Shown here in pieces: positions 1 to 64,000 of a stretch of DNA of 64,000 nt. This stretch comes from Methylobacterium oryzae. Its GTDB lineage: Bacteria > Pseudomonadota > Alphaproteobacteria > Rhizobiales > Beijerinckiaceae. Where the stretch lies: contig NZ_CP090350.1 of assembly GCF_021398735.1 (NCBI RefSeq), forward strand, positions 320,001 to 384,000, in the 5' to 3' direction. The notes beneath the pieces are model-generated. The model saw nothing but the letters and a program-made list of their open reading frames with translations, was not told the DNA's origin and ran no database searches. Both the position numbers and the translations under genes were made by a program. Every line of letters starts with the position of its first letter. Within the stretch, counting starts at the first letter, position 1.

Positions 1-223
1 GTCACCTTCTGTGATGGGCGTTCGATCGGCCGCAAGGCCATCCCGATCAGCCGAGAGATCGCGCGCAACCGCGAAGGCGGTTCCCCGCGTCGCGCGAGGG
101 CTGACTGATCCCGGACATCTGCCTGCTTCGTGCCTCTCCCGACCTGTCGGGCCGAACGCCTCGGCCACTCGTCGTTCGCCCGGCACCGACGACCGCGCTG
201 TGCCGAAGGCGCGGCCTTGAGGG

Positions 224-259
224 CTGTACAGCAAACCTCTATTATGATGCTGCTGTACA
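224..259. promoter_or_regulatory. paired CTGTACA-type sites
   Basis: GCTGTACAGC at 224-233 is a perfect 10-bp palindrome, and a second GCTGTACA sits at 252-259. Their centres are about 28 bp apart, on either side of an AT-rich ATTATGATG stretch. They lie just upstream of the broken sigma gene. Related motifs occur at 7383-7394 and 8378-8387, so this looks like an operator pair. The XRE regulator at 7439 is the obvious candidate ligand, by inference only. Confidence 0.45.
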
Positions 260-291
260 ATGCCTCCGGTCAGTGTGGAATCGAGCATCGC

Positions 292-753
292 ATGCCGTGC
301 CATCCGGACACGCGCTCACGGTCGGTCCCCGGTGATAGGGCTGGATCGCCGTCCTTCAGGCCTGATGGCGGACCAGAGTGTCCGCCTGCCGCGTCCGGCC
401 CCGACAAGATCCATCTGCGTCTTCCGCATTCAGGGGATCTCAATGCGGCGGCCGATCGGGATCCGGCGTTCGACGCGGACCGTTTCCGGGCAGCCCTCGT
501 GGAGTTGCTGCCCGACCTGAAGCGATTCGCAAGGTCGATGGCGGAGACGGCCGATCAGGCTGAGGACTTGGTTCAAGAGACGCTGCTCAGGGCTTGGCTG
601 TGTCAGGATCGCTTTCGTCCTCGTGGCCATCTTCGAGCCTGGACATTCACCATCATGCGGAGCAGCCTCTCGCCGTCCAAGCGTGAGACAGCGGATCCGA
701 CGGATGTCGGCAACGCTGCACCCGACAGGCGACGCATCGATCCTGGCCGGTGA
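292..753 (+). pseudogene. truncated EcfG-like sigma factor (region 2 only)
   Basis: The reading frame carries a recognisable ECF sigma region 2 (LPDLKRFA, then DQAEDLVQETLLRAW, then LRAWTFTIMRSS). It closely parallels the intact sigma gene at 8424-9233. After about 50 residues of region 2 the frame turns into unrelated sequence and stops, and no region 4 is found in any frame downstream. It should bind neither the -35 element nor start transcription normally. The start at 292 is a guess; in-frame ATGs also occur at 244 and 247, but these fall inside the palindrome-containing promoter. It is either a dead paralogue or, less likely, a short RNA polymerase-binding decoy. Confidence 0.6.
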
Positions 754-985
754 AACCGCGGAGCGTTCTCGCAGGACGAATGGCGACGGCCACGTCCTCT
801 GACGAGGCGGTGCTGGATGTGGCGACGCCGATCATCGACGCGCGCGCTCTGCTGCGTGCGTCGAGATATGAGCCGCTCTTCGTCAGATCGAGTGCTTCGC
901 GCTCCCCGGTCGAGTTCAGGGCGGTCGAGCGCCACCGTCGAGAACTCACGAGAATGCCTGCCGTTCGCGGATCCTCGGTTTCCCG

Positions 986-3895
986 TCAGGAGTGGAGGTC
1001 GAAGTGATGGGCGTTGGCGCCGTGATCTGAAACCCCGATCAGGCCGACGTCTCCGTGGACGCCACTGTCCGCCGGTGCGTGGCTCGGTCCGGCCGGTGAG
1101 CCGGGTTTGCTGTCGGACGCGAATTCGATGGTGCCGTTCGGGCCGATGCTGGCGGCCGGTCTCGGACCGTGACTGCCCCCGCTCGTCGGGGGACTCGGCT
1201 CGCTTGACGGTTCTTGATCGCGGCTCACGCCTCCCGATCCCTGGCGCGAGAGCGATTGGTCTGACGCCACCGGGGTGCCGACGTTCGCGGCCGCAACGGC
1301 AGTGCCGTGACCTGTGTGGTGCGGGCCCGCGTCGAGGTTCGCGGGATTGGGATCCGCCCCGACCGCTCGATCCTGCGTGCCGCTCGGCGAGATGCCTGCG
1401 TTCGCACCGGTTGCCGGGTTGGAGCCGTCCGAGTTCCGCAGATGCGGTTCGGTCTCTCGGGCGTGATCCGCAGCCTCGCCGCTGCGGCCGGGCCCGTCGG
1501 CGGTCTGAGTATGGCCTGGATCGTCCGCTCTCACCCCCGCCAGCGCGCTGGCCGAAGGAGCGATTGGGTCCGCGTTGGAAGCCGCGCTGTGAACGGCGGG
1601 ACCCTGTGCGTGCGGTCCATCGTCTCGGAGGTGCCCGGGCGGCTCGCCGCTTCGATCGTCCTGCCCGTGGCCTGGATCGGCAGCGCGCGCCTGCGTGCCG
1701 GCTGACGGCGGACCTGGGTCCGCGTCGGTGGCCGAGCCGTGACCGCGGCTATCCTGTGCGGGTGGTACCGTATCGTGAAGATGTCCCGGCGCCTCGGCGC
1801 TCCGGCCAAGTGAAGCACCGGCCCGCGCGTGACCGGGATCAGCAACATCCGCCTGCGTCTGCGCGCTCGCGGATGGTTGGACCGGATCCGTGTCGGCGGC
1901 CGAGCCGTGATGGCCGGCATCCCGGGCGTGCGGCGCCGTGTCTTGGACATGTTCCGGCGCCACCCCGCTCCGAACCGGTCCCTCGCCAGCCTGCCTGTGA
2001 TCCGGTTCGGCGGCTCTGGCCTCGATCTGCAGGTTGGCTGCCGGTGCTGAGGGGGTGGGATCGGTGGCCGCCGTGCCGTGGCTGCCGGCATCCTGTGCGT
2101 GCCCTGCCGGGCCCTGGATAGATCCCGGTGCCTCGGCGCTCCGGCCGGGGCTTTCGCCGGCCGGAGCGTGCGCAGCCACCGCGCCGCTCGCCTGCACGGT
2201 GGCTGAGGGCGGCGCTGATTGCGTGCCGGTGTCCGTGCCCTGACCGTCATTGTCCTGGGCGTGCGGCGCCGAGCCCCGGAGGTGGCCCGGCGCGGCGGCA
2301 CTCCGGCCGGGACCTTCGCCGGCCCGCGTCGAGCCTGGATCGGCAGTGCTTGTCTGAGCCTGCGCCAGACCCGGCGGTTCATCCGGACCCGCGCCGCCGG
2401 CCGCGTCCAGTGGAACGGCCGCCGCGTCCTTGTGATGGCCTGGCGCATCGGCGCTCCGGCCAGGCCCGTCGCCATCTTGACCGCGGCCCTGATCGGTGAC
2501 CTCCCCCCGGACCTGCGCGAGGCCCGCTGTTGGACGCGGGCTCGGATCGGATGCTGCACTGGGGTCGCCGGCCGCGCCGTGCAACTCCCGTTCGGATGCA
2601 CCTGCGCCGATGCCTGAAGCATCCGCATGCGCGACCGCGTCGTGCCGTCCCCTTGCCTCCGGCGACACGCCCATTCGCAGACCGTTGTCCGGGCTACCGG
2701 AGCGCTCCTCGACCGGGAGCTGCGCGTGTCTCAACTCGGGCTGTGCGGCGGCATTGAGCCCATTGACCGGGGCTGGCGGAGCTTCGGATGCCGCGTGACC
2801 GGTCGTCGGGGTCACGCTCTGGGCCAGCGATGGCGCCTCACCGGTCGCGCTCGACGACGGGGCTCCCTGTTCCCGTGCCGCGGCGTCCCCCGATGGCGCG
2901 GCGCCACCGTCCGATCTGGAATCCGGAGAGGACGATGAACCCGCTGCGAGGGCTGCGCTGGCCTCGGCGCCGCGCGCGAGCGGCTGAAATCCGGATTCCG
3001 CGCCTGCCCGGGTCGGCCCATGGCCGAGGGCCGGGTCTCTGAGGCCGATGAGCCCGAAATCGGCGGCGTCAGATCGGGCAGAAGCGACCGCAGCCGACTC
3101 GGCCGTTACGAGACCGGCCGCGCCGCTCGCGGGACCTTCGTGGCGGCCGGTGCCGAGCGGACCTTCCGACTGGACGGGGCTCGCCGCTCCACCCGTCGTC
3201 GGCGACAGGCTGCCCTGGTCACCCGGGACGGCGCTGCTAGCGCCCCGCGCGCCGAGGTATGATGTGGCCTCGATACCCTGTGCGGGGTGGTCGACGAGGG
3301 CATCCGCGGCGAAGACCATGGCCGAGAACACGATCAGCCCGACCTGCTTCCGGTGGCTGTCGCGCTCATCGGCATCGCCCGTGTCGCGCGCTTCGGACGG
3401 CCCGTGCTGTTGCGCGTGGCCCGCGTGAGGGGGCTGCGCCGCGCTCTCGGTCGATCGCTCCCCGTCATCCGCGCGGGCGTCGTCGGGCGACAGGCTCAGG
3501 GCCGCAGCCGCGACGAGAGCCGCGAGCAGCGCCGCCGGGTGAACCGAGAGCTTCGTCCCGCGGGCATCCTGCGGGATCGGGAGAAGCTCGGGATAGCGTC
3601 GGGCGATCTCGTTGATGAGGGCGCGGAAGTCGCTGCCTCGCATCGGGCTGTCCAAGACATCGGACGCGATGACGTAGCTGCCGTCGATCCTGGCGAAATG
3701 CATGACGGCGTCGCCATCCGGCCGGCAGAAGACGAACCAGGGATCCGCCTCGTCGCTCAGGCCCTGCTCGCTGCCGATCTGCAGGCCGGCTCGGATCAGC
3801 GCGGCCTCGACGCGGTAGAATTCCGCGAGTTCCTGCTGCGACCAGCCGCCCTGGCACGTCGTTGCGGGTCGGAAGAACGAGATGACCGCGCCCAT
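986..3895 (-). CDS. 969-residue repeat-rich protein linked to a type I secretion system
   Basis: I do not recognise a named family. The first ~115 residues look like a folded, ordinary-composition domain (EFYRVEAALIRAGLQIG, then DPWFVFCRPDGDAVMHFARIDG). It is followed by two hydrophobic stretches, around residues 120-138 and 185-200. The remaining ~750 residues are Gly/Ala/Pro/Ser/His/Asp-rich and contain about seven imperfect 50-57 residue repeats anchored on GPGRSAEAPGH. There is no cleavable signal peptide and no RTX GGxGxD nonapeptide. It is the last gene of a leftward operon, 38 bp after the HlyD adaptor, so it is most simply the exporter's substrate or an accessory surface protein (inference). 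Long open frames on the opposite strand are composition shadows. Confidence 0.6.
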   Translation of the reverse strand: MGAVISFFRPATTCQGGWSQQELAEFYRVEAALIRAGLQIGSEQGLSDEADPWFVFCRPDGDAVMHFARIDGSYVIASDVLDSPMRGSDFRALINEIARRYPELLPIPQDARGTKLSVHPAALLAALVAAAALSLSPDDARADDGERSTESAAQPPHAGHAQQHGPSEARDTGDADERDSHRKQVGLIVFSAMVFAADALVDHPAQGIEATSYLGARGASSAVPGDQGSLSPTTGGAASPVQSEGPLGTGRHEGPASGAAGLVTAESAAVASARSDAADFGLIGLRDPALGHGPTRAGAESGFQPLARGAEASAALAAGSSSSPDSRSDGGAAPSGDAAAREQGAPSSSATGEAPSLAQSVTPTTGHAASEAPPAPVNGLNAAAQPELRHAQLPVEERSGSPDNGLRMGVSPEARGRHDAVAHADASGIGAGASERELHGAAGDPSAASDPSPRPTAGLAQVRGEVTDQGRGQDGDGPGRSADAPGHHKDAAAVPLDAAGGAGPDEPPGLAQAQTSTADPGSTRAGEGPGRSAAAPGHLRGSAPHAQDNDGQGTDTGTQSAPPSATVQASGAVAAHAPAGESPGRSAEAPGSIQGPAGHAQDAGSHGTAATDPTPSAPAANLQIEARAAEPDHRQAGEGPVRSGVAPEHVQDTAPHARDAGHHGSAADTDPVQPSASAQTQADVADPGHARAGASLGRSAEAPGHLHDTVPPAQDSRGHGSATDADPGPPSAGTQARAADPGHGQDDRSGEPPGHLRDDGPHAQGPAVHSAASNADPIAPSASALAGVRADDPGHTQTADGPGRSGEAADHARETEPHLRNSDGSNPATGANAGISPSGTQDRAVGADPNPANLDAGPHHTGHGTAVAAANVGTPVASDQSLSRQGSGGVSRDQEPSSEPSPPTSGGSHGPRPAASIGPNGTIEFASDSKPGSPAGPSHAPADSGVHGDVGLIGVSDHGANAHHFDLHS
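1450..2480 (-). repeat. about seven imperfect ~160-bp tandem repeats inside the secreted-protein gene
   Basis: On the plus strand the anchor (cctcggcgctccggcc and variants) recurs near 1475, 1640, 1795, 1970, 2135, 2295 and 2455, a spacing of roughly 150-175 bp. In protein the unit reads approximately DPGH..AGEGPGRSAEAPGHLQD...HAQD..GHGSA..DP..PSA. Divergence between units is high, so this is an old or selected repeat rather than a fresh duplication. Confidence 0.65.
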
Positions 3896-3933
3896 CGGGA
3901 CCTCACGTCCGCACAGTGACTGAGAAGCGGACT

Positions 3934-5298
3934 CTATCGTTCATGGAAACTGCGTCCCAGAGCATCGAAGAACGGCGCCACCAGATAGTCGAGCGCCGTG
4001 CGCTCGCCGGCCGAGACGACGACCTCGGCGGGCAGGCCCGCCAGGAGGCGTGGTCGTACGTCGTCCGGGAGTTGATGGTCGTCGATCTCCACGGTGCCGG
4101 CGAAATAGGCCTGCTTGGTGCCGTCGTCGATCAGGCGGTCGCGGGAGACCATCGTCAACGTCCCGAAGATCGCCGACATGCGGCGCGTCTGAAAAGCCGG
4201 AAACTTCACCTCGGCCCGCATGCCGGCATGAACCGCCTCGAGATCGTTCGGCGCGAACTGCACGCTGATCACGAGCCTGTCGTTCGTCGGAACGATCTCC
4301 ATCAGCGGCTCGCCCGAGCGGACCACCTGGCCGATCGTGTAGACCTTCAATCCCTGGATGACGCCCTGGTGCGACGCCCGGACCTCGTGCCGACGGAGAA
4401 CATCCCGGGCCACGATGAGCTTCTCGCGCAGTTCAGCGATCTTCTGGCGCGTGTCGAGGAGCTGCGCGGTCAGCGATTCCTGCAGCTTCTGCTTGAGCTG
4501 CGCGGTCTGCATCCCCGCCTCGTTGATGTCGTTCTGCGCCTTGGCGGTCTCTGCCACGGACCGTCCGATCACGCCTCGGAGGCGCGCGTGCTCGCGCTCC
4601 ATGATCAGAACGCGCGAGAGCGGGATGAGGTTCTTCTCCTGGAGGCCGCGCAGGCCCTCCAGCTCCTGCTGGATCAGCGCGACCTGCTGCTCGCCCGAGG
4701 CCTTCTCGACCGCCAGCCCGGAAATCTCCGTCTTCAGCTGCGTGACCCGCGCCTCGATGAGGCCGAGCTGCGCCTGGAAGGACGCGCGGCGCTCCGACAG
4801 CTGGCTGGCCTGGTCGTCGATCAGGCCGGCGACGGCCGGCTCGGCGCGCCGCTCCGCGATCTCCGGCGGCAGGAGCAGATCCTGCGCCTGGCCCTGCTCC
4901 GCGCGGAGGCGCGCTTCGAGGATCAGGGCCCCGTCGAGCTGGCCGCGGAGCAGATCGTTGCTGGCTCGCGATTGCACGGGATCGATGCGTAGCAGGACGT
5001 CGCCCGCGCGAACCGCCTGGCCGTCCCGGACCAGCACCTCCTGGACGATGCCGCCTTCGAGATGCTGCACCACTTTGCGGCTGCCTTCCGCGACCACCAC
5101 CCCGGGACTGATGACCGCCCGGTCGAGGCGCGCGACGGCGGCCCAGGTGCCGACCACCCCGAACGTCGCGACGATGAGCGCGTAGCCGGCGACGGCGTAC
5201 GCGCGCCAGTTCGTCAGGTCGGCGGAGCCCGACCGGTCCCGATCGGACCTTCTTCGCTCGGGGGACGGGCTCGGGATCGCGGCGCGCGTGACGGTCAT
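3934..5298 (-). CDS. type I secretion periplasmic adaptor (HlyD/PrtE family)
   Basis: 454 residues, the usual size for a membrane fusion protein of a type I secretion system. A cytoplasmic N-terminus of ~30 residues leads into one membrane segment (YALIVATFGVVGTWAAVA). Then comes the classic lipoyl/barrel-sandwich start (VISPGVVVAEGSRKVVQHLE, GGIVQEVLVRDGQAVRAGDVLLRI), a long coiled-coil hairpin (about residues 110-290), and the returning lipoyl half and beta-barrel domain (HQGVIQGLKVYTIGQVV, PNDLEAVHAGMRAEVKFPAF). It bridges the inner-membrane ABC exporter to an outer-membrane TolC-type channel, which is not encoded here. It starts 3 bp after the exporter stop, so the two are translationally coupled. 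Confidence 0.93.
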   Translation of the reverse strand: MTVTRAAIPSPSPERRRSDRDRSGSADLTNWRAYAVAGYALIVATFGVVGTWAAVARLDRAVISPGVVVAEGSRKVVQHLEGGIVQEVLVRDGQAVRAGDVLLRIDPVQSRASNDLLRGQLDGALILEARLRAEQGQAQDLLLPPEIAERRAEPAVAGLIDDQASQLSERRASFQAQLGLIEARVTQLKTEISGLAVEKASGEQQVALIQQELEGLRGLQEKNLIPLSRVLIMEREHARLRGVIGRSVAETAKAQNDINEAGMQTAQLKQKLQESLTAQLLDTRQKIAELREKLIVARDVLRRHEVRASHQGVIQGLKVYTIGQVVRSGEPLMEIVPTNDRLVISVQFAPNDLEAVHAGMRAEVKFPAFQTRRMSAIFGTLTMVSRDRLIDDGTKQAYFAGTVEIDDHQLPDDVRPRLLAGLPAEVVVSAGERTALDYLVAPFFDALGRSFHER

Positions 5299-5301
5299 CG
5301 C

Positions 5302-7065
5302 TTATCCCGCGCTCCGCTGTTCGTCGGAGCTGCGGCGGCTCTGGGATGCCGCGGGGCCGACGGGCGGCACCAGGGTCGGGACCGGCCGCTGGCCGGTGAC
5401 GTGGGCGAGAACCTGCTCGGGCGTGCCGGAGAGCTGCACGCGGCCCTCGCTCATGAGCAGGATACGGTCGGCCTCCTCCAGCAGGCTCACCTTGTGGGTC
5501 ACCAGCACCACCGTCGTCCCGGATCGCTTCAGGTCCGCAACGGCGCGCATCAGCGCCGCCTCGCCGGGCTGGTCGAGACTCGCATTGGGCTCGTCGAGCA
5601 CGACCAGGCTCGGCTCGCCGTAGAGCGCGCGGGCCAGAGCGATGCGCTGCCGCTGACCGCCTGACAGCCCGTGTCCCCCCCGACCGATGACCGTATTGTA
5701 GCCCTCCGGAAGCGACTGGATCAGCGCGTGACAGCCAGCCCGTTGGGCAACCTCGATGACGCGCGCGTCGTCCCGGTCGGCGAAGCGCGCGATGTTCTGC
5801 GCGACGGTCCCGTCGAACAGTTCGACGTCCTGAGGCAGATAACCAACATGCTGCCCGAGCAGGGCCCTGTCCCAGTGGTTCAGGTCGGCCCCGTCGATGC
5901 GCACCGTGCCTTCCAGCAAGGGCCAGACCCCGGTGAGCGCGCGAACGAGCGTCGATTTGCCGGCGGCACTCGGGCCGATGATCCCCACGACGCTGCCGGG
6001 CTCGAGCCGGACGCTCACAGCCTTGAGGATGGGGCGCGTCGCGCCGGGGGCCGCCACCGAGATGTCTTCGGCCTCGATCAGGCCGCGCGGCCGCGGCAGG
6101 ACGAGGCGGCGCGTCTCCGAGCCGGCGACGGCCACGAGATCGACCAATCGCCGGTAGCTCGCCCGCGCCGCCGTGAACCCCTTCCAGTTGCCGACGACCG
6201 CCTCGATCGGCGCGAGGGTGCGGCCGATGATGATGGACGCGGCGATCATCGACCCGGCCGAGATCTCGCGGTGAATCGCCAGATACGCGCCGATGCCCAG
6301 CACCAGGGTCTGCAGCAGCATGCGGACGAACTTCGTGGCCGCGACGATCAGGCCCGCGCGATCGCTGGCCCGCGCCTGGAGGAGCAGGACGTCGTCGTGG
6401 CGGCGCCCCCAGAGCCCGCGCATGGACGCGACCATGCCCATGGCCTGCAGCACCTCCCCATTCCGAAAGACCGTGGCTGCGCTCTGCCCCGCTTCGCGCG
6501 AGGCCTGACTGGCGGCGTCGAGCGTCCGACGGGTGGCGACCTCGTTGAGCAGCGTGAGGCCGAGGATCGTGCCGCCGCCCACCAGCGCCATCCAGCCGAA
6601 CCAGGGATGGAGGATGAAGCAGGCGAGCAGGAAGATCGGTATCCAGGGCAGATCGCAGAACGCCAGCATGCCGGCGCCGGTCAGGAACTCCCGCAGGACG
6701 TCCACGTCGCGCAGCGCCGTATCGTGCTGCGCGCCGGGCCTGAGCAAGGTGCCGCGATGGGCGGCATCGAAGATCGGCGTGGCGATTTTCTGATCGAACA
6801 CCACACCGCCGCGCACCAGGAGGCGGGCGCGCAGCATCTCCAGCATCGCGTAGACGGCCAGGCCGAATGCAGCGATCAGCGTGATCCCCGCCAGGGTCGT
6901 CTCACTCCGGCTGGGTATCACGCGGTCGTAGATCTGGAGCATGTAGAGCGGGCTGACGAACAGCAGCAGATTGATGAAGAGCCCGAACACCACGGCGGTC
7001 GCCAGGACCGGCCGGAGCGAGCGCAGGCCGATGGTCAATGCCGATTGCAGCGAAGGATCGCCCAT
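5302..7065 (-). CDS. type I secretion permease/ATPase (PrtD family)
   Basis: 587 residues from the ATG at 7065, which is preceded by a GGAAGAGG ribosome-binding site. The frame stays open further upstream, but that extension does not look like protein. An N-terminal transmembrane domain with several hydrophobic helices (VLATAVVFGLFINLLLFVSP, PLYMLQIYDRVIPSRSE) is followed by an ABC domain. The ABC domain has Walker A GPSAAGKST, signature LSGGQRQR, Walker B VVLDEPNASLD and switch His in LVTHK. PrtD-type exporters lack the C39 peptidase domain, as here. First gene of the operon with the HlyD adaptor and the repeat protein. Confidence 0.93.
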   Translation of the reverse strand: MGDPSLQSALTIGLRSLRPVLATAVVFGLFINLLLFVSPLYMLQIYDRVIPSRSETTLAGITLIAAFGLAVYAMLEMLRARLLVRGGVVFDQKIATPIFDAAHRGTLLRPGAQHDTALRDVDVLREFLTGAGMLAFCDLPWIPIFLLACFILHPWFGWMALVGGGTILGLTLLNEVATRRTLDAASQASREAGQSAATVFRNGEVLQAMGMVASMRGLWGRRHDDVLLLQARASDRAGLIVAATKFVRMLLQTLVLGIGAYLAIHREISAGSMIAASIIIGRTLAPIEAVVGNWKGFTAARASYRRLVDLVAVAGSETRRLVLPRPRGLIEAEDISVAAPGATRPILKAVSVRLEPGSVVGIIGPSAAGKSTLVRALTGVWPLLEGTVRIDGADLNHWDRALLGQHVGYLPQDVELFDGTVAQNIARFADRDDARVIEVAQRAGCHALIQSLPEGYNTVIGRGGHGLSGGQRQRIALARALYGEPSLVVLDEPNASLDQPGEAALMRAVADLKRSGTTVVLVTHKVSLLEEADRILLMSEGRVQLSGTPEQVLAHVTGQRPVPTLVPPVGPAASQSRRSSDEQRSAG

Positions 7066-7438
7066 TCTGCCCTCTTCCTGCGATCGATCGGCACGATCGG
7101 CGATTCCCAATGGCTCAGATTCCCGTGCTGCTCGCGTCAGTGACCCGCGGGCGCTCAGATCCGCGAGCGGCAATCGTACGTGCGATTCTCGACTTTCATG
7201 GGCCGCTATCCAGAGACATGCACCGGTAGTGGGGCATCCGGCGCCATTCTCCAAATCGTTCCTTACAGGATGATAGCGCTATTCAGGTAGTTGCCAAGCA
7301 ACGGGATCCGTTCGGGGAGGACGCGGGGACGACGGGTGCCGCCGCGCATCTGGACAGCGCGGCTCCGTCCCAGCTATATGGTGTTTACTGTATAAGCGCC
7401 GCGCCGAGTGGCTTCGGTCGGCAGGAAGGTGAAACCCC
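7066..7438. other. divergent promoter region between secretion operon and XRE gene
   Basis: 373 bp without a convincing gene. At 7383-7394 it contains GTTTACTGTATA, a weaker version of the CTGTACAG palindrome found before both sigma genes. It lies about 45 bp before the XRE start and about 320 bp from the exporter start. Confidence 0.4.
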
Positions 7439-7765
7439 GTGTATGCCCATCAGCAACGCCTGGACTCCGAGGAGGTGCTGGAGCTGCGTCGGGAGGGGGG
7501 ACGGTATCTGAAGGAACTGCGGGAGGCGCGCGGCCTGTCGCAACGACAGCTCGCAGCTCTTGTCGGTGCGGATTACTACACCTTCATCTCGCAGCTGGAG
7601 ACCGGGCGCGGTCGTATTCCTCCGGATCGGTACCGCGCGTGGGCCGAGGCGCTGGCGATCGAGCCGAGAGCGTTCGTCCGGAACGTGATGCGCTTCTACG
7701 ACCCGATCACCCACGAGATCCTGTTCGGCGATCGGAGCGCGGAGTCTGAGGGCAACGAGGCGTAG
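7439..7765 (+). CDS. XRE-family helix-turn-helix regulator
   Basis: 108 residues. A Cro/CI-type helix-turn-helix occupies about residues 22-78 (LKELREARGLSQRQLAALVG, then FISQLETGRGRIPPDRYRAWAEAL). A short C-terminal tail follows (FVRNVMRFYDPITHEILFG). There is no ligand or peptidase domain, so it probably acts as a simple DNA-binding dimer. It is transcribed away from the secretion operon and towards the NepR-sigma gene. The CTGTACAG-like motif in its own promoter and in front of both sigma genes makes it the best local candidate for controlling this block, itself included. That link is inference. Confidence 0.85.
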   Translation: MYAHQQRLDSEEVLELRREGGRYLKELREARGLSQRQLAALVGADYYTFISQLETGRGRIPPDRYRAWAEALAIEPRAFVRNVMRFYDPITHEILFGDRSAESEGNEA

Positions 7766-7850
7766 GCCGTCGACGCTCTCAGGGCCCGGATCGTTCGGAT
7801 GCGCGAAGCGCGCGGGACGGCTCCAGCCTGGAGACGACCGCCCGCGCAGC

Positions 7851-8105
7851 TCAGGAGGTGGAGTGGTCCGCACCGTCCACCGTCTGTGATCCGAGGGGTG
7901 ATGGGTCGTCAGACGTCACGTCGGCGGCCGATACGGGCGCGCCGATCGCCGCCATCAGCATTCGCAATCCCTCGATCCACGTATCGGCCTCGGCCCGCGA
8001 GATGCACCCGCTGCGGCGAAAGATTTTGCCGGACTCGAGCTTGACAACAACGTCGAAGTGGCCGTCCGGCCTGTCCGTGATCCAGTATTCGACATTCTGA
8101 GGCAT
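7851..8105 (-). CDS. small conserved-looking hypothetical protein
   Basis: 84 residues from the ATG at 8105 (MPQNVEYWITDRPDGHFDVVV). Composition is that of a folded cytosolic protein: beta-rich start, then a helical tail (AEADTWIEGLRMLMAAIG). The frame is open further upstream, but that part reads like noncoding sequence. It is convergent with the XRE gene. No function is assigned. Confidence 0.6.
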   Translation of the reverse strand: MPQNVEYWITDRPDGHFDVVVKLESGKIFRRSGCISRAEADTWIEGLRMLMAAIGAPVSAADVTSDDPSPLGSQTVDGADHSTS

Positions 8106-8374
8106 CGACGCTGCCCAATAGATCCTCACTTGGCCGGCAACAGCCGCCCCGCCCACGCAGCTCTCAGTCTGACGGCGAACGCGCGCCTCTCGCCGACGTG
8201 ACTCGTTCACCTCGATCCGTTGTTCCTCGCTCGGCCTCAGACCACGTCGGGGTTCACCTGCGCGCGCGATGATCTTCGGCTCCTTCTCGGTTCAACATGT
8301 CCGCCCCCCAGGGACGGAAGCGTGCCCCAACGCGTAGGCCGCGGAGAACGATCCGCCGCTTGCGGGGTTAGATG

Positions 8375-8388
8375 TTCACTGTACAGTC
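8375..8388. promoter_or_regulatory. ACTGTACAGT palindrome before the NepR-sigma gene
   Basis: ACTGTACAGT at 8378-8387 is a perfect 10-bp palindrome, 37 bp before the proposed ATG at 8424. It matches the core of the site at 224-233, so it is a likely operator. Confidence 0.5.
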
Positions 8389-8423
8389 AGGTGGCGGGTC
8401 CTATCTGGAGGGGTGGACGCTCG

Positions 8424-9233
8424 ATGACGCGCGTGGTCGGGCCACTCCCGCCGGATGGCCCGCTGCAGATCGCCGGTTCGTCAGGCGGGATTCACGGCGG
8501 CCCGAGATCGGTTCGTGCGGCGAGCGCTTTGAGAGGACGTGAGTTGACGGACACGCTGGTTGCTCAAGACGGCGGAGTCGATCGGCCGAGCCGACAGGAC
8601 CCTCCGGAACCCGCGATTCTGCCCACCGGTGTGCGGGATCATCTCGGCCTGCAGCTGCGCGCCGCCTACGAGGCCGTGACACGGGCACAGACACCGCCGC
8701 GTCTGCTGGACCTCGTCGCGCGGCTCAATGCAGCGCTGGAGGGGCCGCGCCAGGACGATGCCACCGCGTTTCGCGAGGGCCTGACCGAAACGCTGCCCGG
8801 CCTGCGCGCCTTCGCCCTCTCGCTCGTCGGCGATGCCTCGCGCGCCGACGATCTGGTCCAAGAGACTGTGCTCCGAGCCTGGGCGCGCCAGGACCTGTTC
8901 ATCCCAGGTTCGAACCTGAAGGCGTGGCTCTGCACCATCCTGCGCAACCAGTTCTACACCGAGTGCCGCAAGCGAAAGCGCGAGATCGAGGACGTGAACG
9001 GTGCCGCCGCGGCGCAGCTCACGGCGCCCGCAGCCCAGGAGCACGGGTCCGATCTGCAGATCGTCTGGTCCCATATCGGCAAGCTGCCGGAACTGCAGCG
9101 TGAGGCCCTGCTCCTCGTGGGGGCCCAAGGCCTGACCTACGAGGCTGCCGCGGAGGTGATGGGCTGTCAGACCGGGACCGTGAAGAGCCGGGTGAGCCGC
9201 GCCCGGGCCTTGCTCGTCGCGCATCTCGCCTGA
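8424..9233 (+). CDS. NepR-like domain fused to an EcfG-type (general stress) sigma factor
   Basis: 269 residues from the ATG at 8424 (GGAGGG upstream). An in-frame TTG at 8544 with GAGAGGA before it is an alternative start, giving 230 residues. Residues ~70-105 match the NepR anti-sigma signature: LGLQLRAAYEAV, then P.RLLDLVARL. Residues ~114-185 are sigma region 2 (LPGLRAFALSLVGDASRADD, LVQETVLRAWARQD, LKAWLCTILRNQFY). Residues ~210-265 are region 4 (LPELQREALLLVGAQGLTYE, GTVKSRVSRARALL). NepR normally is a separate ~60-residue protein that sequesters EcfG until PhyR-P removes it. Here no stop or in-frame ATG separates the two, so they appear to be one chain. No phyR is in view. Confidence 0.85.
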   Translation: MTRVVGPLPPDGPLQIAGSSGGIHGGPRSVRAASALRGRELTDTLVAQDGGVDRPSRQDPPEPAILPTGVRDHLGLQLRAAYEAVTRAQTPPRLLDLVARLNAALEGPRQDDATAFREGLTETLPGLRAFALSLVGDASRADDLVQETVLRAWARQDLFIPGSNLKAWLCTILRNQFYTECRKRKREIEDVNGAAAAQLTAPAAQEHGSDLQIVWSHIGKLPELQREALLLVGAQGLTYEAAAEVMGCQTGTVKSRVSRARALLVAHLA

Positions 9234-9931
9234 GACGAGCATCCTGACCGAGGGCGGATTTTCTACGCTCGACGGCCCCTGCATGGTTGAGACAGGTGCC
9301 CATCCGCGCTCCGCCCTGGGGCGAGTCCCGACGGGCGACGACCTGGGAACGGTCCCCCGCCGTTCTGGCCGGTGTCGAACCTCGACGGCTCGACCATCCT
9401 TGTCGGACGGATAGCCCTGGCAGAGAGACGAGGTCGGACGCGCGACACGCTCGAAGGCCGGGGAAAGGCCAGGCGCAGGCCGGCAAAGCCGTCTCGGCCC
9501 CTATCGCGACCGCGAAACCGCCGCGGGACGCCCTCCCCCATCGCGCTTCAAGTCGCACGAGCGTGTCGCGAGCAGCGACTGCACCACGCGGCCGCCATCG
9601 TCGATGGACACCGCCGCGGTTCAGCCCGCGCTTCGGCAAGGTTCGGGCCCGTCCCGGTCGCTGCCGCCGCAGCAGGCCGCTCGTCCCGGTCCGAGCCAGA
9701 GATCATCCCCGGGCACCTCGACGGACGCTCCGCCTCCACGCGCCGCCCGTGTCGCACGAAGGTCGGCCGTGGCGTCACCGACCATTGGGCAGCGCCGCGT
9801 CTGGCATCCTCGCCGCGGAGGCTCTCGGCGCGGTCTCCGGTGCCGCCGCGGAACAGGTCGCCCTTAACAAACTCACCCATCCCCGTACGAATCCGGGTCG
9901 CCGCTGGACTCACTTTGCAGAATCGGTCCAC
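9234..9931. other. no gene recognised; direct repeats at the 3' end
   Basis: About 700 bp in which frames stay open in several phases but read as GC-driven Arg/Pro-rich sequence. The only structure I see is GCAGAATCGG at 9917-9926, repeated at 9948-9957 (31-bp spacing), immediately before the RHH gene. Confidence 0.4.
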
Positions 9932-9967
9932 ATGAACAGTCACGTTGGCAGAATCGGGCGGGGACCG

Positions 9968-10192
9968 ATGACCGCAGAGGAACGGCTGGCTGAGCTGAAG
10001 GCGGCGGACACGCGCCGTCAGACACGTCGCAGGGAGGCTCTGAAGCAGAAGGGCATGACCCAGCAGAACGTGTGGCTGAAGCCGTCGGTCAAGGCCGTCA
10101 TCGACCAGGCGATCCAGAACGGTCGGTTCAGGAGCCGTACCGAGGCGATCGAGTGGGCGCTCGCGTCTGCCTTCGAGGAGAAGTCGGCATGA
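9968..10192 (+). CDS. small RHH-like (CopG/MetJ-type) DNA-binding protein
   Basis: 74 residues from the ATG at 9968; an in-frame ATG at 9932 lies between the two GCAGAATCGG repeats. A charged N-terminus is followed by QNVWLKPSVKAVIDQAIQNG and FRSRTEAIEWALASAF. This has the beta-strand, helix, helix pattern of ribbon-helix-helix proteins, with the usual R(S/T)EAIEWAL second helix. Sitting just upstream of repC and followed by a hairpin, it could be a copy-number or partition-type regulator, or control itself through the direct repeats. Both are inferences. Confidence 0.65.
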   Translation: MTAEERLAELKAADTRRQTRRREALKQKGMTQQNVWLKPSVKAVIDQAIQNGRFRSRTEAIEWALASAFEEKSA

Positions 10193-10204
10193 TGTAACGG
10201 GCAA

Positions 10205-10282
10205 AGCAGAAGGCCCCGAGGCGGGAACCTCGAGGCCTTTGGACCTGACATACCCTGGGATGGGGCGCGACAGGCGATTCGC
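10205..10282 (-). ncRNA. candidate counter-transcribed RNA (ctRNA) upstream of repC
   Basis: On the minus strand a TTGACG (-35, 10313-10318) is followed after 18 bp by CATAAA (-10, 10289-10294). Transcription from about 10282 would reach the hairpin at 10211-10240 after roughly 70 nt. RepABC-type plasmids encode just such a short antisense RNA ending in a terminator hairpin in the leader of repC, where it controls copy number and incompatibility. Position, size and orientation fit; the call rests on promoter and hairpin only. Confidence 0.5.
10211..10240. terminator. bidirectional hairpin terminator between RHH gene and repC
   Basis: AAGGCCCCGAGG pairs with CCTCGAGGCCTT across a short loop. 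On the plus strand it is followed by T-rich GGCCTTTGG after the RHH gene. On the minus strand it is followed by CTGCTTTG, which would end an antisense RNA. Confidence 0.6.
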
Positions 10283-10373
10283 ACCCCCTTTATGCCCCCT
10301 CCCCCAGGCCGTCGTCAAGAACACCCTTCGGGGTGAACGGTCCCGCTTTGCCTCCTGAGAGGAGGCGGACGAG

Positions 10374-11504
10374 GTGGAGACAGTTCATTCCGGTGGCCGG
10401 CCGCTCACGCGCGCCGCGCTCGCCGGCCGGAGACGTGCGCTCGAAGACGGGCGGACGGTCTCGCGCAGGGAGCTCTCGGCCGCGGGCCGGGACGCGGCCA
10501 AGGCCCTGAACCTGCGCCCTGCCCTGCGTTCGATCCTCTCGGCGCTCTGCGCCGTGTGGGGTGAGCAGGATTGGGAACGCTTGGTGGTGTGGCCCTCGAA
10601 CGAGCACCTGTGCGGGATGACCGGGCTGTCGGAGCGCGCGCTCCGCTACGGCCTGCGCGACCTGGTGGCCCTGGAGGTCATCACACCTCGGGACAGCGCG
10701 AACGGCAAGCGTTTCGCCATCCGCGGGCCGGGCGGCGCCGTCATCGACGCGTACGGTTTCGACCTGACTCCCATCGTCGCCCGGAAGGGAGAATGGGCGA
10801 CCGCGATCATGGAAGCCACCGCGAGGGACGCTCAGCGAAGCCGCGCGTTCGATCTCCTGACCGTTCGTCGCCGCGCGGTGTCGGAGGCCCTTGCCGCCCT
10901 GCGCGCCCGCTTCCCGGCCACGGATGCCGCCGATCTGCTCGCGGCGCAGGAGGCCCTGGAGCGCAGCACGCCGAGGAGACGCGCTTCCGGCGTGGCCCCT
11001 GACGTCGTCCTCGACGCCTGGGGAGAACTGCAAGTCATGGCGGAGGATCGTTTCTATCAAGCCGCCTCTGCCGGCAATTCCGGCCGTCACTTAGAACAAG
11101 ACACCGGATCTCCTAGCGATCCTTGTGCAAAGGCTCCCGAGAAGGAGCCTGAGCCGACCCGTAGGCCCGAACCGTCACTCGTCGCGGCTGCTTGCCCTGT
11201 CGCTGCCGAATTCGGCGTCACCCTCAGAACGGAAGCGGATGTCATCGAGATCGGCCGGCTGATGCGGGGCGGGATCGGCGCGCATCCGTCGGCCTGGAGC
11301 GAGGCTTGCGAAGCCCTCGGTCCGTTCCGGGCCTCGGTGCTCGTGCTGATCGTCGCGCAGCTCCACGACGACGACGTGCGCCGGGGTGAGATCCGCATCA
11401 AGAACCCAGGCGGATACTTCAGGCAGCTCGTCCGCCTGTGTTCCGAAGGTCGCTACGGGCTCGAAGCCGAGCTCATGGCGATGCGCAGGAGGAAGATGAC
11501 GTGA
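10374..11504 (+). CDS. repC: plasmid replication initiator RepC
   Basis: 376 residues. The N-terminal two thirds carry the winged-helix RepC core (LRSILSALCAVWGEQDWERL, WPSNEHLCGMTGLSERALRY, GLRDLVALEVITPRDSANGKR). The C-terminal domain has FGVTLRTEADVIEIGRLMRG and IKNPGGYFRQLVRL. RepC binds the replication origin, which in this family usually lies inside the repC gene. A relatively AT-rich patch with direct TAG-containing sequence near 11090-11120 is a plausible site (inference). RepA and RepB partition genes are not in this window, so this is either a solo repC or a rearranged replicon. Expression is probably limited by the antisense RNA candidate upstream. Confidence 0.9.
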   Translation: METVHSGGRPLTRAALAGRRRALEDGRTVSRRELSAAGRDAAKALNLRPALRSILSALCAVWGEQDWERLVVWPSNEHLCGMTGLSERALRYGLRDLVALEVITPRDSANGKRFAIRGPGGAVIDAYGFDLTPIVARKGEWATAIMEATARDAQRSRAFDLLTVRRRAVSEALAALRARFPATDAADLLAAQEALERSTPRRRASGVAPDVVLDAWGELQVMAEDRFYQAASAGNSGRHLEQDTGSPSDPCAKAPEKEPEPTRRPEPSLVAAACPVAAEFGVTLRTEADVIEIGRLMRGGIGAHPSAWSEACEALGPFRASVLVLIVAQLHDDDVRRGEIRIKNPGGYFRQLVRLCSEGRYGLEAELMAMRRRKMT

Positions 11505-11662
11505 CCTCGGGCGAACGTCACCTGCCCCGGACCGCCAAGCCCTGCAGATGCGCCACGCCGCGGCAGCGAATCCGGGCACCCGGATCCTGACCGATGTAGG
11601 TAGCCTCCGGATCCCGGAACTCACGCTACGCTTGCGCGGCCGTTGAACATGGGAGGCTTGCG

Positions 11663-11839
11663 GTGAAGGTGTTTCAGATCCGGCACGAGGTGACGGGCGC
11701 CATCCTCTGGACGGGCTCGGCGCCTGACCCGCTCGCTGCCCTCGACGCCATGGCGCACGAGGCGGGGTATTACGATCATTCCGATATCCCCGACCATCTC
11801 CGGGCCGGTGGACTCGCCATCGAGGAGATTCGGGTCTAG
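11663..11839 (+). CDS. small protein, GTG start
   Basis: 58 residues starting MKVFQIRHEVTGAILWTG and ending GGLAIEEIRV. The GTG is preceded at 7-11 bp by GGAGG. The composition (VFQIRHEVTGAILW, DPLAALDAMAHEAGYYD) is that of a folded protein, unlike the Arg-rich shadows around it. No function is recognised. Confidence 0.6.
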   Translation: MKVFQIRHEVTGAILWTGSAPDPLAALDAMAHEAGYYDHSDIPDHLRAGGLAIEEIRV

Positions 11840-12151
11840 CGCGCCGACCACCACGCGAAGAGTCCGATCCCTTCCCGGCTCCAGGCACGCTGCGGTCATC
11901 GAGGGGCCGGGCAGGCGCCCTCGCTTCTCCGAAGACCGCCACGGTGACGTGTCGGTGAGCGATGCCGGATTGGTCGGGCGCCTGCAGTGCCGTTCCGCCA
12001 GGATGCCGAGCAGGTTCCGCGGCACCCGGCACTCTCGGTGCGAGGGGTTCGGCGCGTGATCGCCCCGAACCCGGTCCCCATCGGACAGGTTTGCGTGGGA
12101 CGCAATCGGGGTCCGCTGCGTTACTGCGGCGACGAAGTGTGGAGATCCAGG

Positions 12152-12556
12152 ATGGCAGACGCCGTCGCGTCGCAACGCGCTGTGCTGATTGTCGAGGACA
12201 ATCCCGTGCAGCTCATGGATGCGGCTGCAGCCCTTCGCGACGCGGGATACGAGGTCGCGGAGGCCGCCACTGTCGAAGCCGCCCAGGCTCATCTGGCGGC
12301 CCGTCCCGAACTTGTGGCCATGGTCGCGGACGTGGACTTGGCAGGCGAGCCCTTGAGTGGCTTCACCCTGGCCAAAGCCGTCGCGGCGCGCTGGCCCGAA
12401 CTGGCGATCCTGATCGTGTCGGGTGTGGCTTGGCCCGCCGAGGAGCAGATGCCGATGGGCGCTCGCTACCTGCGCAAACCGTTCACACCGGAGGGGCTGG
12501 CCGGCGCGCTGGGGGCTGTGCTGGCGGCGCGGGGCGTAGGGTCCGTGCCGCATTGA
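12152..12556 (+). CDS. single-domain response regulator
   Basis: 134 residues, a receiver (CheY-like) domain with no output domain. Visible elements are VLIVEDNPVQLMDAAAALRD (acidic pocket), MVADVDLAG (phospho-acceptor Asp), ILIVSGVAW (Ser switch) and LRKPFTPEGL (conserved Lys). The ATG at 12152 follows GGAGATCCAGG. The frame is open upstream of it but reads as noncoding. Stand-alone receivers in alphaproteobacteria often act in phosphorelays or modulate histidine kinases. No kinase is adjacent, so the partner is unknown. Confidence 0.88.
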   Translation: MADAVASQRAVLIVEDNPVQLMDAAAALRDAGYEVAEAATVEAAQAHLAARPELVAMVADVDLAGEPLSGFTLAKAVAARWPELAILIVSGVAWPAEEQMPMGARYLRKPFTPEGLAGALGAVLAARGVGSVPH

Positions 12557-12627
12557 CGGTGGCCAGCCCAGCGTGCGCCGGCGCGGGAGAGATGCGCCGT
12601 CGACGACGGGCCGCATCACGGCGAGGT

Positions 12628-12840
12628 TCAGGTCCCGCTGTCGCCGGCGCTGGCGTCGTCGCTACCGTCGAGCAGCCAGTCCGGTATCCCGGGAAGCACT
12701 TCCCCAGCGACCTCACCGGCGGTCTTCAGGGCCCGCTCCACTTTCGCTTCCGAGTACTCGCCGCGGACCTCGGCGAACAGCTCGCGCGCCAGACGGTCCA
12801 GCTCCTCGTCCGAGAGCGTCTGGTCCGGCTCGTCCCTCAT
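12628..12840 (-). CDS. small acidic hypothetical protein
   Basis: 70 residues from the ATG at 12840 (MRDEPDQTLSDEELDRLARE). Mostly amphipathic helix, with a short linker and the tail GEVLPGIPDWLLDGSDD. Convergent with the response regulator. Function unknown. Confidence 0.5.
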   Translation of the reverse strand: MRDEPDQTLSDEELDRLARELFAEVRGEYSEAKVERALKTAGEVAGEVLPGIPDWLLDGSDDASAGDSGT

Positions 12841-13057
12841 GCGTGCAGGCCCCCCAAGCATCGGCCGTCCTGCGCCACCGATCCCGTCACGGGGCGGGAG
12901 CGCGTCCGGTGTCATCACCCGTGAGCCGATACGCAACGCGGCTCGCCAGCACGGTGCCTGGGCCCGGTTAGGGGATCGTCACCGGCGGGGGACCGAAGAT
13001 GTCCCAGGCTGACGCTGACGCCGCCGATCCTTCCGTCGCGGTGATCGGCCACCCGCC

Positions 13058-13318
13058 TCAGTCCACGCCGCAGGCGAGCAGATCGCGCCTGCGCTGCTCG
13101 GACGTCTCTCGGGCCTCGTCCTGCCAGCTGGCCTCTGGCGGGTCTCGGTCGGCCTTCACCGGTCGCTCGCCAGGCAGGTACAGACTGCGGGGATCACCGG
13201 GCAACGCGCCCGTCGTCTCGGGGTCCCGGTCGCAATCCCGAGCCGGCTGATCGGCCAGGGCGAGCGCGGGACCCGCGCACACGACGACGGCCACGGCGAA
13301 CGCGAGCAACTTTCTCAT
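13058..13318 (-). CDS. small exported hypothetical protein
   Basis: 86 residues. It has a clear Sec signal peptide (MRKLLAFAVAVVVCAGPALA, cleavage near ALA-DQ) and a short polar mature part containing two cysteines (ARDCDRDPETTG and LLACGVD). Periplasmic by inference. Confidence 0.6.
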   Translation of the reverse strand: MRKLLAFAVAVVVCAGPALALADQPARDCDRDPETTGALPGDPRSLYLPGERPVKADRDPPEASWQDEARETSEQRRRDLLACGVD

Positions 13319-13640
13319 GGGGGTCCCGATGGGCCAGGCCCGGCGCATGTACCGCGTCGCCGGTAGGGCCGGAGGGCTTAACGGCGGTTCGCGATGGTCG
13401 CCACACCCGTGTCGGCACGGCAGACATGCGTGACCGTCGCCGCAGATCGATCGGCGCCCGGGGACGATTTCCACGTCGCCGGCACCCAGCCGCGGCGGCC
13501 GGGCGTGGTGTCCGGATTGCCGCGTGCCCGTCACTCCGCTCGCGGCCGCGCCGGTCAAGGCTCGAACCGACGAGCCCCCACTGCGCCCCCACTGCGCCCC
13601 CGCGCGGACGTGAATGGCCGAATCCGCCCTGTCGGAACGG

Positions 13641-14039
13641 TCAGGCCTGCCGCATCTCCGTGTCGCTGCCGGACGGCAGAAGCTCGGACCGGCGCGCGTG
13701 AGCGACGCCGCCCAGCAGGATGAGAAGCACGAGGGCGGGAAGCGGCATCAGAACGGGGTCGCCCGCGAGGAGATGGCTGCCGACCGCGCCGGCCATGAGC
13801 ACGGCGAGCAGACAGGCGCCGAGGGCGACGCAACCGGGCGTCCAGAGGAGCACCGCGCCGAGGAGTTGCAGGGCGCCGACCACGTCCATGAACCACAGCG
13901 GGTAGCCGAAGCGGACGAAGCCCTCGACCTCGAACGGCACAGCGGCGAACTTCATGCCGGCGGCCACCAGGAACACCGCGGTCAACAGGCCTCGCAGCGC
14001 CACGCTGCCGACACTCCGCCTATCCCGAACCCGAGCCAT
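13641..14039 (-). CDS. DoxX-like membrane protein
   Basis: 132 residues from the ATG at 14039, preceded by GGGAGGTG. There are four hydrophobic helices (LRGLLTAVFLVAAGMKFA, FMDVVGALQLLGAVLLW, GACLLAVLMAGAVGSHLL, LPALVLLILLGGVA). The G.KF first-helix motif and the FG.P.W.M...G.L spacing are typical of DoxX-like small inner-membrane proteins. The physiological role is unclear; some family members sit beside redox enzymes. Confidence 0.75.
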   Translation of the reverse strand: MARVRDRRSVGSVALRGLLTAVFLVAAGMKFAAVPFEVEGFVRFGYPLWFMDVVGALQLLGAVLLWTPGCVALGACLLAVLMAGAVGSHLLAGDPVLMPLPALVLLILLGGVAHARRSELLPSGSDTEMRQA

Positions 14040-14076
14040 CCCCACACACCTCCCAGCAGGCATCACGCTCGGCGGA

Positions 14077-14208
14077 TCAGACGAAGTGCGTCGGCAGCGC
14101 CGCGGTCAGGGCGAGCTGGAGGACGGCGAGCGCCAAGCCAGTCAGCATCGACCAGGCCACGATGTGGTCGGTGACGGTCATGCCCTTGGTCATCATCTTG
14201 GTGGCCAT
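14077..14208 (-). CDS. 43-residue single-pass membrane protein ending LPTHFV
   Basis: ATG at 14208 with GAGG upstream. The protein reads MATKMMTKGMTVTDHIVAW, then a hydrophobic stretch (LTGLALAVLQLALTAA), then LPTHFV. The same C-terminal motif ends the tiny protein at 22444-22548. It stops just before the DoxX-like gene starts, on the same strand (38-bp gap), so they are probably co-transcribed. Confidence 0.5.
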   Translation of the reverse strand: MATKMMTKGMTVTDHIVAWSMLTGLALAVLQLALTAALPTHFV

Positions 14209-14454
14209 CGGTGGTTGCCTCATCCGTGCAGCCGTGGATCGGCTGTCCCAGGACGGTCATATGGCCAAGCTGAATTGCGCCGTTATTGCTTCGATTATTG
14301 CGTTGGATTGCACCAAATCAGTTGAGACGCCGTTCTCGGAGAGCGATCCACAGCGCCACGCGCGATCGCCGGCACGCCTCCGGGATGCGCCGCGACGCCA
14401 TGGCCGCGCGGCGACCGACCGCCGCCGGCCACATCGTCGGCTACATGCCGGGGT

Positions 14455-14640
14455 GAGGCCGTCCTCGCCCACGCTGGCCCGGAGCGCCGTCAGTTTGCCG
14501 CCGTCCCGCTCAGCGGTGACGAAGGCCTTCGCGTCGGGACGGATCGCCGACGGATCGGCTGGCTCATAGGCGACGATCGGTGTCTCAGGCGACACCGCCA
14601 CGGTCTCCGACGCGCCGCCCCCGTGAGCCTCCGCGGCGGG
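14455..14640 (-). pseudogene. remnant of a periplasmic hypothetical protein
   Basis: The segment TPIVAYEPADPSAIRPDAKA, then FVTAERDGGKLTALRASVGE, then DGLTPA resembles the C-terminal end of small exported proteins of this group (A.FV.A....G.LTA.R..VG.DGL.P). The surrounding frame gives no start or sensible N-terminus, and the 3' part is GC-driven noise. Probably a decayed gene. Confidence 0.3.
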
Positions 14641-14744
14641 GAGCCGACAACCCGGGAAGACGGGTGCGGCGCTCGGCGACGCCTGGAGTCCAGCCCACCC
14701 GTTCGCGGGCGCGACGACGGTGCTGTCGGGAGGACGCTGCCGAT

Positions 14745-14882
14745 TCAGGCGTCCGCGTCGGCGCGTCCGTCCCACGCGTCGAGGCGCGACGGCGCCATCG
14801 GTGCCGCGGCGGCGATCCCGAGCCGGGTCGCGGCAGCCACAGCGGCGATGATGAGGCCGATGAAGAGCAATGGTTCGAGCAT
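14745..14882 (-). CDS. small membrane protein
   Basis: 45 residues, starting MLEPLLFIGLIIAAVAAATR (one membrane helix) with a polar tail ending DAWDGRADADA. The ATG is at 14882; ribosome binding is weak. Function unknown. Confidence 0.4.
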   Translation of the reverse strand: MLEPLLFIGLIIAAVAAATRLGIAAAAPMAPSRLDAWDGRADADA

Positions 14883-15060
14883 GGCCGTGCCCTCAGCTAT
14901 GGGCCCGCGCGGCAAGATGGCGGCGCGCCGAACGGTGGCGGGCACGCGCATTGTGCTGCCGCCGCATCTGTTCCTGGAGGATCTCGTCTTCGTGCTGAGG
15001 GAAAACTGTGATCGCGGTCGATTGCGGGACACGCGGACCGTCCTCACGCTGCGGATAGAT

Positions 15061-15403
15061 TGGTTTCATGACCGCTCCCCCGTATTACCTACGTAGAAGC
15101 TTAACCGTTCTTTAACCGATTGCAACCCGGTGGCGTGGTCGGGTCCCGACGGCGCCGGCGCGCGCCGGAGATCCATCCTCGTCGGGTGGTCCACCTCGAT
15201 CGCCGCGGCGACGCGCCTTCCCTCACCAGCCCGGGCACTGGCCGCATTTCGGGCCCGACGGCTCCGGTCCCGGCAGACCCCCCGATCGCAGAGGCCGGGC
15301 GGCTGCTGATCCGGGCCGGGGAACTACCTCAGGCACGGTTGCCGCCTATGTCATCTGACCGGGAGCCGCCGTCGGACTGACTTTGATCGTGGAGGACGCA
15401 ACG
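15061..15403. other. no gene recognised
   Basis: Starts with a locally AT-rich stretch (15080-15120, TTAACCGTTCTTTAACCG, containing a direct repeat of TTAACCG/TTTAACCG) that could hold a promoter. The rest is GC-rich without coding character. Confidence 0.3.
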
Positions 15404-15658
15404 ATGCCGCCCAAGCTGACCAAGACCATCATCGGAGCCGTTATCGCCGTCGCGCTCGCCGCTGCAGTCTCCTACGGAGTCATCAGCCAGCAGACGGCCG
15501 ACAAGATCCAGACTCAGGCGAACCAGACCCTGCAGAACGATCAGGCTCCGGCCAGCACCGGTCAGCAGCCGCCGCCTCCGCCTCAGAACTCGATCCCGCA
15601 GGCACCCGCACAGCCGGGGGCGTCGCCGCAGAACCCCGCGCCGGCACCGCGTCAGTGA
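15404..15658 (+). CDS. small membrane-anchored protein with Gln/Pro-rich tail
   Basis: 84 residues from the ATG at 15404 (GGAGGA upstream). A short basic start and one hydrophobic helix (IIGAVIAVALAAAVSYGVIS) are followed by a polar segment (QQTADKIQTQANQTLQ) and a Pro/Gln-rich C-terminus. Likely an inner-membrane anchored periplasmic protein of unknown role. Confidence 0.6.
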   Translation: MPPKLTKTIIGAVIAVALAAAVSYGVISQQTADKIQTQANQTLQNDQAPASTGQQPPPPPQNSIPQAPAQPGASPQNPAPAPRQ

Positions 15659-15845
15659 GCGAATCCGGGCGCGTCGATGGTGGGTCCGCGACGTCGAGCA
15701 CGCCCCGGGATCGGCCCGGGTCACTGGCATCGGGGTCGACGGCACATCCTCCCCTGTCGGCGATGACGTGAAGCCGCGGCAACGAGAGCGCGGCCCTGTT
15801 CGAGCAGAATACTTCGGAGATACGGCGGTCATCGCGGAGGTGCCC

Positions 15846-16271
15846 TTGGCAAAACCGTTTGCCACGCTGCTGCTCGCAGCAGCCGTCTCTGTTCTGTCAG
15901 ATCTGCCGGCGCGATCTCAGGTCGCGCCCGTCAACAACTGGGCTGAGTTCCGCGAGGCGATGGCGGCGTGCTGGACGGTGCCGCCCGGCACGGAGGGATC
16001 CCTGATTGCCTACCGGTTCGGCCTCGACAAGACGGGTGCCATCCGGGGCAAGCCGCTCATCACCGCGCGGCGACTGGTCGGCGACCAGGACGCGCACCGT
16101 CGCTACGAGGAGGCGGCATCCGCTGTGCTGGCACGCTGCTTCCCGCTCAAGGTGACACGGGCGTTCGGCGCGATCCTCGGCGAGAGCCCGATCTATCTGC
16201 GGTTGGTCAACACGAAGCCAACGGCCGCCTACCAGATCAACAGCAACGTGACGATCTTCGCGCCTCGCTAG
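15846..16271 (+). CDS. exported protein with TonB-C-like fold, TTG start
   Basis: About 141 residues. The TTG at 15846 follows CGGAGG at a good distance and gives a proper signal peptide (AKPFATLLLAAAVSVLSDLP, then ARSQ). The longer ATG start at 15768 would bury the signal. The mature part (FREAMAACWTVPPGTEGSLI, YRFGLDKTGAIRGKP, AASAVLARCFPLKVT) resembles the TonB C-terminal-type beta domain found in periplasmic TolA/TonB-like proteins of rhizobiales. It keeps two cysteines. Role not established. Confidence 0.6.
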   Translation: MAKPFATLLLAAAVSVLSDLPARSQVAPVNNWAEFREAMAACWTVPPGTEGSLIAYRFGLDKTGAIRGKPLITARRLVGDQDAHRRYEEAASAVLARCFPLKVTRAFGAILGESPIYLRLVNTKPTAAYQINSNVTIFAPR

Positions 16272-16438
16272 GCTGCCCCTCGCGGATGCTTGCCTTGCCC
16301 GCCCGGGGGCCTCCCGAGACCGGCTGACAGGCGGTCCGGGAACGCAATGCCTTCGCGGGCAGCGCGCTCGACGGCCCGTTCCATCTGTGTTTGCTGACAC
16401 GGCCGGCCAGGAGAACGAGCCGCGCGAGAGGGGGGACC

Positions 16439-18403
16439 ATGCGGACCGGTTGGATTCTTGCCGGCGCGCTCGGCTGCGCGCTCGGCGTCACGCCGACCCA
16501 GGCGCGGATCACCCAGATCGAGGTCGTCACCGTCGAGCCGTTCGCCGACGGCGCTGAATTCGGACCTGCCGGCGCGTACGAGCGGGTCATCGGTGCCGCC
16601 CGCGGCGAGCTCGATCCGGCAGATCCGGCCAATGCCGGCATCGTCGACATCGCGCTGGCGCCGCGCAATGCGCGCGGCATGGTCGAATACAGGACCGACC
16701 TGTTCATCCTGCGCCCGAAGGACCCTGCCCGCGGCAGCGGTACGCTGCTGTTCGAGGTGCTGAACCGCGGCCGCAAGTTCCTCTTCAACTGGGTGCTGGA
16801 CGCGCCGGCCCAAGGGGCCCAGGCTGTCAACGATCCGCGCAACGCCGTCGACGCCGGAACCGGCCTCGTCCTGCGTCGCGGCGACACGATCGTCTGGTCG
16901 GGCTGGGAGGCGGACGCGCTGCGCCAGCAGGGCGGCATGGCCATCGACGTGCCGGTCGCCTCCAGGAACGGCAAGCCGATCGTGGAGATCGTGCGCGACG
17001 AACTCGTGAGCGCGACGCGCGGGCCGCCAGAGGCGCCCTTCTATCTCACCTTCAAGGCGGCCAGCCAGGACAAGGCCGGCACGCAGCTGACCGTGCGCCG
17101 CCGGGAGGCCGACCCGCCGCGGCCGGTTCCGGAGGAGGCGTGGCACTACGCGACGCCGCGGCAACTCGAGCTCCTGCCCAAGGGAACGAAGCCGCTGCCG
17201 GGCTCGATCTACCAGTTCACCTACCGCGCCACCGAGCCGAAGGTGCTCGGCATCGGCTTCGCCGCGACGCGCGACGTGGTCGCCTACCTGCGCGGCGATG
17301 CCGCCGGTGGCGCCAACCCGGCGGGCGGAGCGATCCGGCACGCTGTCGCGCTCGGCATCTCCCAGAGCGGGCGGTACCTGCGCGACTTCATCGCCCAGGG
17401 CTTCAATCGCGACGAGGCCGGGCGCCGGGTCTTCGACGGCGTGCTGTCGCACATCGCGGGGATCGGCGGCGTCTTCCTGAACGCGCGCTTCGGCCAACCG
17501 TCCCGCACCAACACGCAGCACGAGGACCATCTCTATCCGGAGAATGCCTTCCCGTTCTCCGCGGCGGTTCAGCACGACCCGGTGACGGGACGGAACGGCG
17601 CACTGCTGCGCGACGACGGCTTCGACCCGCTGCTGATCGAGGTGAACACCGGCACCGAGTACTGGCAGAAGGGTGCCTCGCTGCTGGCGACGGATCCCCT
17701 GGGCCGCACCGACCTGGCCTTGCCCGACACGACACGCGTCTACTTGGTCTCGAGCGGCTTCCACTACGGGCGCGCCGGACTGACCTCGAGCAGAGGCCCC
17801 TGCGCCAACATGCGCAGCACCCTCAATCCGGCGCCTGCCCTCCGGGCGCTTCTCGTCGCACTCGAGGACTGGGTGACGCTCGGCACGCCCCCGCCCGACA
17901 GCCAGATCCCGCGCCTGTCGGACGGCACGCTGGTGGAGCCGGCCGAGGCCGGCTATCCCTTCATCGTCGGTGTGCCGGTCCCGACCGCCCCGAACACGAT
18001 CGCCCGCTTCAGCACCTACGTCGATCCCAAGCCCGAGAGCGGGCCGCAGTACCGGCCGCTCGTGCCCCGCGTCGACGCGGATGGCAACGACGTGGCAGGC
18101 ATTCGCCTGCCGGCCGTCGCCGCACCGCGCGCGACCTTCACGGGCTGGAATCTCTACGCCGATCCCTTCCCGGCGGGGGCCCTCTGCGACCGGGAGGGGA
18201 GCCAGCTTCCGTTCGCCCGGACCCGGGCGGAGCGGGAGGCCAACGGGGATCCGCGGCCCTCGCTGGAGGAGCGCTACCCGGATCCGGATGCCTACCTGGC
18301 TGCCGTGACCAAGTCCGTGGACGCGCTGGTTCGGGATCGCCTGCTCCTGCGCGAGGACGGCGACCGCCTTGTCCAGGCGGCGCGGCAGGAGTCCGCGCCA
18401 TGA
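16439..18403 (+). CDS. exported alpha/beta-hydrolase domain protein
   Basis: 654 residues from the ATG at 16439, with a signal peptide (MRTGWILAGALGCALGVTPT, QA). The long N-terminal domain (VEPFADGAEFGPAGAYERV, GTLLFEVLNRGRKFLFN) matches the large alpha/beta-hydrolase domain-containing proteins of proteobacteria. The nucleophile elbow is GISQSGRYLRDFI, with Ser near residue 308. A later acid/His region is suggested by NPAPALRALLVALEDW and the C-terminal PFPAGALCDREGS block. Probably a periplasmic esterase-like enzyme; the substrate is unknown. It faces the serine hydrolase at 18461. Confidence 0.8.
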   Translation: MRTGWILAGALGCALGVTPTQARITQIEVVTVEPFADGAEFGPAGAYERVIGAARGELDPADPANAGIVDIALAPRNARGMVEYRTDLFILRPKDPARGSGTLLFEVLNRGRKFLFNWVLDAPAQGAQAVNDPRNAVDAGTGLVLRRGDTIVWSGWEADALRQQGGMAIDVPVASRNGKPIVEIVRDELVSATRGPPEAPFYLTFKAASQDKAGTQLTVRRREADPPRPVPEEAWHYATPRQLELLPKGTKPLPGSIYQFTYRATEPKVLGIGFAATRDVVAYLRGDAAGGANPAGGAIRHAVALGISQSGRYLRDFIAQGFNRDEAGRRVFDGVLSHIAGIGGVFLNARFGQPSRTNTQHEDHLYPENAFPFSAAVQHDPVTGRNGALLRDDGFDPLLIEVNTGTEYWQKGASLLATDPLGRTDLALPDTTRVYLVSSGFHYGRAGLTSSRGPCANMRSTLNPAPALRALLVALEDWVTLGTPPPDSQIPRLSDGTLVEPAEAGYPFIVGVPVPTAPNTIARFSTYVDPKPESGPQYRPLVPRVDADGNDVAGIRLPAVAAPRATFTGWNLYADPFPAGALCDREGSQLPFARTRAEREANGDPRPSLEERYPDPDAYLAAVTKSVDALVRDRLLLREDGDRLVQAARQESAP

Positions 18404-18460
18404 CCGCTCCGGGTTCGGTCGTGCCGCCGGCGTAGACATGCGTCGGGCGGACCTTGTCCC

Positions 18461-19642
18461 TCAGGGAGACGTCTCGGACAGTCGACGGTCTTCCAGGGCG
18501 GCGTAGACCATGGTGCGGGTCAGCGTGCGGTAGTGCTGGCGCTGGTCGGCCGAGGAGGTCTGCATCATCAGGAGCGCGAAGAACCCCTCTACAGGGTCAA
18601 CCCAGAAGTATGTGCCTCCGACGCCGCTCCAGAACCAGTCGCCGATATTGCCGGGGAACGGCGCCTCGCCCGCCGCGAGGCGGACCGCCACGCCCAGCCC
18701 GAAGCCGTAGCCCGGTCCCGGCGGATAGTAGGCGGCCTTCGCGATCGCCGCCCCGAGATGATCCGAGGTCATGAGCCGCACGCTGGCCGGCGCCAGGACG
18801 CGCGCGCCGTCGAGACTGCCGCCGGCGAGAAGCATGCGCAGGAAGCGGGCGCAGTCCGCCGTGCTCGATACGAGGCCGCCATTGCCCCTCTGGCCGCGCC
18901 GCGGCTGCGCGGGATCGTGAAAGACAGGGCGCTGCCCCGGTGCTTGCGGCAGCGGCTGCGCGACGCGTGATCCCATCGCGGCCGAGATCTGGAACAGCGT
19001 GTCGGCCATGCCGAGCGGCTCGAGCACGGTCGCGTCGAGGACCCGCTGCAGATCCGCGCCGCCCGAGATCTCCAGGACGCGGCCGAGCACGTCGGTGGCG
19101 TGCGAGTAGTGCCACACCGTGCCGGGCTCGTGCTCCAGCGGCAGGCGGGCGATCCGGTCGGCGAACGCCGCGTTGTCGAGATCCTCGGCGAGCAGGCCGT
19201 CGGCCGCGTAGGCGCGCCGCGCCGGCCCGTCGCCGAGATAGCCGTAGGCGATCCCGGCGGTGTGGCGCAGGAGATCCTGAACGGTCGGCCTGGCCCTGGC
19301 GGGCCTGAGGCCGCCGTCCGGATCAAGCACCGACAGGTGCTCGAAGGCGGGAATGAATGCCGCCACGGGCTGATCGAGGCGCAGTGCGCCGCGCTCGGCG
19401 AGCACCATGGTAGCGGCGGAGACGACAACCTTGGTCATGGAGTAGATGCGCCAGAGCGCGTCGGGCCCGAGGGGCGCGTGCGCGACGCGGTCGCGGTAGC
19501 CGACGGTGCGTCGCCAGATCGCCCCGTCCGCGCCGCCGACGAGCATGTCGGCCCCGGCGATCGCGCCGCTGTCGACATCGGCCGTCAGGCGGTCGCCGAG
19601 GCGGTCGAGGTGGCGGGAGGAGAAGGCTGGCGCAGTCCGCAT
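18461..19642 (-). CDS. class C beta-lactamase-like serine hydrolase
   Basis: 393 residues from the ATG at 19642. SxxK is SMTK at residue 68, and the YxN-equivalent is YSH in VWHYSHATDVLG. It has the family-typical LLRHTAGIAYG and a C-terminal GGTYFWVDPVEG (third motif region). No signal peptide is evident, so it is probably cytosolic. Such proteins are usually esterases or D-aminopeptidases rather than antibiotic-degrading enzymes. The frame is open far upstream through the binding-protein gene, but that is a shadow. Confidence 0.85.
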   Translation of the reverse strand: MRTAPAFSSRHLDRLGDRLTADVDSGAIAGADMLVGGADGAIWRRTVGYRDRVAHAPLGPDALWRIYSMTKVVVSAATMVLAERGALRLDQPVAAFIPAFEHLSVLDPDGGLRPARARPTVQDLLRHTAGIAYGYLGDGPARRAYAADGLLAEDLDNAAFADRIARLPLEHEPGTVWHYSHATDVLGRVLEISGGADLQRVLDATVLEPLGMADTLFQISAAMGSRVAQPLPQAPGQRPVFHDPAQPRRGQRGNGGLVSSTADCARFLRMLLAGGSLDGARVLAPASVRLMTSDHLGAAIAKAAYYPPGPGYGFGLGVAVRLAAGEAPFPGNIGDWFWSGVGGTYFWVDPVEGFFALLMMQTSSADQRQHYRTLTRTMVYAALEDRRLSETSP

Positions 19643-19863
19643 GGCACCGATGTAGCGCGCGCCACCGCGCCCGCATCGCCGCGGCCGCGAAAGGCCGGAC
19701 GGCGACGCGCATCGGCTCCGGTGTCCTCGGGGCGCCGCGCGCCGGGGCGACGGTCCGGCCCGGCGAAGGATGGCGCGCCACGTAAGGACCGGGCGCGGCT
19801 CTAAGCCTCTGTTTCGACGCGCTCTCTTGCGCCGGACCGGTATCCACTTCGGTGCAGAGCGCT

Positions 19864-21435
19864 CTAGGCCGGCCTGACATCGTAGAATTGCGGGAAGCCG
19901 TTGCGCACGCCCGTCAGGCCCCGATAGGCTGTCGCCTCGTAATAGGCGCCGAGCGGCAGGTACGGCACGTCGATGAAGAACTGTCGCTGGATCTCGGCGC
20001 AGATCGCCTTCTGCGCCGCAGAATCGGGCGCGGTGAACCACGCGGCGCGCAGCTCCTCGAGACGGGGCGCGCGGGGCCATCCGAACCAGGCCTGGTCGCC
20101 GTTGCCGCGGATGCCGAGCTGGCCGGCGGGATCGAAGTTGTTGGTGCCGTTCAGGTAGGTGACGAAGGTGCTCCAGCCGCCCTTGTCCGGGGGCTGGCGG
20201 CTCGCCCGGCGCTGCACCAGGGTCCCCCAGTCCATCGCGACGAGGTCCACGGCGAGCCCGCATTTCTGGAAGGCTTCGGCCGCGACGAGGGCCAGGGGAT
20301 GGGTGGCCGGGTAATCGGTCGGGTCGAGCATGACGACGCGCTCGCCCCGGTAGCCGGCCTCCGCCAGGGCGCGCCTGACCGCGGCGTAGTCGCGGGGGCC
20401 GACCAGCCCGTCGGTGCCCGCGCGCGTCGCCATCGGCGCCTCGGGGCTGAAGACGCCGACATGGTCCTTCCACAGGGCGCGCTCGTCGCCCGCGACCGCG
20501 CTCATGAACTCGGTCTGGTCGATGGCGCCGAGCAGCGCCCGCAGGATCGCGGGATTGTCGAAGGGCGGATGCAGGTGGTTGAAGCGCAGGCAGCCGATGC
20601 CGCCGGCCGGATCGAGCACCTCCAGCCGGATCCCCGATCTGCTCCTGAGCAGCGCCTGCAGATCCGGCGTCGGGTTCTGCCACCAGTCGACCTCGCCGGC
20701 CGCCAGCGCGCTCGCGGCGGTGGAGGCGTCGGGCACGATCCGCCACTCGATCCGCTCGAAATGGGCCCGCTTCGGTCCGGCGGTGAAGCTCGCCGCGCCG
20801 TCCGGGCGGGGCACGTAGCCGTCGAAGCGCTCGTAGACGGTGAGCGCCCCCGGGACGCGCTCGTCCGCCTTGAAGCGGAACGGGCCCGAGCCGACCATCT
20901 CGGTGACCTGCGTGTTCGGGTCGGTCTTCGCCAGGCGCTCCGGCATGATGCAGGGCATCGAGGTGCCGGTCTTGCCCAGAGCCGCGGGCAGCAGCGGGAA
21001 CGGCCGCTTGAGGCGGAACTGCACGACGCGGTCGGAGGTCGCCGCGAGTTCGTCGGTGGCGTCGATCAGCGCCCGGCCGAAGGCGTCGCGGGCGGCGAAG
21101 CGGCGCACGCTCGCCACCGCGTCGCGCGCCAGCACCGGCGCGCCGTCGTGGAAGCGCAGGCCCTCGCGCAGGGTCAGGCGCCAGAGGCGGCCATCCGCCT
21201 CGACGGCGTGGCCCTCGACCATCTGCGGCTGGAACTCGTAGCCCGCGGTCTGGCCGTAGAGGGTGTCGAAAACGAGGTAGCCGTGGTTGCGCGTCACGGT
21301 CGCCGTCGTCCAGATCGGGTCGATCACCGCGACGTCGCTTTCCGGGATGAAGCGCAGAACCTTGGCGGGCTGCGCGACGGCGGGCCGCGCGACCGCGGCG
21401 GCGGCCAGGGCGGCGAGGACCTCGCGGCGCCTCAT
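19864..21435 (-). CDS. peptide/opine-type ABC transporter substrate-binding protein
   Basis: 523 residues from the ATG at 21435 (MRRREVLAALAAAAVARPAV, AQ: twin-Arg-like start and Ala-rich signal). It is a family 5 solute-binding protein: FIPESDVAVIDPIWTTATVT at the start, then YEFQPQMVEGHAVEADGRLW, LTLREGLRFHDGAPVLARDA and VGSGPFRF. It should deliver peptides or related compounds to an inner-membrane importer. No permease or ATPase genes are adjacent, so it is an orphan or uses one encoded elsewhere. It is on the same strand as the serine hydrolase, 221 bp upstream, and the two may work on a common substrate (inference). Confidence 0.88.
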   Translation of the reverse strand: MRRREVLAALAAAAVARPAVAQPAKVLRFIPESDVAVIDPIWTTATVTRNHGYLVFDTLYGQTAGYEFQPQMVEGHAVEADGRLWRLTLREGLRFHDGAPVLARDAVASVRRFAARDAFGRALIDATDELAATSDRVVQFRLKRPFPLLPAALGKTGTSMPCIMPERLAKTDPNTQVTEMVGSGPFRFKADERVPGALTVYERFDGYVPRPDGAASFTAGPKRAHFERIEWRIVPDASTAASALAAGEVDWWQNPTPDLQALLRSRSGIRLEVLDPAGGIGCLRFNHLHPPFDNPAILRALLGAIDQTEFMSAVAGDERALWKDHVGVFSPEAPMATRAGTDGLVGPRDYAAVRRALAEAGYRGERVVMLDPTDYPATHPLALVAAEAFQKCGLAVDLVAMDWGTLVQRRASRQPPDKGGWSTFVTYLNGTNNFDPAGQLGIRGNGDQAWFGWPRAPRLEELRAAWFTAPDSAAQKAICAEIQRQFFIDVPYLPLGAYYEATAYRGLTGVRNGFPQFYDVRPA

Positions 21436-21664
21436 CGGCGAGCGCTCGTGCTGGATGCCATCGGAGACCGTGCGCCCGTCACCCTCGTCGCGTCGCATGG
21501 TGCCCTCGGAGAGGCTGCGAGGCAAACGCGGGGCCGCGCCCCGCCGCGCGCGGCCGCGTCAGCGGGCAGTGCCCGGAGCACAGAGGCGGGGCAACTCGCG
21601 CCGCGAGCCCCCTGCACGACCCCGCGTCCGCCGGGCCGGAGCCTCCGTCCCGGCGCCTCGGGCC

Positions 21665-21991
21665 CTAGCGCTCGCGGTCGGCCCCGGAATCGGCCTGTTC
21701 GGGCGCGGTCATCTCCGGCGTCAGCAGACCGAGTTCGATCAGGAAGGCCGAAGTCGGTTCCAAGTAGACGCCGATCTGGATCGCATCCGGGTCCGAATGC
21801 GGCGTCACATAGGTGCGCCTCTCGTACAGCTCGGACTCGCCGCTCGCCAACAGGTCCCGCAACGCGCACCGGCGCATCCAAGAGATGATCCCGCGCGCGT
21901 AGGCGTCTTCGACCAGCTTGAATCCGCCGATCACGGCGTGTTCGAAATCGGGATCCGTTCGGATCACGACTCTGCGGGGTGTTTCCTGCAT
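21665..21991 (-). CDS. small hypothetical protein
   Basis: 108 residues from the ATG at 21991 (MQETPRRVVIRTDPDFEHAV). A mixed alpha/beta look (GGFKLVEDAYARGIISWMRR, IQIGVYLEPTSAFLIELGLL) with an acidic tail. No family recognised; coding character is good. Confidence 0.55.
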   Translation of the reverse strand: MQETPRRVVIRTDPDFEHAVIGGFKLVEDAYARGIISWMRRCALRDLLASGESELYERRTYVTPHSDPDAIQIGVYLEPTSAFLIELGLLTPEMTAPEQADSGADRER

Positions 21992-22033
21992 GTGTGTCCT
22001 GCGACGCTCTCGGATCCCGGCCAGCCGGCTCAT

Positions 22034-22443
22034 GCTGATCTTGCGGCCGGCCGCCGAGGCTGACCCAGACTCGGACCAGTCCTGTCCAGGCGCAGAGCCC
22101 GCGCGGGCGTTTCCGTCGCCATCATTTGTGGTGCTCGGTGCTCGACCGAAGGACGTAGCACCCTGTCGCGGGCCGCCGCGCCCGCGGCTGAGGCCCCGCG
22201 GTCACATCGCTGCGCCGTGTCGTTCGATGTGCCGCACGCCTGCACGATTGCCGCGGAGCCGCCGGAGGGGCCGTTCGGTCGGGCGCTCCCCGAGCCGGCC
22301 GCGGTCCGAGCCGGCGGCCACGGCGATCCCGTCGCTCCGGCAACGCCGTCAGCGCGGGTGCTCCGGAACACGCCGGGCCTGAAAGCTTGAGCCTACATCG
22401 GGATCACACCGCGACGACAGTCGCGAGCCCGATGGAGACGACG
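22034..22443. other. no gene recognised
   Basis: 410 bp between divergent genes. Reading frames are Arg/Pro/Ala-rich shadows. Presumably promoter DNA for the genes at 21991 (left) and 22444 (right). Confidence 0.3.
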
Positions 22444-22548
22444 ATGACCTGGACGAACCGCATCACCATAGCCGCGACCCTCATCGGCGGCGCGATCGCG
22501 CTGGTGACTTACGCGCAGGCCCTGAGTCTGCCGACGCACTTCGCCTGA
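22444..22548 (+). CDS. 34-residue membrane protein ending LPTHFA
   Basis: ATG at 22444 with GGAG 6 bp upstream; an in-frame ATG at 22432 is possible. It starts MTWTNRITIAATLIGGAIAL, continues VTYAQALS and ends LPTHFA. One hydrophobic helix and the same C-terminal motif as the protein at 14077-14208. Confidence 0.5.
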   Translation: MTWTNRITIAATLIGGAIALVTYAQALSLPTHFA

Positions 22549-22850
22549 GCCCGCCTGCCGGGGGAGCGCCCCGCGCCGCTCCTCCGACGCCGTCGTGACG
22601 GCCACCGTCGCGTTGAGACTTATCGCGCAGCCCACGATCGGGCCGCCTCGCTTCGTCCGAGGGGCGCCTGGCGGACCGCTCTGAGCCGCTCCGGGCCGCG
22701 CCGTCGGCGCGCGCGGTTCTCGGCAGGATCGGCCACGATCGCCCAGGATCGGGCGCCGGACCGCGTCGGCGCGGACGCGCCCGCCCCGCTTGCCGGGCCC
22801 GCCCTTTCTGCGTTTCAAGGCCGTGACCCCTGGACGTGGCCCGGCCGGCG
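22549..22850. other. no gene recognised
   Basis: About 300 bp upstream of the LysR gene without coding character. A CGATC-rich stretch near 22730-22755 (GGATCGGCCACGATCGCCCAGGATCGG is partly repetitive) is the only visible pattern. Confidence 0.3.
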
Positions 22851-23750
22851 ATGGAACTGAAGTGGATCGAGGACTTCCTCAGCCTCGCCGAGACCCGTAG
22901 CTTCTCACGCTCGGCCGAGGCGCGTCACGTCACGCAATCGGCGTTCAGCCGCCGCATCCGCTCCCTGGAGGTCTGGCTCGGCACGGCCTTGCTCGACCGA
23001 AGCACCTACCCGATCACCCTCACGGCGGACGGGCGCCACTTCCTCGAGACCGCCGAGGAGGTGGTGCGCCTCCTCACCCTCAGCCGCGCCGACTTCCGCA
23101 ACCGCAGCGAGCGGTCGAGCCTGCCCGTCGTCGCCATCACTGCCCTGCATTCGCTCTGCCTCTCCTTCCTGCCGCGCTGGCTCGGCACGCTCCGGGGCGA
23201 GCTCGGCGCGATGAGCAGCCGCGTGCTGCCGGAGAACTTCAACATCTGCCTCCAGGCCCTGGTCGAGGGCGGCTACGACCTCATGCTGACCTATCACCAT
23301 CCGGGCATCCCGATCCCGCTCGGGCCCGATCGCTTTCCCTGCCTCGTCGTGGGCCAGGACAGCCTCGTGGCCGTGGCGGCGCCGGCGGATCTCCCCCGCG
23401 ACCGGGAAGGCCGCCTGCCGCTCCTGCAATATTCCCGCGGCTCCTTCCTGGGCCGGCTCGCCGCCATCGCCCAGGCCCGGGAGGGCGCGCCCGCGACCTA
23501 TCCGGTCCACACGAACGAGAACTCGATGGCCGAGGCCCTGCGGTCGATGGCGCTCGCGGGACACGGGGTCGCGTGGCTGCCGAGGAGCCTCGTGGCCGGC
23601 GAGATCGCGGCGGGCGCGCTCGCCATCGTCAGCCCCGAGATGTCGATGGAGATCCGGCTGTACCGCAGCGCGGAGCGGGCCCGGCCGTTCCTAGAGGCCG
23701 TCTGGTCGGCCGCCGCCGCGGATTCGAAGAACTATTCCGGTTCGGAATAG
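22851..23750 (+). CDS. LysR-family regulator, probably of aspA and its symporter
   Basis: 299 residues from the ATG at 22851. The N-terminal winged helix (WIEDFLSLAETRSFSRSAEA, VTQSAFSRRIRSLEVWLGTA) is followed by a periplasmic-binding-like effector domain (VVAITALHSLCLSFLPRWLG; GHGVAWLPRSLVAGEIAAG). It is encoded upstream of, and in the same direction as, aspA and the symporter. That suggests it controls them in response to an amino or dicarboxylic acid (inference). Its stop codon lies inside a perfect 12-bp inverted repeat. Confidence 0.88.
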   Translation: MELKWIEDFLSLAETRSFSRSAEARHVTQSAFSRRIRSLEVWLGTALLDRSTYPITLTADGRHFLETAEEVVRLLTLSRADFRNRSERSSLPVVAITALHSLCLSFLPRWLGTLRGELGAMSSRVLPENFNICLQALVEGGYDLMLTYHHPGIPIPLGPDRFPCLVVGQDSLVAVAAPADLPRDREGRLPLLQYSRGSFLGRLAAIAQAREGAPATYPVHTNENSMAEALRSMALAGHGVAWLPRSLVAGEIAAGALAIVSPEMSMEIRLYRSAERARPFLEAVWSAAAADSKNYSGSE

Positions 23751-23755
23751 TTCTG
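23729..23755. promoter_or_regulatory. perfect 12-bp inverted repeat at the lysR stop / aspA leader
   Basis: AGAACTATTCCG at 23729-23740 pairs perfectly with CGGAATAGTTCT at 23744-23755 around a GTT loop, and the TAG stop of the LysR gene falls within it. There is no T-run after it, so it is not a standard terminator. It is 222 bp before aspA and could be a LysR operator or an mRNA stabilising hairpin. Confidence 0.5.
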
Positions 23756-23977
23756 GTCGCAACTAGCATTGGCGGCCCGCCGGCACCGGGACTATCAGAC
23801 GCCGGCCGGTCAGGCGCGGCCGCCCGTGAGGGCGGGGCGACTGGCGGCGACCCTTCATCGCGCACCGTCGAGAGCGTCGACGCCCCCTCACGCGGGCCGG
23901 TCGCTCACGCGCAATCGTCCGCCCAACCGTCCTGCCCTACGGCGCGCCGGATCGCTTCCGCGCGCGAGGAGAGAGCC

Positions 23978-25429
23978 GTGTCCGAGATCGCTTCCGCCGC
24001 CCCGACCCGCACCGAGCACGACCTCCTGGGCGACCGCGAGGTTCCGCAGGCGGCCTACTGGGGCATCCATACCCTGCGCGCGGTCGAGAACTTCCCGATC
24101 ACCGGCACCACGCTGGCCACCTGCCCGGACCTGATCCGGGCGCTCGCGGCGATCAAGCAGGCGGCGGCGCTCGCCAACCGGGAACTCGGCCTGCTCGATG
24201 CGGCGCGCTGCGACGCGATCGTCGCGGCCTGCGAGGAGATCCGGGCCGGCGGCCTGCACGATCAGTTCGTGGTCGATCTCATTCAGGGCGGGGCCGGGAC
24301 CTCGACCAACATGAACGCCAACGAGGTCGTGGCCAACCGCGCGCTCGAACTGCTCGGCCACGCCCGCGGCGCCTACGGGCAGCTGCACCCGAACGAGCAC
24401 GTCAACATGGGCCAGAGCACCAACGACGTGTACCCGACGGCCCTCAAGATCGCCGGCATCGGCGCGATCCGTCGGCTCGTCGCCGCGATGGCGTCGCTGC
24501 GCGGCAGCTTCGAGGCCAAGGCCGCCGAGTTCTCGGACGTGCTCAAGATGGGCCGCACCCAGCTGCAGGACGCGGTGCCCATGACGCTCGGCCAGGAATT
24601 CGGCACCTACGCGCGCATGCTCGGCGAGGACGAGGCCCGGCTGGGCGAGGCCGAGCTGCTGATCCGCGAGATCAACATGGGCGCCACCGCGATCGGGACC
24701 GGCATCACCGCGCATCCCCTCTACGCGGCCGCGGTCCGCGCGCGGCTGTCCGAGATCACCGGCATCCCGCTCGTCACGGCCGAGGATCTGGTCGAGGCAA
24801 CCCAGGATTGCGGCGCCTTCGTGCAGGTGTCCGGCGTCCTCAAGCGGGTGGCCGTGAAGCTGTCCAAGACCTGCAACGACCTGCGCCTGCTCTCCAGCGG
24901 TCCGCGCGCGGGCTTCGGCGAGATCAACCTGCCGGCCCGGCAGGCCGGCTCCTCGATCATGCCCGGCAAGGTCAATCCGGTGATCCCCGAGGTGGTGAAC
25001 CAAGTGGCGTTCGAGGTGATCGGCAACGACGTGACGATCAGCTTCGCGGCCGAGGCCGGCCAGCTGCAGCTCAACGCCTTCGAGCCCGTGATCGCCTACA
25101 GCCTGTTCCGCAGCTTCGCGCATCTCGAAGCCGCCTGCCGCACGCTCGATCTCCACTGCGTGCGGGGCATCACCGCCAACCGCGAACGGCTGCGCGCCAG
25201 CGTCGAGCACTCGATCGGGATCGTGACCGCGCTCAACCCCTATATCGGCTACCGCAACGCGACGGCCGTCGCCATGGAGGCGCACGCGACCGGCCGCGGC
25301 GTCTACGACCTCGTGCTCGAGAAGGGGCTGATGGCCCGCGCGCAGCTCGACGCGGTCCTCCGGCCCGAGCGGCTGACCCGCCCGCAAGCCCCCGATCCGG
25401 TCATCGCCCGGGCCGTCGCCGGGGCCTGA
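23978..25429 (+). CDS. aspA: aspartate ammonia-lyase
   Basis: 483 residues from the GTG at 23978, preceded by GAGGAGAGA. Fumarase/aspartase superfamily: TEHDLLGDREVPQAAYWGIH start, QGGAGTSTNMNANEV, NMGQSTNDVYPTALKI, and the signature GSSIMPGKVNP near residue 324. It converts L-aspartate to fumarate and ammonia in the cytosol. The adjoining dicarboxylate/amino acid symporter (83 bp downstream) supports an aspartate-uptake-and-deamination operon. Fumarase C is the nearest alternative, but the leader and YWGIHT wording fit aspartase better. Confidence 0.88.
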   Translation: MSEIASAAPTRTEHDLLGDREVPQAAYWGIHTLRAVENFPITGTTLATCPDLIRALAAIKQAAALANRELGLLDAARCDAIVAACEEIRAGGLHDQFVVDLIQGGAGTSTNMNANEVVANRALELLGHARGAYGQLHPNEHVNMGQSTNDVYPTALKIAGIGAIRRLVAAMASLRGSFEAKAAEFSDVLKMGRTQLQDAVPMTLGQEFGTYARMLGEDEARLGEAELLIREINMGATAIGTGITAHPLYAAAVRARLSEITGIPLVTAEDLVEATQDCGAFVQVSGVLKRVAVKLSKTCNDLRLLSSGPRAGFGEINLPARQAGSSIMPGKVNPVIPEVVNQVAFEVIGNDVTISFAAEAGQLQLNAFEPVIAYSLFRSFAHLEAACRTLDLHCVRGITANRERLRASVEHSIGIVTALNPYIGYRNATAVAMEAHATGRGVYDLVLEKGLMARAQLDAVLRPERLTRPQAPDPVIARAVAGA

Positions 25430-25511
25430 TCCAGAATCCGGGATCCGCGCCCGCGACGCCAGCGGTCGGGTCCCGCACGCCGAACAACACGATCCCATGG
25501 GAGGACAACGG

Positions 25512-26861
25512 ATGACGCACGCCGATACGGACCCGGATTCCACGACATCGCGCTCGGGCCGGCTCACGCTCTATACCGGGCTCGGGCTGGCACTCGGCAT
25601 CCTCGTCGGCGCCGTCCTCCACGGACTGGCGGCCGGACCCGACGAGGCCAAGGCGTTCGCGGCGCACTTCACCCTCGCGACCGACATCTTCCTGCGTCTG
25701 ATCAAGATGATCATCGCGCCGCTCGTGTTCGCCACCATCGTGGCCGGCATCGCGAGCTTCGGCGACGCCCGCTCGGTCGGCCGGGTCGCCGCGCTGGCCA
25801 TGGGCTGGTTCGTCACCGCCTCGGTCGTCTCGCTCACCCTCGGGCTCCTGACCGCGAACCTGTTCCAGCCGGGCGCGGGCCTGGGCCTGCCGCTGCCCGA
25901 CGCGGGGGCGCAGACCGGCCTGAAGGCCGCCTCGCTGAACCTGCGCGACTTCCTCGTCCACGTCTTCCCGACCAGCATCGTCTCGGCCATGGCCGGCAAC
26001 GAGGTGCTGCAGATCCTGGTCTTCTCGATCTTCTTCGGCTTCGGTCTCAGCACGATCGACCGGCGCTACAGCGAGCCGATGGTGCAGCTTCTCGACGGCC
26101 TCGCCCGCGTGATGTTCAGGGTCACCGACACGGTGATGCGGCTCGCGCCGATCGCCGTCTTCGCGGCCATCGCGGCGGTCGTCACCGTCCAAGGGCTCGG
26201 CGTCCTTCTCGATTACGGCAAGTTCATCGCCAGCTTCTACGCGGGCCTGTCCCTGCTCTGGCTGCTGCTGATCGGTGCCGGCTGGGCCGTGCTGGGCCGC
26301 CGCGTGGTGGAGCTGCTGCGCCTGCTGCGCGCCCCGATGATCCTCGCCTTCTCGACGGCGAGCAGCGAGGCCGCCTTCCCGCGCACCGTCGAGGTGCTGG
26401 AGCGCTTCGGGGTGCGCCCGCGCGTGACCGGGTTCGTGCTGCCGCTCGGGTACTCGTTCAACCTCGACGGCTCGATGATGTACCAGGCCATGGCCGCCCT
26501 GTTCATCGCCCAGGCGTTCGGGATTCACATGGGCTTCGGCGAGCAGCTGACGATGCTGCTCGTCATGATGGTGACGAGCAAGGGCATCGCCGGCGTGCCG
26601 CGGGCCTCGTTGGTCGTGGTCGCCGCCACCGTGCCGATGTTCGGTCTCCCGGCCGCCGGCATCCTGCTGATCATGGGCATCGACCAGATCCTCGACATGG
26701 GGCGCACCGTCACGAACGTCCTCGGTAACGGGCTCGCCACCGCGGCGGTCGCCAAGTGGCGGGGTGAGATCGCGGGTGGCGTCCGGGAGGTGAGCGCGGA
26801 GCCCGCGGGGCCGCGCCTCGACCTCGCCGCGCGGCCCGCGACCGGCGCCGCCCGCGCTTGA
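25512..26861 (+). CDS. dicarboxylate/amino acid:cation symporter (DAACS family)
   Basis: 449 residues from the ATG at 25512, behind GGGAGGAC. Multiple membrane helices and re-entrant loops. Diagnostic blocks are FSTASSEAAFPRTVEVLERF (first re-entrant serine-rich loop), GYSFNLDGSMMYQAMAALF (substrate/Na+ site) and TSKGIAGVPRASLVVVAAT. It imports C4-dicarboxylates, aspartate or glutamate with H+ or Na+. Following aspA, it is most likely the aspartate or fumarate carrier. Confidence 0.9.
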   Translation: MTHADTDPDSTTSRSGRLTLYTGLGLALGILVGAVLHGLAAGPDEAKAFAAHFTLATDIFLRLIKMIIAPLVFATIVAGIASFGDARSVGRVAALAMGWFVTASVVSLTLGLLTANLFQPGAGLGLPLPDAGAQTGLKAASLNLRDFLVHVFPTSIVSAMAGNEVLQILVFSIFFGFGLSTIDRRYSEPMVQLLDGLARVMFRVTDTVMRLAPIAVFAAIAAVVTVQGLGVLLDYGKFIASFYAGLSLLWLLLIGAGWAVLGRRVVELLRLLRAPMILAFSTASSEAAFPRTVEVLERFGVRPRVTGFVLPLGYSFNLDGSMMYQAMAALFIAQAFGIHMGFGEQLTMLLVMMVTSKGIAGVPRASLVVVAATVPMFGLPAAGILLIMGIDQILDMGRTVTNVLGNGLATAAVAKWRGEIAGGVREVSAEPAGPRLDLAARPATGAARA

Positions 26862-26944
26862 CGGGGCCGCCGTGGCCCGCTCGATGGCGGACGGGATCGC
26901 GCCGCTCGCCGCTGTCACGGACCGCTCCGGGCTCTGAGAGGCGA

Positions 26945-26972
26945 CCGCGCCCGGGCACCGCTCCGGGCGCGG
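26945..26972. terminator. GC hairpin between convergent genes
   Basis: CCGCGCCCGG (26945-26954) and CCGGGCGCGG (26963-26972) form a perfect 10-bp stem with an 8-nt loop between the symporter and the convergent aspartate dehydrogenase. No T-run is present. Confidence 0.45.
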
Positions 26973-27012
26973 GGGCGCGGCGGCAGGGGCCGTGCCGGCC
27001 GGGTCCGGTCTG

Positions 27013-27855
27013 TCAGGTTCCGACCCGGAGCGGGGCTGTGAGCTTGCGCAGGTAGGCGATGACCGACAGGGCCGTGATGCGGCCCGTGCGGGGGTTCTCG
27101 TCGGTCAGGACGTTCTCGATGTCATCGCGAAGCGCGCGGCGTCGGCCTCCACCTCGATGCGGTGCGTGTTGCGCTCCAGGCCGGGGTCGGCCCAGATCTC
27201 GAGCTCGGTCCGGTCGGGACCGATGCCGGCCAGCGAGAGCGCGACCGCGACGTTGAAATTCGCCGGGAAGCCGCGGGCCGCCTCGCGGGGGCTGCCGGCA
27301 AAGATGCGCATCGGCTCGGTGATGCCGCCGATCTCGATGCCGTTCTCCGCGAGGTAGGGCGCGCCGACGAGGCCGCGCACGGGCTTGCGGGTGATCATCC
27401 GCACCGTGCGGATAGTACCCTCCGCGGCGGCCGTCACGGCGTCGAGGCCGAGCAGCGCGCCGGTCGGGACGACGATCTGACCGCCGTGGGCGCGGGCCGT
27501 CGCCACGAGGTCCTCGTGATCGAGGAGCGCGCCGCAGCTCAGCACGATCGCGGTCTTCCCCGCCGCCACGAAGGGCCGCACGATCGCCGGGAGATGCTGG
27601 GACGGCGCGCATTCCAGCACGATGTCGGCCCGCGGCTCCAGGGCGTCGAACGCGGTGACGACCTCCGGCGGCTCCGCGAGCGCCGCGAGGGCGGCCCGGG
27701 CTCTGGCGGCATCGTGAACCGCGACGGCGGTCAGCCTCAGCCCCGATATGGCGCCCGCATCGAGCGCGCGCCACGGCCAGCCCGACGGTGCCGAGGCCGG
27801 CGATCGCGATGCGACCGCCGCGGATGGGCGACCTCGGGGCTTCCTGCAGCGGCAT
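27013..27855 (-). pseudogene. L-aspartate dehydrogenase with two compensating frameshifts
   Basis: Homologous protein is spread over two frames. The N-terminus (MPLQEAPRSPIRGGRIAIAG, LGTVGLAVARA) and the C-terminus (IENVLTDENPRTGRITALSV, IAYLRKLTAPL) share one frame. The middle (LDAGAISGLRLTAVAV; VPTGALLGLDAV; GGITEPMRIFAGSPREAARG; FPANFNVAVALSLAGIGPDR) is in another. The shifts lie near 27765, in a GCGC run that looks 2 nt short, and near 27130, where one nt appears missing. Together they restore the frame. Intact, it would be an NAD(P)-dependent enzyme of ~275 residues making iminoaspartate. Real decay or sequence error cannot be told apart here. Confidence 0.75.
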
Positions 27856-27933
27856 GTCGGGTATCCGTTCATCGGGGCCGGAGCGGCCGACCGCGCCAGC
27901 CCTCTGCATCGGCCATGCCGGGGGGGACGCGCC

Positions 27934-28380
27934 TCAGCCCTCGCCGCGGGCATCGCGCGGCCGGACCGCGTCGCCGCGCAGGGCGCGCGCGGTCCGCGCG
28001 ACGTGTCCGACGCCGACGTCACGGTCGTCGATCCGGTCCAGGGCGCCATCGACGTCCCCCGCGACCCTGCCGCGCTGTTCCACGGCGCGCCGCTGCGCCG
28101 AGGCGAGGCGGTCCGCCTTCATCTCGAGGTGCCTCAGGCACGCGCACCGCAGGAGCGAGGCGAAATTGCGTGCCTCACCGTGGAGAGCGAGCACTTCGTC
28201 GTAGAGAAGCGTCACGAGGCGGGGAAGGGTCATGCCCTGAGCGGCGGCGATGTCCTCGAGCACGTTCCAGAACATCACCTCGATCCTGATCGAGGTCGAG
28301 TGTCCGCCGAGCCGGATGGAGCGGGTCTCGCCCTCGTAGTCGGCGGACGGCATCCCCGAGTACAGATTGCACATGTCCAC
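27934..28380 (-). CDS. ribbon-helix-helix domain protein
   Basis: 148 residues. Residues ~1-85 fit the alphaproteobacterial RHH_4-type domain: TRSIRLGGHSTSIRIEVMFW, NVLEDIAAAQGMTLPRLVTL, LYDEVLALHG, NFASLLRCACLRHLE. Such proteins usually stop soon after this point. The ~50-residue basic/acidic tail here is of poor quality and may reflect loss of the normal stop. Probably DNA-binding; target unknown. Confidence 0.7.
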   Translation of the reverse strand: MDMCNLYSGMPSADYEGETRSIRLGGHSTSIRIEVMFWNVLEDIAAAQGMTLPRLVTLLYDEVLALHGEARNFASLLRCACLRHLEMKADRLASAQRRAVEQRGRVAGDVDGALDRIDDRDVGVGHVARTARALRGDAVRPRDARGEG

Positions 28381-28618
28381 CCCTGCGATCCGCGCCGCTC
28401 ACCCGCGGCGACCGCCCGCGGTTCCCCGGGATGAGGAACAATAATGCAGCGCGCGCCCGTTTCCACCGCCTTCCGGGCTCTGGCATAACGCGCTCCGCGG
28501 ATCGTCGCGGGCCCGCTCCGCAGTAGCATGATACTACCACCGCACGCTGGAGCGGCTCTAAGTTTCCGCTCGGCGGGACCCCTCGGGGCCTTCGGCCTCG
28601 GGCCTCGACAGGGGGATC

Positions 28619-28933
28619 ATGCGCGACATGTCCGACATGCCCGAGCGGATCCCCGCGATGATCCGGGTCCGGGACGCGGCGCGCTCCGCGCGTTTCTACC
28701 GGACCACCTTCCGCCTCGACACCGCCGACCGGCCCGGCTTCGAAACCTTCACCCCGATCGATCTCGCGCATGCCGCGTCCGGTCTCGCGTCGGCGCTGAC
28801 GGTCAACACGGGCCACGACGGCGCCTGCGGCCTGGGCGTGGGGGCCGCCCGGGTCACGGCGCGCTCCTGCTTCATCGACGACCCGGACGAGCACAAGATC
28901 GAGGTGCTCGCCCGCGGTTGGCGCTTCGCCTGA
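28619..28933 (+). pseudogene. glyoxalase/VOC protein with an internal deletion
   Basis: 104 residues. The N-terminal VOC module is clear (AMIRVRDAARSARFYRTTFR, LDTADRPGFETFT), as is the last strand (ARSCFIDDPDEHKIEVLARG). The segment between LTVNTGHDGACGLGVG and the last strand is about 35-40 residues shorter than in lactoylglutathione-lyase-like relatives and lacks the second beta-alpha-beta unit. Metal binding is likely lost. It may be a decayed gene or a minimal VOC protein. Confidence 0.6.
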
Positions 28934-29001
28934 TGACCCGCGACGGCCCGCCATCGGCCGCCGCGGCACCGGCACGACCGACACGGACAGGGGAGGACGG
29001 G

Positions 29002-29538
29002 ATGAGGATGCAGGAGACGGGCGCACACCTGTCCCGCCGCGGCTTCCTGGGCGCCGCGGGCTCGACGCTGCTCGCGGTCGCGGTTATGCCGGACGGCAGC
29101 GTGACCGGGCGGGCCTGGGCGCAGATGCCGAAGGCGACGAAGCCCGAGACCTTCGCCTCGCTCGTGCAGATGTCGCGCGACTGCTACCCGCACGACCGCG
29201 TCGCCGACAGGTACTACGCCGCCGCGGTGCAGATCCTCGACGACGCGGCGCGGACCGCTCCAGGAGAACTGACGCTCCTCGAGGACGGGATGGCCGCGCT
29301 CAACCGGGCGGCCGTCGAGAGGCACCGCCTGCCCTACGCCAAGGTTCCGCAGGATACGGACCGGGCAGCCCTCCTCGAGACCATCGAGCCGACCCCGTTC
29401 TTCCAGAAGGTGCGGGCCAACCTCATCGTCGGTCTCTACAACCAGAAGGAGCTGTGGCCGATCTTCGGCTACGAGGGCGCCTCCTTCGACAAGGGCGGCT
29501 ACCTGGAGCGCGGCTTCGACGACATCGACTGGCTCTGA
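29002..29538 (+). CDS. Tat-exported small subunit of a GMC dehydrogenase
   Basis: 178 residues from the ATG at 29002, behind GGGGAGG. A twin-arginine signal (LSRRGFLGAAGSTLLAVAVM) precedes a helical domain (FASLVQMSRDCYPHDRVADR, YYAAAVQILDDAA) and an invariant-looking tail (LWPIFGYEGASFDKGGYLER, GFDDIDWL). It resembles the gluconate 2-dehydrogenase subunit 3 group, which escorts a GMC flavoprotein through the Tat pathway. The GMC gene follows after 108 bp. Confidence 0.8.
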   Translation: MRMQETGAHLSRRGFLGAAGSTLLAVAVMPDGSVTGRAWAQMPKATKPETFASLVQMSRDCYPHDRVADRYYAAAVQILDDAARTAPGELTLLEDGMAALNRAAVERHRLPYAKVPQDTDRAALLETIEPTPFFQKVRANLIVGLYNQKELWPIFGYEGASFDKGGYLERGFDDIDWL

Positions 29539-29646
29539 CGGCGGCCCGGCGCCCGCGCCGACGGCCGCGCGCGACACGCATTCACCGCTCGGTCCGACCA
29601 TCCCGCGCGAAGACGGGACGGGGCCGATCCGCGGCAGGAGGAAACC

Positions 29647-31215
29647 ATGTCAGCTCCCTACGACCTCAGCGACGGCTCCGTCTTCGTCATCGTCGGCTCG
29701 GGCGCCGGCGGCGGGACCCTCGGGACCCAGCTCGCGCTCAAGGGCATCGACACCGTCATCCTCGAGGCGGGCGACCGGCACGAGACCTTCGACTTCGTCA
29801 ACGACGAGTGGGATTCGTTCGCCCAGCTCGCCTGGAAGGACAAGCGGCACGCCACCGGGCCGTGGCCGATCGCCAAGACGTTCCCCAACCTGCCGGCCTG
29901 GATCGTGAAGGCCGTCGGCGGCTCGACCGTGCACTGGGCGGGCGCGTCGCTGCGCTTCCAGGAGCACGAGTTCAGGACGCGCACGCATTACGGCGCCGTG
30001 AAGGGGGCCAACCTCCTCGACTGGCCCGTCGACCTCCCGGAGATGGACCCCTGGTACGCCATGGCCGAGAACCGGATGGGCGTCACGCGCACCAACGGCA
30101 TCCCGGGCCTGCCGGGCAACAACAACTTCAAGGTGCTCGAGGCCGGCGCCCGCAAGATCGGCTACACGGAGGTGCATACCGGCCGGATGGCCATCAACTC
30201 CGAGCCGCGCGACGACCGCGCCGCGTGCATGCAGCTCGGCTTCTGCTTCCAGGGGTGCAAGTCGGGCGCGAAGTGGTCGACGCTCATCGCGGAGATCCCG
30301 AAGGGCGAGGCCACGGGCCGGCTCGAGGTCCGTTCGGGCTGCCAGGTGCTGCGGATCGAGCACGATTCCGGCGGCAAGGTCACCGGCGTGGTCTACGCCG
30401 ACAAGGACGGCGTCGAGCACCGGCAGAGAGCGCGGGCCGTCGCCGTGGCCGGCAACTCCATCGAGAGCCCGAGACTCCTCCTCAATTCGCACTCGGCGAA
30501 GTTCCTCGACGGTCTGGCCAACGCGTCGGGGCAGGTCGGGCGCAACTACATGCGCCACACGACCGGTTCGGTCTATGCCATCTTCGAGAAGCCGGTCCAC
30601 ATGTACCGCGGCACCACGATGGCCGGCATCGTGCGCGACGAGGCCCGGCACGATCCGAGCCGCGGCTTCGTCGGCGGCTACGAGCTCGAGACGCTCTCCC
30701 TGGGCCTGCCCTTCATGGCGGCGTTCCTCGACCCGCAGACGTGGGGCCGCGACTTCACCGGCGCCCTCGACAAGTACCGGAACATGGCGGGCCTCTGGAT
30801 CGTGGGCGAGGACATGCCCTGTTCCGACAACCGCATCACCCTGTCGGACGACACGGATGCCTACGGGATGCCGGTCGCGTCGGTCCATTTCGCCGACCAT
30901 CCCAACGACGAGGCGATGCGCGAGCACGCCTACAGGCAGGGCAGCGCCCTCTACGAGGCCGTCGGCGCGGTCCGCACCATCCGCACCCCGCCCTATCCGT
31001 CGACGCACAACCTCGGCACGAACCGCATGAGCGAGAAGCCCCGGGACGGCGTCGTCAACCGCTTCGGCCAAGCCCACGATGTCGAGAACCTGTTCGTCTC
31101 GGACGGCTCCCAGTTCACGACCGGCGCCGCGGAGAATCCGACCCTCACCATCGTCGCGCTGGCCCTGCGGCAGGCGGACCACATCGCCAAGCGGATGAGT
31201 CGCGGCGAGATCTGA
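29647..31215 (+). CDS. GMC-family FAD oxidoreductase (large subunit)
   Basis: 522 residues behind GGCAGGAGG. The N-terminal dinucleotide fold has VIVGSGAGGGTLGTQLALKG and VILEAGDRHE. A GMC signature region (GGSTVHWAGASLRF) and the C-terminal active-site and FAD-closing block (PYPSTHNLGTNRM; GSQFTTGAAENPTLTIVALA) are present. It oxidises an alcohol or sugar in the periplasm, exported piggyback with the Tat subunit. A cytochrome c subunit, usual in three-component enzymes, is not adjacent, so the electron acceptor is unknown. Confidence 0.9.
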   Translation: MSAPYDLSDGSVFVIVGSGAGGGTLGTQLALKGIDTVILEAGDRHETFDFVNDEWDSFAQLAWKDKRHATGPWPIAKTFPNLPAWIVKAVGGSTVHWAGASLRFQEHEFRTRTHYGAVKGANLLDWPVDLPEMDPWYAMAENRMGVTRTNGIPGLPGNNNFKVLEAGARKIGYTEVHTGRMAINSEPRDDRAACMQLGFCFQGCKSGAKWSTLIAEIPKGEATGRLEVRSGCQVLRIEHDSGGKVTGVVYADKDGVEHRQRARAVAVAGNSIESPRLLLNSHSAKFLDGLANASGQVGRNYMRHTTGSVYAIFEKPVHMYRGTTMAGIVRDEARHDPSRGFVGGYELETLSLGLPFMAAFLDPQTWGRDFTGALDKYRNMAGLWIVGEDMPCSDNRITLSDDTDAYGMPVASVHFADHPNDEAMREHAYRQGSALYEAVGAVRTIRTPPYPSTHNLGTNRMSEKPRDGVVNRFGQAHDVENLFVSDGSQFTTGAAENPTLTIVALALRQADHIAKRMSRGEI

Positions 31216-31329
31216 GCGCGGATCCTGAGCCCGCATCCGGCCGGCGCAGGCGATCTCCGCGATCTCCGCGACCATCGCGATCGCGCTTCCCGCGCGGGCC
31301 CGCGGAAAGCTCGGCTCCCGCCCCCGGCG

Positions 31330-31602
31330 TCAGTGGAGGTGAAACTCGCTGCCGACGGCCCGCAATTCCGCGGGCCTGATCAGGCGGCTGTGGGCCACCT
31401 TCACCGAATGCAGCGGCCCATCGAGGGCGCCCTGCCAGAAGGCCAGGAAGCGCTTCAGCTCCGGGAAGACGGGGAAGAGATCGTGCTGCTGCCAGATGAA
31501 GGTCTGGAGCAGGTGGGGATGGTCGGGCAGGTGATACAGGATCTCGGCTGTCGTCAGGCTGTAGCCTTCCAGCTGACGACGGAAGGCGGTCGAAACGCTC
31601 AT
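31330..31602 (-). CDS. usg: Usg-like protein
   Basis: 90 residues from the ATG at 31602, behind AGGAGGGG. The whole length matches the Usg-like family of alphaproteobacteria (LEGYSLTTAEILYHLPDHPH, LLQTFIWQQHDLFPVFPELK, RFLAFWQGALDGPLHSVKVA, H). The family has no established biochemical function; the name derives from its position near trp genes in Caulobacter-type genomes. Confidence 0.85.
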   Translation of the reverse strand: MSVSTAFRRQLEGYSLTTAEILYHLPDHPHLLQTFIWQQHDLFPVFPELKRFLAFWQGALDGPLHSVKVAHSRLIRPAELRAVGSEFHLH

Positions 31603-31959
31603 GGCGGCCCCTCCTGCGCGCATCGTGAGAGTGACCCACGACGAAGCAAGAAAGTTGCCGGCTGAGCTGTTAACAAACGCCGAATCGCCCGCGATCTCAG
31701 TCGGTTAGCACTCAGAGCGGCCGATGGCTGCCAGAGCGGTTCGGGGTCGCGCGCACGCGCGCGCTGCACCGAGGTCGGGCCGCGCATGACGGGCTCGGCG
31801 ACGCTCGGTTCCAGCGCCCGGACCGCGAGCCGGCCTCTCCGTCGCCGGATCTGATCCTGTTCAGGACCCAAGCGTCTCAAATATTTCGGGTCTTCGAGCA
31901 ATGAAAATAAATATTACCGCAGTCGAGGCATCGCTCGTGAAGCGTCTGCCGCGCCGATG
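31603..31959. other. no gene recognised; AT-rich pocket
   Basis: 357 bp. AATATTT at about 31877 and AAATATT at about 31909 form a spaced inverted repeat in the only AT-rich part, just after the LysR gene's 3' end. It could terminate the LysR transcript. Confidence 0.3.
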
Positions 31960-32856
31960 TCATTCCTCCACCGTCGCGTGGGCGGCGAGGAAATCGACGA
32001 AGCTTCGGATGCGCAGCGCCAAGCGCGCGTGGCCGACATAGAGGACGTGGACGTCCTCGGCATCGCCGGGGTTGAACGCCTCCAGCACCGGCACGAGCCG
32101 GCCGGCCGCGAGATCGGCCGCCACATGGAACCGGGCGAGGCGGGCGATCCCGGCGCCGCCGAGCGCCATCAGGCGCACCACCTCGCCGGAATTGCCGTAG
32201 AAATTCCCCTGGATCGGCCGCTGGTTGAGACCGGCTCCGACGCGGAACGGCCAGGTATCGAGGGAGCGGCGGAAGCTGAAGTTGAGGCACTTGTGCGCCG
32301 CGAGGCCGTCGGGATGCTCCGGGACACCTTCCCGCGCGAGATAGGCGGGGGCGGCGACCACGATCATCCGGCTGCGCCCGAGGCGTCGCGCCCGCAGGCG
32401 GGTGTCGCGGAGTGGGCCGATCCGGATCGCGACGTCCGCCTGCGTGGCGGGCAGGTCGATCACCTCGTCGGTCAGGGCGAGATCCAGGCTCATCCGCGGG
32501 TGCTGCGCGAGAAAGCGCGGCAGGACCGGCAGGACGACGTGGGTCCCGTACGGGACCGAGGCGTTCACCCGGAGCCGCCCGCTCGGCTCGGCGGCGGTCT
32601 GGGTGAGGCCCCGCTCCATCGCGTCGAGTTCCGCCATCAGCTCGGCGGCCCGCTCGCGATAGGCCTCGCCTTCCGGGGTCAGGGTCAGGGATCGGGTCGT
32701 GCGCCGGAGCAGCGCGACCCCGAGGCGCGCCTCGAGGCGGGCGACGGCCCGGCTCACGGCGGAGGGGGTTTGCCGCAGGGCCTTGGCGGCCGCCGCGAAG
32801 CTGCCGCACCGCGTCGCCTGGAGGAACGCCTCCATGTCCCCGAGCCGGTTGTCCAT
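31960..32856 (-). CDS. LysR-family regulator, divergent to an SDR gene
   Basis: 298 residues. The N-terminal winged helix (MEAFLQATRCGSFAAAAKAL, TPSAVSRAVARLEARLGVAL) is followed by an effector-binding domain (LRVNASVPYGTHVVLPVLPR; ADVAIRIGPL; HKCLNFSFRRSLDTWPF) of the CrgA/DsdC-like subgroup. The 114-bp divergent spacer to the SDR gene is the classic LysR regulator/target layout, so it probably controls that gene. Confidence 0.9.
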   Translation of the reverse strand: MDNRLGDMEAFLQATRCGSFAAAAKALRQTPSAVSRAVARLEARLGVALLRRTTRSLTLTPEGEAYRERAAELMAELDAMERGLTQTAAEPSGRLRVNASVPYGTHVVLPVLPRFLAQHPRMSLDLALTDEVIDLPATQADVAIRIGPLRDTRLRARRLGRSRMIVVAAPAYLAREGVPEHPDGLAAHKCLNFSFRRSLDTWPFRVGAGLNQRPIQGNFYGNSGEVVRLMALGGAGIARLARFHVAADLAAGRLVPVLEAFNPGDAEDVHVLYVGHARLALRIRSFVDFLAAHATVEE

Positions 32857-32970
32857 CGCGCCGCCACTCGTGCATCGAAGTCACGATCATCGTGCCGCGA
32901 TGCCTGCTACTCAGCAATCCGGCGGCCGTCCATCTCCTCGGGACCGACACGGCAACGAGGACGAACCGTC

Positions 32971-33756
32971 ATGGATCTTCAGCTCACGGGACGAAGCGCC
33001 CTGGTCACCGGCTCGACCGCCGGGATCGGTCTCGCTGTGGCCAAACGGCTGGCCGCGGAGGGCGCGGAGGTCATCATCGCGGGGCGCCAGCAGGCCAAGC
33101 TCGATGCGGCCGCGGCCGCGGTCGCCGCCGCGGGCCGCGCGCGCGCGATCCTGGCCGATCCCGCCACGGCCGAGGGCGCTGCCGCGCTCGTGCGCGCGGC
33201 CCCCGCGGTCGACATCCTCGTCAACAATCTCGGGATCTACGAGGCCAAGGCCTTCCCGGACATCGCCGACGACGACTGGCACCGCCTGTTCGCGGTCAAC
33301 GTCGTGTCGGGGGCCCGGCTCGCGCAGGCCTATCTCCCGGGGATGCAGGCGCGCGGCTGGGGGCGCGTCCTGTTCGTCTCGAGCGAGTCCGGGATCGTGC
33401 CGCCGCCCGACATGATCCACTACGCCGTGACCAAATCGGCCCAGCTGACGATCGCCCGCGGACTCGCCCAGCTCACCAAGGGCAGCGGCGTCACCGTGAA
33501 CACGGTGCTGCCCGGGCCCACGCGCTCCGACGGGATCGGCGATTTCCTGAAGAGTGTCGCCTCCGATCCCGACCTGTCGCCCGAGGCGATGGAGGCGGAG
33601 TTCTTCCGGCTCCATCGGCCGCTGTCGCTGATCCAGCGCCTGATCGAGCCGGACGAGGTCGCCGCCATGATCGCCTACCTGGCGAGTCCCCTCGCCGCCG
33701 CGACCAACGGCGCCGCGCTCCGGGTCGAGGGCGGGATCGTTCCGACCATCGCCTGA
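32971..33756 (+). CDS. short-chain dehydrogenase/reductase
   Basis: 261 residues. Classical SDR: cofactor motif TGSTAGIG, NNLG at the strand-4 position (VDILVNNLGIYEA), catalytic Ser in FVSSESGIV and YAVTK for Tyr/Lys, ending LRVEGGIVPTIA. It reduces or oxidises a small carbonyl/alcohol with NAD(P)H; the substrate is unknown. The start at 32971 fits the divergent promoter and the family N-terminus (MDLQLTGRSALVTGS). Confidence 0.92.
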   Translation: MDLQLTGRSALVTGSTAGIGLAVAKRLAAEGAEVIIAGRQQAKLDAAAAAVAAAGRARAILADPATAEGAAALVRAAPAVDILVNNLGIYEAKAFPDIADDDWHRLFAVNVVSGARLAQAYLPGMQARGWGRVLFVSSESGIVPPPDMIHYAVTKSAQLTIARGLAQLTKGSGVTVNTVLPGPTRSDGIGDFLKSVASDPDLSPEAMEAEFFRLHRPLSLIQRLIEPDEVAAMIAYLASPLAAATNGAALRVEGGIVPTIA

Positions 33757-33885
33757 CCGCCGAGGCCCGCGACGCGGAGACGGGCGCGCGGCACGAGACG
33801 GATACCGGCGCGCGGAGCGGGCGGCGCGAAGGGCGGGCGATCGATCCCCGACCTCCCCCCGACCTCTCCCCGGCCTCTCCCCGGC

Positions 33886-35547
33886 CTATCCCCGGCCGGT
33901 CCGCGGCTCTTCCCCGGCCAACCGTCCCGGCCCGATCGCGTTCCGGTCGAGCCTGAGCAGGAGCGTCACCGGGAGGAGACCGATCATCACGATGAGCACG
34001 GCGGCGACGGCGCCGTCCTCGTACGTGCCGCGCGCCGCCTCGCCGTAGAGATGCGTGCTCAACGTCTCGACGTTGAGGGGACGCAGGAGCAGCGTCACCG
34101 GCAGTTCCTTGGCGATGTCGACGAAGGCGAGGAGGCCGCCGCTCAGCACCGCGGGCCAGGCCAGCGGCAGCTGCACGGTGACCAGCGTGGCGAGCCGACC
34201 CCGCCCGAGCACCCGCGCGGCGTCGGGGATGGTGCGCGGGATCCGCGCGAAGCCGGCCTCGCTGGCGCCCACCGTAACGGTCAGGAAGCGCAGGGCGTAG
34301 GCGATGACGAGGGCGGCGCCGGTCCCGAGTCCCACCCGTGCGGTCGTCAGGCCGGCCTCGAACAACCCGGCCTCGACCAGCGCCAGAGGACCCAGGAGCC
34401 CGACCGCCAGCACGGTCCCGGGCATGGCGTAGCCGATCCCGGCCGCGCCGATGAGCAGGCGCCCGGCCCGGGCGCTCAGCAGGGAGGGAACGGCCGCCAC
34501 CGCCAGGCCCGCCAGCACCGTCACCGCCGTGGCGAGGCCCGCGTAGTAGACCGTGTTGAGGGCCTGGGCGGCGAGCGCGTCGGGCAAGCCGCTCGCGTCG
34601 ATCCGGCGCCACGCCTCGAGGCCGAGAGAGCCCGCCGGCACCAGGAATCCGATCGCGACGGGGGCCGTGCCCAGGGCCAGGGCCGACCCCGCCCGCCAGC
34701 CGTCCAGCCGGCGGCGCGCGCCGGCCGTGTGGCGGCGGGCGCCTCCGGCATAGCCGCGGCCGGCCCGCGCGAGCCGTCCGAGGCCGACGACCGCGACCAC
34801 CGCGGCCAGCATCACCAGCGCGATCTGCGCGGCGCCGGGCAGGTCCGAGCGGTTCACCCAGGTGGCGTAGACCTGCACCGTCAGCGTGCGCACCCCCAGG
34901 AACTCGGCCGCGCCGACATCGTTCAGCGCCTCCATCAGGGCGAGGCCGGTGCCGAGGGCGATCGCCGGCCGCGCGAGCGGGAGGGCGATCCGCAGGAAGC
35001 TGCGCCACGGCCCGGCCCCGAGCGTCCGCGCGGCTTCCAGCAGCGAGCCGGCCTGCATCAGGAACAGCGCGCGGGTCGGCAGATAGACGTAAGGGTAGAG
35101 CACGAAGCCGAGCAGCAGGCTGCAGCCCGGGAGCGAGCGCAGGTCCGGCAGGGCGAGATCGCGCGGGCTCGACAGGCCGAGCAGGCCCCGCAGCCCGACC
35201 TGGAACGGCCCGAGCGGGTGCAGCAGGTCGAGATAGGCGTAGGCGACCACGTAGGTCGGCATCGCCAGCGGCAGCAGCAGGGCGGCCTCGAGGAGGCGCC
35301 GACCGGGGAAGTCGAACGCCGCGACCAGCCACGCCGTCGCGGTCCCGAGCCCGATCACCAGGAGGCCGACGCCCGCGAGCAGCAGGGCGGTGTCGCGGAT
35401 CGCCTGCGGCAGCACGTAGGCGGCGAGGTGCGGCCACAGCTCGCCGCCGCCCTCGGACGCCGTGAAGCCCAGGGAGATCACGGGCGCGAGCAGCAGCGCC
35501 GCCAGGGCGACCGCCCCCGCCCAGCCCAGAGAGCGGGTCACCGACAT
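33886..35547 (-). CDS. ferric-iron ABC transporter permease (FbpB type)
   Basis: 553 residues, a fused permease with two sets of ~6 membrane helices. Each half has a cytoplasmic coupling loop: EAARTLGAGPWRSFLRI in the first and DAARVLGRGRLATLVTVQ in the second. This two-in-one layout is typical of the FbpB/SfuB/HitB Fe3+ importers. It is the last gene of the leftward cluster, 16 bp after the binding protein, so it is co-transcribed. Confidence 0.9.
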   Translation of the reverse strand: MSVTRSLGWAGAVALAALLLAPVISLGFTASEGGGELWPHLAAYVLPQAIRDTALLLAGVGLLVIGLGTATAWLVAAFDFPGRRLLEAALLLPLAMPTYVVAYAYLDLLHPLGPFQVGLRGLLGLSSPRDLALPDLRSLPGCSLLLGFVLYPYVYLPTRALFLMQAGSLLEAARTLGAGPWRSFLRIALPLARPAIALGTGLALMEALNDVGAAEFLGVRTLTVQVYATWVNRSDLPGAAQIALVMLAAVVAVVGLGRLARAGRGYAGGARRHTAGARRRLDGWRAGSALALGTAPVAIGFLVPAGSLGLEAWRRIDASGLPDALAAQALNTVYYAGLATAVTVLAGLAVAAVPSLLSARAGRLLIGAAGIGYAMPGTVLAVGLLGPLALVEAGLFEAGLTTARVGLGTGAALVIAYALRFLTVTVGASEAGFARIPRTIPDAARVLGRGRLATLVTVQLPLAWPAVLSGGLLAFVDIAKELPVTLLLRPLNVETLSTHLYGEAARGTYEDGAVAAVLIVMIGLLPVTLLLRLDRNAIGPGRLAGEEPRTGRG

Positions 35548-35563
35548 CCGGCCCGGCTCGAAC

Positions 35564-36589
35564 TCAGTTGTCGAAGCCGACCTTGTCGACGAGCAGGCTC
35601 GCCGCCTTGCGGTTGCGGGCGATCTCGACGAGCGGTGTCGGATCGACGCTCAGCGGACCGAGTTCCGCGAGCAGCGGCTCGATCGGGGCGCCGGCCTTCA
35701 CCGGATACTCGTAGTCGACCTTGGCGTAGAGCGCCTGCGCGGCGTCGGAGACGAGGTACTCGAGGAGCTTGACCGCCTGGTCGCGGTTCGGCGCGTTCTT
35801 GGCGACGACCGCCCCCGACACGTTCACGTGCGTGCCCCCGCCCTCGAAGGTCGGCAGCACGACCTTGATGGCCGCGCCCCATTTCTGCTGGTCCGCCCCG
35901 CCGCGACCCGAGCGCATCAGTCCGACATAGTAGGAATTGCCGAGGCCCACCTCGCAGAGGTCGGCCGCGATGTCGCGGGCCACGTCCCGGTCGCCGCCCG
36001 TCGCCTTGCGGGCGAGGTTGTCCTTCACGCCCCGCAGCCACGCCTCCGTCTTCTCCGCGCCGTGGCGGACGAGGAAGGCGGCGATCAGGGCGGTGTTGTA
36101 GGGATGCTGGCCCGAGCGCAGGCACACCTTGCCCTTCCAGCGCGGGTCGGCGAGCGATTCGTAGGTCGCGGCCGCGAGATCGTTCAGGCCCGTGTCGGCG
36201 TAGAGCACGCGCGCGCGCATCGAGAGGGCGAACCAGCGCCCGTCGGCGCCGCGCAGGGGCGCCGGCACGGCCGCTTCGAGCACGGGCGAGCGCACCGGCT
36301 GGGTCAGGTCGCGGTCGACGAGTTCGATCAGGTTGCCGATATCGACCGTCATGAGGACGTCGGCGGACGAGCGCGCGCCCTCCGCGGCGACCCGCTCGGC
36401 CAGCCCCTTCTCCACGAAGACCGTGTTCACGGTGACGCCGCTCTGCGCCGTGTAGGCGTCGAGCAGCGGCCGGATCAGGCCCGGCTCGCGGGTGGTGTAG
36501 AGGTTGACCTCGGCCGCGTAGGCCGGTCCGCCGAAGCAGAGAGACAGGCACAAGCTCGCCCAGGCTCCGGTTCTGCAGACGTCCAACAT
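35564..36589 (-). CDS. ferric-iron ABC transporter substrate-binding protein (FbpA type)
   Basis: 341 residues with a Sec signal peptide (CLSLCFGGPAYA, cleaved before AEVNLYTTREP). Family 1-like ferric-binding protein: VNLYTTREPGLIRPLLDAYT, DVLMTVDIGNLIELVDRD, and the paired tyrosines of the iron site in GNSYYVGLM. It captures Fe3+ in the periplasm for the FbpB/FbpC importer. It is preceded by an 81-bp gap after the ATPase gene that holds an Irr-box-like palindrome. Confidence 0.92.
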   Translation of the reverse strand: MLDVCRTGAWASLCLSLCFGGPAYAAEVNLYTTREPGLIRPLLDAYTAQSGVTVNTVFVEKGLAERVAAEGARSSADVLMTVDIGNLIELVDRDLTQPVRSPVLEAAVPAPLRGADGRWFALSMRARVLYADTGLNDLAAATYESLADPRWKGKVCLRSGQHPYNTALIAAFLVRHGAEKTEAWLRGVKDNLARKATGGDRDVARDIAADLCEVGLGNSYYVGLMRSGRGGADQQKWGAAIKVVLPTFEGGGTHVNVSGAVVAKNAPNRDQAVKLLEYLVSDAAQALYAKVDYEYPVKAGAPIEPLLAELGPLSVDPTPLVEIARNRKAASLLVDKVGFDN

Positions 36590-36658
36590 GATAAACCCCG
36601 TTCGTCGAGCGACGAGCCGGTGCTATAGAGTAAGAGTGCGCCCTGCAAGGCGGATTTA

Positions 36659-36675
36659 TTTAGATGTATTCTAAT
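36659..36675. promoter_or_regulatory. Irr-box (ICE)-like palindrome before the iron-binding protein
   Basis: TTTAGATGTATTCTAAT lies in a conspicuously AT-rich stretch between the ATPase stop and the binding-protein start. TTAGA and TCTAA are perfect 5-bp arms around 5 bp. The iron-control element of rhizobiales is described as TTTAGAA/TTCTAAA-like, and this matches its core. It suggests iron-dependent control of fbpAB. Confidence 0.45.
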
Positions 36676-37795
36676 TACAATCTGACAACACTTGGACTCC
36701 GTCCGGCAGCGGGAAGACGTGGGCGCGCCCGGGCAGCAGCTCGATGCCGACCTGCTCGCCCGGGACTTCCTCCGGCGGGAGGTCGAGGCGCAGCGGCGCG
36801 CCGAGGCCCGCGACCGCGATGTCCAGGCGCAGACGCGGCCCCGCGAAGGCCCGGCCCAGGATCCTGGCCGGCACCCCGGCACCCGCCGGCCCGAGGCGGA
36901 TCGCCTCGGGGCGCAGGCAGACCTTGACCGCGCCCTCCGGCACGGCGTCGGGCCGGGGCAGCGTGCCGAGGGGTGTCGCGACGTGGCCGTCGACGGCGCG
37001 GCCCGGAATCTCGATGATCTCGCCGAGCGCCCGGGCGGCGAACGGCGTCGCCGGCGCGGCGTACAGCGCCTCGGCGCTGCCGCTCTGGACGATCCGACCC
37101 CGGTGCATCAGGACGATGCGGTCCGCGCAGGCGACCGCCTCGGCCGCATCGTGCGTGACGAGGATCGCGCCGATGCCGTCCCGCCGCAGGACCGCCAGGG
37201 TGTCGGCGCGGACACGCTCGCGGGTGCCGGCATCGAGGTTCGAGAACGGCTCGTCGAGGAGCAGCACCCGCGGACGCGGGGCCAGCGCCCTGGCGAGCGC
37301 CACCCGCTGCGCCTCTCCGCCCGACAGCGTGCCCGGATAGCTGTCGGCGCGGTGTGCCAGCCCGACCTGATCGAGGCGCTCGCGGGCGATGTCCCGCGCG
37401 TCCGCGCCGCGGAGATGGGCGAGGCCGAAGCGGACATTGGCCAGCACGGTGAGGTGGGGAAACAGCGCGTAGTCCTGGAACATCAGGCCCACGCCGCGGC
37501 TCGCGGGCGGCGCGTTGCGGCCGCGCCCGGCGACGCGGCGATCGCCGAAGGCGATCTCGCCCGCGTCCGGCGCGTCCAGGCCGGCGATGAGCCGCAGCAG
37601 CGTGCTCTTCCCGCAGCCGGAGGCGCCGAGCACCGCCAGGATCTCGCCCGGACCGAGCGTCAGCGACACGTTGTCCAGCGCCAGCGTCCGGCCGTAGCGT
37701 CGGCTCACGCCCGACACCGCGAGTTGCCCCGCGGCGGGACCTGAACCGGCGCCGGGCGACGCGTCGGTCGGAGAAGTCTTGCGGCGTCGAAACAC
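36671..37795 (-). CDS. ferric-iron ABC transporter ATPase (FbpC type)
   Basis: About 374 residues if the GTG at 37795 is used. The frame is open further upstream with no good ATG or ribosome site, so the start is uncertain. Walker A GASGCGKST, Q-loop MFQDYALFPH, signature LSGGEAQR, Walker B VLLLDEPFSNLD, switch His LVTHDAAEA, then a C-terminal TOBE-like regulatory domain (EGAVKVCLRPEAIRLGPA). It energises Fe3+ import with the two downstream genes. Gene order ATPase, binding protein, permease is unusual; binding protein first is commoner. Confidence 0.88.
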   Translation of the reverse strand: MFRRRKTSPTDASPGAGSGPAAGQLAVSGVSRRYGRTLALDNVSLTLGPGEILAVLGASGCGKSTLLRLIAGLDAPDAGEIAFGDRRVAGRGRNAPPASRGVGLMFQDYALFPHLTVLANVRFGLAHLRGADARDIARERLDQVGLAHRADSYPGTLSGGEAQRVALARALAPRPRVLLLDEPFSNLDAGTRERVRADTLAVLRRDGIGAILVTHDAAEAVACADRIVLMHRGRIVQSGSAEALYAAPATPFAARALGEIIEIPGRAVDGHVATPLGTLPRPDAVPEGAVKVCLRPEAIRLGPAGAGVPARILGRAFAGPRLRLDIAVAGLGAPLRLDLPPEEVPGEQVGIELLPGRAHVFPLPDGVQVLSDCN

Positions 37796-38329
37796 GGGCA
37801 GGAGATCCGGCGGGCGACGGGCCCTCGATCGAGAACGGGTGGAGTCACCGTTCTCATCCGGCCGTCCGGCACGGCGCGGGCCGCCGGGCGGTGCGGCTCC
37901 AGGGTGTCGTTGGTTGGGCCGCCCCGGTACCTGACGCCCGGCTGTCTCGGCCCCGGTCTCCGGCGCCGCGGGGCTGGGGGCGTAAGAAGGCTTACCGGTG
38001 GGTCGTGCCCGGAAGTCCTGCCCGCGAGACTTGCCGCGGGGGCGTGTCCTCCCGGCTGCGCGGCCACACCGTATCGGTCGGCTCTGCACGCGACACGGCG
38101 GACGGTGCACGGCGCAATCGGTCATCGGCGCGCCGGGAGCCGCTCTTGCTGAAGGACAGCGTTGTCCGGTCGATCGCGGCTCGGTGCCGACAGGTCAGGC
38201 GCGCGGAAATCCCGCGCTGTCGCGACATGTTCGCGCTCTGCATTCGTCAAATCAATCGAATTTGAAAGGTCATGGCAGCACTATTGAATTGGTTCGCTGC
38301 CATACTCCTCGCGTGCGGTGGGGGACATC
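37796..38329. other. no gene recognised upstream of the iron importer
   Basis: About 530 bp, divergent promoter region for the iron importer and the small exported protein at 38330. Several GC-rich inverted segments occur (for example CCCCGGT/ACCGGGG near 37880-37990), but I could not fold them into a known riboswitch. AT-rich sequence at 38240-38290 probably holds the rightward promoter. Confidence 0.35.
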
Positions 38330-38752
38330 ATGCGCGCGTGGCTGGTGGCAGGTGTGGCGTTCTCTACACTTGTGGGTAGCATCGACACCGTCGAGGCGCG
38401 CGGGCGCGGGCGTCTGTTCTTCGGGCGGTCGTCGACGGCGCAGCGACCCGCGTCGCCTCCGTCTGTCGCCGCGACCGACACGGCCCCGAGCGGCCGTGCC
38501 GGCTACCGTCCCATCATCGCGATCGCGCCGGCCCCCATCGCTGCGGCCGTTCCTGCGGCGGCCGCGGCAGCGGTGGCGAACACGCCGGCCGAAGCGCGCG
38601 AGCCGGAGCTTCGGCCACAGCCCACCCTCCTCCGCCCGCCGCCCGAAACGCCGCGTGTCCAAGCGGTGCGCGCCGTCGCCCCGAGTTGCGAGACCGGGAG
38701 GCGCGTCGGCGGCGTCGACAGGGCGGAAGCCGGCTTCTGCCTGATCAACTAG
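38330..38752 (+). CDS. small exported Ala/Pro-rich protein
   Basis: 140 residues with a signal peptide (MRAWLVAGVAFSTLVGSIDT, VEA). The mature part is low complexity (Ala, Pro, Arg), with a second hydrophobic patch (IIAIAPAPIAAAVPAAAAAA) and a C-terminal block with two cysteines (APSCETGRRVGGVDRAEAGF, CLIN). That block is the most protein-like portion. Function unknown. Confidence 0.55.
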   Translation: MRAWLVAGVAFSTLVGSIDTVEARGRGRLFFGRSSTAQRPASPPSVAATDTAPSGRAGYRPIIAIAPAPIAAAVPAAAAAAVANTPAEAREPELRPQPTLLRPPPETPRVQAVRAVAPSCETGRRVGGVDRAEAGFCLIN

Positions 38753-38808
38753 GTGTTTGATCCCGCCGGTCGATCCCTCAGCGGTCCAACTCCGGGTCTG
38801 GCCGGGGA

Positions 38809-39027
38809 TTACTGCGCGCGTCCCGGCCCGTCTCTCAAGCCGAGCCGCAGAGCCCGCGCGAACAGGTCGCTGAGCGTGATCCAGTCAGCACCGTCGATCC
38901 GCCAGCGCGCGCAGTCGTCATCCGGCTCGACCGTGTACCCGCGGCACCGAAGCACGGCGACCGCGTCGAGCACCGGGTCATCCCCTTCGCCCAGGTGGGC
39001 ATCCTCTCGGTCATGGGCGTGGGTCAA
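38809..39027 (-). CDS. small hypothetical protein (third of three)
   Basis: 72 residues (MTHAHDREDAHLGEGDDPVL; WRIDGADWITLSDLFARALR). It overlaps the preceding gene by 17 bp. Composition fits a small folded protein; family not recognised. Confidence 0.45.
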   Translation of the reverse strand: MTHAHDREDAHLGEGDDPVLDAVAVLRCRGYTVEPDDDCARWRIDGADWITLSDLFARALRLGLRDGPGRAQ

Positions 39028-39220
39028 GGCTGACGCTCATCACATCCGCGAGTTGAAAGAGGAGGTCGCCCACGACACCGATCGGCAGCAGGACGCAGAA
39101 CTCACTGTCGTCGGGCGACCGCAATCGGATCGCCAGTGTGCCGCCGCCGTCGATGACCTCGACCGAGCGCACCGCCGCAGCGCCCAGCACGTAGGGGACC
39201 GCGCTGTCCGAGACCGTCAT
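39011..39220 (-). CDS. small hypothetical protein (second of three)
   Basis: 69 residues from the ATG at 39220, 13 bp after the upstream gene's stop (MTVSDSAVPYVLGAAAVRSV; LAIRLRSPDDSEFCVLLPIG). Probably translated with its neighbours as one message. Confidence 0.45.
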   Translation of the reverse strand: MTVSDSAVPYVLGAAAVRSVEVIDGGGTLAIRLRSPDDSEFCVLLPIGVVGDLLFQLADVMSVSLDPRP

Positions 39221-39233
39221 CCTCGGAGGCCGA

Positions 39234-39458
39234 TCACGCGATTTCCATCTCGAGCGCAACGTCGGCCAGATAGGCCGCGATGCGCGCGCTCGCCCGGGTG
39301 TCCGACGCTTCGATGATGAGGCCGGCGCCGCCGGGCAGGACGTCGTAGCGCCGGAGAACGGATTCGGCCTTGAGCGCCGCCTCGCGCTCCGAGGTCGCGC
39401 GCAGGACGCGCCGATCGCCCTCGATGCGGATCAGGATGCGGAAGGGAGCGCGCTTCAT
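39234..39458 (-). CDS. small hypothetical protein (first of three)
   Basis: 74 residues (MKRAPFRILIRIEGDRRVLR; EAALKAESVLRRYDVLPGGA; DVALEMEIA). The beta-alpha-beta look resembles other tiny Methylobacterium-type proteins that I cannot name. First of a tight leftward trio. Confidence 0.5.
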   Translation of the reverse strand: MKRAPFRILIRIEGDRRVLRATSEREAALKAESVLRRYDVLPGGAGLIIEASDTRASARIAAYLADVALEMEIA

Positions 39459-39699
39459 GCTGGGACCGCCTCGGCCATCTGACCCGCGCCGTCGCGGCTC
39501 GATGGGTCAGTTACGGCGAGGCTGGCAAAACCGTTCCGCGACGGAGCGGGGGGAGAGTGAGGGGGACGTCGACCGCTTCGTGGAAGCCCGAGTGACGTTC
39601 AGGACGCCCGAGATCGGTCGGTATCTCGAACGGCATCCGTTTCACGCAGCCCTGACATTGGTCAGAAGCCGAACAGGGACGCGGTATGGGCGCAGGCGA

Positions 39700-40020
39700 C
39701 TAACCTCTGAGGCACGTGCTCATGAACGCCTTGCGCTCGGCGCCCTTGAGGCTCTTGGCCGAGGCATCCGCATTGCAGCTCTTCATCTTCATCTGCTGCG
39801 GCGTCAGCTCCTTGGCCGGCGCGGCGCTCTTTCCCGCGAGGCAATCTGCCATGAAGCTCTTGCGGGCGGCGCCCGACAGCCGTTGCGTCCCAGCATCCAC
39901 GTTGCAGGATTTCATCCGATCCCGCTGCGCGGTCTGAGCCGCCGAGGGTGCGGGGGCCTGCGCTCGGACGGACACCGTGCAGGCGAAGACGAGGGCCGAG
40001 GCGAGAGCGAGCGTACGCAC
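39700..40020 (-). CDS. psiF: PsiF-repeat exported protein
   Basis: 106 residues: signal peptide (MRTLALASALVFACTVSVRA, QA), then two PsiF repeats. Each has the pattern R/M-K-S-C-N-x-D-A followed by L.G..RK.FM..CL (RMKSCNVDAGTQRLSGAARK and KMKSCNADASAKSLKGAERK). PsiF was named for phosphate-starvation induction in E. coli; its biochemical role is unknown. Periplasmic by signal peptide. Confidence 0.85.
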   Translation of the reverse strand: MRTLALASALVFACTVSVRAQAPAPSAAQTAQRDRMKSCNVDAGTQRLSGAARKSFMADCLAGKSAAPAKELTPQQMKMKSCNADASAKSLKGAERKAFMSTCLRG

Positions 40021-40172
40021 GGTGGAGGACCTCCGGTGATGCGGAGAACCCTAGCGACCTGCGGTTGTACGAGCCAGCGTCAGTGCCGCGTCTGTCCCAT
40101 CAATTCGCGGCGATGTCTCGCCACCGCCGTCGTCGAATGGTCACGAGGCTATGCCTTCGTTCGCCGAGCCCG

Positions 40173-41672
40173 ATGTCTCCAGAGGTCCTGGTGCGCTCTG
40201 TCATCTGCGCCCTCGCTGGCATCACGCTCGTTCTCATCGCGCCGGTCGGCCGTGCCTTGGCCGAACCGGCCGCGGATCCGCTGGCGACGGCCGCGCGGGT
40301 CGCCGCGGAGGGCCTCGCCATCGGTTCACCCTCCGGCGCAGGCGGCGATCCGCAGACCTCGGTCGCTCAGCCCGTGTTCTCGGCCGGTCGCGCGGCGGAG
40401 GTCACGACCTCGTTCCAGCCCCTCCTCGGGGCCGCCGGCGATCCCGGCGGGTACCGCGCCTTCCTGGAGAGCCGCGGGATCACCTTCGGCCTGATCAGTG
40501 TGGCCGAGACCTACCGCAACCTGCGCGGCGGCCTGCGGCGGGGCTCCACGGGCCTGACGCTGCTCGATCTCGACGTCGATGTCGATCTCGACACGCTCGC
40601 CGGGTGGAAGGGGGCGACGGCCCACGCCACCGTCTACCAGATCCAGGGCAGCGGAGCCTCCCGCAGCCGCGTCGGCAACCTCATGACGATCAGCGAGATC
40701 GAGGCCCTGCCGGCTTCGCGGCTCTCGGAGCTGTGGCTGGAGCAGAGCCTGTTCGACGACAGGCTGTCCGTCCGTGTCGGCCAGCTCTCCGCCGACACCG
40801 AGTACATGGTGAGCCAGACCAGCATCCTGTTCACCAACGGTACCTTCGGCTGGCCGGAGATCTTCGCCGCGAACATGGTGGACGGAGGGCCGGCCTATCC
40901 GCTCTCGGCGCCGACCGTCCGCCTGAAGTACGTCCCGACGCCCGATCTCTCGTTCCAGGCGAGCGTGATCGACGGCACACCCGGCGGCGGCCGTCCCCGC
41001 TCGGGCGTAGACCCGCAGCGCCGCAATCCGAACGGTATCCGCTTCCCCGTCTCCGACCCCCCGCTCGTCATCGCCGAGGTCGCCTACGCCTACAACACCC
41101 GTCCGAGTTCCGAAGGCCGGCCGGGCACCGTCACGCTGGGCGGCTGGCACCGCTTCGGCCGCGTCGATGCCCTCACGCCGGATCCGGTGAGTGGCCTCGA
41201 TCGGAGGGTTTCGGGCAATTCGGGCCTCTACGGGCTCATCGACCAGACGATCTACCAGGAGCCGGACGATCCCAACGACGGCGCCAGCGTCTTCCTGCGT
41301 GCGTCCGTCTCGCCGGGGGACCGCAATCTCGTGGACCTCTACATCGACGGCGGCATCGCCTATCGCGGCCTGATCCCCGGACGGTCGGACGACACGCTGG
41401 GCCTCGCCGTCGGCATCACCCGCATCTCCCCGGCGGCACGCCGGCTCGATGTGATCGCCGCGCTCCAGAGCACGACACCCGCACCGCGCCGGAGCGCCGA
41501 GATCTTGCTCGAAGCGACCTATCAGGCCGTGCTCGCGCCCGGCATCGCCCTGCAGCCGACCGTGCAGTACGTCGCCCATCCGGGTGGCGGGATCGCCAAT
41601 CCGCGCGATCCTGACGGCAAGCGGGTGCGCGGCGCCGCGGTGTTCGGCCTGCGTGCCATCACCCGCTACTGA
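40173..41672 (+). CDS. OprB-like carbohydrate-selective porin
   Basis: About 499 residues; the ATG at 40173 or one at 40137 could be the start, and both lead into a signal segment (ICALAGITLVLIAPVGRALA). The mature protein is a 16-strand-type porin: FLESRGITFGLISVAETYRN start, LDVDVDLDTLAGWKGATAHA, LSELWLEQSLFDDRLSVRVG, and terminal aromatic FGLRAITRY. It forms a passive outer-membrane channel for sugars or other small solutes. Monocistronic, with a divergent PsiF gene. Confidence 0.88.
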   Translation: MSPEVLVRSVICALAGITLVLIAPVGRALAEPAADPLATAARVAAEGLAIGSPSGAGGDPQTSVAQPVFSAGRAAEVTTSFQPLLGAAGDPGGYRAFLESRGITFGLISVAETYRNLRGGLRRGSTGLTLLDLDVDVDLDTLAGWKGATAHATVYQIQGSGASRSRVGNLMTISEIEALPASRLSELWLEQSLFDDRLSVRVGQLSADTEYMVSQTSILFTNGTFGWPEIFAANMVDGGPAYPLSAPTVRLKYVPTPDLSFQASVIDGTPGGGRPRSGVDPQRRNPNGIRFPVSDPPLVIAEVAYAYNTRPSSEGRPGTVTLGGWHRFGRVDALTPDPVSGLDRRVSGNSGLYGLIDQTIYQEPDDPNDGASVFLRASVSPGDRNLVDLYIDGGIAYRGLIPGRSDDTLGLAVGITRISPAARRLDVIAALQSTTPAPRRSAEILLEATYQAVLAPGIALQPTVQYVAHPGGGIANPRDPDGKRVRGAAVFGLRAITRY

Positions 41673-41874
41673 GGTGAACGCGGCCCGCTTGCGTGCCCCC
41701 GCGCGCGCCGAGCGCGTTCCGGTCTCGGGAGGAGCGCGGCGCGTCGGCGCGACCTCACGTCCGCGGGTGCGGCGCGTCGCGCGCGGGAAGCCGCCTGTGT
41801 GGCCGCGGTATCGGAACGCCCCGTCGGCTGACGGGTTTGTGAGCCGGCAGAAGGGGTCAGGTGAAGGTAGCGGT

Positions 41875-42180
41875 ATGGCATCGATCCGGGAGATCGCGGA
41901 CACGCTGAGGAAGATCGCCGCGCCGGGCATGAAGCCGAAGGCGATCCGTTCCGCCATCCGTGAGCGGCATCCGGAGGCGAGCAAGAAGGAGATCGTCCGC
42001 GCCGCGTTCTACGCCGTGACAGAAGGGGCGACCGCCGCTGAGGGTGCGACCGCGGAGCTTCACGACTTCGCGCTGGCTGAGCGCATCGCCGAGGACAACG
42101 CGGACGTGGTCTTGAAAGCGAGCAAGCGCAAGAGGAAGAAGCGTTCGTCGGACGCATCGGACCGATCGCTGGCGCACTGA
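41875..42180 (+). CDS. small Lys/Arg-rich hypothetical protein
   Basis: 101 residues (MASIREIADTLRKIAAPGMK; AIRSAIRERHPEASKKEIVR; AAFYAVTEG). The basic tail (KASKRKRKKRSS) suggests nucleic acid binding. Many short proteins of this form occur in Methylobacterium-like genomes; no role known. Confidence 0.6.
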   Translation: MASIREIADTLRKIAAPGMKPKAIRSAIRERHPEASKKEIVRAAFYAVTEGATAAEGATAELHDFALAERIAEDNADVVLKASKRKRKKRSSDASDRSLAH

Positions 42181-42461
42181 GCAGGGCGCGCATCGTCCGG
42201 TTGCTGCACGCTGGAGATCCGCTTCCGGGAGACGTGCCGATACGCTCTGACGGCAGGGTCGGGTCGGTGGGAGGCCGTCCGCCTTTGCAGCGGTCGCGCT
42301 CCACAGCGGCCACTCCGCTCTCGGCCATATTTCGTCACGCTGGATCGACGTCGCGCGCAGAACCGGACATTCGACTTGGCGCCCAAGTCGGTCATTCATT
42401 CTGTTTGAAGAACGGCCGGTAAGCAGACATTTCAATTACCAAGGTCTGTGATGGCTGGGTT
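42181..42461. other. no gene; flank of IS66 remnant
   Basis: 280 bp without coding character. It probably contains the outer end of the IS66 element, but I could not define an inverted repeat because the other end is displaced. Confidence 0.3.
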
Positions 42462-43452
42462 CAGGCACCGACGGTTTTGAGGATGGTTGCGAAGCGACGG
42501 GCGCCGGTCAGGCGCGCTGTGTCGACGACGGTGCGGATGGCGGTCTCGCCCTCGGCCGCTCACATGGCCCGGTCACCGTTGGTCACCTTCCGTTGCACGA
42601 CGGCTGGACGAAGCAGCCGCTCCGAACTGTTGTCGGTCGGCCCGACCTTTCCGGGATAGGCGAGAAACACCAGGAGCTGATCGCGGGCGCGGCTGATCGT
42701 GGCCTGCAGCTCGCGGGTCAGGTCATAGCGGCTCGGCGTGGCCAAGATGGCACCGAATTGCCGATCCAGGCTCCGGCGCTGGGCTGAAAGCGTCGAGGCG
42801 GCGAGATCCACGACGTGTTCGGCCAGGGCGAACACGTCTCCCAGCCAGAGTTGCAGGCGCCAGGGTACGGGGTCATCGCTGACCTCGACAACGTAGGCGA
42901 TGTCGAGGGCCAGATGCGCCAGGTGGGTCTGGTGTTCATCCGCGTGGCCTTGTTGGGCGGTATAGCGGTCCGAGTCCACACTGTGGGCCGGTGCCCCTCC
43001 ATCATCTCCCGCACTACGACGGCGCCGCAAGTCGGCGAAGTCGTGTGCACCACGGCCGCAGCTGAGTGGAACAGCCAGTGGTAAGCGTTCGCGCCTTCGA
43101 TCCGCACGCCGGTCTCGTCGCAGGCGATGACCTCGGCCCGGCGCCGGGGGCGCGATGGCCGCGTCACAACCGGACAGGAAGCAGCCCTGCGCGCGGCGGA
43201 GCAGGTTCATCAACCCGCCCTGGCTGAGGGTGAGGCCGAACAGGTCGGAAAGCGCCGCCTACAGCCGTTCGTACGAGAGCGCCTGTAAGGTCCTCAGGTA
43301 CGTCGCCACCGCATGCAGCCGCGGACCGAACGGGGTGCCGCGAGCTGCTTCGGCCGATGGCGCGATCACGCGCGTCCCGCAGCTCGGACAACAAACGGCA
43401 AAGTGCTGGCGCTGCGTCACGATCGGTGCCACCGCGGGCAGCTCGATCTGCT
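42462..43452 (-). pseudogene. IS66-family transposase, C-terminal three quarters (decayed)
   Basis: Reading leftward from the IS3 boundary: QIELPAVAPIVTQRQHFAVC, CPSCGTRV, RGTPFGPRLHAVATYLRTLQ, ALSYERL, an amber stop, ALSDLFGLTLSQGGLMNLLR, a frameshift, VIACDETGVRIEGANAYHWL, another frameshift, DRYTAQQGHADEHQTHLAHL, RDQLLVFLAYPGKVGPTDNS, SERLLRPAVVQRKVTNGDRA, M, a TGA where the family has Trp, and TILKTVGA at the end. The N-terminal quarter is at 54690-55002 on the other strand. Several independent lesions make it dead. Confidence 0.85.
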
Positions 43453-43502
43453 TGAATCGCCCCGGGATTTTCGGAGGCTCCAACTCTTGAGAGACTGGAG
43501 CC

Positions 43503-44731
<1,229 letters not shown>

Positions 44732-44770
44732 GCCAAACCAAACGGCCTCCGGAAAACCCGGGGCGATTCA

Positions 44771-44971
44771 GTGACACAGCCCGATGACGCGGAACTCTCC
44801 GGGCAACTGGTCCTCTTCTACGCGGCGATAACCACCTCCGAGGACGAGGCGCTCGCCATCGTGCGCCGTGCCGTCAAGGCGGACGCAGCGGTCGAGCCGA
44901 CGGGGGGCCGCTTGTCTCAGCAAACGGCCAGCGCACTTGTTCTGGAAGCGGGCCTCGCGCGGGCCCTCTGA
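44771..44971 (+). CDS. small hypothetical protein abutting the IS end
   Basis: 66 residues from a GTG that is the first codon after the IS (MTQPDDAELSGQLVLFYAAI; TTSEDEALAIVRRAVKADAA; LSQQTASALVLEAGLARAL). The C-terminal half reads like a real small protein, and the N-terminus may have been cut by the IS insertion or an adjacent deletion. Confidence 0.4.
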   Translation: MTQPDDAELSGQLVLFYAAITTSEDEALAIVRRAVKADAAVEPTGGRLSQQTASALVLEAGLARAL

Positions 44972-45467
44972 CACACGCAGGCAAACGCGAGTCCAACGAC
45001 GGGGCTGGATGCCGCGGTAATCCCGCTCGGGAGCGGTCGCCGATTAATGCGAGGTCCCGCCCTGAGGACTTATCCGCGATCGGGGCCGATTCCATGGCCG
45101 AACTGGACCTTCGGAAAGCGCGCGGCGTTGTGCCAACAGGCGGCAAGCTGCGGCTTCGAAGAGGTCCGCACCGCAGCGGACGTCACCCCTCCGCCGGTCC
45201 TGCCATCTCGCGGGTCCGCTCAACCATCGCGAGCAGCACCGTGCGGAAGGCCTGCTGCTCCCGCGAGCACGCGCCCGCGTCATCACCACGCCCGAGTTCG
45301 ACGCGCAGTCCGTCGAGTGCCTTCTCCCGTCGTTCCGCACCGTCCGCGGGCAGGTAACCTGCAGCGGGGCCTCCTGGGCGGCGGCAAGGTCGTCCCGGTC
45401 CGCCCGACCGACCGACCAGCGCGAGGTTCGTTCAAGCACCCCTCGTTTTCGGTCATGCATCAAGCCA
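44972..45467. other. no gene recognised
   Basis: About 500 bp in which frames are Arg/Ser/Pro-rich and mutually shadowing. Possibly decayed sequence within the inverted segment. Confidence 0.35.
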
Positions 45468-45659
45468 TCAGTGACCGCGCGGGAGTGGCGTCCGGGGCAT
45501 CAGACCCTCGACGCGCAGCCTCAACCGGGTGGCGCGGATTGCCTCCACGGTCCGCCAAGGAACATCCCTGGCTATGCCCTCGGTCTCGAGCTCCGTGAGC
45601 TGATCAATCAACTGTCCCTGCTCCTGAAGGCCGGGGTGCTGCGACATGCGGACGATCAT
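45468..45659 (-). CDS. small hypothetical protein
   Basis: 63 residues from the ATG at 45659 (GGAAG 9 bp upstream): MIVRMSQHPGLQEQGQLIDQ, LTELETEGIARDVPWRTVEA. Other in-frame ATGs are possible (45647, 45677). Helical, soluble, family unknown. Confidence 0.4.
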   Translation of the reverse strand: MIVRMSQHPGLQEQGQLIDQLTELETEGIARDVPWRTVEAIRATRLRLRVEGLMPRTPLPRGH

Positions 45660-45743
45660 CCCGATCAGCTTCCGCATCACTGGGCACATCAGCGGGCGAA
45701 CGAACTCTACCATACCGTGCAGCCATGGTGGTCGGACATCGCC

Positions 45744-45875
45744 TTAGCCTCGACCGCTGGTCTTCATGGCAGCCGAGACCGTACCCTTGTTCGAGGGCGC
45801 CGCCGCGTTGGTCTTGGGCACGGGCTTCTTTGGCTTCTTGGTCTCGCGATTCCCGCGTTTCTTGTCCGTTGCCAT
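45744..45875 (-). CDS. 43-residue basic protein
   Basis: ATG at 45875 behind GAGGAGC. Sequence begins MATDKKRGNRETKKPKKPVP and ends TSGRG. Lys-rich, disordered proteins starting this way recur in Methylobacterium-like genomes; role unknown. It lies just downstream of the gene at 45918-46196 on the same strand. Confidence 0.55.
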   Translation of the reverse strand: MATDKKRGNRETKKPKKPVPKTNAAAPSNKGTVSAAMKTSGRG

Positions 45876-45917
45876 GATCCCGCTCCTCGATACGCGTGGC
45901 AGATTCGATAACGACCT

Positions 45918-46196
45918 TCACCCCTCCGACTTCGGCTGGTCCGCCAGCGCCCGGATTGCGGTCGCGATCGGGAAGTCGAACGCGCCGAGCACGGTGACGA
46001 GGCGGCTGCCGGCCCAGAGTTCGGCATGGTGCCCGGCGATCAATCCCTTTGCCTGCCGCTTGGCGTCCCCGTCGTCGCGGGCCGTGATGATCGAGGTCGC
46101 GACCACGCCACCGCTCGGAGCGAGCCGATGAACCTGATAGGCGCGGCGCGCGTGCCTCGAGCGGGGCTTTGCGGGGAACTTGATGAGGTCTGCCAT
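45918..46196 (-). CDS. small hypothetical protein
   Basis: 92 residues from the ATG at 46196 (MADLIKFPAKPRSRHARRAY; VVATSIITARDDGDAKRQAK; LIAGHHAELWAGSRLVTVLG). Good coding character, with a positively charged N-terminus. Probably co-transcribed with the basic protein 42 bp downstream. Confidence 0.55.
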   Translation of the reverse strand: MADLIKFPAKPRSRHARRAYQVHRLAPSGGVVATSIITARDDGDAKRQAKGLIAGHHAELWAGSRLVTVLGAFDFPIATAIRALADQPKSEG

Positions 46197-46521
46197 GCGC
46201 GCCTGTCCGTTGCAGGCGGGGGCATGAACCCTCAGCCACCGGAGCCTGGAACAGCCGATCCGGTGATCTCGGCACTCTGCGCCTTTCCGATCGACAAAGA
46301 TAGTCCTGACGGGGACGCGTGTTCCCGCATCCTGCCAAGATCTCGGTAACGCCGCGAGCATGGGAAGCATCTGTCACAACCGCTTGAACGGCGGAGCCGG
46401 CGCGAGGCACTGAATGTTCGCGCGTGAACAGCTCTTGAGACCCGTCAAGCGACGGGAATGTTCGCGAAGCGATGATTGACGATGGCCGGAAGCAGCTAAT
46501 CCGAGGCGTACCATTCCGACA
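46197..46521. other. no gene recognised
   Basis: 325 bp. GCGTGAACAGCTCTTGAG/GACGGGAATGTTCGCG near 46410-46460 contains TGTTCGCG twice, once per strand sense, in a moderately AT-rich setting. Possible promoter for the leftward pair. Confidence 0.25.
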
Positions 46522-47247
46522 TTAATCTTGAGCCGGAGCCGCCTCCCCCCATTCCCGGTCCTGCTCCGCGAGCAAGGCGGCACGACGGGCCGCGAGCGTC
46601 TCCGGTTCCGCCGCCGGAGCGTCCAAGGGCGCCTGGAGAGGGAGAGAAGCGATCGGCCTGTCCCCTTCCAGGACGCGGGCGATGGTCGTGATGATGCGAT
46701 CAACATCGCTAGACATCACGATGCCCGTGCCGATGAGTTCGAGGCGTGAACGGCCGGCCAAATCCGCGCAGGACCCTCCGGCGAAGCCGAGCGCTGCGAT
46801 GTCGTCGGCGTGCAGAGGCAGGCGTTCGACCAGCATGTGCCGCAGCCGTCCGAGCCTTCGCTCGCCGGTAGCCTCGGCCGTGTGCATGTCGCGGGCGCCC
46901 GGCACCCAGCGCGCCAGCTCGGCGAGGATGAAGGTCCGAACGCGTTCGACGCGGACCGGGCCGAACTTTCTGATGCTGGCGATCGCGTCCGGTGAGCTCT
47001 CGGCCAGAAGGCCGAGATCCCGGTACCCGGCCTTGCGCAGACGGGCCCGCAGGGAGGCCGTCAGGAAACCGCGGCCCAATCCCGACGCTGAGAGCAGCTG
47101 AAGCGCGTCAGGCGGCAGGTCCTCGAACAGCGGGAGCCTCGCGCTGATTTCGCCGAAGAGGCTATCGGACCGGGTTGTGCGACGTGATCGGCCGGGCATC
47201 GCCGTCGCCGATAGGGCTACTTCCAGCGCCCCGCAACGCTCAGCCAT
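46522..47247 (-). CDS. hypothetical protein with RpoA-CTD/HhH-like segments
   Basis: 241 residues (or 225 from the ATG at 47199). Two helix-hairpin-helix-like stretches stand out. One is LTASLRARLRKAGYRDLGLL, then SPDAIASIRKFGPVRVERVR. The other is LPLHADDIAALGFAGGSCAD, then GRSRLELIGTGIVMSSDVDR. This pattern resembles the alpha-CTD of RNA polymerase (a rung of hairpins that bind the minor groove). The Pro/Ala/Glu tail looks disordered. Function unknown; DNA binding is an inference. Confidence 0.6.
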   Translation of the reverse strand: MAERCGALEVALSATAMPGRSRRTTRSDSLFGEISARLPLFEDLPPDALQLLSASGLGRGFLTASLRARLRKAGYRDLGLLAESSPDAIASIRKFGPVRVERVRTFILAELARWVPGARDMHTAEATGERRLGRLRHMLVERLPLHADDIAALGFAGGSCADLAGRSRLELIGTGIVMSSDVDRIITTIARVLEGDRPIASLPLQAPLDAPAAEPETLAARRAALLAEQDREWGEAAPAQD

Positions 47248-47420
47248 CGCGCGCCGTCACGGTGCCGGCTTGCCCACCACCGTGTGACGACGAACGAGCG
47301 AGGCCCGACCCAAGAGCCGCCGGTCCGCCTCGGAGCGACAAAGCGGAGGCGCGGCTTTCCACTCCGTTGACCACGCTTTAAACGGGCGCGTGCGAGGCCG
47401 GGATCCGAACCGGCCGCTCC

Positions 47421-48389
47421 TCAGGCGGCGACGCGAACCCGCTCCGAAGCCTGGCCGATGGCGGCGATGACCGCGTCCGGCGCCAGATGCTGGATCATGT
47501 GGCCCAGGCCGGGCACGACGATGAGGTGACTGTCCGGCAGTTCGCCGTGCAGGCGCTTCGACTGCCGATCGACATCGGCGATCTGATCGGCTCCGCCCAC
47601 GATGATCACCACCGGGAGCCTCAGGTCGCGGTAGTGCTTCTGAAGCTCGGCCGCCGCCGGCGTCATCAAAGCGGCGTCCTCTGCTGACGCCCGCAGCTGG
47701 ATCGGCCGCAGCATCATGGCCTTCGGGAACCCTCGGTCGAAACGCTCCGTGACCGCGGCCGGCGCGAACATGGCCTTGAGCAGGGCGGGCTGCAGGATCC
47801 GGCCGATCACGGGCGAGATCGAGTGGCGCATCAGGTCCCCGATGCCGGGGAGCGCCACCGGGGACGCGAGCACCACATCGGCGTGCAGCGTCGGGTAATA
47901 GTACCCGGACGCCAGGACGAGGCTGCGCACGAGCTGCGGGGCCTGTAGCGCGAGGGCGACCGCGACCAAAGCCCCCCAGGAGTGTCCGAGGACGACGGCT
48001 TGGGCAACGCCGAGCTGCTGAAGCGCCTTCTGGAACAGCGTCGCGTGAGCGCGCGGCGTCCAGAGCCCGCGCGGGCGGTCGCTGTAGCCGTAACCGGGTC
48101 GGTCGAAGATGATGACGCGGTGGCGCTCAGCCAGATCGTCGACGATGCCGCTGGCGAGAAAGTCCTGGATCATCATGCCGTTGCCGTGGATCAGCACCAG
48201 CGGCTCGCCGGCCCCCCGCTCGACGTAGTGCAGGCGCACGCCATCCACGATGAGGAACGCGCCGATCGGTGGCGTCCGTCGCTCGGCCTGCTTTGCCTGG
48301 GCGGCCGCATAGAGGGCGGACGCTCCCAGCGCGGTCGCGGAGCCGAGCAGGGTCGGAAGCAGCCACGCTGTTCTTGAACGGCCTGTCAT
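47421..48389 (-). CDS. alpha/beta-hydrolase fold protein
   Basis: 322 residues from the ATG at 48389. An N-terminal membrane anchor or signal (WLLPTLLGSATALGASALYA) precedes the hydrolase core: oxyanion strand VLIHGNGMMIQDF, nucleophile GHSWGALVAV, acid VVGGADQIADVD, and histidine VPGLGHMIQ. Similar to epoxide-hydrolase/haloperoxidase-type enzymes, attached to or secreted across the inner membrane. Substrate unknown. Confidence 0.88.
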   Translation of the reverse strand: MTGRSRTAWLLPTLLGSATALGASALYAAAQAKQAERRTPPIGAFLIVDGVRLHYVERGAGEPLVLIHGNGMMIQDFLASGIVDDLAERHRVIIFDRPGYGYSDRPRGLWTPRAHATLFQKALQQLGVAQAVVLGHSWGALVAVALALQAPQLVRSLVLASGYYYPTLHADVVLASPVALPGIGDLMRHSISPVIGRILQPALLKAMFAPAAVTERFDRGFPKAMMLRPIQLRASAEDAALMTPAAAELQKHYRDLRLPVVIIVGGADQIADVDRQSKRLHGELPDSHLIVVPGLGHMIQHLAPDAVIAAIGQASERVRVAA

Positions 48390-48678
48390 GGGATTGATCC
48401 TGTTCACTGGAATGGGGCGTGCCTTCCGATTGCCGAGGGACGGCGAGTCCCCTTCCCGCCAACGGGAGGAGGCGCCGGTCCGCCGTTTCCGGCGCGGCAA
48501 GCGGACGGTGTCGGCAGGATGACGTTGGCAGGGCGCTCGGTCGGCGCCGCCAGACGGCACGCGGGACGCATGGGTCTCGGCGCGGCTCCGGTCGGTCTCG
48601 CTTGAACAGGCCGAAGGCTCTTACATGCCCGGCGGAGCGATGACCCGGTTGGAGGCACTGCCGTTGCGGTGGCGGCGC
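48390..48678. other. no gene recognised
   Basis: About 290 bp upstream of the hydrolase, without coding character. Confidence 0.3.
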
Positions 48679-48879
48679 CTATCGCGCGGCCTGCCAACGC
48701 ACCGTCATCCGACGAAGGGCTAAATCGCCATTCGTCTCCGAAGCGCCCTCCGAATCGAAGGATCGGGCCGACTGGCGTACGATCACATCGTCCCGCGTGA
48801 TCGACCAGTCGAACCGGCCGGGCTCCTTCGCCGATGGCATGACCTGTAACTTGTGGGGATTGGGTCTGAAAACGATCAT
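48679..48879 (-). CDS. small hypothetical protein
   Basis: 66 residues (MIVFRPNPHKLQVMPSAKEP; GRFDWSITRDDVIVRQSARS; DLALRRMTVRWQAAR). Beta-rich, with the look of the short proteins that recur across rhizobiales plasmids. No function. Confidence 0.5.
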   Translation of the reverse strand: MIVFRPNPHKLQVMPSAKEPGRFDWSITRDDVIVRQSARSFDSEGASETNGDLALRRMTVRWQAAR

Positions 48880-48951
48880 CTGATCTGTTCAATGCTCCGA
48901 TAAGAACCGTTTCTTGATCTTCCAGGACCGAGATTGTCGGTCCTTTGGCAG

Positions 48952-49338
48952 TCACGCCGACGGCGCCTGACTTGTTTCAGTCGCGGAGGCGGACGCATGC
49001 TTCCATGCCTCGACGCTGGCTGCCGTGCTCGCCAGTTGCGACGCCAAGTATTGCAGCGCTTCCGTGCAACGACCGTCCTCGCGGCGCACATCGGCAGCGC
49101 GAGCCCGATCGTCGCTCGCCGCGACAAGCGAGTCTGCAACGAGCGTCAGTCGTTCGGCGACGCGCCGCATCGATTGCGGCCCGGTGAAGCTGGTCCGCGC
49201 ATCAGTGGCGACGGCCTGAATCAGACTTCCGAGATCAGGCTCGAGAACCATCTCCCAGTGCTGGGCATAGTTTGACGCCATCATCTGGCACTTGGTGAAC
49301 CAGCTGAACTCCAAGCCTGTAAGTCTGGGTTGAGCCAT
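48952..49338 (-). CDS. hypothetical protein
   Basis: 128 residues, mostly helical (FSWFTKCQMMASNYAQHWEM; LGSLIQAVATDARTSFTGPQ; SMRRVAERLTLVADSLVAAS; CTEALQYLASQLASTAASVE). It resembles phasin- or four-helix-type proteins in composition only. No family assigned. Confidence 0.5.
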   Translation of the reverse strand: MAQPRLTGLEFSWFTKCQMMASNYAQHWEMVLEPDLGSLIQAVATDARTSFTGPQSMRRVAERLTLVADSLVAASDDRARAADVRREDGRCTEALQYLASQLASTAASVEAWKHASASATETSQAPSA

Positions 49339-49793
49339 AACGCACTCCTTGCTGAAGGGGCTGAATTCACGCGCATGGAGACAGCCGAAAGCCGCTGTCC
49401 TGCCGAAGCGCCGGCAGATGACGTCACCGTTTGCTCAGGTGGCCCCGCCGACTGGCGACGTTGAGACGCTCCATCATGTCGAGGGTCGTCCCCGAGGTTC
49501 GGCATGCCGGGAACTCAGCGCATCACCTGCTGACTGACGTCAGCACGCGACAGGACCCGCGTCCGTCCGACGACACAGTCGCGCGTCGCGGCGATCGCAC
49601 GCAGGATGCGGCGATCTTCATAAGATGGTGTGTCGAAAATATTTTACTAGATCCAATAAATATAAATCTGGCGATTCATCGCAAATTGCAAATTTGTCCG
49701 GGAAAACACGAAACAGGCGCCGATATGAACGAAATAACTTTCTGGGCGTTTTCAGTACGCAAGCTTCCGTTGCTGCCGTCAAGGAAATCCGCC
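49339..49793. other. no gene recognised; AT-rich second half
   Basis: 455 bp. The part from 49620 to 49760 (AAAATATTTTACTAGATCCA region) is strikingly AT-rich against the surroundings and probably contains the promoter of the gene at 49794. A longer in-frame start at 49725 is possible. Confidence 0.35.
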
Positions 49794-50060
49794 ATGCTCA
49801 ATCAGAAACGTTTTGGACGCAAAATATCGATTCCCTCGACGATGGAGATCAAGCGCGATCTGATGGACATGGCGCATGCGGACACGATCGTGAAGTCCTT
49901 GAAGAGTCGTGGCCTGACCAGGGACGAATTCGAGGACGTGGTTTCGGGCCTGGCCGCTGATGGTCTGCTTTCGCTGGAGCGATCTCAGGTATTGACCCTC
50001 AACTTCGAGCGCACAGACCCCCAAAGCCCAAGTCTCGTGGATAATCGTGACGCTCGATAA
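49794..50060 (+). CDS. small hypothetical protein
   Basis: 88 residues from the ATG at 49794 behind AAGGA (MLNQKRFGRKISIPSTMEIK; LMDMAHADTIVKSLKSRGLT; DEFEDVVSGLAADGLLSLER). Helical, likely soluble; unknown role. Confidence 0.55.
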   Translation: MLNQKRFGRKISIPSTMEIKRDLMDMAHADTIVKSLKSRGLTRDEFEDVVSGLAADGLLSLERSQVLTLNFERTDPQSPSLVDNRDAR

Positions 50061-50416
50061 TCTGAGAAAGCGACAGCGAAGTGGCTTGGAGATGCGTGCC
50101 GCGGATGGCTCTGTCGGCGAACGCTTCGGCAGACCGTGGCGCAGTCTCGTGAGCTGACGCTTGTCGCCAGCCCCCTCGGGAAGTGTCGGCGGGCGGTGCC
50201 GTGCAGGCCACGTTGTTGCCGAGGGCTCGAATAAGGGTGCGATCGCGGGCAGCATGACCGCCCAAGGCAACGGCACGTGACACGCATCGTGAGGATTGGT
50301 CCTGTGCCATTGTCGGGGCCCCAGCCGCCGACCTGCCGTTGTGCACGGACGAGACGCGCTTGGCCGAGGGGCGGAGGGATGAACGCGGCATCGGCATATC
50401 TGCCGGCTCGGCTTGA
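50061..50416. other. no gene recognised
   Basis: 356 bp between convergent genes with no coding or repeat signal that I can support. Confidence 0.3.
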
Positions 50417-50638
50417 TCAGGCCAGGATGACCTCGATTAAATGGCGGTTCGCCCAGATGGACGTGATGGTCCGGTCGATCTCCCGCAGAAGCAGTTCCGC
50501 GGCGGCTCGGGTCTCCGGGCTATTGAGCGGGCCGGCGACGATCCGTGCCTGCTGGGCCCGGCGCAGCTCGGCCGCGGCGAGGTCCTGTTCCGCCTGTGCA
50601 AGGATGTCCCGGAGGTAGGCGTCGGGCAGTGTCGGCAT
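50417..50638 (-). CDS. small helical hypothetical protein
   Basis: 73 residues from the ATG at 50638 (MPTLPDAYLRDILAQAEQDL; AAAELRRAQQARIVAGPLNS; AAAELLLREIDRTITSIWAN). Two amphipathic helices suggest a coiled coil. A second frame over the same DNA is a shadow. Confidence 0.55.
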   Translation of the reverse strand: MPTLPDAYLRDILAQAEQDLAAAELRRAQQARIVAGPLNSPETRAAAELLLREIDRTITSIWANRHLIEVILA

Positions 50639-50717
50639 GGTGGCAGCCTCCCGTCCATGACATGGATCCCGCCGCGCGACCCGGTCACGGGCAACGCGGC
50701 TTCGACGAGCCCGCAGG

Positions 50718-50900
50718 TCAGACGGTGAAGATCTGCAGGAGGACTCCGAGGCTTCCCAACGCCGCAGTGCTGATCCCACAGACGAGGACGATATCCCCGC
50801 TCGCTATGTGCTTCGACACCGGTGCAAACCGGTAGGCTGCCGACGTCAGCGCGATGCCGAGCAACGCAATCGCCAGAGCGACGGCCATCAGAATTGTCAT
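50718..50900 (-). CDS. small two-helix membrane protein
   Basis: 60 residues from the ATG at 50900. Helix 1 is MTILMAVALAIALLGIALTS; helix 2 is IVLVCGISTAALGSLGVLLQ, ending IFTV. Inner-membrane, unknown role. Confidence 0.55.
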   Translation of the reverse strand: MTILMAVALAIALLGIALTSAAYRFAPVSKHIASGDIVLVCGISTAALGSLGVLLQIFTV

Positions 50901-51283
50901 GACAATGATCCTTGTCCGCCAGCGGCGGGACTGACCATCGCGCGGAAAAGTGTAACGCGTGAAAGAGACGAAATATCCGTCTGCCACCGGCCAGATTTTC
51001 GATTGTCAAAATTCTTGGCGATTTCAGGCGAGACAGCTGCTTTTCACAATGGAATCGTCGCTGGTCGGCGGAGCTGTGACCTGACTGATCGTCATGCCAT
51101 TCTCCAACACAGTCCTGCTTGAGCGGCCCGATCAGGGCGGACGATCGCGCAGGTTGATCCGCGCGGCGCGGAGATCGGTCGATCGAAGGAGGCGGTTCGA
51201 ATCCGCTGTCCCCCGCTGAAGGGGCCGTTTGGGCGTTTTGCCCCGGCTTCCGGATGAGCGGGACCCGCCGTCCCATTATAAGA
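50901..51283. other. groESL upstream region with a tRNA 3'-end-like fragment
   Basis: 51191-51214 reads like the T-arm and acceptor 3' strand of a tRNA: GGCGG, TTCGAAT, CCGCT, then GTCCCCC. The T-stem pairs with one G-T wobble. No 5' half, anticodon arm or CCA is present, so it is a fragment, possibly an old integration scar. Otherwise no gene. Confidence 0.35.
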
Positions 51284-51310
51284 TTAGCACTTCCATGCGG
51301 CGAGTGCTAA
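51284..51310. promoter_or_regulatory. CIRCE element (HrcA operator) of groESL
   Basis: TTAGCACTT (51284-51292) and GAGTGCTAA (51302-51310) are separated by exactly 9 bp, one mismatch from the CIRCE consensus arms. It lies 103 bp before groES. HrcA repressor should bind here and release on heat shock. TATAAG at 51277-51282 just upstream is a possible -10. Confidence 0.92.
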
Positions 51311-51413
51311 TAATGGGTCGATCGGGCGGCGATGACAGTCTCGCCGTTATCTGTCCCGCGACAGCGCCAGTCATGTCGGTTGGATCTCGCTTGGGAACGA
51401 TCAGGATCTCACG

Positions 51414-51701
51414 ATGAAATTCCGTCCGCTGCACGACCGCGTGGTGCTCCGTCGCATCGAAGGCGAGGAGAAGACCAAAGGGGGCATCATCATCCCCGAT
51501 ACGGTCAAGGAGAAGCCGCAGGAGGGCGAGGTCGTCGCCGCGGGACCGGGCGTGCGCGACGAGGCCGGCCAGATCATCGCGCTTGAAGTGAAGGCCGGCG
51601 ACCGCGTCCTGTTCGGCAAGTGGTCCGGCACCGAGGTCAAGATCGACGGTCAGGACCTCCTGATCATGAAGGAATCCGACATCCTGGGCATCGTCGCCTA
51701 G
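51414..51701 (+). CDS. groES: co-chaperonin GroES
   Basis: 95 residues, full length. [20 protein letters not shown] start, mobile loop [20 protein letters not shown], and roof [20 protein letters not shown]. It caps GroEL during ATP-driven protein folding in the cytosol. First gene of the CIRCE-controlled operon. Alphaproteobacteria of this group often carry several groESL copies, so this may be an accessory set. Confidence 0.97.
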
Positions 51702-51730
51702 CCCGGCTCGGGCGGCGCGGAGCGTCGTGA

Positions 51731-53443
<1,713 letters not shown>

Positions 53444-53467
53444 GCTACCAAACCAGTTCCGGTGATG

Positions 53468-53496
53468 CCCGACGAGCCGGACGCCGGCTCGTCGGG
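53468..53496 (+). terminator. perfect 13-bp hairpin after groEL
   Basis: CCCGACGAGCCGG (53468-53480) and CCGGCTCGTCGGG (53484-53496) around an ACG loop, 24 bp after the groEL stop. No clear T-run, but the strength and position fit transcription termination. Confidence 0.65.
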
Positions 53497-53687
53497 GGCA
53501 CGTCACGCGGGCCGGGATGCACGGACTGGCCCCGTTCCGGTCCTGCGGAAGCGCCCGACCGGAGAGCTCCCAAACATCGGCGCCGTGTCATCGCGATCGA
53601 GACCCGCGTCTCGCGCCGTGAGGCGGCCCGGGACGCGGGAGGCCGCGGCGGCGGCCGATCCCGAAGTCGCTCCTGAGGGCAACGCAC

Positions 53688-54500
53688 ATGCGCATTCTCG
53701 TCGGCGGCAAGATGACCTACGAGTTCCTGCAGCCCACCCCCATCATCGCGACGCTTAACGTCCACGCATCGCGCTTCTCGGATCTCGAACGACCCGACTA
53801 CTTGATCACGAGCCCCGCTGTACCGGTCCAGGGCTATCGCGATAGTTTCGGGAACTGGTGCAGCCGCATGGTTGCCCCGGCTGGCCGCTTCACGCTGCGG
53901 ACCGACACGATCGTGCGGGACCCCGGCGGCGGCGACCCGGCGGCCTTCGACGCTCGGGAGACCGCAATCGAGGAGTTGCCGTCGGATACGGTGCTGTTCC
54001 TCCTCGGCAGTCGGTACTGTGAGACCGATCGTCTGTCATCGATCGCCTGGGATCTGTTCGGCCACCTGCCACCGGGCTGGGAGCGTGTGCAGGCGATCTG
54101 CGACTACGTCCATGATCGAATTACCTTCGGATACGAGCATGCGCGAGCCACGCGGACGGCCTTCGATGCATTCGAGGAGCAGCGGGGCGTCTGCCGTGAT
54201 TATGCGCATCTGGCGATTGCGTTCTGCCGGTGTCTCAACATCCCGGCACGCTACTGCAACGGCTATGTCAGCGACATCGGTCTGCCGCTGCCCCATGCGC
54301 CCGGCGATTTTGCTGCCTGGATGGAGGTTTTTCTCGGCGGGCGCTGGCACACGTTTGATCCGCGCAACAACAGCTCACGCATCGGTCGGATTCTGATCGC
54401 CTATGGTCGAGACGCCGCGGACGTCCCGTTGACGCTGACTTTTGGACCCAACGAACTCGTCGCGTTCCATGTGACGACGGAAGAAGCGCCTCCAATATAG
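53688..54500 (+). CDS. transglutaminase-like cysteine protease family protein
   Basis: 270 residues. An N-terminal beta domain (MTYEFLQPTPIIATLNVHAS; RFTLRTDTIVRDPGGGDPAA) is followed by a transglutaminase core. Cys is near residue 168 in RGVCRDYAHLAIAFCRCLNI, His near 220 and Asp just after in RWHTFDPRNNSSRIGRILIA. Similar proteins are common in alphaproteobacteria and are thought to act as peptidases or amidases rather than cross-linkers. No signal peptide. Independent of groESL, 187 bp after the terminator hairpin. Confidence 0.88.
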   Translation: MRILVGGKMTYEFLQPTPIIATLNVHASRFSDLERPDYLITSPAVPVQGYRDSFGNWCSRMVAPAGRFTLRTDTIVRDPGGGDPAAFDARETAIEELPSDTVLFLLGSRYCETDRLSSIAWDLFGHLPPGWERVQAICDYVHDRITFGYEHARATRTAFDAFEEQRGVCRDYAHLAIAFCRCLNIPARYCNGYVSDIGLPLPHAPGDFAAWMEVFLGGRWHTFDPRNNSSRIGRILIAYGRDAADVPLTLTFGPNELVAFHVTTEEAPPI

Positions 54501-54689
54501 TCGCAGATTTCTGAACGCGGCATTGGCTGCTGGAAGTCGTCGGCCGTTTGACTACGAAAGCTATCAAATCCTATCTGAGATACCGCAAATACGTGTCGTA
54601 TCCTTGACGCAGATCGATAAATGCAGCGTTAGTGACTGGCAATTGCCCAGGCCCTTGCGTGGGACGGATTTTGCTGACTTCTTCGTGAG

Positions 54690-55002
54690 ATGGGCCGCAG
54701 CGAACTGGAATGGCTGAGCCGCGAGGAACTGATCGATCCTTCGACAGACTCAGGATAAGGTGGTGCTGTGGCTGCAGCAACCGGACAAGACCTCGCGCAC
54801 CTCATCCAAGCCGCCCGTGACGGATCGCAAGGAGCAGCGCGCGCACTCCAAGCCCAGCGGGGCAAGCCCCCTCACGAGGGTCACAGCCGGGTGCTGAGCG
54901 ATGATCCCGATACAATCGTCCCGCGTCGTTCCCAGGCGTGTGCGTGCTGCGGCGCCAGCCTGCATGCCGCTCTTCCGGCAGAGGTCATCAGCGTCGCCGA
55001 GC
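54690..55002 (+). pseudogene. IS66-family transposase, N-terminal quarter (displaced half)
   Basis: MGRSELEWLSREELID begins at 54690. A REP-like insert with a stop follows, then SSKPPVTDRKEQRAHSKPSG, a frameshift, HEGHSRVLSDDPDTIVPRRS, and QACACCGASLHAALPAEVIS, VAE, reaching the IS3 boundary at 55002. This is the missing start of the transposase whose remainder is at 42462-43452 on the opposite strand. Joining GAG C with AG ATC, after removing one AGC duplicate, gives VAEQIELP in frame, exactly as IS66 proteins read. Confidence 0.85.
54736..54760. repeat. REP-like palindrome inserted in the IS66 gene
   Basis: CCTTCGACAGACTCAGGATAAGG resembles the widespread CTTCGACAGGCTCAGGATGAGG repeat of alphaproteobacteria. 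It replaces the expected LVLRLQ codons and introduces a stop. Confidence 0.45.
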
Positions 55003-55041
55003 TGAATCGCCCCGGGTTTTCCGGAGGCCGTTTGGTTTGGC

Positions 55042-56270
<1,229 letters not shown>

Positions 56271-56320
56271 GGCTCCAGTCTCTCAAGAGTTGGAGCCTCC
56301 GAAAATCCCGGGGCGATTCA

Positions 56321-56367
56321 ATCCCAAGCTGGCGGACGTGCTGTCCAATCTTGAACTTGTGAGACAT
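56321..56367 (-). pseudogene. first 15 codons of a small gene cut by the IS
   Basis: ATG at 56367 gives MSHKFKIGQHVRQLG, then the IS begins. This is the usual start of a short rhizobiales/Methylobacterium protein family (M.H.FKIGQ.V). The remainder is not adjacent to either IS copy, so sequence was lost here. Confidence 0.5.
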
Positions 56368-56408
56368 TGAGCTTCTCCGTCGTTTAGTGCCGTGTCGACA
56401 AGTCCGGG

Positions 56409-56777
56409 CTACCGGCGTGCTCTTGCCTTGCGAGCTGCGAAGCGTGCATCGCGCGCGATCTTCTGCTGAGCAGCGAGTGCAGCTTGCCGTTCTGCTTTTT
56501 CGGCGGCCTAGCGGACGAGTTCCGCCGCGGCACGCTCCTTTGCGGCCAGGGCTTCAGCCTCGCGCTCAGCTTCCCCTGCCAAGCGGGCTATGTCCCGCTC
56601 GTTGATCCGCACCTCTCGTGCCTGAACGATGGCTTGCCGCGCGGCCTGCCGTGCGAGAACGGCCGGATCATCCAGTGCAGGGCGTGCCCGGAACCGGGCG
56701 AGTGTGGCCTGCCGTGCTTTGGCAATTGCCTCAAGACGATCAACAAGCTGGTCTGTTTTGAATTGTCCCACGAACAT
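56409..56777 (-). pseudogene. DUF6481-like protein with an internal amber codon
   Basis: The full frame from the ATG at 56777 to 56409 would give 122 residues typical of this Ala/Arg/Glu-rich helical family (LEAIAKARQATLARFRARPA; DDPAVLARQAARQAIVQARE; and after the stop KAERQAALAAQQKIARDARF). A TAG at 56508-56510 interrupts it after ELVR. Either a truncated ~90-residue product is made or the gene is dead. It lies downstream of the cold-shock gene and terminator. Confidence 0.6.
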
Positions 56778-56820
56778 TCCTTGTGCGCACCACGGCTCAG
56801 CCGGGTAGCGAGAAACAGAT

Positions 56821-56846
56821 GAAGCCGCTCCCGAGGGAACGGCTTC
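56821..56846 (-). terminator. hairpin after the cold-shock gene
   Basis: GAAGCCG and CGGCTTC form a 7-bp stem around CTCCCGAGGGAA (itself pairable). On the minus strand it is followed by T-rich ATCTGTTTCT. It should terminate the cold-shock transcript. Confidence 0.65.
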
Positions 56847-56875
56847 GAAGCTCGTCATAGCTAGACGAGTGAGGC

Positions 56876-57085
56876 TCAAGCGGCCTGAAGGCTGCCGGCG
56901 GACTGCTTACCCGTGCGGCGGTCGGATTCCATCTCGTAGGAGACCTTCTGGCCCTCGACGAGGTTGTTCATGCCGGCGCGCTCGACGGCGGAGATGTGGA
57001 CGAACACGTCCTTGCCGCCGTCATCCGGCTGAATGAAGCCGAAGCCCTTGGTGTCGTTGAACCACTTAACGGTGCCGATGGTCAT
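56876..57085 (-). CDS. cold-shock domain protein (CspA family)
   Basis: 69 residues, one OB-fold. RNP1 is KGFGFIQPD and RNP2 is VFVHISAVE; start [11 protein letters not shown], end [11 protein letters not shown]. Binds single-stranded RNA/DNA and acts as an RNA chaperone. A classical long cold-shock leader may occupy part of the gene-free DNA upstream (57086 onward). Confidence 0.95.
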
Positions 57086-57398
57086 AGGTATTCCGTATCA
57101 TTATAGGCAAACAAATAGGTCGAACGCATGGGTCACACGCGCTCGGTCGATAGTCGTCGAAAATGGGAGAGATGCAGAGCGCTCGCCCTGTTGAGGCGAT
57201 ACGGCCGAATGTCTGGCCAAAAGTCGATTTATGATCTGTACGCCATTCGCGGGATAATCACAACCGTAAATCCGATTTGCAAGAAATTGGTTGTCGTTGC
57301 CGGTATTCCAGGCCTTGCCGTTACGATTTCTTGGGCACAACCATAGATGATGGGGACTCCCATTTGAGGGTCTGACACCTGAACCATCGGAGTTGCAG
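57086..57398. other. no gene recognised; cold-shock gene leader/promoter
   Basis: 313 bp. The stretch next to the start codon (ATTATAGGCAAACAAATAGG) is AT-rich and probably holds the promoter or 5' UTR of the cold-shock gene. Confidence 0.35.
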
Positions 57399-57584
57399 AT
57401 GCCTATCAGCAGGGTGCCGCACGGCGATTTTCGGGAAGGTTTCGCAGTCGGCTTCCAACTTATCCAGGGGACAGCTGTTGCCCCTCCGGCGGCGCCAGCT
57501 GAGCCCGATGCGGTCGCCGGTACGACGCGGTTCCTCCTCGGCATCCGAGCCGGAATCGAGGCGGCTGGTGGCAAGCTCTCATAG
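57399..57584 (+). CDS. small hypothetical protein
   Basis: 61 residues from the ATG at 57399, with GGAG 6 bp upstream (MPISRVPHGDFREGFAVGFQ; LIQGTAVAPPAAPAEPDAVA; GTTRFLLGIRAGIEAAGGKL). The FxEGF..G/FL.GIRAG arrangement looks like a short repeated motif seen in small rhizobiales proteins. Function unknown. Confidence 0.5.
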   Translation: MPISRVPHGDFREGFAVGFQLIQGTAVAPPAAPAEPDAVAGTTRFLLGIRAGIEAAGGKLS

Positions 57585-58184
57585 TCGCGCCCGCGCGCGC
57601 CATGAGCCGCCAGCCGAGCGCATCGTCAGCCGGCCAGTTCCTTTTAGAACCGAGCCACAGCCATCGGCCGCGTGACGGACTGAAGCCGTGCGCGGAGCAG
57701 CGGAAATCCGTCCGCTTTGCTAACGGCCCTTCCCCGACGCAGACTGGCATCTTTCGGCCATGTCCTGCCGGGGCCAACGGCCCTCAGAGCGTCTCAAATG
57801 GGTGGATTTCCGCCGGACCGCTTCCAAGCGGGAAGGCAGAGAAACGGACATCCCCCTTGGATGGCACCTAGCCTCGGTGCAGACAATATCGCACCCTTTT
57901 CTGTCTATATATACTCCATACAAAACAAAAAATGGATCCATCTTGAAAGACTTTACATCTCGAGCATTGAATCTATGACGACTCAACGGTCGATGGCATA
58001 TGAATTTTATGATTGTAATTATTCCATTATAACAATGAAACATCTGAGCAACAGAGTCAGAATTTGCCCTTTCGTAGACGCTTCCCGGATTGCTTAGCTA
58101 GGCAGGGCGCGCAAGTAACGAACGCGAGGAAAGTGTCAGAGACGAGCCCCCTCTTAATTTATATCTATCCTGAGTTGAGTTGAA
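57585..58184. other. gene-free, strongly AT-rich 3' half
   Basis: 600 bp without a credible gene. From about 57890 to 58090 base composition switches to AT-rich (CTATATATACTCCATACAAA and similar), unlike everything around it, then returns to GC-rich before the receptor gene. It carries a 25-bp palindrome at 58012-58036. Confidence 0.4.
58012..58036. promoter_or_regulatory. 25-bp AT-rich palindrome upstream of siderophore receptor
   Basis: ATTGTAATTAT and ATTATAACAAT flank TCC; 9 of 11 positions pair. It sits ~150 bp before the receptor ATG. Size and composition fit a Fur-type or Irr-type metalloregulator operator. Confidence 0.4.
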
Positions 58185-60383
58185 ATGCAGCGTCTAGAAA
58201 TCCGTGCCACCAGACTTAAGACTGGGCGAGAACTCGGCGTTTGGCTTGCGCTTCTTGGCTCGATTAATGGCATGTCCGGCGCCATCGCACAGGAGGTGCA
58301 GCTCGATGAACTCTCGGTAGAAGCGCGAGGGCAGGGACGGAACGTTCCGCTCCCTTCGACCGCGATCGTTGGACTCCCGCCATCCGCATACCCCGGCGGC
58401 GTAGTCGGCTCAGGCTCGCGGCTCGGGCTACTCGGCAACCGCAACGTCTTCGATCAGCCCTTCAGCTCGACCAGCTACACGGACAAGCTCATCCGCGATC
58501 AGCAGGCTCGCAACGTTCAGGACGTGGTCAACAACGATCCGTCCATCCGCACCAATGTACCGGCCTTCTCCGGCATCCTCGGCTTCTTCATCCGCGGATT
58601 TCCGGTCTTCGCCCAGGACATTGCCTTCAACGGGCTGTTCGGCGTGGCCGATGCGTTCAACCCGGCGATCGAGCCGATCGAGCGCGTCGAGGTGCTGCGC
58701 GGGCCGTCCACGCTGCTCTCCGGCGTCCCGCCCTTCGGCAATATCGGCGGCATCATCAACCTGATCCCGAAGCGCGCCGGTGAGGAGCCGCTCAACCGCG
58801 TCACCCTCGGCTACAGCTCGGACGCCCAGGTCTACAAGGCCGTCGATGTGAGCCGCCGCTTCGGCGACGCGAAGGAGTGGGGCATCCGCTTCAACGGTGC
58901 CTTCAACAACGGCAACACCCCGATCGACAATCAGAGCGTACATTTCGGCCTCGCGGCCCTCGCCCTCGACTATCGCGGCGAGCGCCTGCGGGCGAGCCTC
59001 GATCTCGGATATCAGGAACTCGACTTCACTTCGCCGCTGCGCAACCGCAACGTGGCGGCAGGCGTACGCATCCCCCGCGCGCCGGACCTGACCCTGAACC
59101 AGCAGCAGCCGTGGGAGTATCGCGACAGCGCCAACCAGCAGCTCGCCACGCGGATCGAGTACGACCTCACGCCCGATCTCACCGTCTACGGTGCCTACGG
59201 CGCCTCGAACTTCCGGCAGGAGTACTTCGGCGGCGTCCTGACCATCTTCAACGCCCGCGGCGACTATCGCGACCCGGTCAGCTACCTGCCGTTCCACATC
59301 GTCAACCAGACGGCGGAGGCGGGACTGCGCGGCACCGTCGAGACTGGACCGATCAAGCACAGCTTCGGCCTAGCCGCGGTCGGGTTCTGGCAGGACCTCG
59401 CCCAGCCGCCGGCGCAGAATGCCGGCGCGCCGATCGTCTCGAACCTCTACGCTCCGGTCTATCTCCCCCCACGCTCGACCCTCGGCCTGTCGGATGCGAC
59501 GCCGCGCACCTCGAGCCGGATCAACCGCAGCATCGCCATCGCCGACACTCTGTCGGTCTTGGACGACCGCGTGCTGCTCACCCTCGGCGGTCGCTGGCAG
59601 AGCCTCGACGTGAACTCGTACAACCCAGTCACGGGGTTCCGGACCGGTTCGAGCGAGAGCGGTGCATTCTCACCGGGGATCGGCCTCGTGGTGAAGCCGT
59701 GGGAGCGCCTCTCGCTCTACGCCAACTACATCGAGGGCCTGACATCCCCGGCTCCGCCCGTGAACGCCGTCAACGCCACCGCCGCCTTCCCGGCCTTCGT
59801 CTCCCGCCAGACTGAGGTCGGCGCCAAGTACGATTTCGGTGCCGTCGGGGTCGGCTTCGCCGCCTTTGAGATTGAGCAGCCGTCCGGCTTCCTCGATGCC
59901 CGGACCCTCGTTTTCTCGGTCGACGGGCGCCAGCGCAACAGCGGAGTCGAGCTCACCGTGTTCGGCGAACCGGCGCCGGGCATCCGCGTCCTGGGCGGCG
60001 TCAGCCTGCTCGACGGCGTGCAGGTGCGTGCCCAGGATCCTCGCAACATCGGTCGCGTCGCAGTGGGCGTGCCGGACGTGCAGCTCAACCTCTACGGCGA
60101 GTACGACCTGCCGCCGGGCTTCATCCCAGGCCTGACGGTCACCGGCCGGGTGATCTACACGTCGGCCCAGTACTACGACCTAGCCAACAGCCAGAAGATC
60201 CCGGATTGGGCGACTCTCGATGTCGGCCTACGCTACGCTACCACATTCCAGGACCGCCCGCTGACGCTTCGGGCGAACGTCGTCAACGCAACCGGCAACA
60301 ACTACTGGGCGTCGACAGGTCGAGGCATCCTGAGCCAGGGCACGCCGCGGACGTTCCTGCTCTCGGCATCAATCGATTTTTGA
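58185..60383 (+). CDS. TonB-dependent siderophore receptor
   Basis: 732 residues. Signal region (LGVWLALLGSINGMSGAIAQ), TonB-box/plug entry (LDELSVEARG), plug domain (SSTSYTDKLIRDQQARNVQD, VVNNDPSIRTN; FFIRGFPVFAQDIAFNGLFG; IERVEVLRGPSTLLSGVPPF), then a 22-strand-type barrel ending FLLSASIDF. It imports a ferric siderophore across the outer membrane using TonB/ExbBD energy. FpvA/FhuE-like. Transport onward might use other systems; the FbpABC importer in this window handles free Fe3+ rather than siderophores. Confidence 0.93.
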   Translation: MQRLEIRATRLKTGRELGVWLALLGSINGMSGAIAQEVQLDELSVEARGQGRNVPLPSTAIVGLPPSAYPGGVVGSGSRLGLLGNRNVFDQPFSSTSYTDKLIRDQQARNVQDVVNNDPSIRTNVPAFSGILGFFIRGFPVFAQDIAFNGLFGVADAFNPAIEPIERVEVLRGPSTLLSGVPPFGNIGGIINLIPKRAGEEPLNRVTLGYSSDAQVYKAVDVSRRFGDAKEWGIRFNGAFNNGNTPIDNQSVHFGLAALALDYRGERLRASLDLGYQELDFTSPLRNRNVAAGVRIPRAPDLTLNQQQPWEYRDSANQQLATRIEYDLTPDLTVYGAYGASNFRQEYFGGVLTIFNARGDYRDPVSYLPFHIVNQTAEAGLRGTVETGPIKHSFGLAAVGFWQDLAQPPAQNAGAPIVSNLYAPVYLPPRSTLGLSDATPRTSSRINRSIAIADTLSVLDDRVLLTLGGRWQSLDVNSYNPVTGFRTGSSESGAFSPGIGLVVKPWERLSLYANYIEGLTSPAPPVNAVNATAAFPAFVSRQTEVGAKYDFGAVGVGFAAFEIEQPSGFLDARTLVFSVDGRQRNSGVELTVFGEPAPGIRVLGGVSLLDGVQVRAQDPRNIGRVAVGVPDVQLNLYGEYDLPPGFIPGLTVTGRVIYTSAQYYDLANSQKIPDWATLDVGLRYATTFQDRPLTLRANVVNATGNNYWASTGRGILSQGTPRTFLLSASIDF

Positions 60384-60747
60384 CGATGAGGTTGTCTTAA
60401 CGGCGGCTTTCGGAAAACCCTGAAAACGACCTCAGCATCCGACATGGGTCGATAGGAGGATGGCCGCTCAGGGTGGTTTCCTGCCCGTCCTGTGTGGATG
60501 GCTCCCGCATTGCAAGTGGCGAATTGAGCTTCTGACGCGTTGGTCGGGTGCAGTCTTGTGTCCGGCCTGTCGATGCAGTCGTTCATGTTGACCGCTGGCC
60601 CTGATGGTATCCGCGAGCTGGGTCCCACTCTGCTTTGCGGGCTATGACGCCCTGGACAGCCGGCGGGGTGTCCCGGCTCCCGGTCTGACCGGTTCGCCAT
60701 CAACTCTCATCGTCCTCGCAACCTGGAAACGTCTCCTTTGCGTGCTG
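60384..60747. other. no gene; 3' flank of IS110 element
   Basis: About 360 bp with no coding character. Probably contains the right end of the IS110 element, whose short core ends cannot be recognised by eye. Confidence 0.3.
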
Positions 60748-61776
60748 TCAGGCAGCCCTGGCCGCCGGTGCGCGGTAGGTGCCGCCGCGGGTCATGATCG
60801 CCCAGGCGACCCGCGCCGTGCGATTGGCCGCCGCCACGGTCACCACGCGCACCGGCTTACGCTGCAGCAGCGCCGGCAGCCGCGGGTCGACCGAGGTCGG
60901 TGTCGTCTTCGCACGCCGGATCAGAGAGGTCATGCCGACTACGAGCAGCCGGCGCAAATAGCGGTCGCCCATGCGCGAGATCCGGCCCAGGCGCTCCTTG
61001 CCACCACTGCAGTTCTGCAGCGGTGTCAGGCCCAACGAGGCCGCGAACTGCCGACCGGAGCGGAAGCGTTCGGGCTCGCTCACCGAGGCGGCCAACGCGG
61101 TTGCCGAGACGATGCCGACACCCGGGATCGTCGCAAGGCGCTGCGACAGGTCGCTTTCCCGGTACCAGGCCAGCAACTCCTTCTCCAGTCGGGTGAGTTG
61201 GATCTGCAAGGCACCGATCTGATCGGCCAACCCGGTCACCTTGCGCTGGGCTAACGGCGGCACCTCGGCCGCGTCTCCGGCCGAGAGCCGGGCCGCCAGT
61301 TCGAGCGCGTGCCGCAGGCCCCGCGCCATCTCGATCCCAAACTCAGCGAGCAGGCCGCGGATCATGTTCACCAGCTGCGTGCGTTGCTTGACCAGCAGGT
61401 CGCGCGTCCGGTGCAGCGCCAGCGCCGCCTGCTGCTCGGTCGACTTCACCGGCACGAAGCGCATGCTCGGGCGCGTCACCGCCTCACAGATGGCTGCGGC
61501 ATCGTTCGCATTGGTCTTACCGCGCTTCACGTACGGCTTCACGTAAGCCGGCGGCATCAGCCGCACGTCGTGGCCGAGCTTCATGAGTTCCCGGGCCCAG
61601 TGATGCGCCGTGCCGCACGCCTCCATGCCGACCAGGCAGCGCGGCAGCCTGGCGAAGAACGGCACGACCTGCGCCCGCCTCAAGGCCTTGCGCACGACGA
61701 CGTGCCCAGCTGCATCGACGGCGTGAACCTGAAAGATGCTTTTGGCCAGATCGATGCCGACGGTGGTGATCTCCAT
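60748..61776 (-). CDS. IS110-family transposase (recombinase)
   Basis: 342 residues from the ATG at 61776. The N-terminal RuvC-like DEDD domain has GIDLAKSIFQVHAVD, VGMEACGTAHHWAREL and KTNANDAAAICEAVTRP. The C-terminal Tnp_20 domain has ATIPGVGIVSATALAASVSE, ASLGLTPLQNCSGGKERLGR and the catalytic Ser within SGGK. IS110 enzymes insert without terminal inverted repeats, guided by a bridge RNA encoded in the element's noncoding end. Here the candidate is upstream of the gene (61777 onward). Confidence 0.93.
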   Translation of the reverse strand: MEITTVGIDLAKSIFQVHAVDAAGHVVVRKALRRAQVVPFFARLPRCLVGMEACGTAHHWARELMKLGHDVRLMPPAYVKPYVKRGKTNANDAAAICEAVTRPSMRFVPVKSTEQQAALALHRTRDLLVKQRTQLVNMIRGLLAEFGIEMARGLRHALELAARLSAGDAAEVPPLAQRKVTGLADQIGALQIQLTRLEKELLAWYRESDLSQRLATIPGVGIVSATALAASVSEPERFRSGRQFAASLGLTPLQNCSGGKERLGRISRMGDRYLRRLLVVGMTSLIRRAKTTPTSVDPRLPALLQRKPVRVVTVAAANRTARVAWAIMTRGGTYRAPAARAA

Positions 61777-62186
61777 GGGGATGGCTCCTGCATGAGCGTG
61801 GCTGCTGCTTCGACAGCGACCACATCTTGGCATCGAGATGCCGTCAGTCGGAGCGGGAGCCATCCACCCCATCTGCTTCCGGATAGCGGTCGCATCAAGC
61901 GGACCTAGCCGCGGGGACCGCTCACGACCCTTCTCGGAACCTCGGAAGGTCCGCTTTGCGGTCGGTTGGCGTATACTGACCTCGAAATTTGACGCGTGTC
62001 CTCGCAGTCCCTCGCATATGCGAAAACGTTGATAACATACCTACGATAGATGCTGGCGTTTGATCCTTGCAATCGCCATCGAAATCGATATTCGGATTGC
62101 TACATCTGGAAATTGAGCGCACGGTGCCAGAGGCTACGCAGCAGTGATCTTGATGCGGGCATGCCGTGCAACTCGGAGTGCTTCTG
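61777..62186. other. IS110 upstream region with a 10-bp inverted repeat
   Basis: AAGCGGACCT (61897-61906) and AGGTCCGCTT (61947-61956) pair perfectly across 40 nt that can fold further (CCGCGGGGACCGC). It lies within 180 bp of the transposase start, where IS110-group bridge RNAs are encoded. The AT-rich part from 62010 to 62110 probably carries the promoter of the gene at 62187. Confidence 0.35.
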
Positions 62187-62507
62187 ATGGATCGCCCCCG
62201 TGCAGATCGATGCCTCGAAGTTGCCCGTGAGTTGCGCGCGGCGGCCGAGGAGACGCGTCGGACGCTTCAAGCCTCACGCGATTTGGTGCGGCGCTCCCGC
62301 GAGCAAGCCGTCACCGGGCCGTCGGCAGCCGGCGACGACCCTGGTCCATCGAAACATTTGGTGACGTCTCTCATCGAGGCCTACGAGGCCGCGGACGACG
62401 ATCCTGACCCTCAGACCCGTCTGCTCCTCGGCCGCGTGCTCCATCATGTCGGCCGTCGCGTCGCCGGCGTGATGGGGCCGCGGGCAGCCGGTATCGCTTT
62501 GCAATGA
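62187..62507 (+). CDS. small hypothetical protein
   Basis: 106 residues from the ATG at 62187, behind GGAG (MDRPRADRCLEVARELRAAA; EETRRTLQASRDLVRRSREQ; LVTSLIEAYEAADDDPDPQT). Helical, with a likely coiled-coil N-terminus. Precedes the next small gene by 34 bp and may be in an operon with the CheB/CheR fusion. Confidence 0.55.
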   Translation: MDRPRADRCLEVARELRAAAEETRRTLQASRDLVRRSREQAVTGPSAAGDDPGPSKHLVTSLIEAYEAADDDPDPQTRLLLGRVLHHVGRRVAGVMGPRAAGIALQ

Positions 62508-62541
62508 TCGCCTTGGCGTAAGGATCAGCGGAGAAACCACG

Positions 62542-62793
62542 ATGAACGGTGACGATCCGCAGGACGACGAGCGCGGTGCGCTGGTTCGCATCGCCCGTAC
62601 GCTGGGCGTCCCGGTTGCGACCTTCCTGACGGCCGATCCTACTGATACTCCGGATATCGAAACGGTCGTTGAGGGCCCTGATCATCTCGCAGAATTCGTG
62701 GCCCTGCTGCGTCTGTTCGTGCGGCTGAAGAGCCCCGAGGCCCGGGCGCGCTGCCTCGCCTACGTCGTGCAGGAAGCCACGCACGACAGCTGA
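62542..62793 (+). CDS. small XRE-C-like hypothetical protein
   Basis: 83 residues (RGALVRIARTLGVPVATFLT; LAEFVALLRLFVRLKSPEAR; ARCLAYVVQEA). The first part recalls the last helix of XRE repressors (LVRIARTLGVPVATFL), and the rest their dimerisation helices, but the DNA-binding helices are missing. It could be a truncated regulator or a partner of one. Confidence 0.5.
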   Translation: MNGDDPQDDERGALVRIARTLGVPVATFLTADPTDTPDIETVVEGPDHLAEFVALLRLFVRLKSPEARARCLAYVVQEATHDS

Positions 62794-62831
62794 TCCGTGC
62801 GTCCGTCCTCGACATCGGGCCAGAACGCGTG

Positions 62832-64000
62832 ATGCTGGGACCTGTTGCACGGCGCGGCATTGATCCGAGGGCTAAGAACGCGGTGATAGACCAGGACCAC
62901 TTTCCGATCGTCGGCATCGGCGCGTCCGCGGGCGGCATCGAGGCGATGCGGGGCTTTTTCCGCGGGGTGCCGGAGACGCTGAGAGCCGCCTTCGTCGTCG
63001 TCACGCATCTCGGCCGGGAGCACAAGAGCCTGCTCCCGGACGTGCTGGCCCGGTTCACGCCGCTCAAGGTCGAGGCCGCCGCCGACGGCGTCCTGGTCGC
63101 GCCGGGCACCGTCTACGTCATGCCGTCCGGTTTCGTCATGGGCATCGCGGGCGGGCGGCTGACATTGACGCCGCTCGGCCCGGCGAGCCGCGAGACCAAG
63201 CCGATCGACATCTTCCTGACCACCCTGGCCCTCGACCAGGGCGAGCGTGCGGTCGGTGTGATACTGTCCGGCGGCGACGGCGACGGCGCCATCGGCATCA
63301 AGGCGATCAAGGAGCACGGTGGCCTGACCCTGGCCCAGACCGCGGATAGCTACGGCCCCGAGACCGCCGACATGCCGCTCAGCTCGCTGCGGACCGGCTT
63401 CGTTGATTTCGGCGAGACGGCCGAACGGATGGGCGACCTGATCGCCGCGCACGTCGCCGCCGCGCCGAACGCACCGGATGCGCAGGCCGACGGGGTCGCG
63501 CGGGAGTTCGAGGCCGAGCTCCTCACCGAGATCTTCGCCATCCTCCGCCGGCAGGTCGGCCACGACTTCTCGGGCTACAAACCAAGTACCTTCGGGCGCC
63601 GCCTGCAGCGGCGCATCGCCGTCGTCGGCGCGTCCGGACTGGACGGCTATCTCAAGCTGCTGCGGGCTGACCCGGCCGAGGTTGGGGTGCTCTTCCGGGA
63701 CTTGCTGATCGGTGTGACAAACTTCTTCCGCGATACCGCTGCCTTCGAGGCCCTGACCGCCCAGGTCATCCCAAAGCTGTTCGACGCACGCGCGGCGACC
63801 GATGTCATACGGATTTGGGTGCCGGCCTGCTCAACCGGTGAGGAGGTCTACTCTCTGGCCATCCTCCTGCGCGAGCACATGGTCACCCTGGCGGTTCCGC
63901 CGCGCGTGCAGGTCTTCGCCACTGACATCGACGAGCGCGCGCTCACGGTCGCCCGGACTGGCCGCTACCCGATGGCCTACCTGTCCGCCGTCTCGCCTGA
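62832..64000 (+). CDS. CheB/CheR fusion chemotaxis-type sensor protein (partial, runs off window)
   Basis: At least 389 residues, open to the window edge. The start is the ATG at 62832 or the GTG at 62883. CheB methylesterase domain: FPIVGIGASAGGIEAM (Ser nucleophile), FVVVTHLGREHKSLLP (His), VGVILSGGDGDGAIGIKAIK (Asp). CheR domain follows: DFSGYKPSTFGRRLQRRIAV, VTNFFRDTAAFEAL, WVPACSTGEEVYSLAILLRE (SAM site), VQVFATDIDERALTVARTGR. Such fusions normally continue with PAS and histidine-kinase domains and act in stress or motility signalling; that part is outside the window. Confidence 0.9.
   Translation, partial: MLGPVARRGIDPRAKNAVIDQDHFPIVGIGASAGGIEAMRGFFRGVPETLRAAFVVVTHLGREHKSLLPDVLARFTPLKVEAAADGVLVAPGTVYVMPSGFVMGIAGGRLTLTPLGPASRETKPIDIFLTTLALDQGERAVGVILSGGDGDGAIGIKAIKEHGGLTLAQTADSYGPETADMPLSSLRTGFVDFGETAERMGDLIAAHVAAAPNAPDAQADGVAREFEAELLTEIFAILRRQVGHDFSGYKPSTFGRRLQRRIAVVGASGLDGYLKLLRADPAEVGVLFRDLLIGVTNFFRDTAAFEALTAQVIPKLFDARAATDVIRIWVPACSTGEEVYSLAILLREHMVTLAVPPRVQVFATDIDERALTVARTGRYPMAYLSAVSP

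Follow-up and report, generated by a model that had tools for sequence, protein, structure and literature searches.

Can an anti-sigma factor act in cis on a sigma factor and yet be opened by phosphorylated PhyR (PhyR-P)? The question is raised by a gene in the window, i.e., the whole stretch of 64,000 nucleotides analysed here, in which a NepR-like sequence and an EcfG sigma factor share one reading frame, and it can be tested directly in Methylobacterium, a harmless genus that is used in the laboratory. This gene is, with high confidence, an accessory plasmid-borne EcfG (ECF15) with the N-terminal extension typical of Methylobacterium, derived from NepR. The first-pass annotation was not aware of a description of such a fusion, but one has been published for the genus: passages of Francez-Charlot et al. 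2016 (PMC4814048) describe how the EcfG proteins of M. extorquens begin with a NepR-like extension some 55 residues long, limited to Methylobacteriaceae and suggested to stem from an ancient nepR-ecfG fusion, call its role unknown and credit its first mention to a 2009 PNAS paper. The fusion is real but already described, and the window gene adds a further accessory member to the family. Added here are a better-founded start, a picture of a single origin, a set of candidate residues and a likely route to the fusion via nepR and ecfG genes that lie in register with a stop between them.

A later test of the role of the extension was not found in the literature searched, which mostly comprised papers readable without subscription, and the passages on ECF extensions in the reviews PMC8103513 and PMC8999054 do not mention the NepR case. 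Passages of PMC8999054 describe IutY/ECF243 and ECF36, where inhibitor and sigma factor also form one chain, but where the inhibitor is not NepR. The closest known system is EcfG1-EcfG6 of M. extorquens AM1, described in passages of PMC4814048 with the same order of parts, an extension of the same kind and several paralogues. The window gene is a paralogue from another Methylobacterium and differs from these in lying on a plasmid next to repC and in having an upstream palindrome that is specific to its subgroup.

The frame from 8220 to 9233 on the forward strand is free of stops when read through, and it encodes, as first claimed, a NepR-like block and then a complete EcfG, both modules being matched. 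Translation from the ATG at 8424 gives 269 amino acids. Comparison of seven aligned copies (three of them near-identical; near-copy records L022, L126 and L127) points instead to the TTG at 8544 as the most likely start, giving 229 amino acids, because AGAGGA lies six bases before it, because the start codon is TTG in six copies and GTG in one, and because indels accumulate upstream. The motif GARAGGA before this start is kept in all seven copies. The ATG at 8424 was rejected, since in five of the six other copies the frame is broken by indels within the segment 8424-8543; the GC content of codon positions does not mark the start. The statement that neither a stop nor an in-frame ATG separates the two parts holds, but in-frame GTGs are present at 8631 and 8676, within the NepR-like block of the window copy. 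The features are collected in the table, with residues counted from TTG 8544.

Table. Features of the fused sigma factor gene and its upstream region (window coordinates)
Feature	Residues (of 229)	Position	Strand	Basis
Conserved upstream element GTTAGATGTTCACTGTACAGTCAG with 10-base palindrome		8367..8390	+	Upstream comparison
AGAGGA, likely ribosome-binding site		8532..8537	+	Read directly; 6 bases before TTG 8544
Fused NepR-like/EcfG sigma factor gene, most likely start, stop included		8544..9233	+	Frame, domains, conserved TTG/GTG start
NepR-like block	25-65	8616..8738	+	Pfam match at residues 32-63; profile comparison; PDB matches
Predicted helices in NepR-like block	28-46 and 52-64			AlphaFold
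Linker, poorly conserved, length nearly fixed	66-74	8739..8765	+	Alignment A1
Sigma region 2	75-146	8766..8981	+	Sigma70_r2 and PhyR_sigma2 over cut-off
Sigma region 4	171-229	9054..9230	+	Sigma70_r4_2 over cut-off

The sigma part is assigned to ECF15 by its possession of regions 2 and 4 without region 3, and by its nearest relatives, which are alphaproteobacterial EcfG/RpoE. Sigma70_r2 (55.9 bits), Sigma70_r4_2 (51.8) and PhyR_sigma2 (42.2) each score above their own cut-offs. The NCBIfam subfamily models score strongly but below theirs (NF009199, 186.8 against 219 bits), and among the 25 NCBIfam models listed only the ECF superfamily model passes its cut-off. In the PDB the best match of the sigma part (E 4e-42) is RpoE from the co-crystal with NepR of Bartonella quintana (5uxx), to which it is 48% identical over sigma 2-4 (Foldseek). 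RpoE and NepR of B. quintana are two separate proteins, whereas the window gene encodes one chain.

For the extension, the evidence for a relation to NepR is weaker in the single copy than in the family. The Pfam model NepR (PF18557) matches the 269-residue protein at residues 72-103 with 19.4 bits (E 8e-4), the N-terminal piece alone with 21.9 bits (E 1.4e-4), and the same gene with 23.7 bits in the genome search. These scores stay under the curated cut-off of 25.7, and the window copy is therefore termed NepR-like or NepR-derived rather than NepR. An EcfG1-type fusion in the same genome scores 37.7 bits with PF18557, above the cut-off, and the model matches at E<=0.01 in 72 of the 99 rows of an alignment, A1, which was built from 93 of 120 listed homologues, five paralogues of the genome and the window gene. 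When the 49-residue extension is compared with the PDB at E up to 10, it finds two distinct sequences, 2lfw_B (E 0.059) and 5uxx_B (E 1.1), and both are NepR; to the latter, the Bartonella chain, it aligns without gaps but weakly. When, further, the extension profile of the 99 rows is compared with a profile of 19 stand-alone NepR sequences, the two align ungapped over 42 columns with a probability of 98.3%, an E value of 1.6e-14 and a score of 60.5, while 20 column-shuffled controls and one reversed profile reach at most 10.6. Chance similarity was rejected on these grounds, since the PDB matches are solely to NepR and the profile score is far above the controls. By sequence comparison, then, the extension family is homologous to NepR in its two-helix core.

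Within the extension, the two-helix block forms an island of conservation. The mean majority fraction over the 99 rows is 0.69 in the NepR-like block, 0.45 in the N-terminal tail, 0.42 in the linker and about 0.8 in the sigma regions. Eight residues, H33, L34, G35, L38, Y42, P51, L57 and L61, are kept in at least 90% of the rows between variable flanks, and the spacing from L61 to F76 is 15 or 16 residues in 98 of the 99. For seven chosen pairs, which are not all independent because four genes supply five of them, dN/dS (NG86) is 0.12-0.61 in the NepR-like block, a noisy estimate over 42 codons, and 0.05-0.20 in the sigma part. By these values the block appears to be under purifying selection, weaker than that on the sigma part. 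One fused EcfG of the genome (L012, G000:C1:5003168-5003770) has a decayed block, with a partial PF18557 match of 16 positions and 16.4 bits. This gene sits on a very long branch (1.45) and is perhaps a fast-changing paralogue.

The window is part of a contig of 456,912 bases in a genome of 6.65 Mb. Some 1.1 kb downstream of the gene is repC, and on pMRAD01 of M. radiotolerans JCM 2831 the order is the same: a type I secretion ATPase, an HTH regulator, a small hypothetical gene, a sigma factor and repC. Because repC adjoins and this neighbourhood is annotated on pMRAD01, the contig is most likely a plasmid of a Methylobacterium. Of the PhyR/NepR partner switch that regulates EcfG sigma factors, the genome has phyR and a canonical nepR, but on a different contig (C1:1020880-1021560), so that the window gene is away from the phyR locus. 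About 3 kb downstream, at 12152-12556, the window has a single-domain response regulator (PF00072, 43.3 bits).

EcfG sigma factors characteristically recognise promoters of the form GGAAC-N16/17-CGTT. Upstream of the window gene there is no zero-mismatch occurrence of the EcfG-type promoter pattern GGAAC-N15/18-CGTT; in the whole window the pattern matches twice, with 1.25 matches expected by chance. An EcfG-type promoter is likewise lacking upstream of EcfG1-EcfG6, according to passages of PMC4814048. The 24-base conserved element found in this region is present with 0-5 mismatches in 11 of the 35 genes scanned (L021-L025, L027, L029, L034 and L126-L128), and the remaining 24 have 10 or more mismatches; L026, which belongs to the same subgroup as the window gene, is without it. 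Its 10-base palindrome, ACTGTACAGT, is intact in seven of the 11 genes with the element, and the genome has a single occurrence of the element's 15-base core. The element is possibly an operator or part of a promoter, and it is a candidate site for the neighbouring HTH regulator at 7439-7765.

The fusion is not peculiar to this plasmid, a possibility that was rejected when six fused EcfGs were found in one genome. The genome has seven full-length EcfGs, i.e., the six fused (L002, L007, L012, L013, L014 and L016) and one unfused (L017), and besides these two truncated ones, L019 (in the window) and L020. The second EcfG of the window, at 130-753, is truncated, with sigma region 2 present and region 4 missing. 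The same architecture is found in relatives, as a scan of genus genomes and of 30 fetched loci makes clear: all 30 loci are fused by eye, meaning that a NepR-like block, weak in some paralogues, was seen on reading. All 37 genus genomes in which EcfG matches were counted at E<=1e-20 have between four and 17 of them, fused and unfused counted together. The EcfG1-type fusion is present in 110 of 111 genus genomes (E<=6.4e-125, 81-100% identity), stop-free in every match listed; in the last genome, G245, the sole match is weaker (2.9e-73). In the order survey described below, two in-genus matches, G035:C25:9235 and G008:C1:3620202, contain one TGA each. Among the 120 fused sigma factors listed, at least three (P0032, P0033 and P0076; ncbi, nr) are labelled 'NepR family anti-sigma factor', a name that misleads and that derives from the N-terminal domain of a sigma factor.

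Outside the genus, an order survey of 199 genomes covered 195 genomes of other genera, three of them from the same family, and among the matches listed there was no fused EcfG, in the sense that every match reaching the NepR block past model position 53 had an internal stop. The sequences point to a fusion confined to Methylobacteriaceae with several paralogues per genome, in agreement with passages of PMC4814048.

How, then, may the fusion have arisen? Consider the unfused pair of the present genome and the operons of other Alphaproteobacteria in which nepR and ecfG are separate genes, which have the same two modules in the same order but, unlike the window gene, a stop and a start between them. 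In the unfused pair (C1:5904076-5904740, L017) nepR overlaps ecfG as ATGA. An unfused ecfG is found in all four genus genomes checked (incl. L101, L102 and L103), each time with a NepR match just upstream, whereas passages of PMC4814048 describe the EcfGs of M. extorquens AM1 as extended. In 13 of the 195 genomes of other genera (G201, G223, G141, G209, G221, G184, G140, G135, G144, G109, G066, G174 and G224), nepR and ecfG share a register that is interrupted by one or two stops according to the match table, the source of the call for G135, G109, G174 and G224; in the other nine the stop between the genes was seen on reading (L059-L067). In such a pair, loss of the stop would give the fusion.

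A tree of 56 sigma domains has a branch that separates the 37 fused rows from the others with moderate support (90/86, and 88% of bootstrap trees); three rows of the tree have long branches. Because the fused domains group together, a single origin of the fused sigma factors is favoured. The tree contains the rows that were readable by a motif filter; L028, L031-L033, L035, L046, L050, L055 and L066, as well as L101, L103 and L107-L111, were left out. These loci were read by eye save L108-L111, and L055, a nepR alone, was used in the profile comparison. Alignment A2 consists of the window gene, 36 rows taken from loci and 87 of the homologues listed (120 in all). The extension most likely derives from a single ancient event that fused neighbouring nepR and ecfG genes and could easily have come about by loss of the nepR stop, and the fused paralogues most likely duplicated and spread thereafter.

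We now return to what the extension does. In the first-pass reading the extension would inhibit in cis and be opened by PhyR-P or by proteolysis; inhibition in cis is a plausible hypothesis. Our preferred reading, a tentative one, places the extension on the NepR site of the sigma factor that carries it, where it would exclude free NepR and inhibit mildly until displaced by core polymerase or PhyR-P. In steps, the two NepR helices would lie on the sigma domains of their own chain where free NepR binds; docked there, they would deny free NepR access and inhibit the sigma factor weakly; and release would come from the RNA polymerase core, or from phosphorylated PhyR catching the helices. The placement on the NepR site fits a result in passages of PMC4814048, by which EcfG1 binds NepR in vitro solely when its extension is removed.

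Two observations stand against this scheme. The first concerns the closed state itself, which is not predicted by AlphaFold: neither of two models, of the window chain (pTM 0.49) and of the EcfG1-type chain (pTM 0.46), both low, docks the extension confidently on its own sigma part. The modelled arrangements are far from the NepR-bound sigma factor of 5uxx (whole-chain rmsd 19 Å for the window chain and 16 Å for the EcfG1-type chain) and nearer to most ECF sigma factors bound to RNA polymerase (about 8.4-16 Å), a loose contrast since the EcfG1-type model is 12.2 Å from AlgU with MucA, an anti-sigma-bound chain. At this confidence the models neither establish nor exclude docking in cis. The matches from Foldseek and VIA-align are to the sigma part and are near-silent on the extension; a missing NepR row in the VIA list is no counter-evidence. 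The second observation concerns inhibition: in passages of PMC4814048, pull-downs show interaction with NepR for full-length EcfG1 and for its isoform that lacks 14 residues, and EcfG2 appears constitutively active in spite of its extension. Both isoforms also complement a sextuple mutant (PMC4814048, same passages).

It is rather unlikely, but deserves attention, that the extension blocks free NepR without inhibiting, which would leave the paralogues immune to NepR and either constitutive or controlled by synthesis or stability. The two-hybrid data in passages of PMC4814048 are in line with this, since NepR was bound by no full-length M. extorquens EcfG and only by extension-less EcfG1 and, weakly, extension-less EcfG5; so are the apparent constitutivity of EcfG2, the control of EcfG3 at the protein level (PMC4814048, same passages), and the palindrome that stands upstream of the window gene in place of a GGAAC-N15/18-CGTT match. 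Yet such protection would be needless for EcfG2, 3, 4 and 6, the truncated forms of which also failed to bind NepR in the two-hybrid passages of PMC4814048, and binding to the NepR site without inhibition would require an effect different from that of NepR.

We consider it improbable that the extension mainly binds PhyR rather than its own sigma part, in order to recruit PhyR or to compete with NepR as a feedback. Two stand-alone NepR paralogues of M. extorquens do bind PhyR with no sigma partner found (passages of PMC4814048), and NepR-like pieces are also attached to a receiver domain and a hybrid kinase of this genome, but binding of PhyR by any extension was not found in the literature searched. 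About as improbable is a relic, in which the extension would do nothing for regulation and merely leave folding unharmed: the weaker constraint on the extension than on the sigma part and the decay of the motif in some paralogues, such as L012, would suit it, but the eight residues retained across the rows of A1 and a dN/dS below 1 in seven of the seven pairs do not. An artefact has practically negligible probability, be it a stop lost by sequencing error or a start after the NepR block that yields a plain EcfG, for although RefSeq gives 200 residues on pMRAD01 and pNYY1_1, from the GTG equivalent to 8631 (residue 30), and 229 on pNMS14P1, the shorter version retains nearly all of both predicted helices, the window copy has no ATG, GTG or TTG between residue 46 and sigma region 2, and an open fusion of this kind in every orthologue read, including those on three named plasmids, makes a lost stop unlikely.

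Occupation of the sigma factor's own NepR site, with release by PhyR-P, would be one instance of a more general idea, to which we assign a low probability: that the two-helix NepR core is a portable, PhyR-responsive switch piece in Methylobacterium, used as a sigma lid, in NepR-REC proteins and as the tail of an HK-REC-REC-NepR protein. If true, PhyR-P would act on all NepR-bearing chains and would simultaneously open sigma factors and exert feedback on signalling proteins. Papers on NepR-REC or HK-REC-REC-NepR proteins were not found in the literature searched.

Two further chains of this kind occur in the genome. In the first (L004, G000:C1:1495878-1495979, reverse strand), NepR (27.7 bits, above cut-off) is followed in one frame by a lone receiver domain (REC, 45.0 bits); it has 528 homologues at E<=1e-10, and among the 120 listed the named organisms are Methylobacterium, the usual label being 'response regulator'. 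The second is a hybrid histidine kinase, HK-REC-REC, ending in an in-frame NepR-like tail (L005, G000:C1:2601457-2601558), which scores 28.5 bits with PF18557 in the genome search and 24.0, below cut-off, for the protein. Eight fetched kinase tails (L118-L125) show the motif IGRxLRxxYA...P.....QGLI fully or almost fully, and PF18557 matches four of the eight at E<=0.01, each below cut-off. Of 111 genus genomes, 79 have near full-length relatives of the last 156 residues of the kinase, with matches at E<=4.7e-54 that run to residue 148 or beyond.
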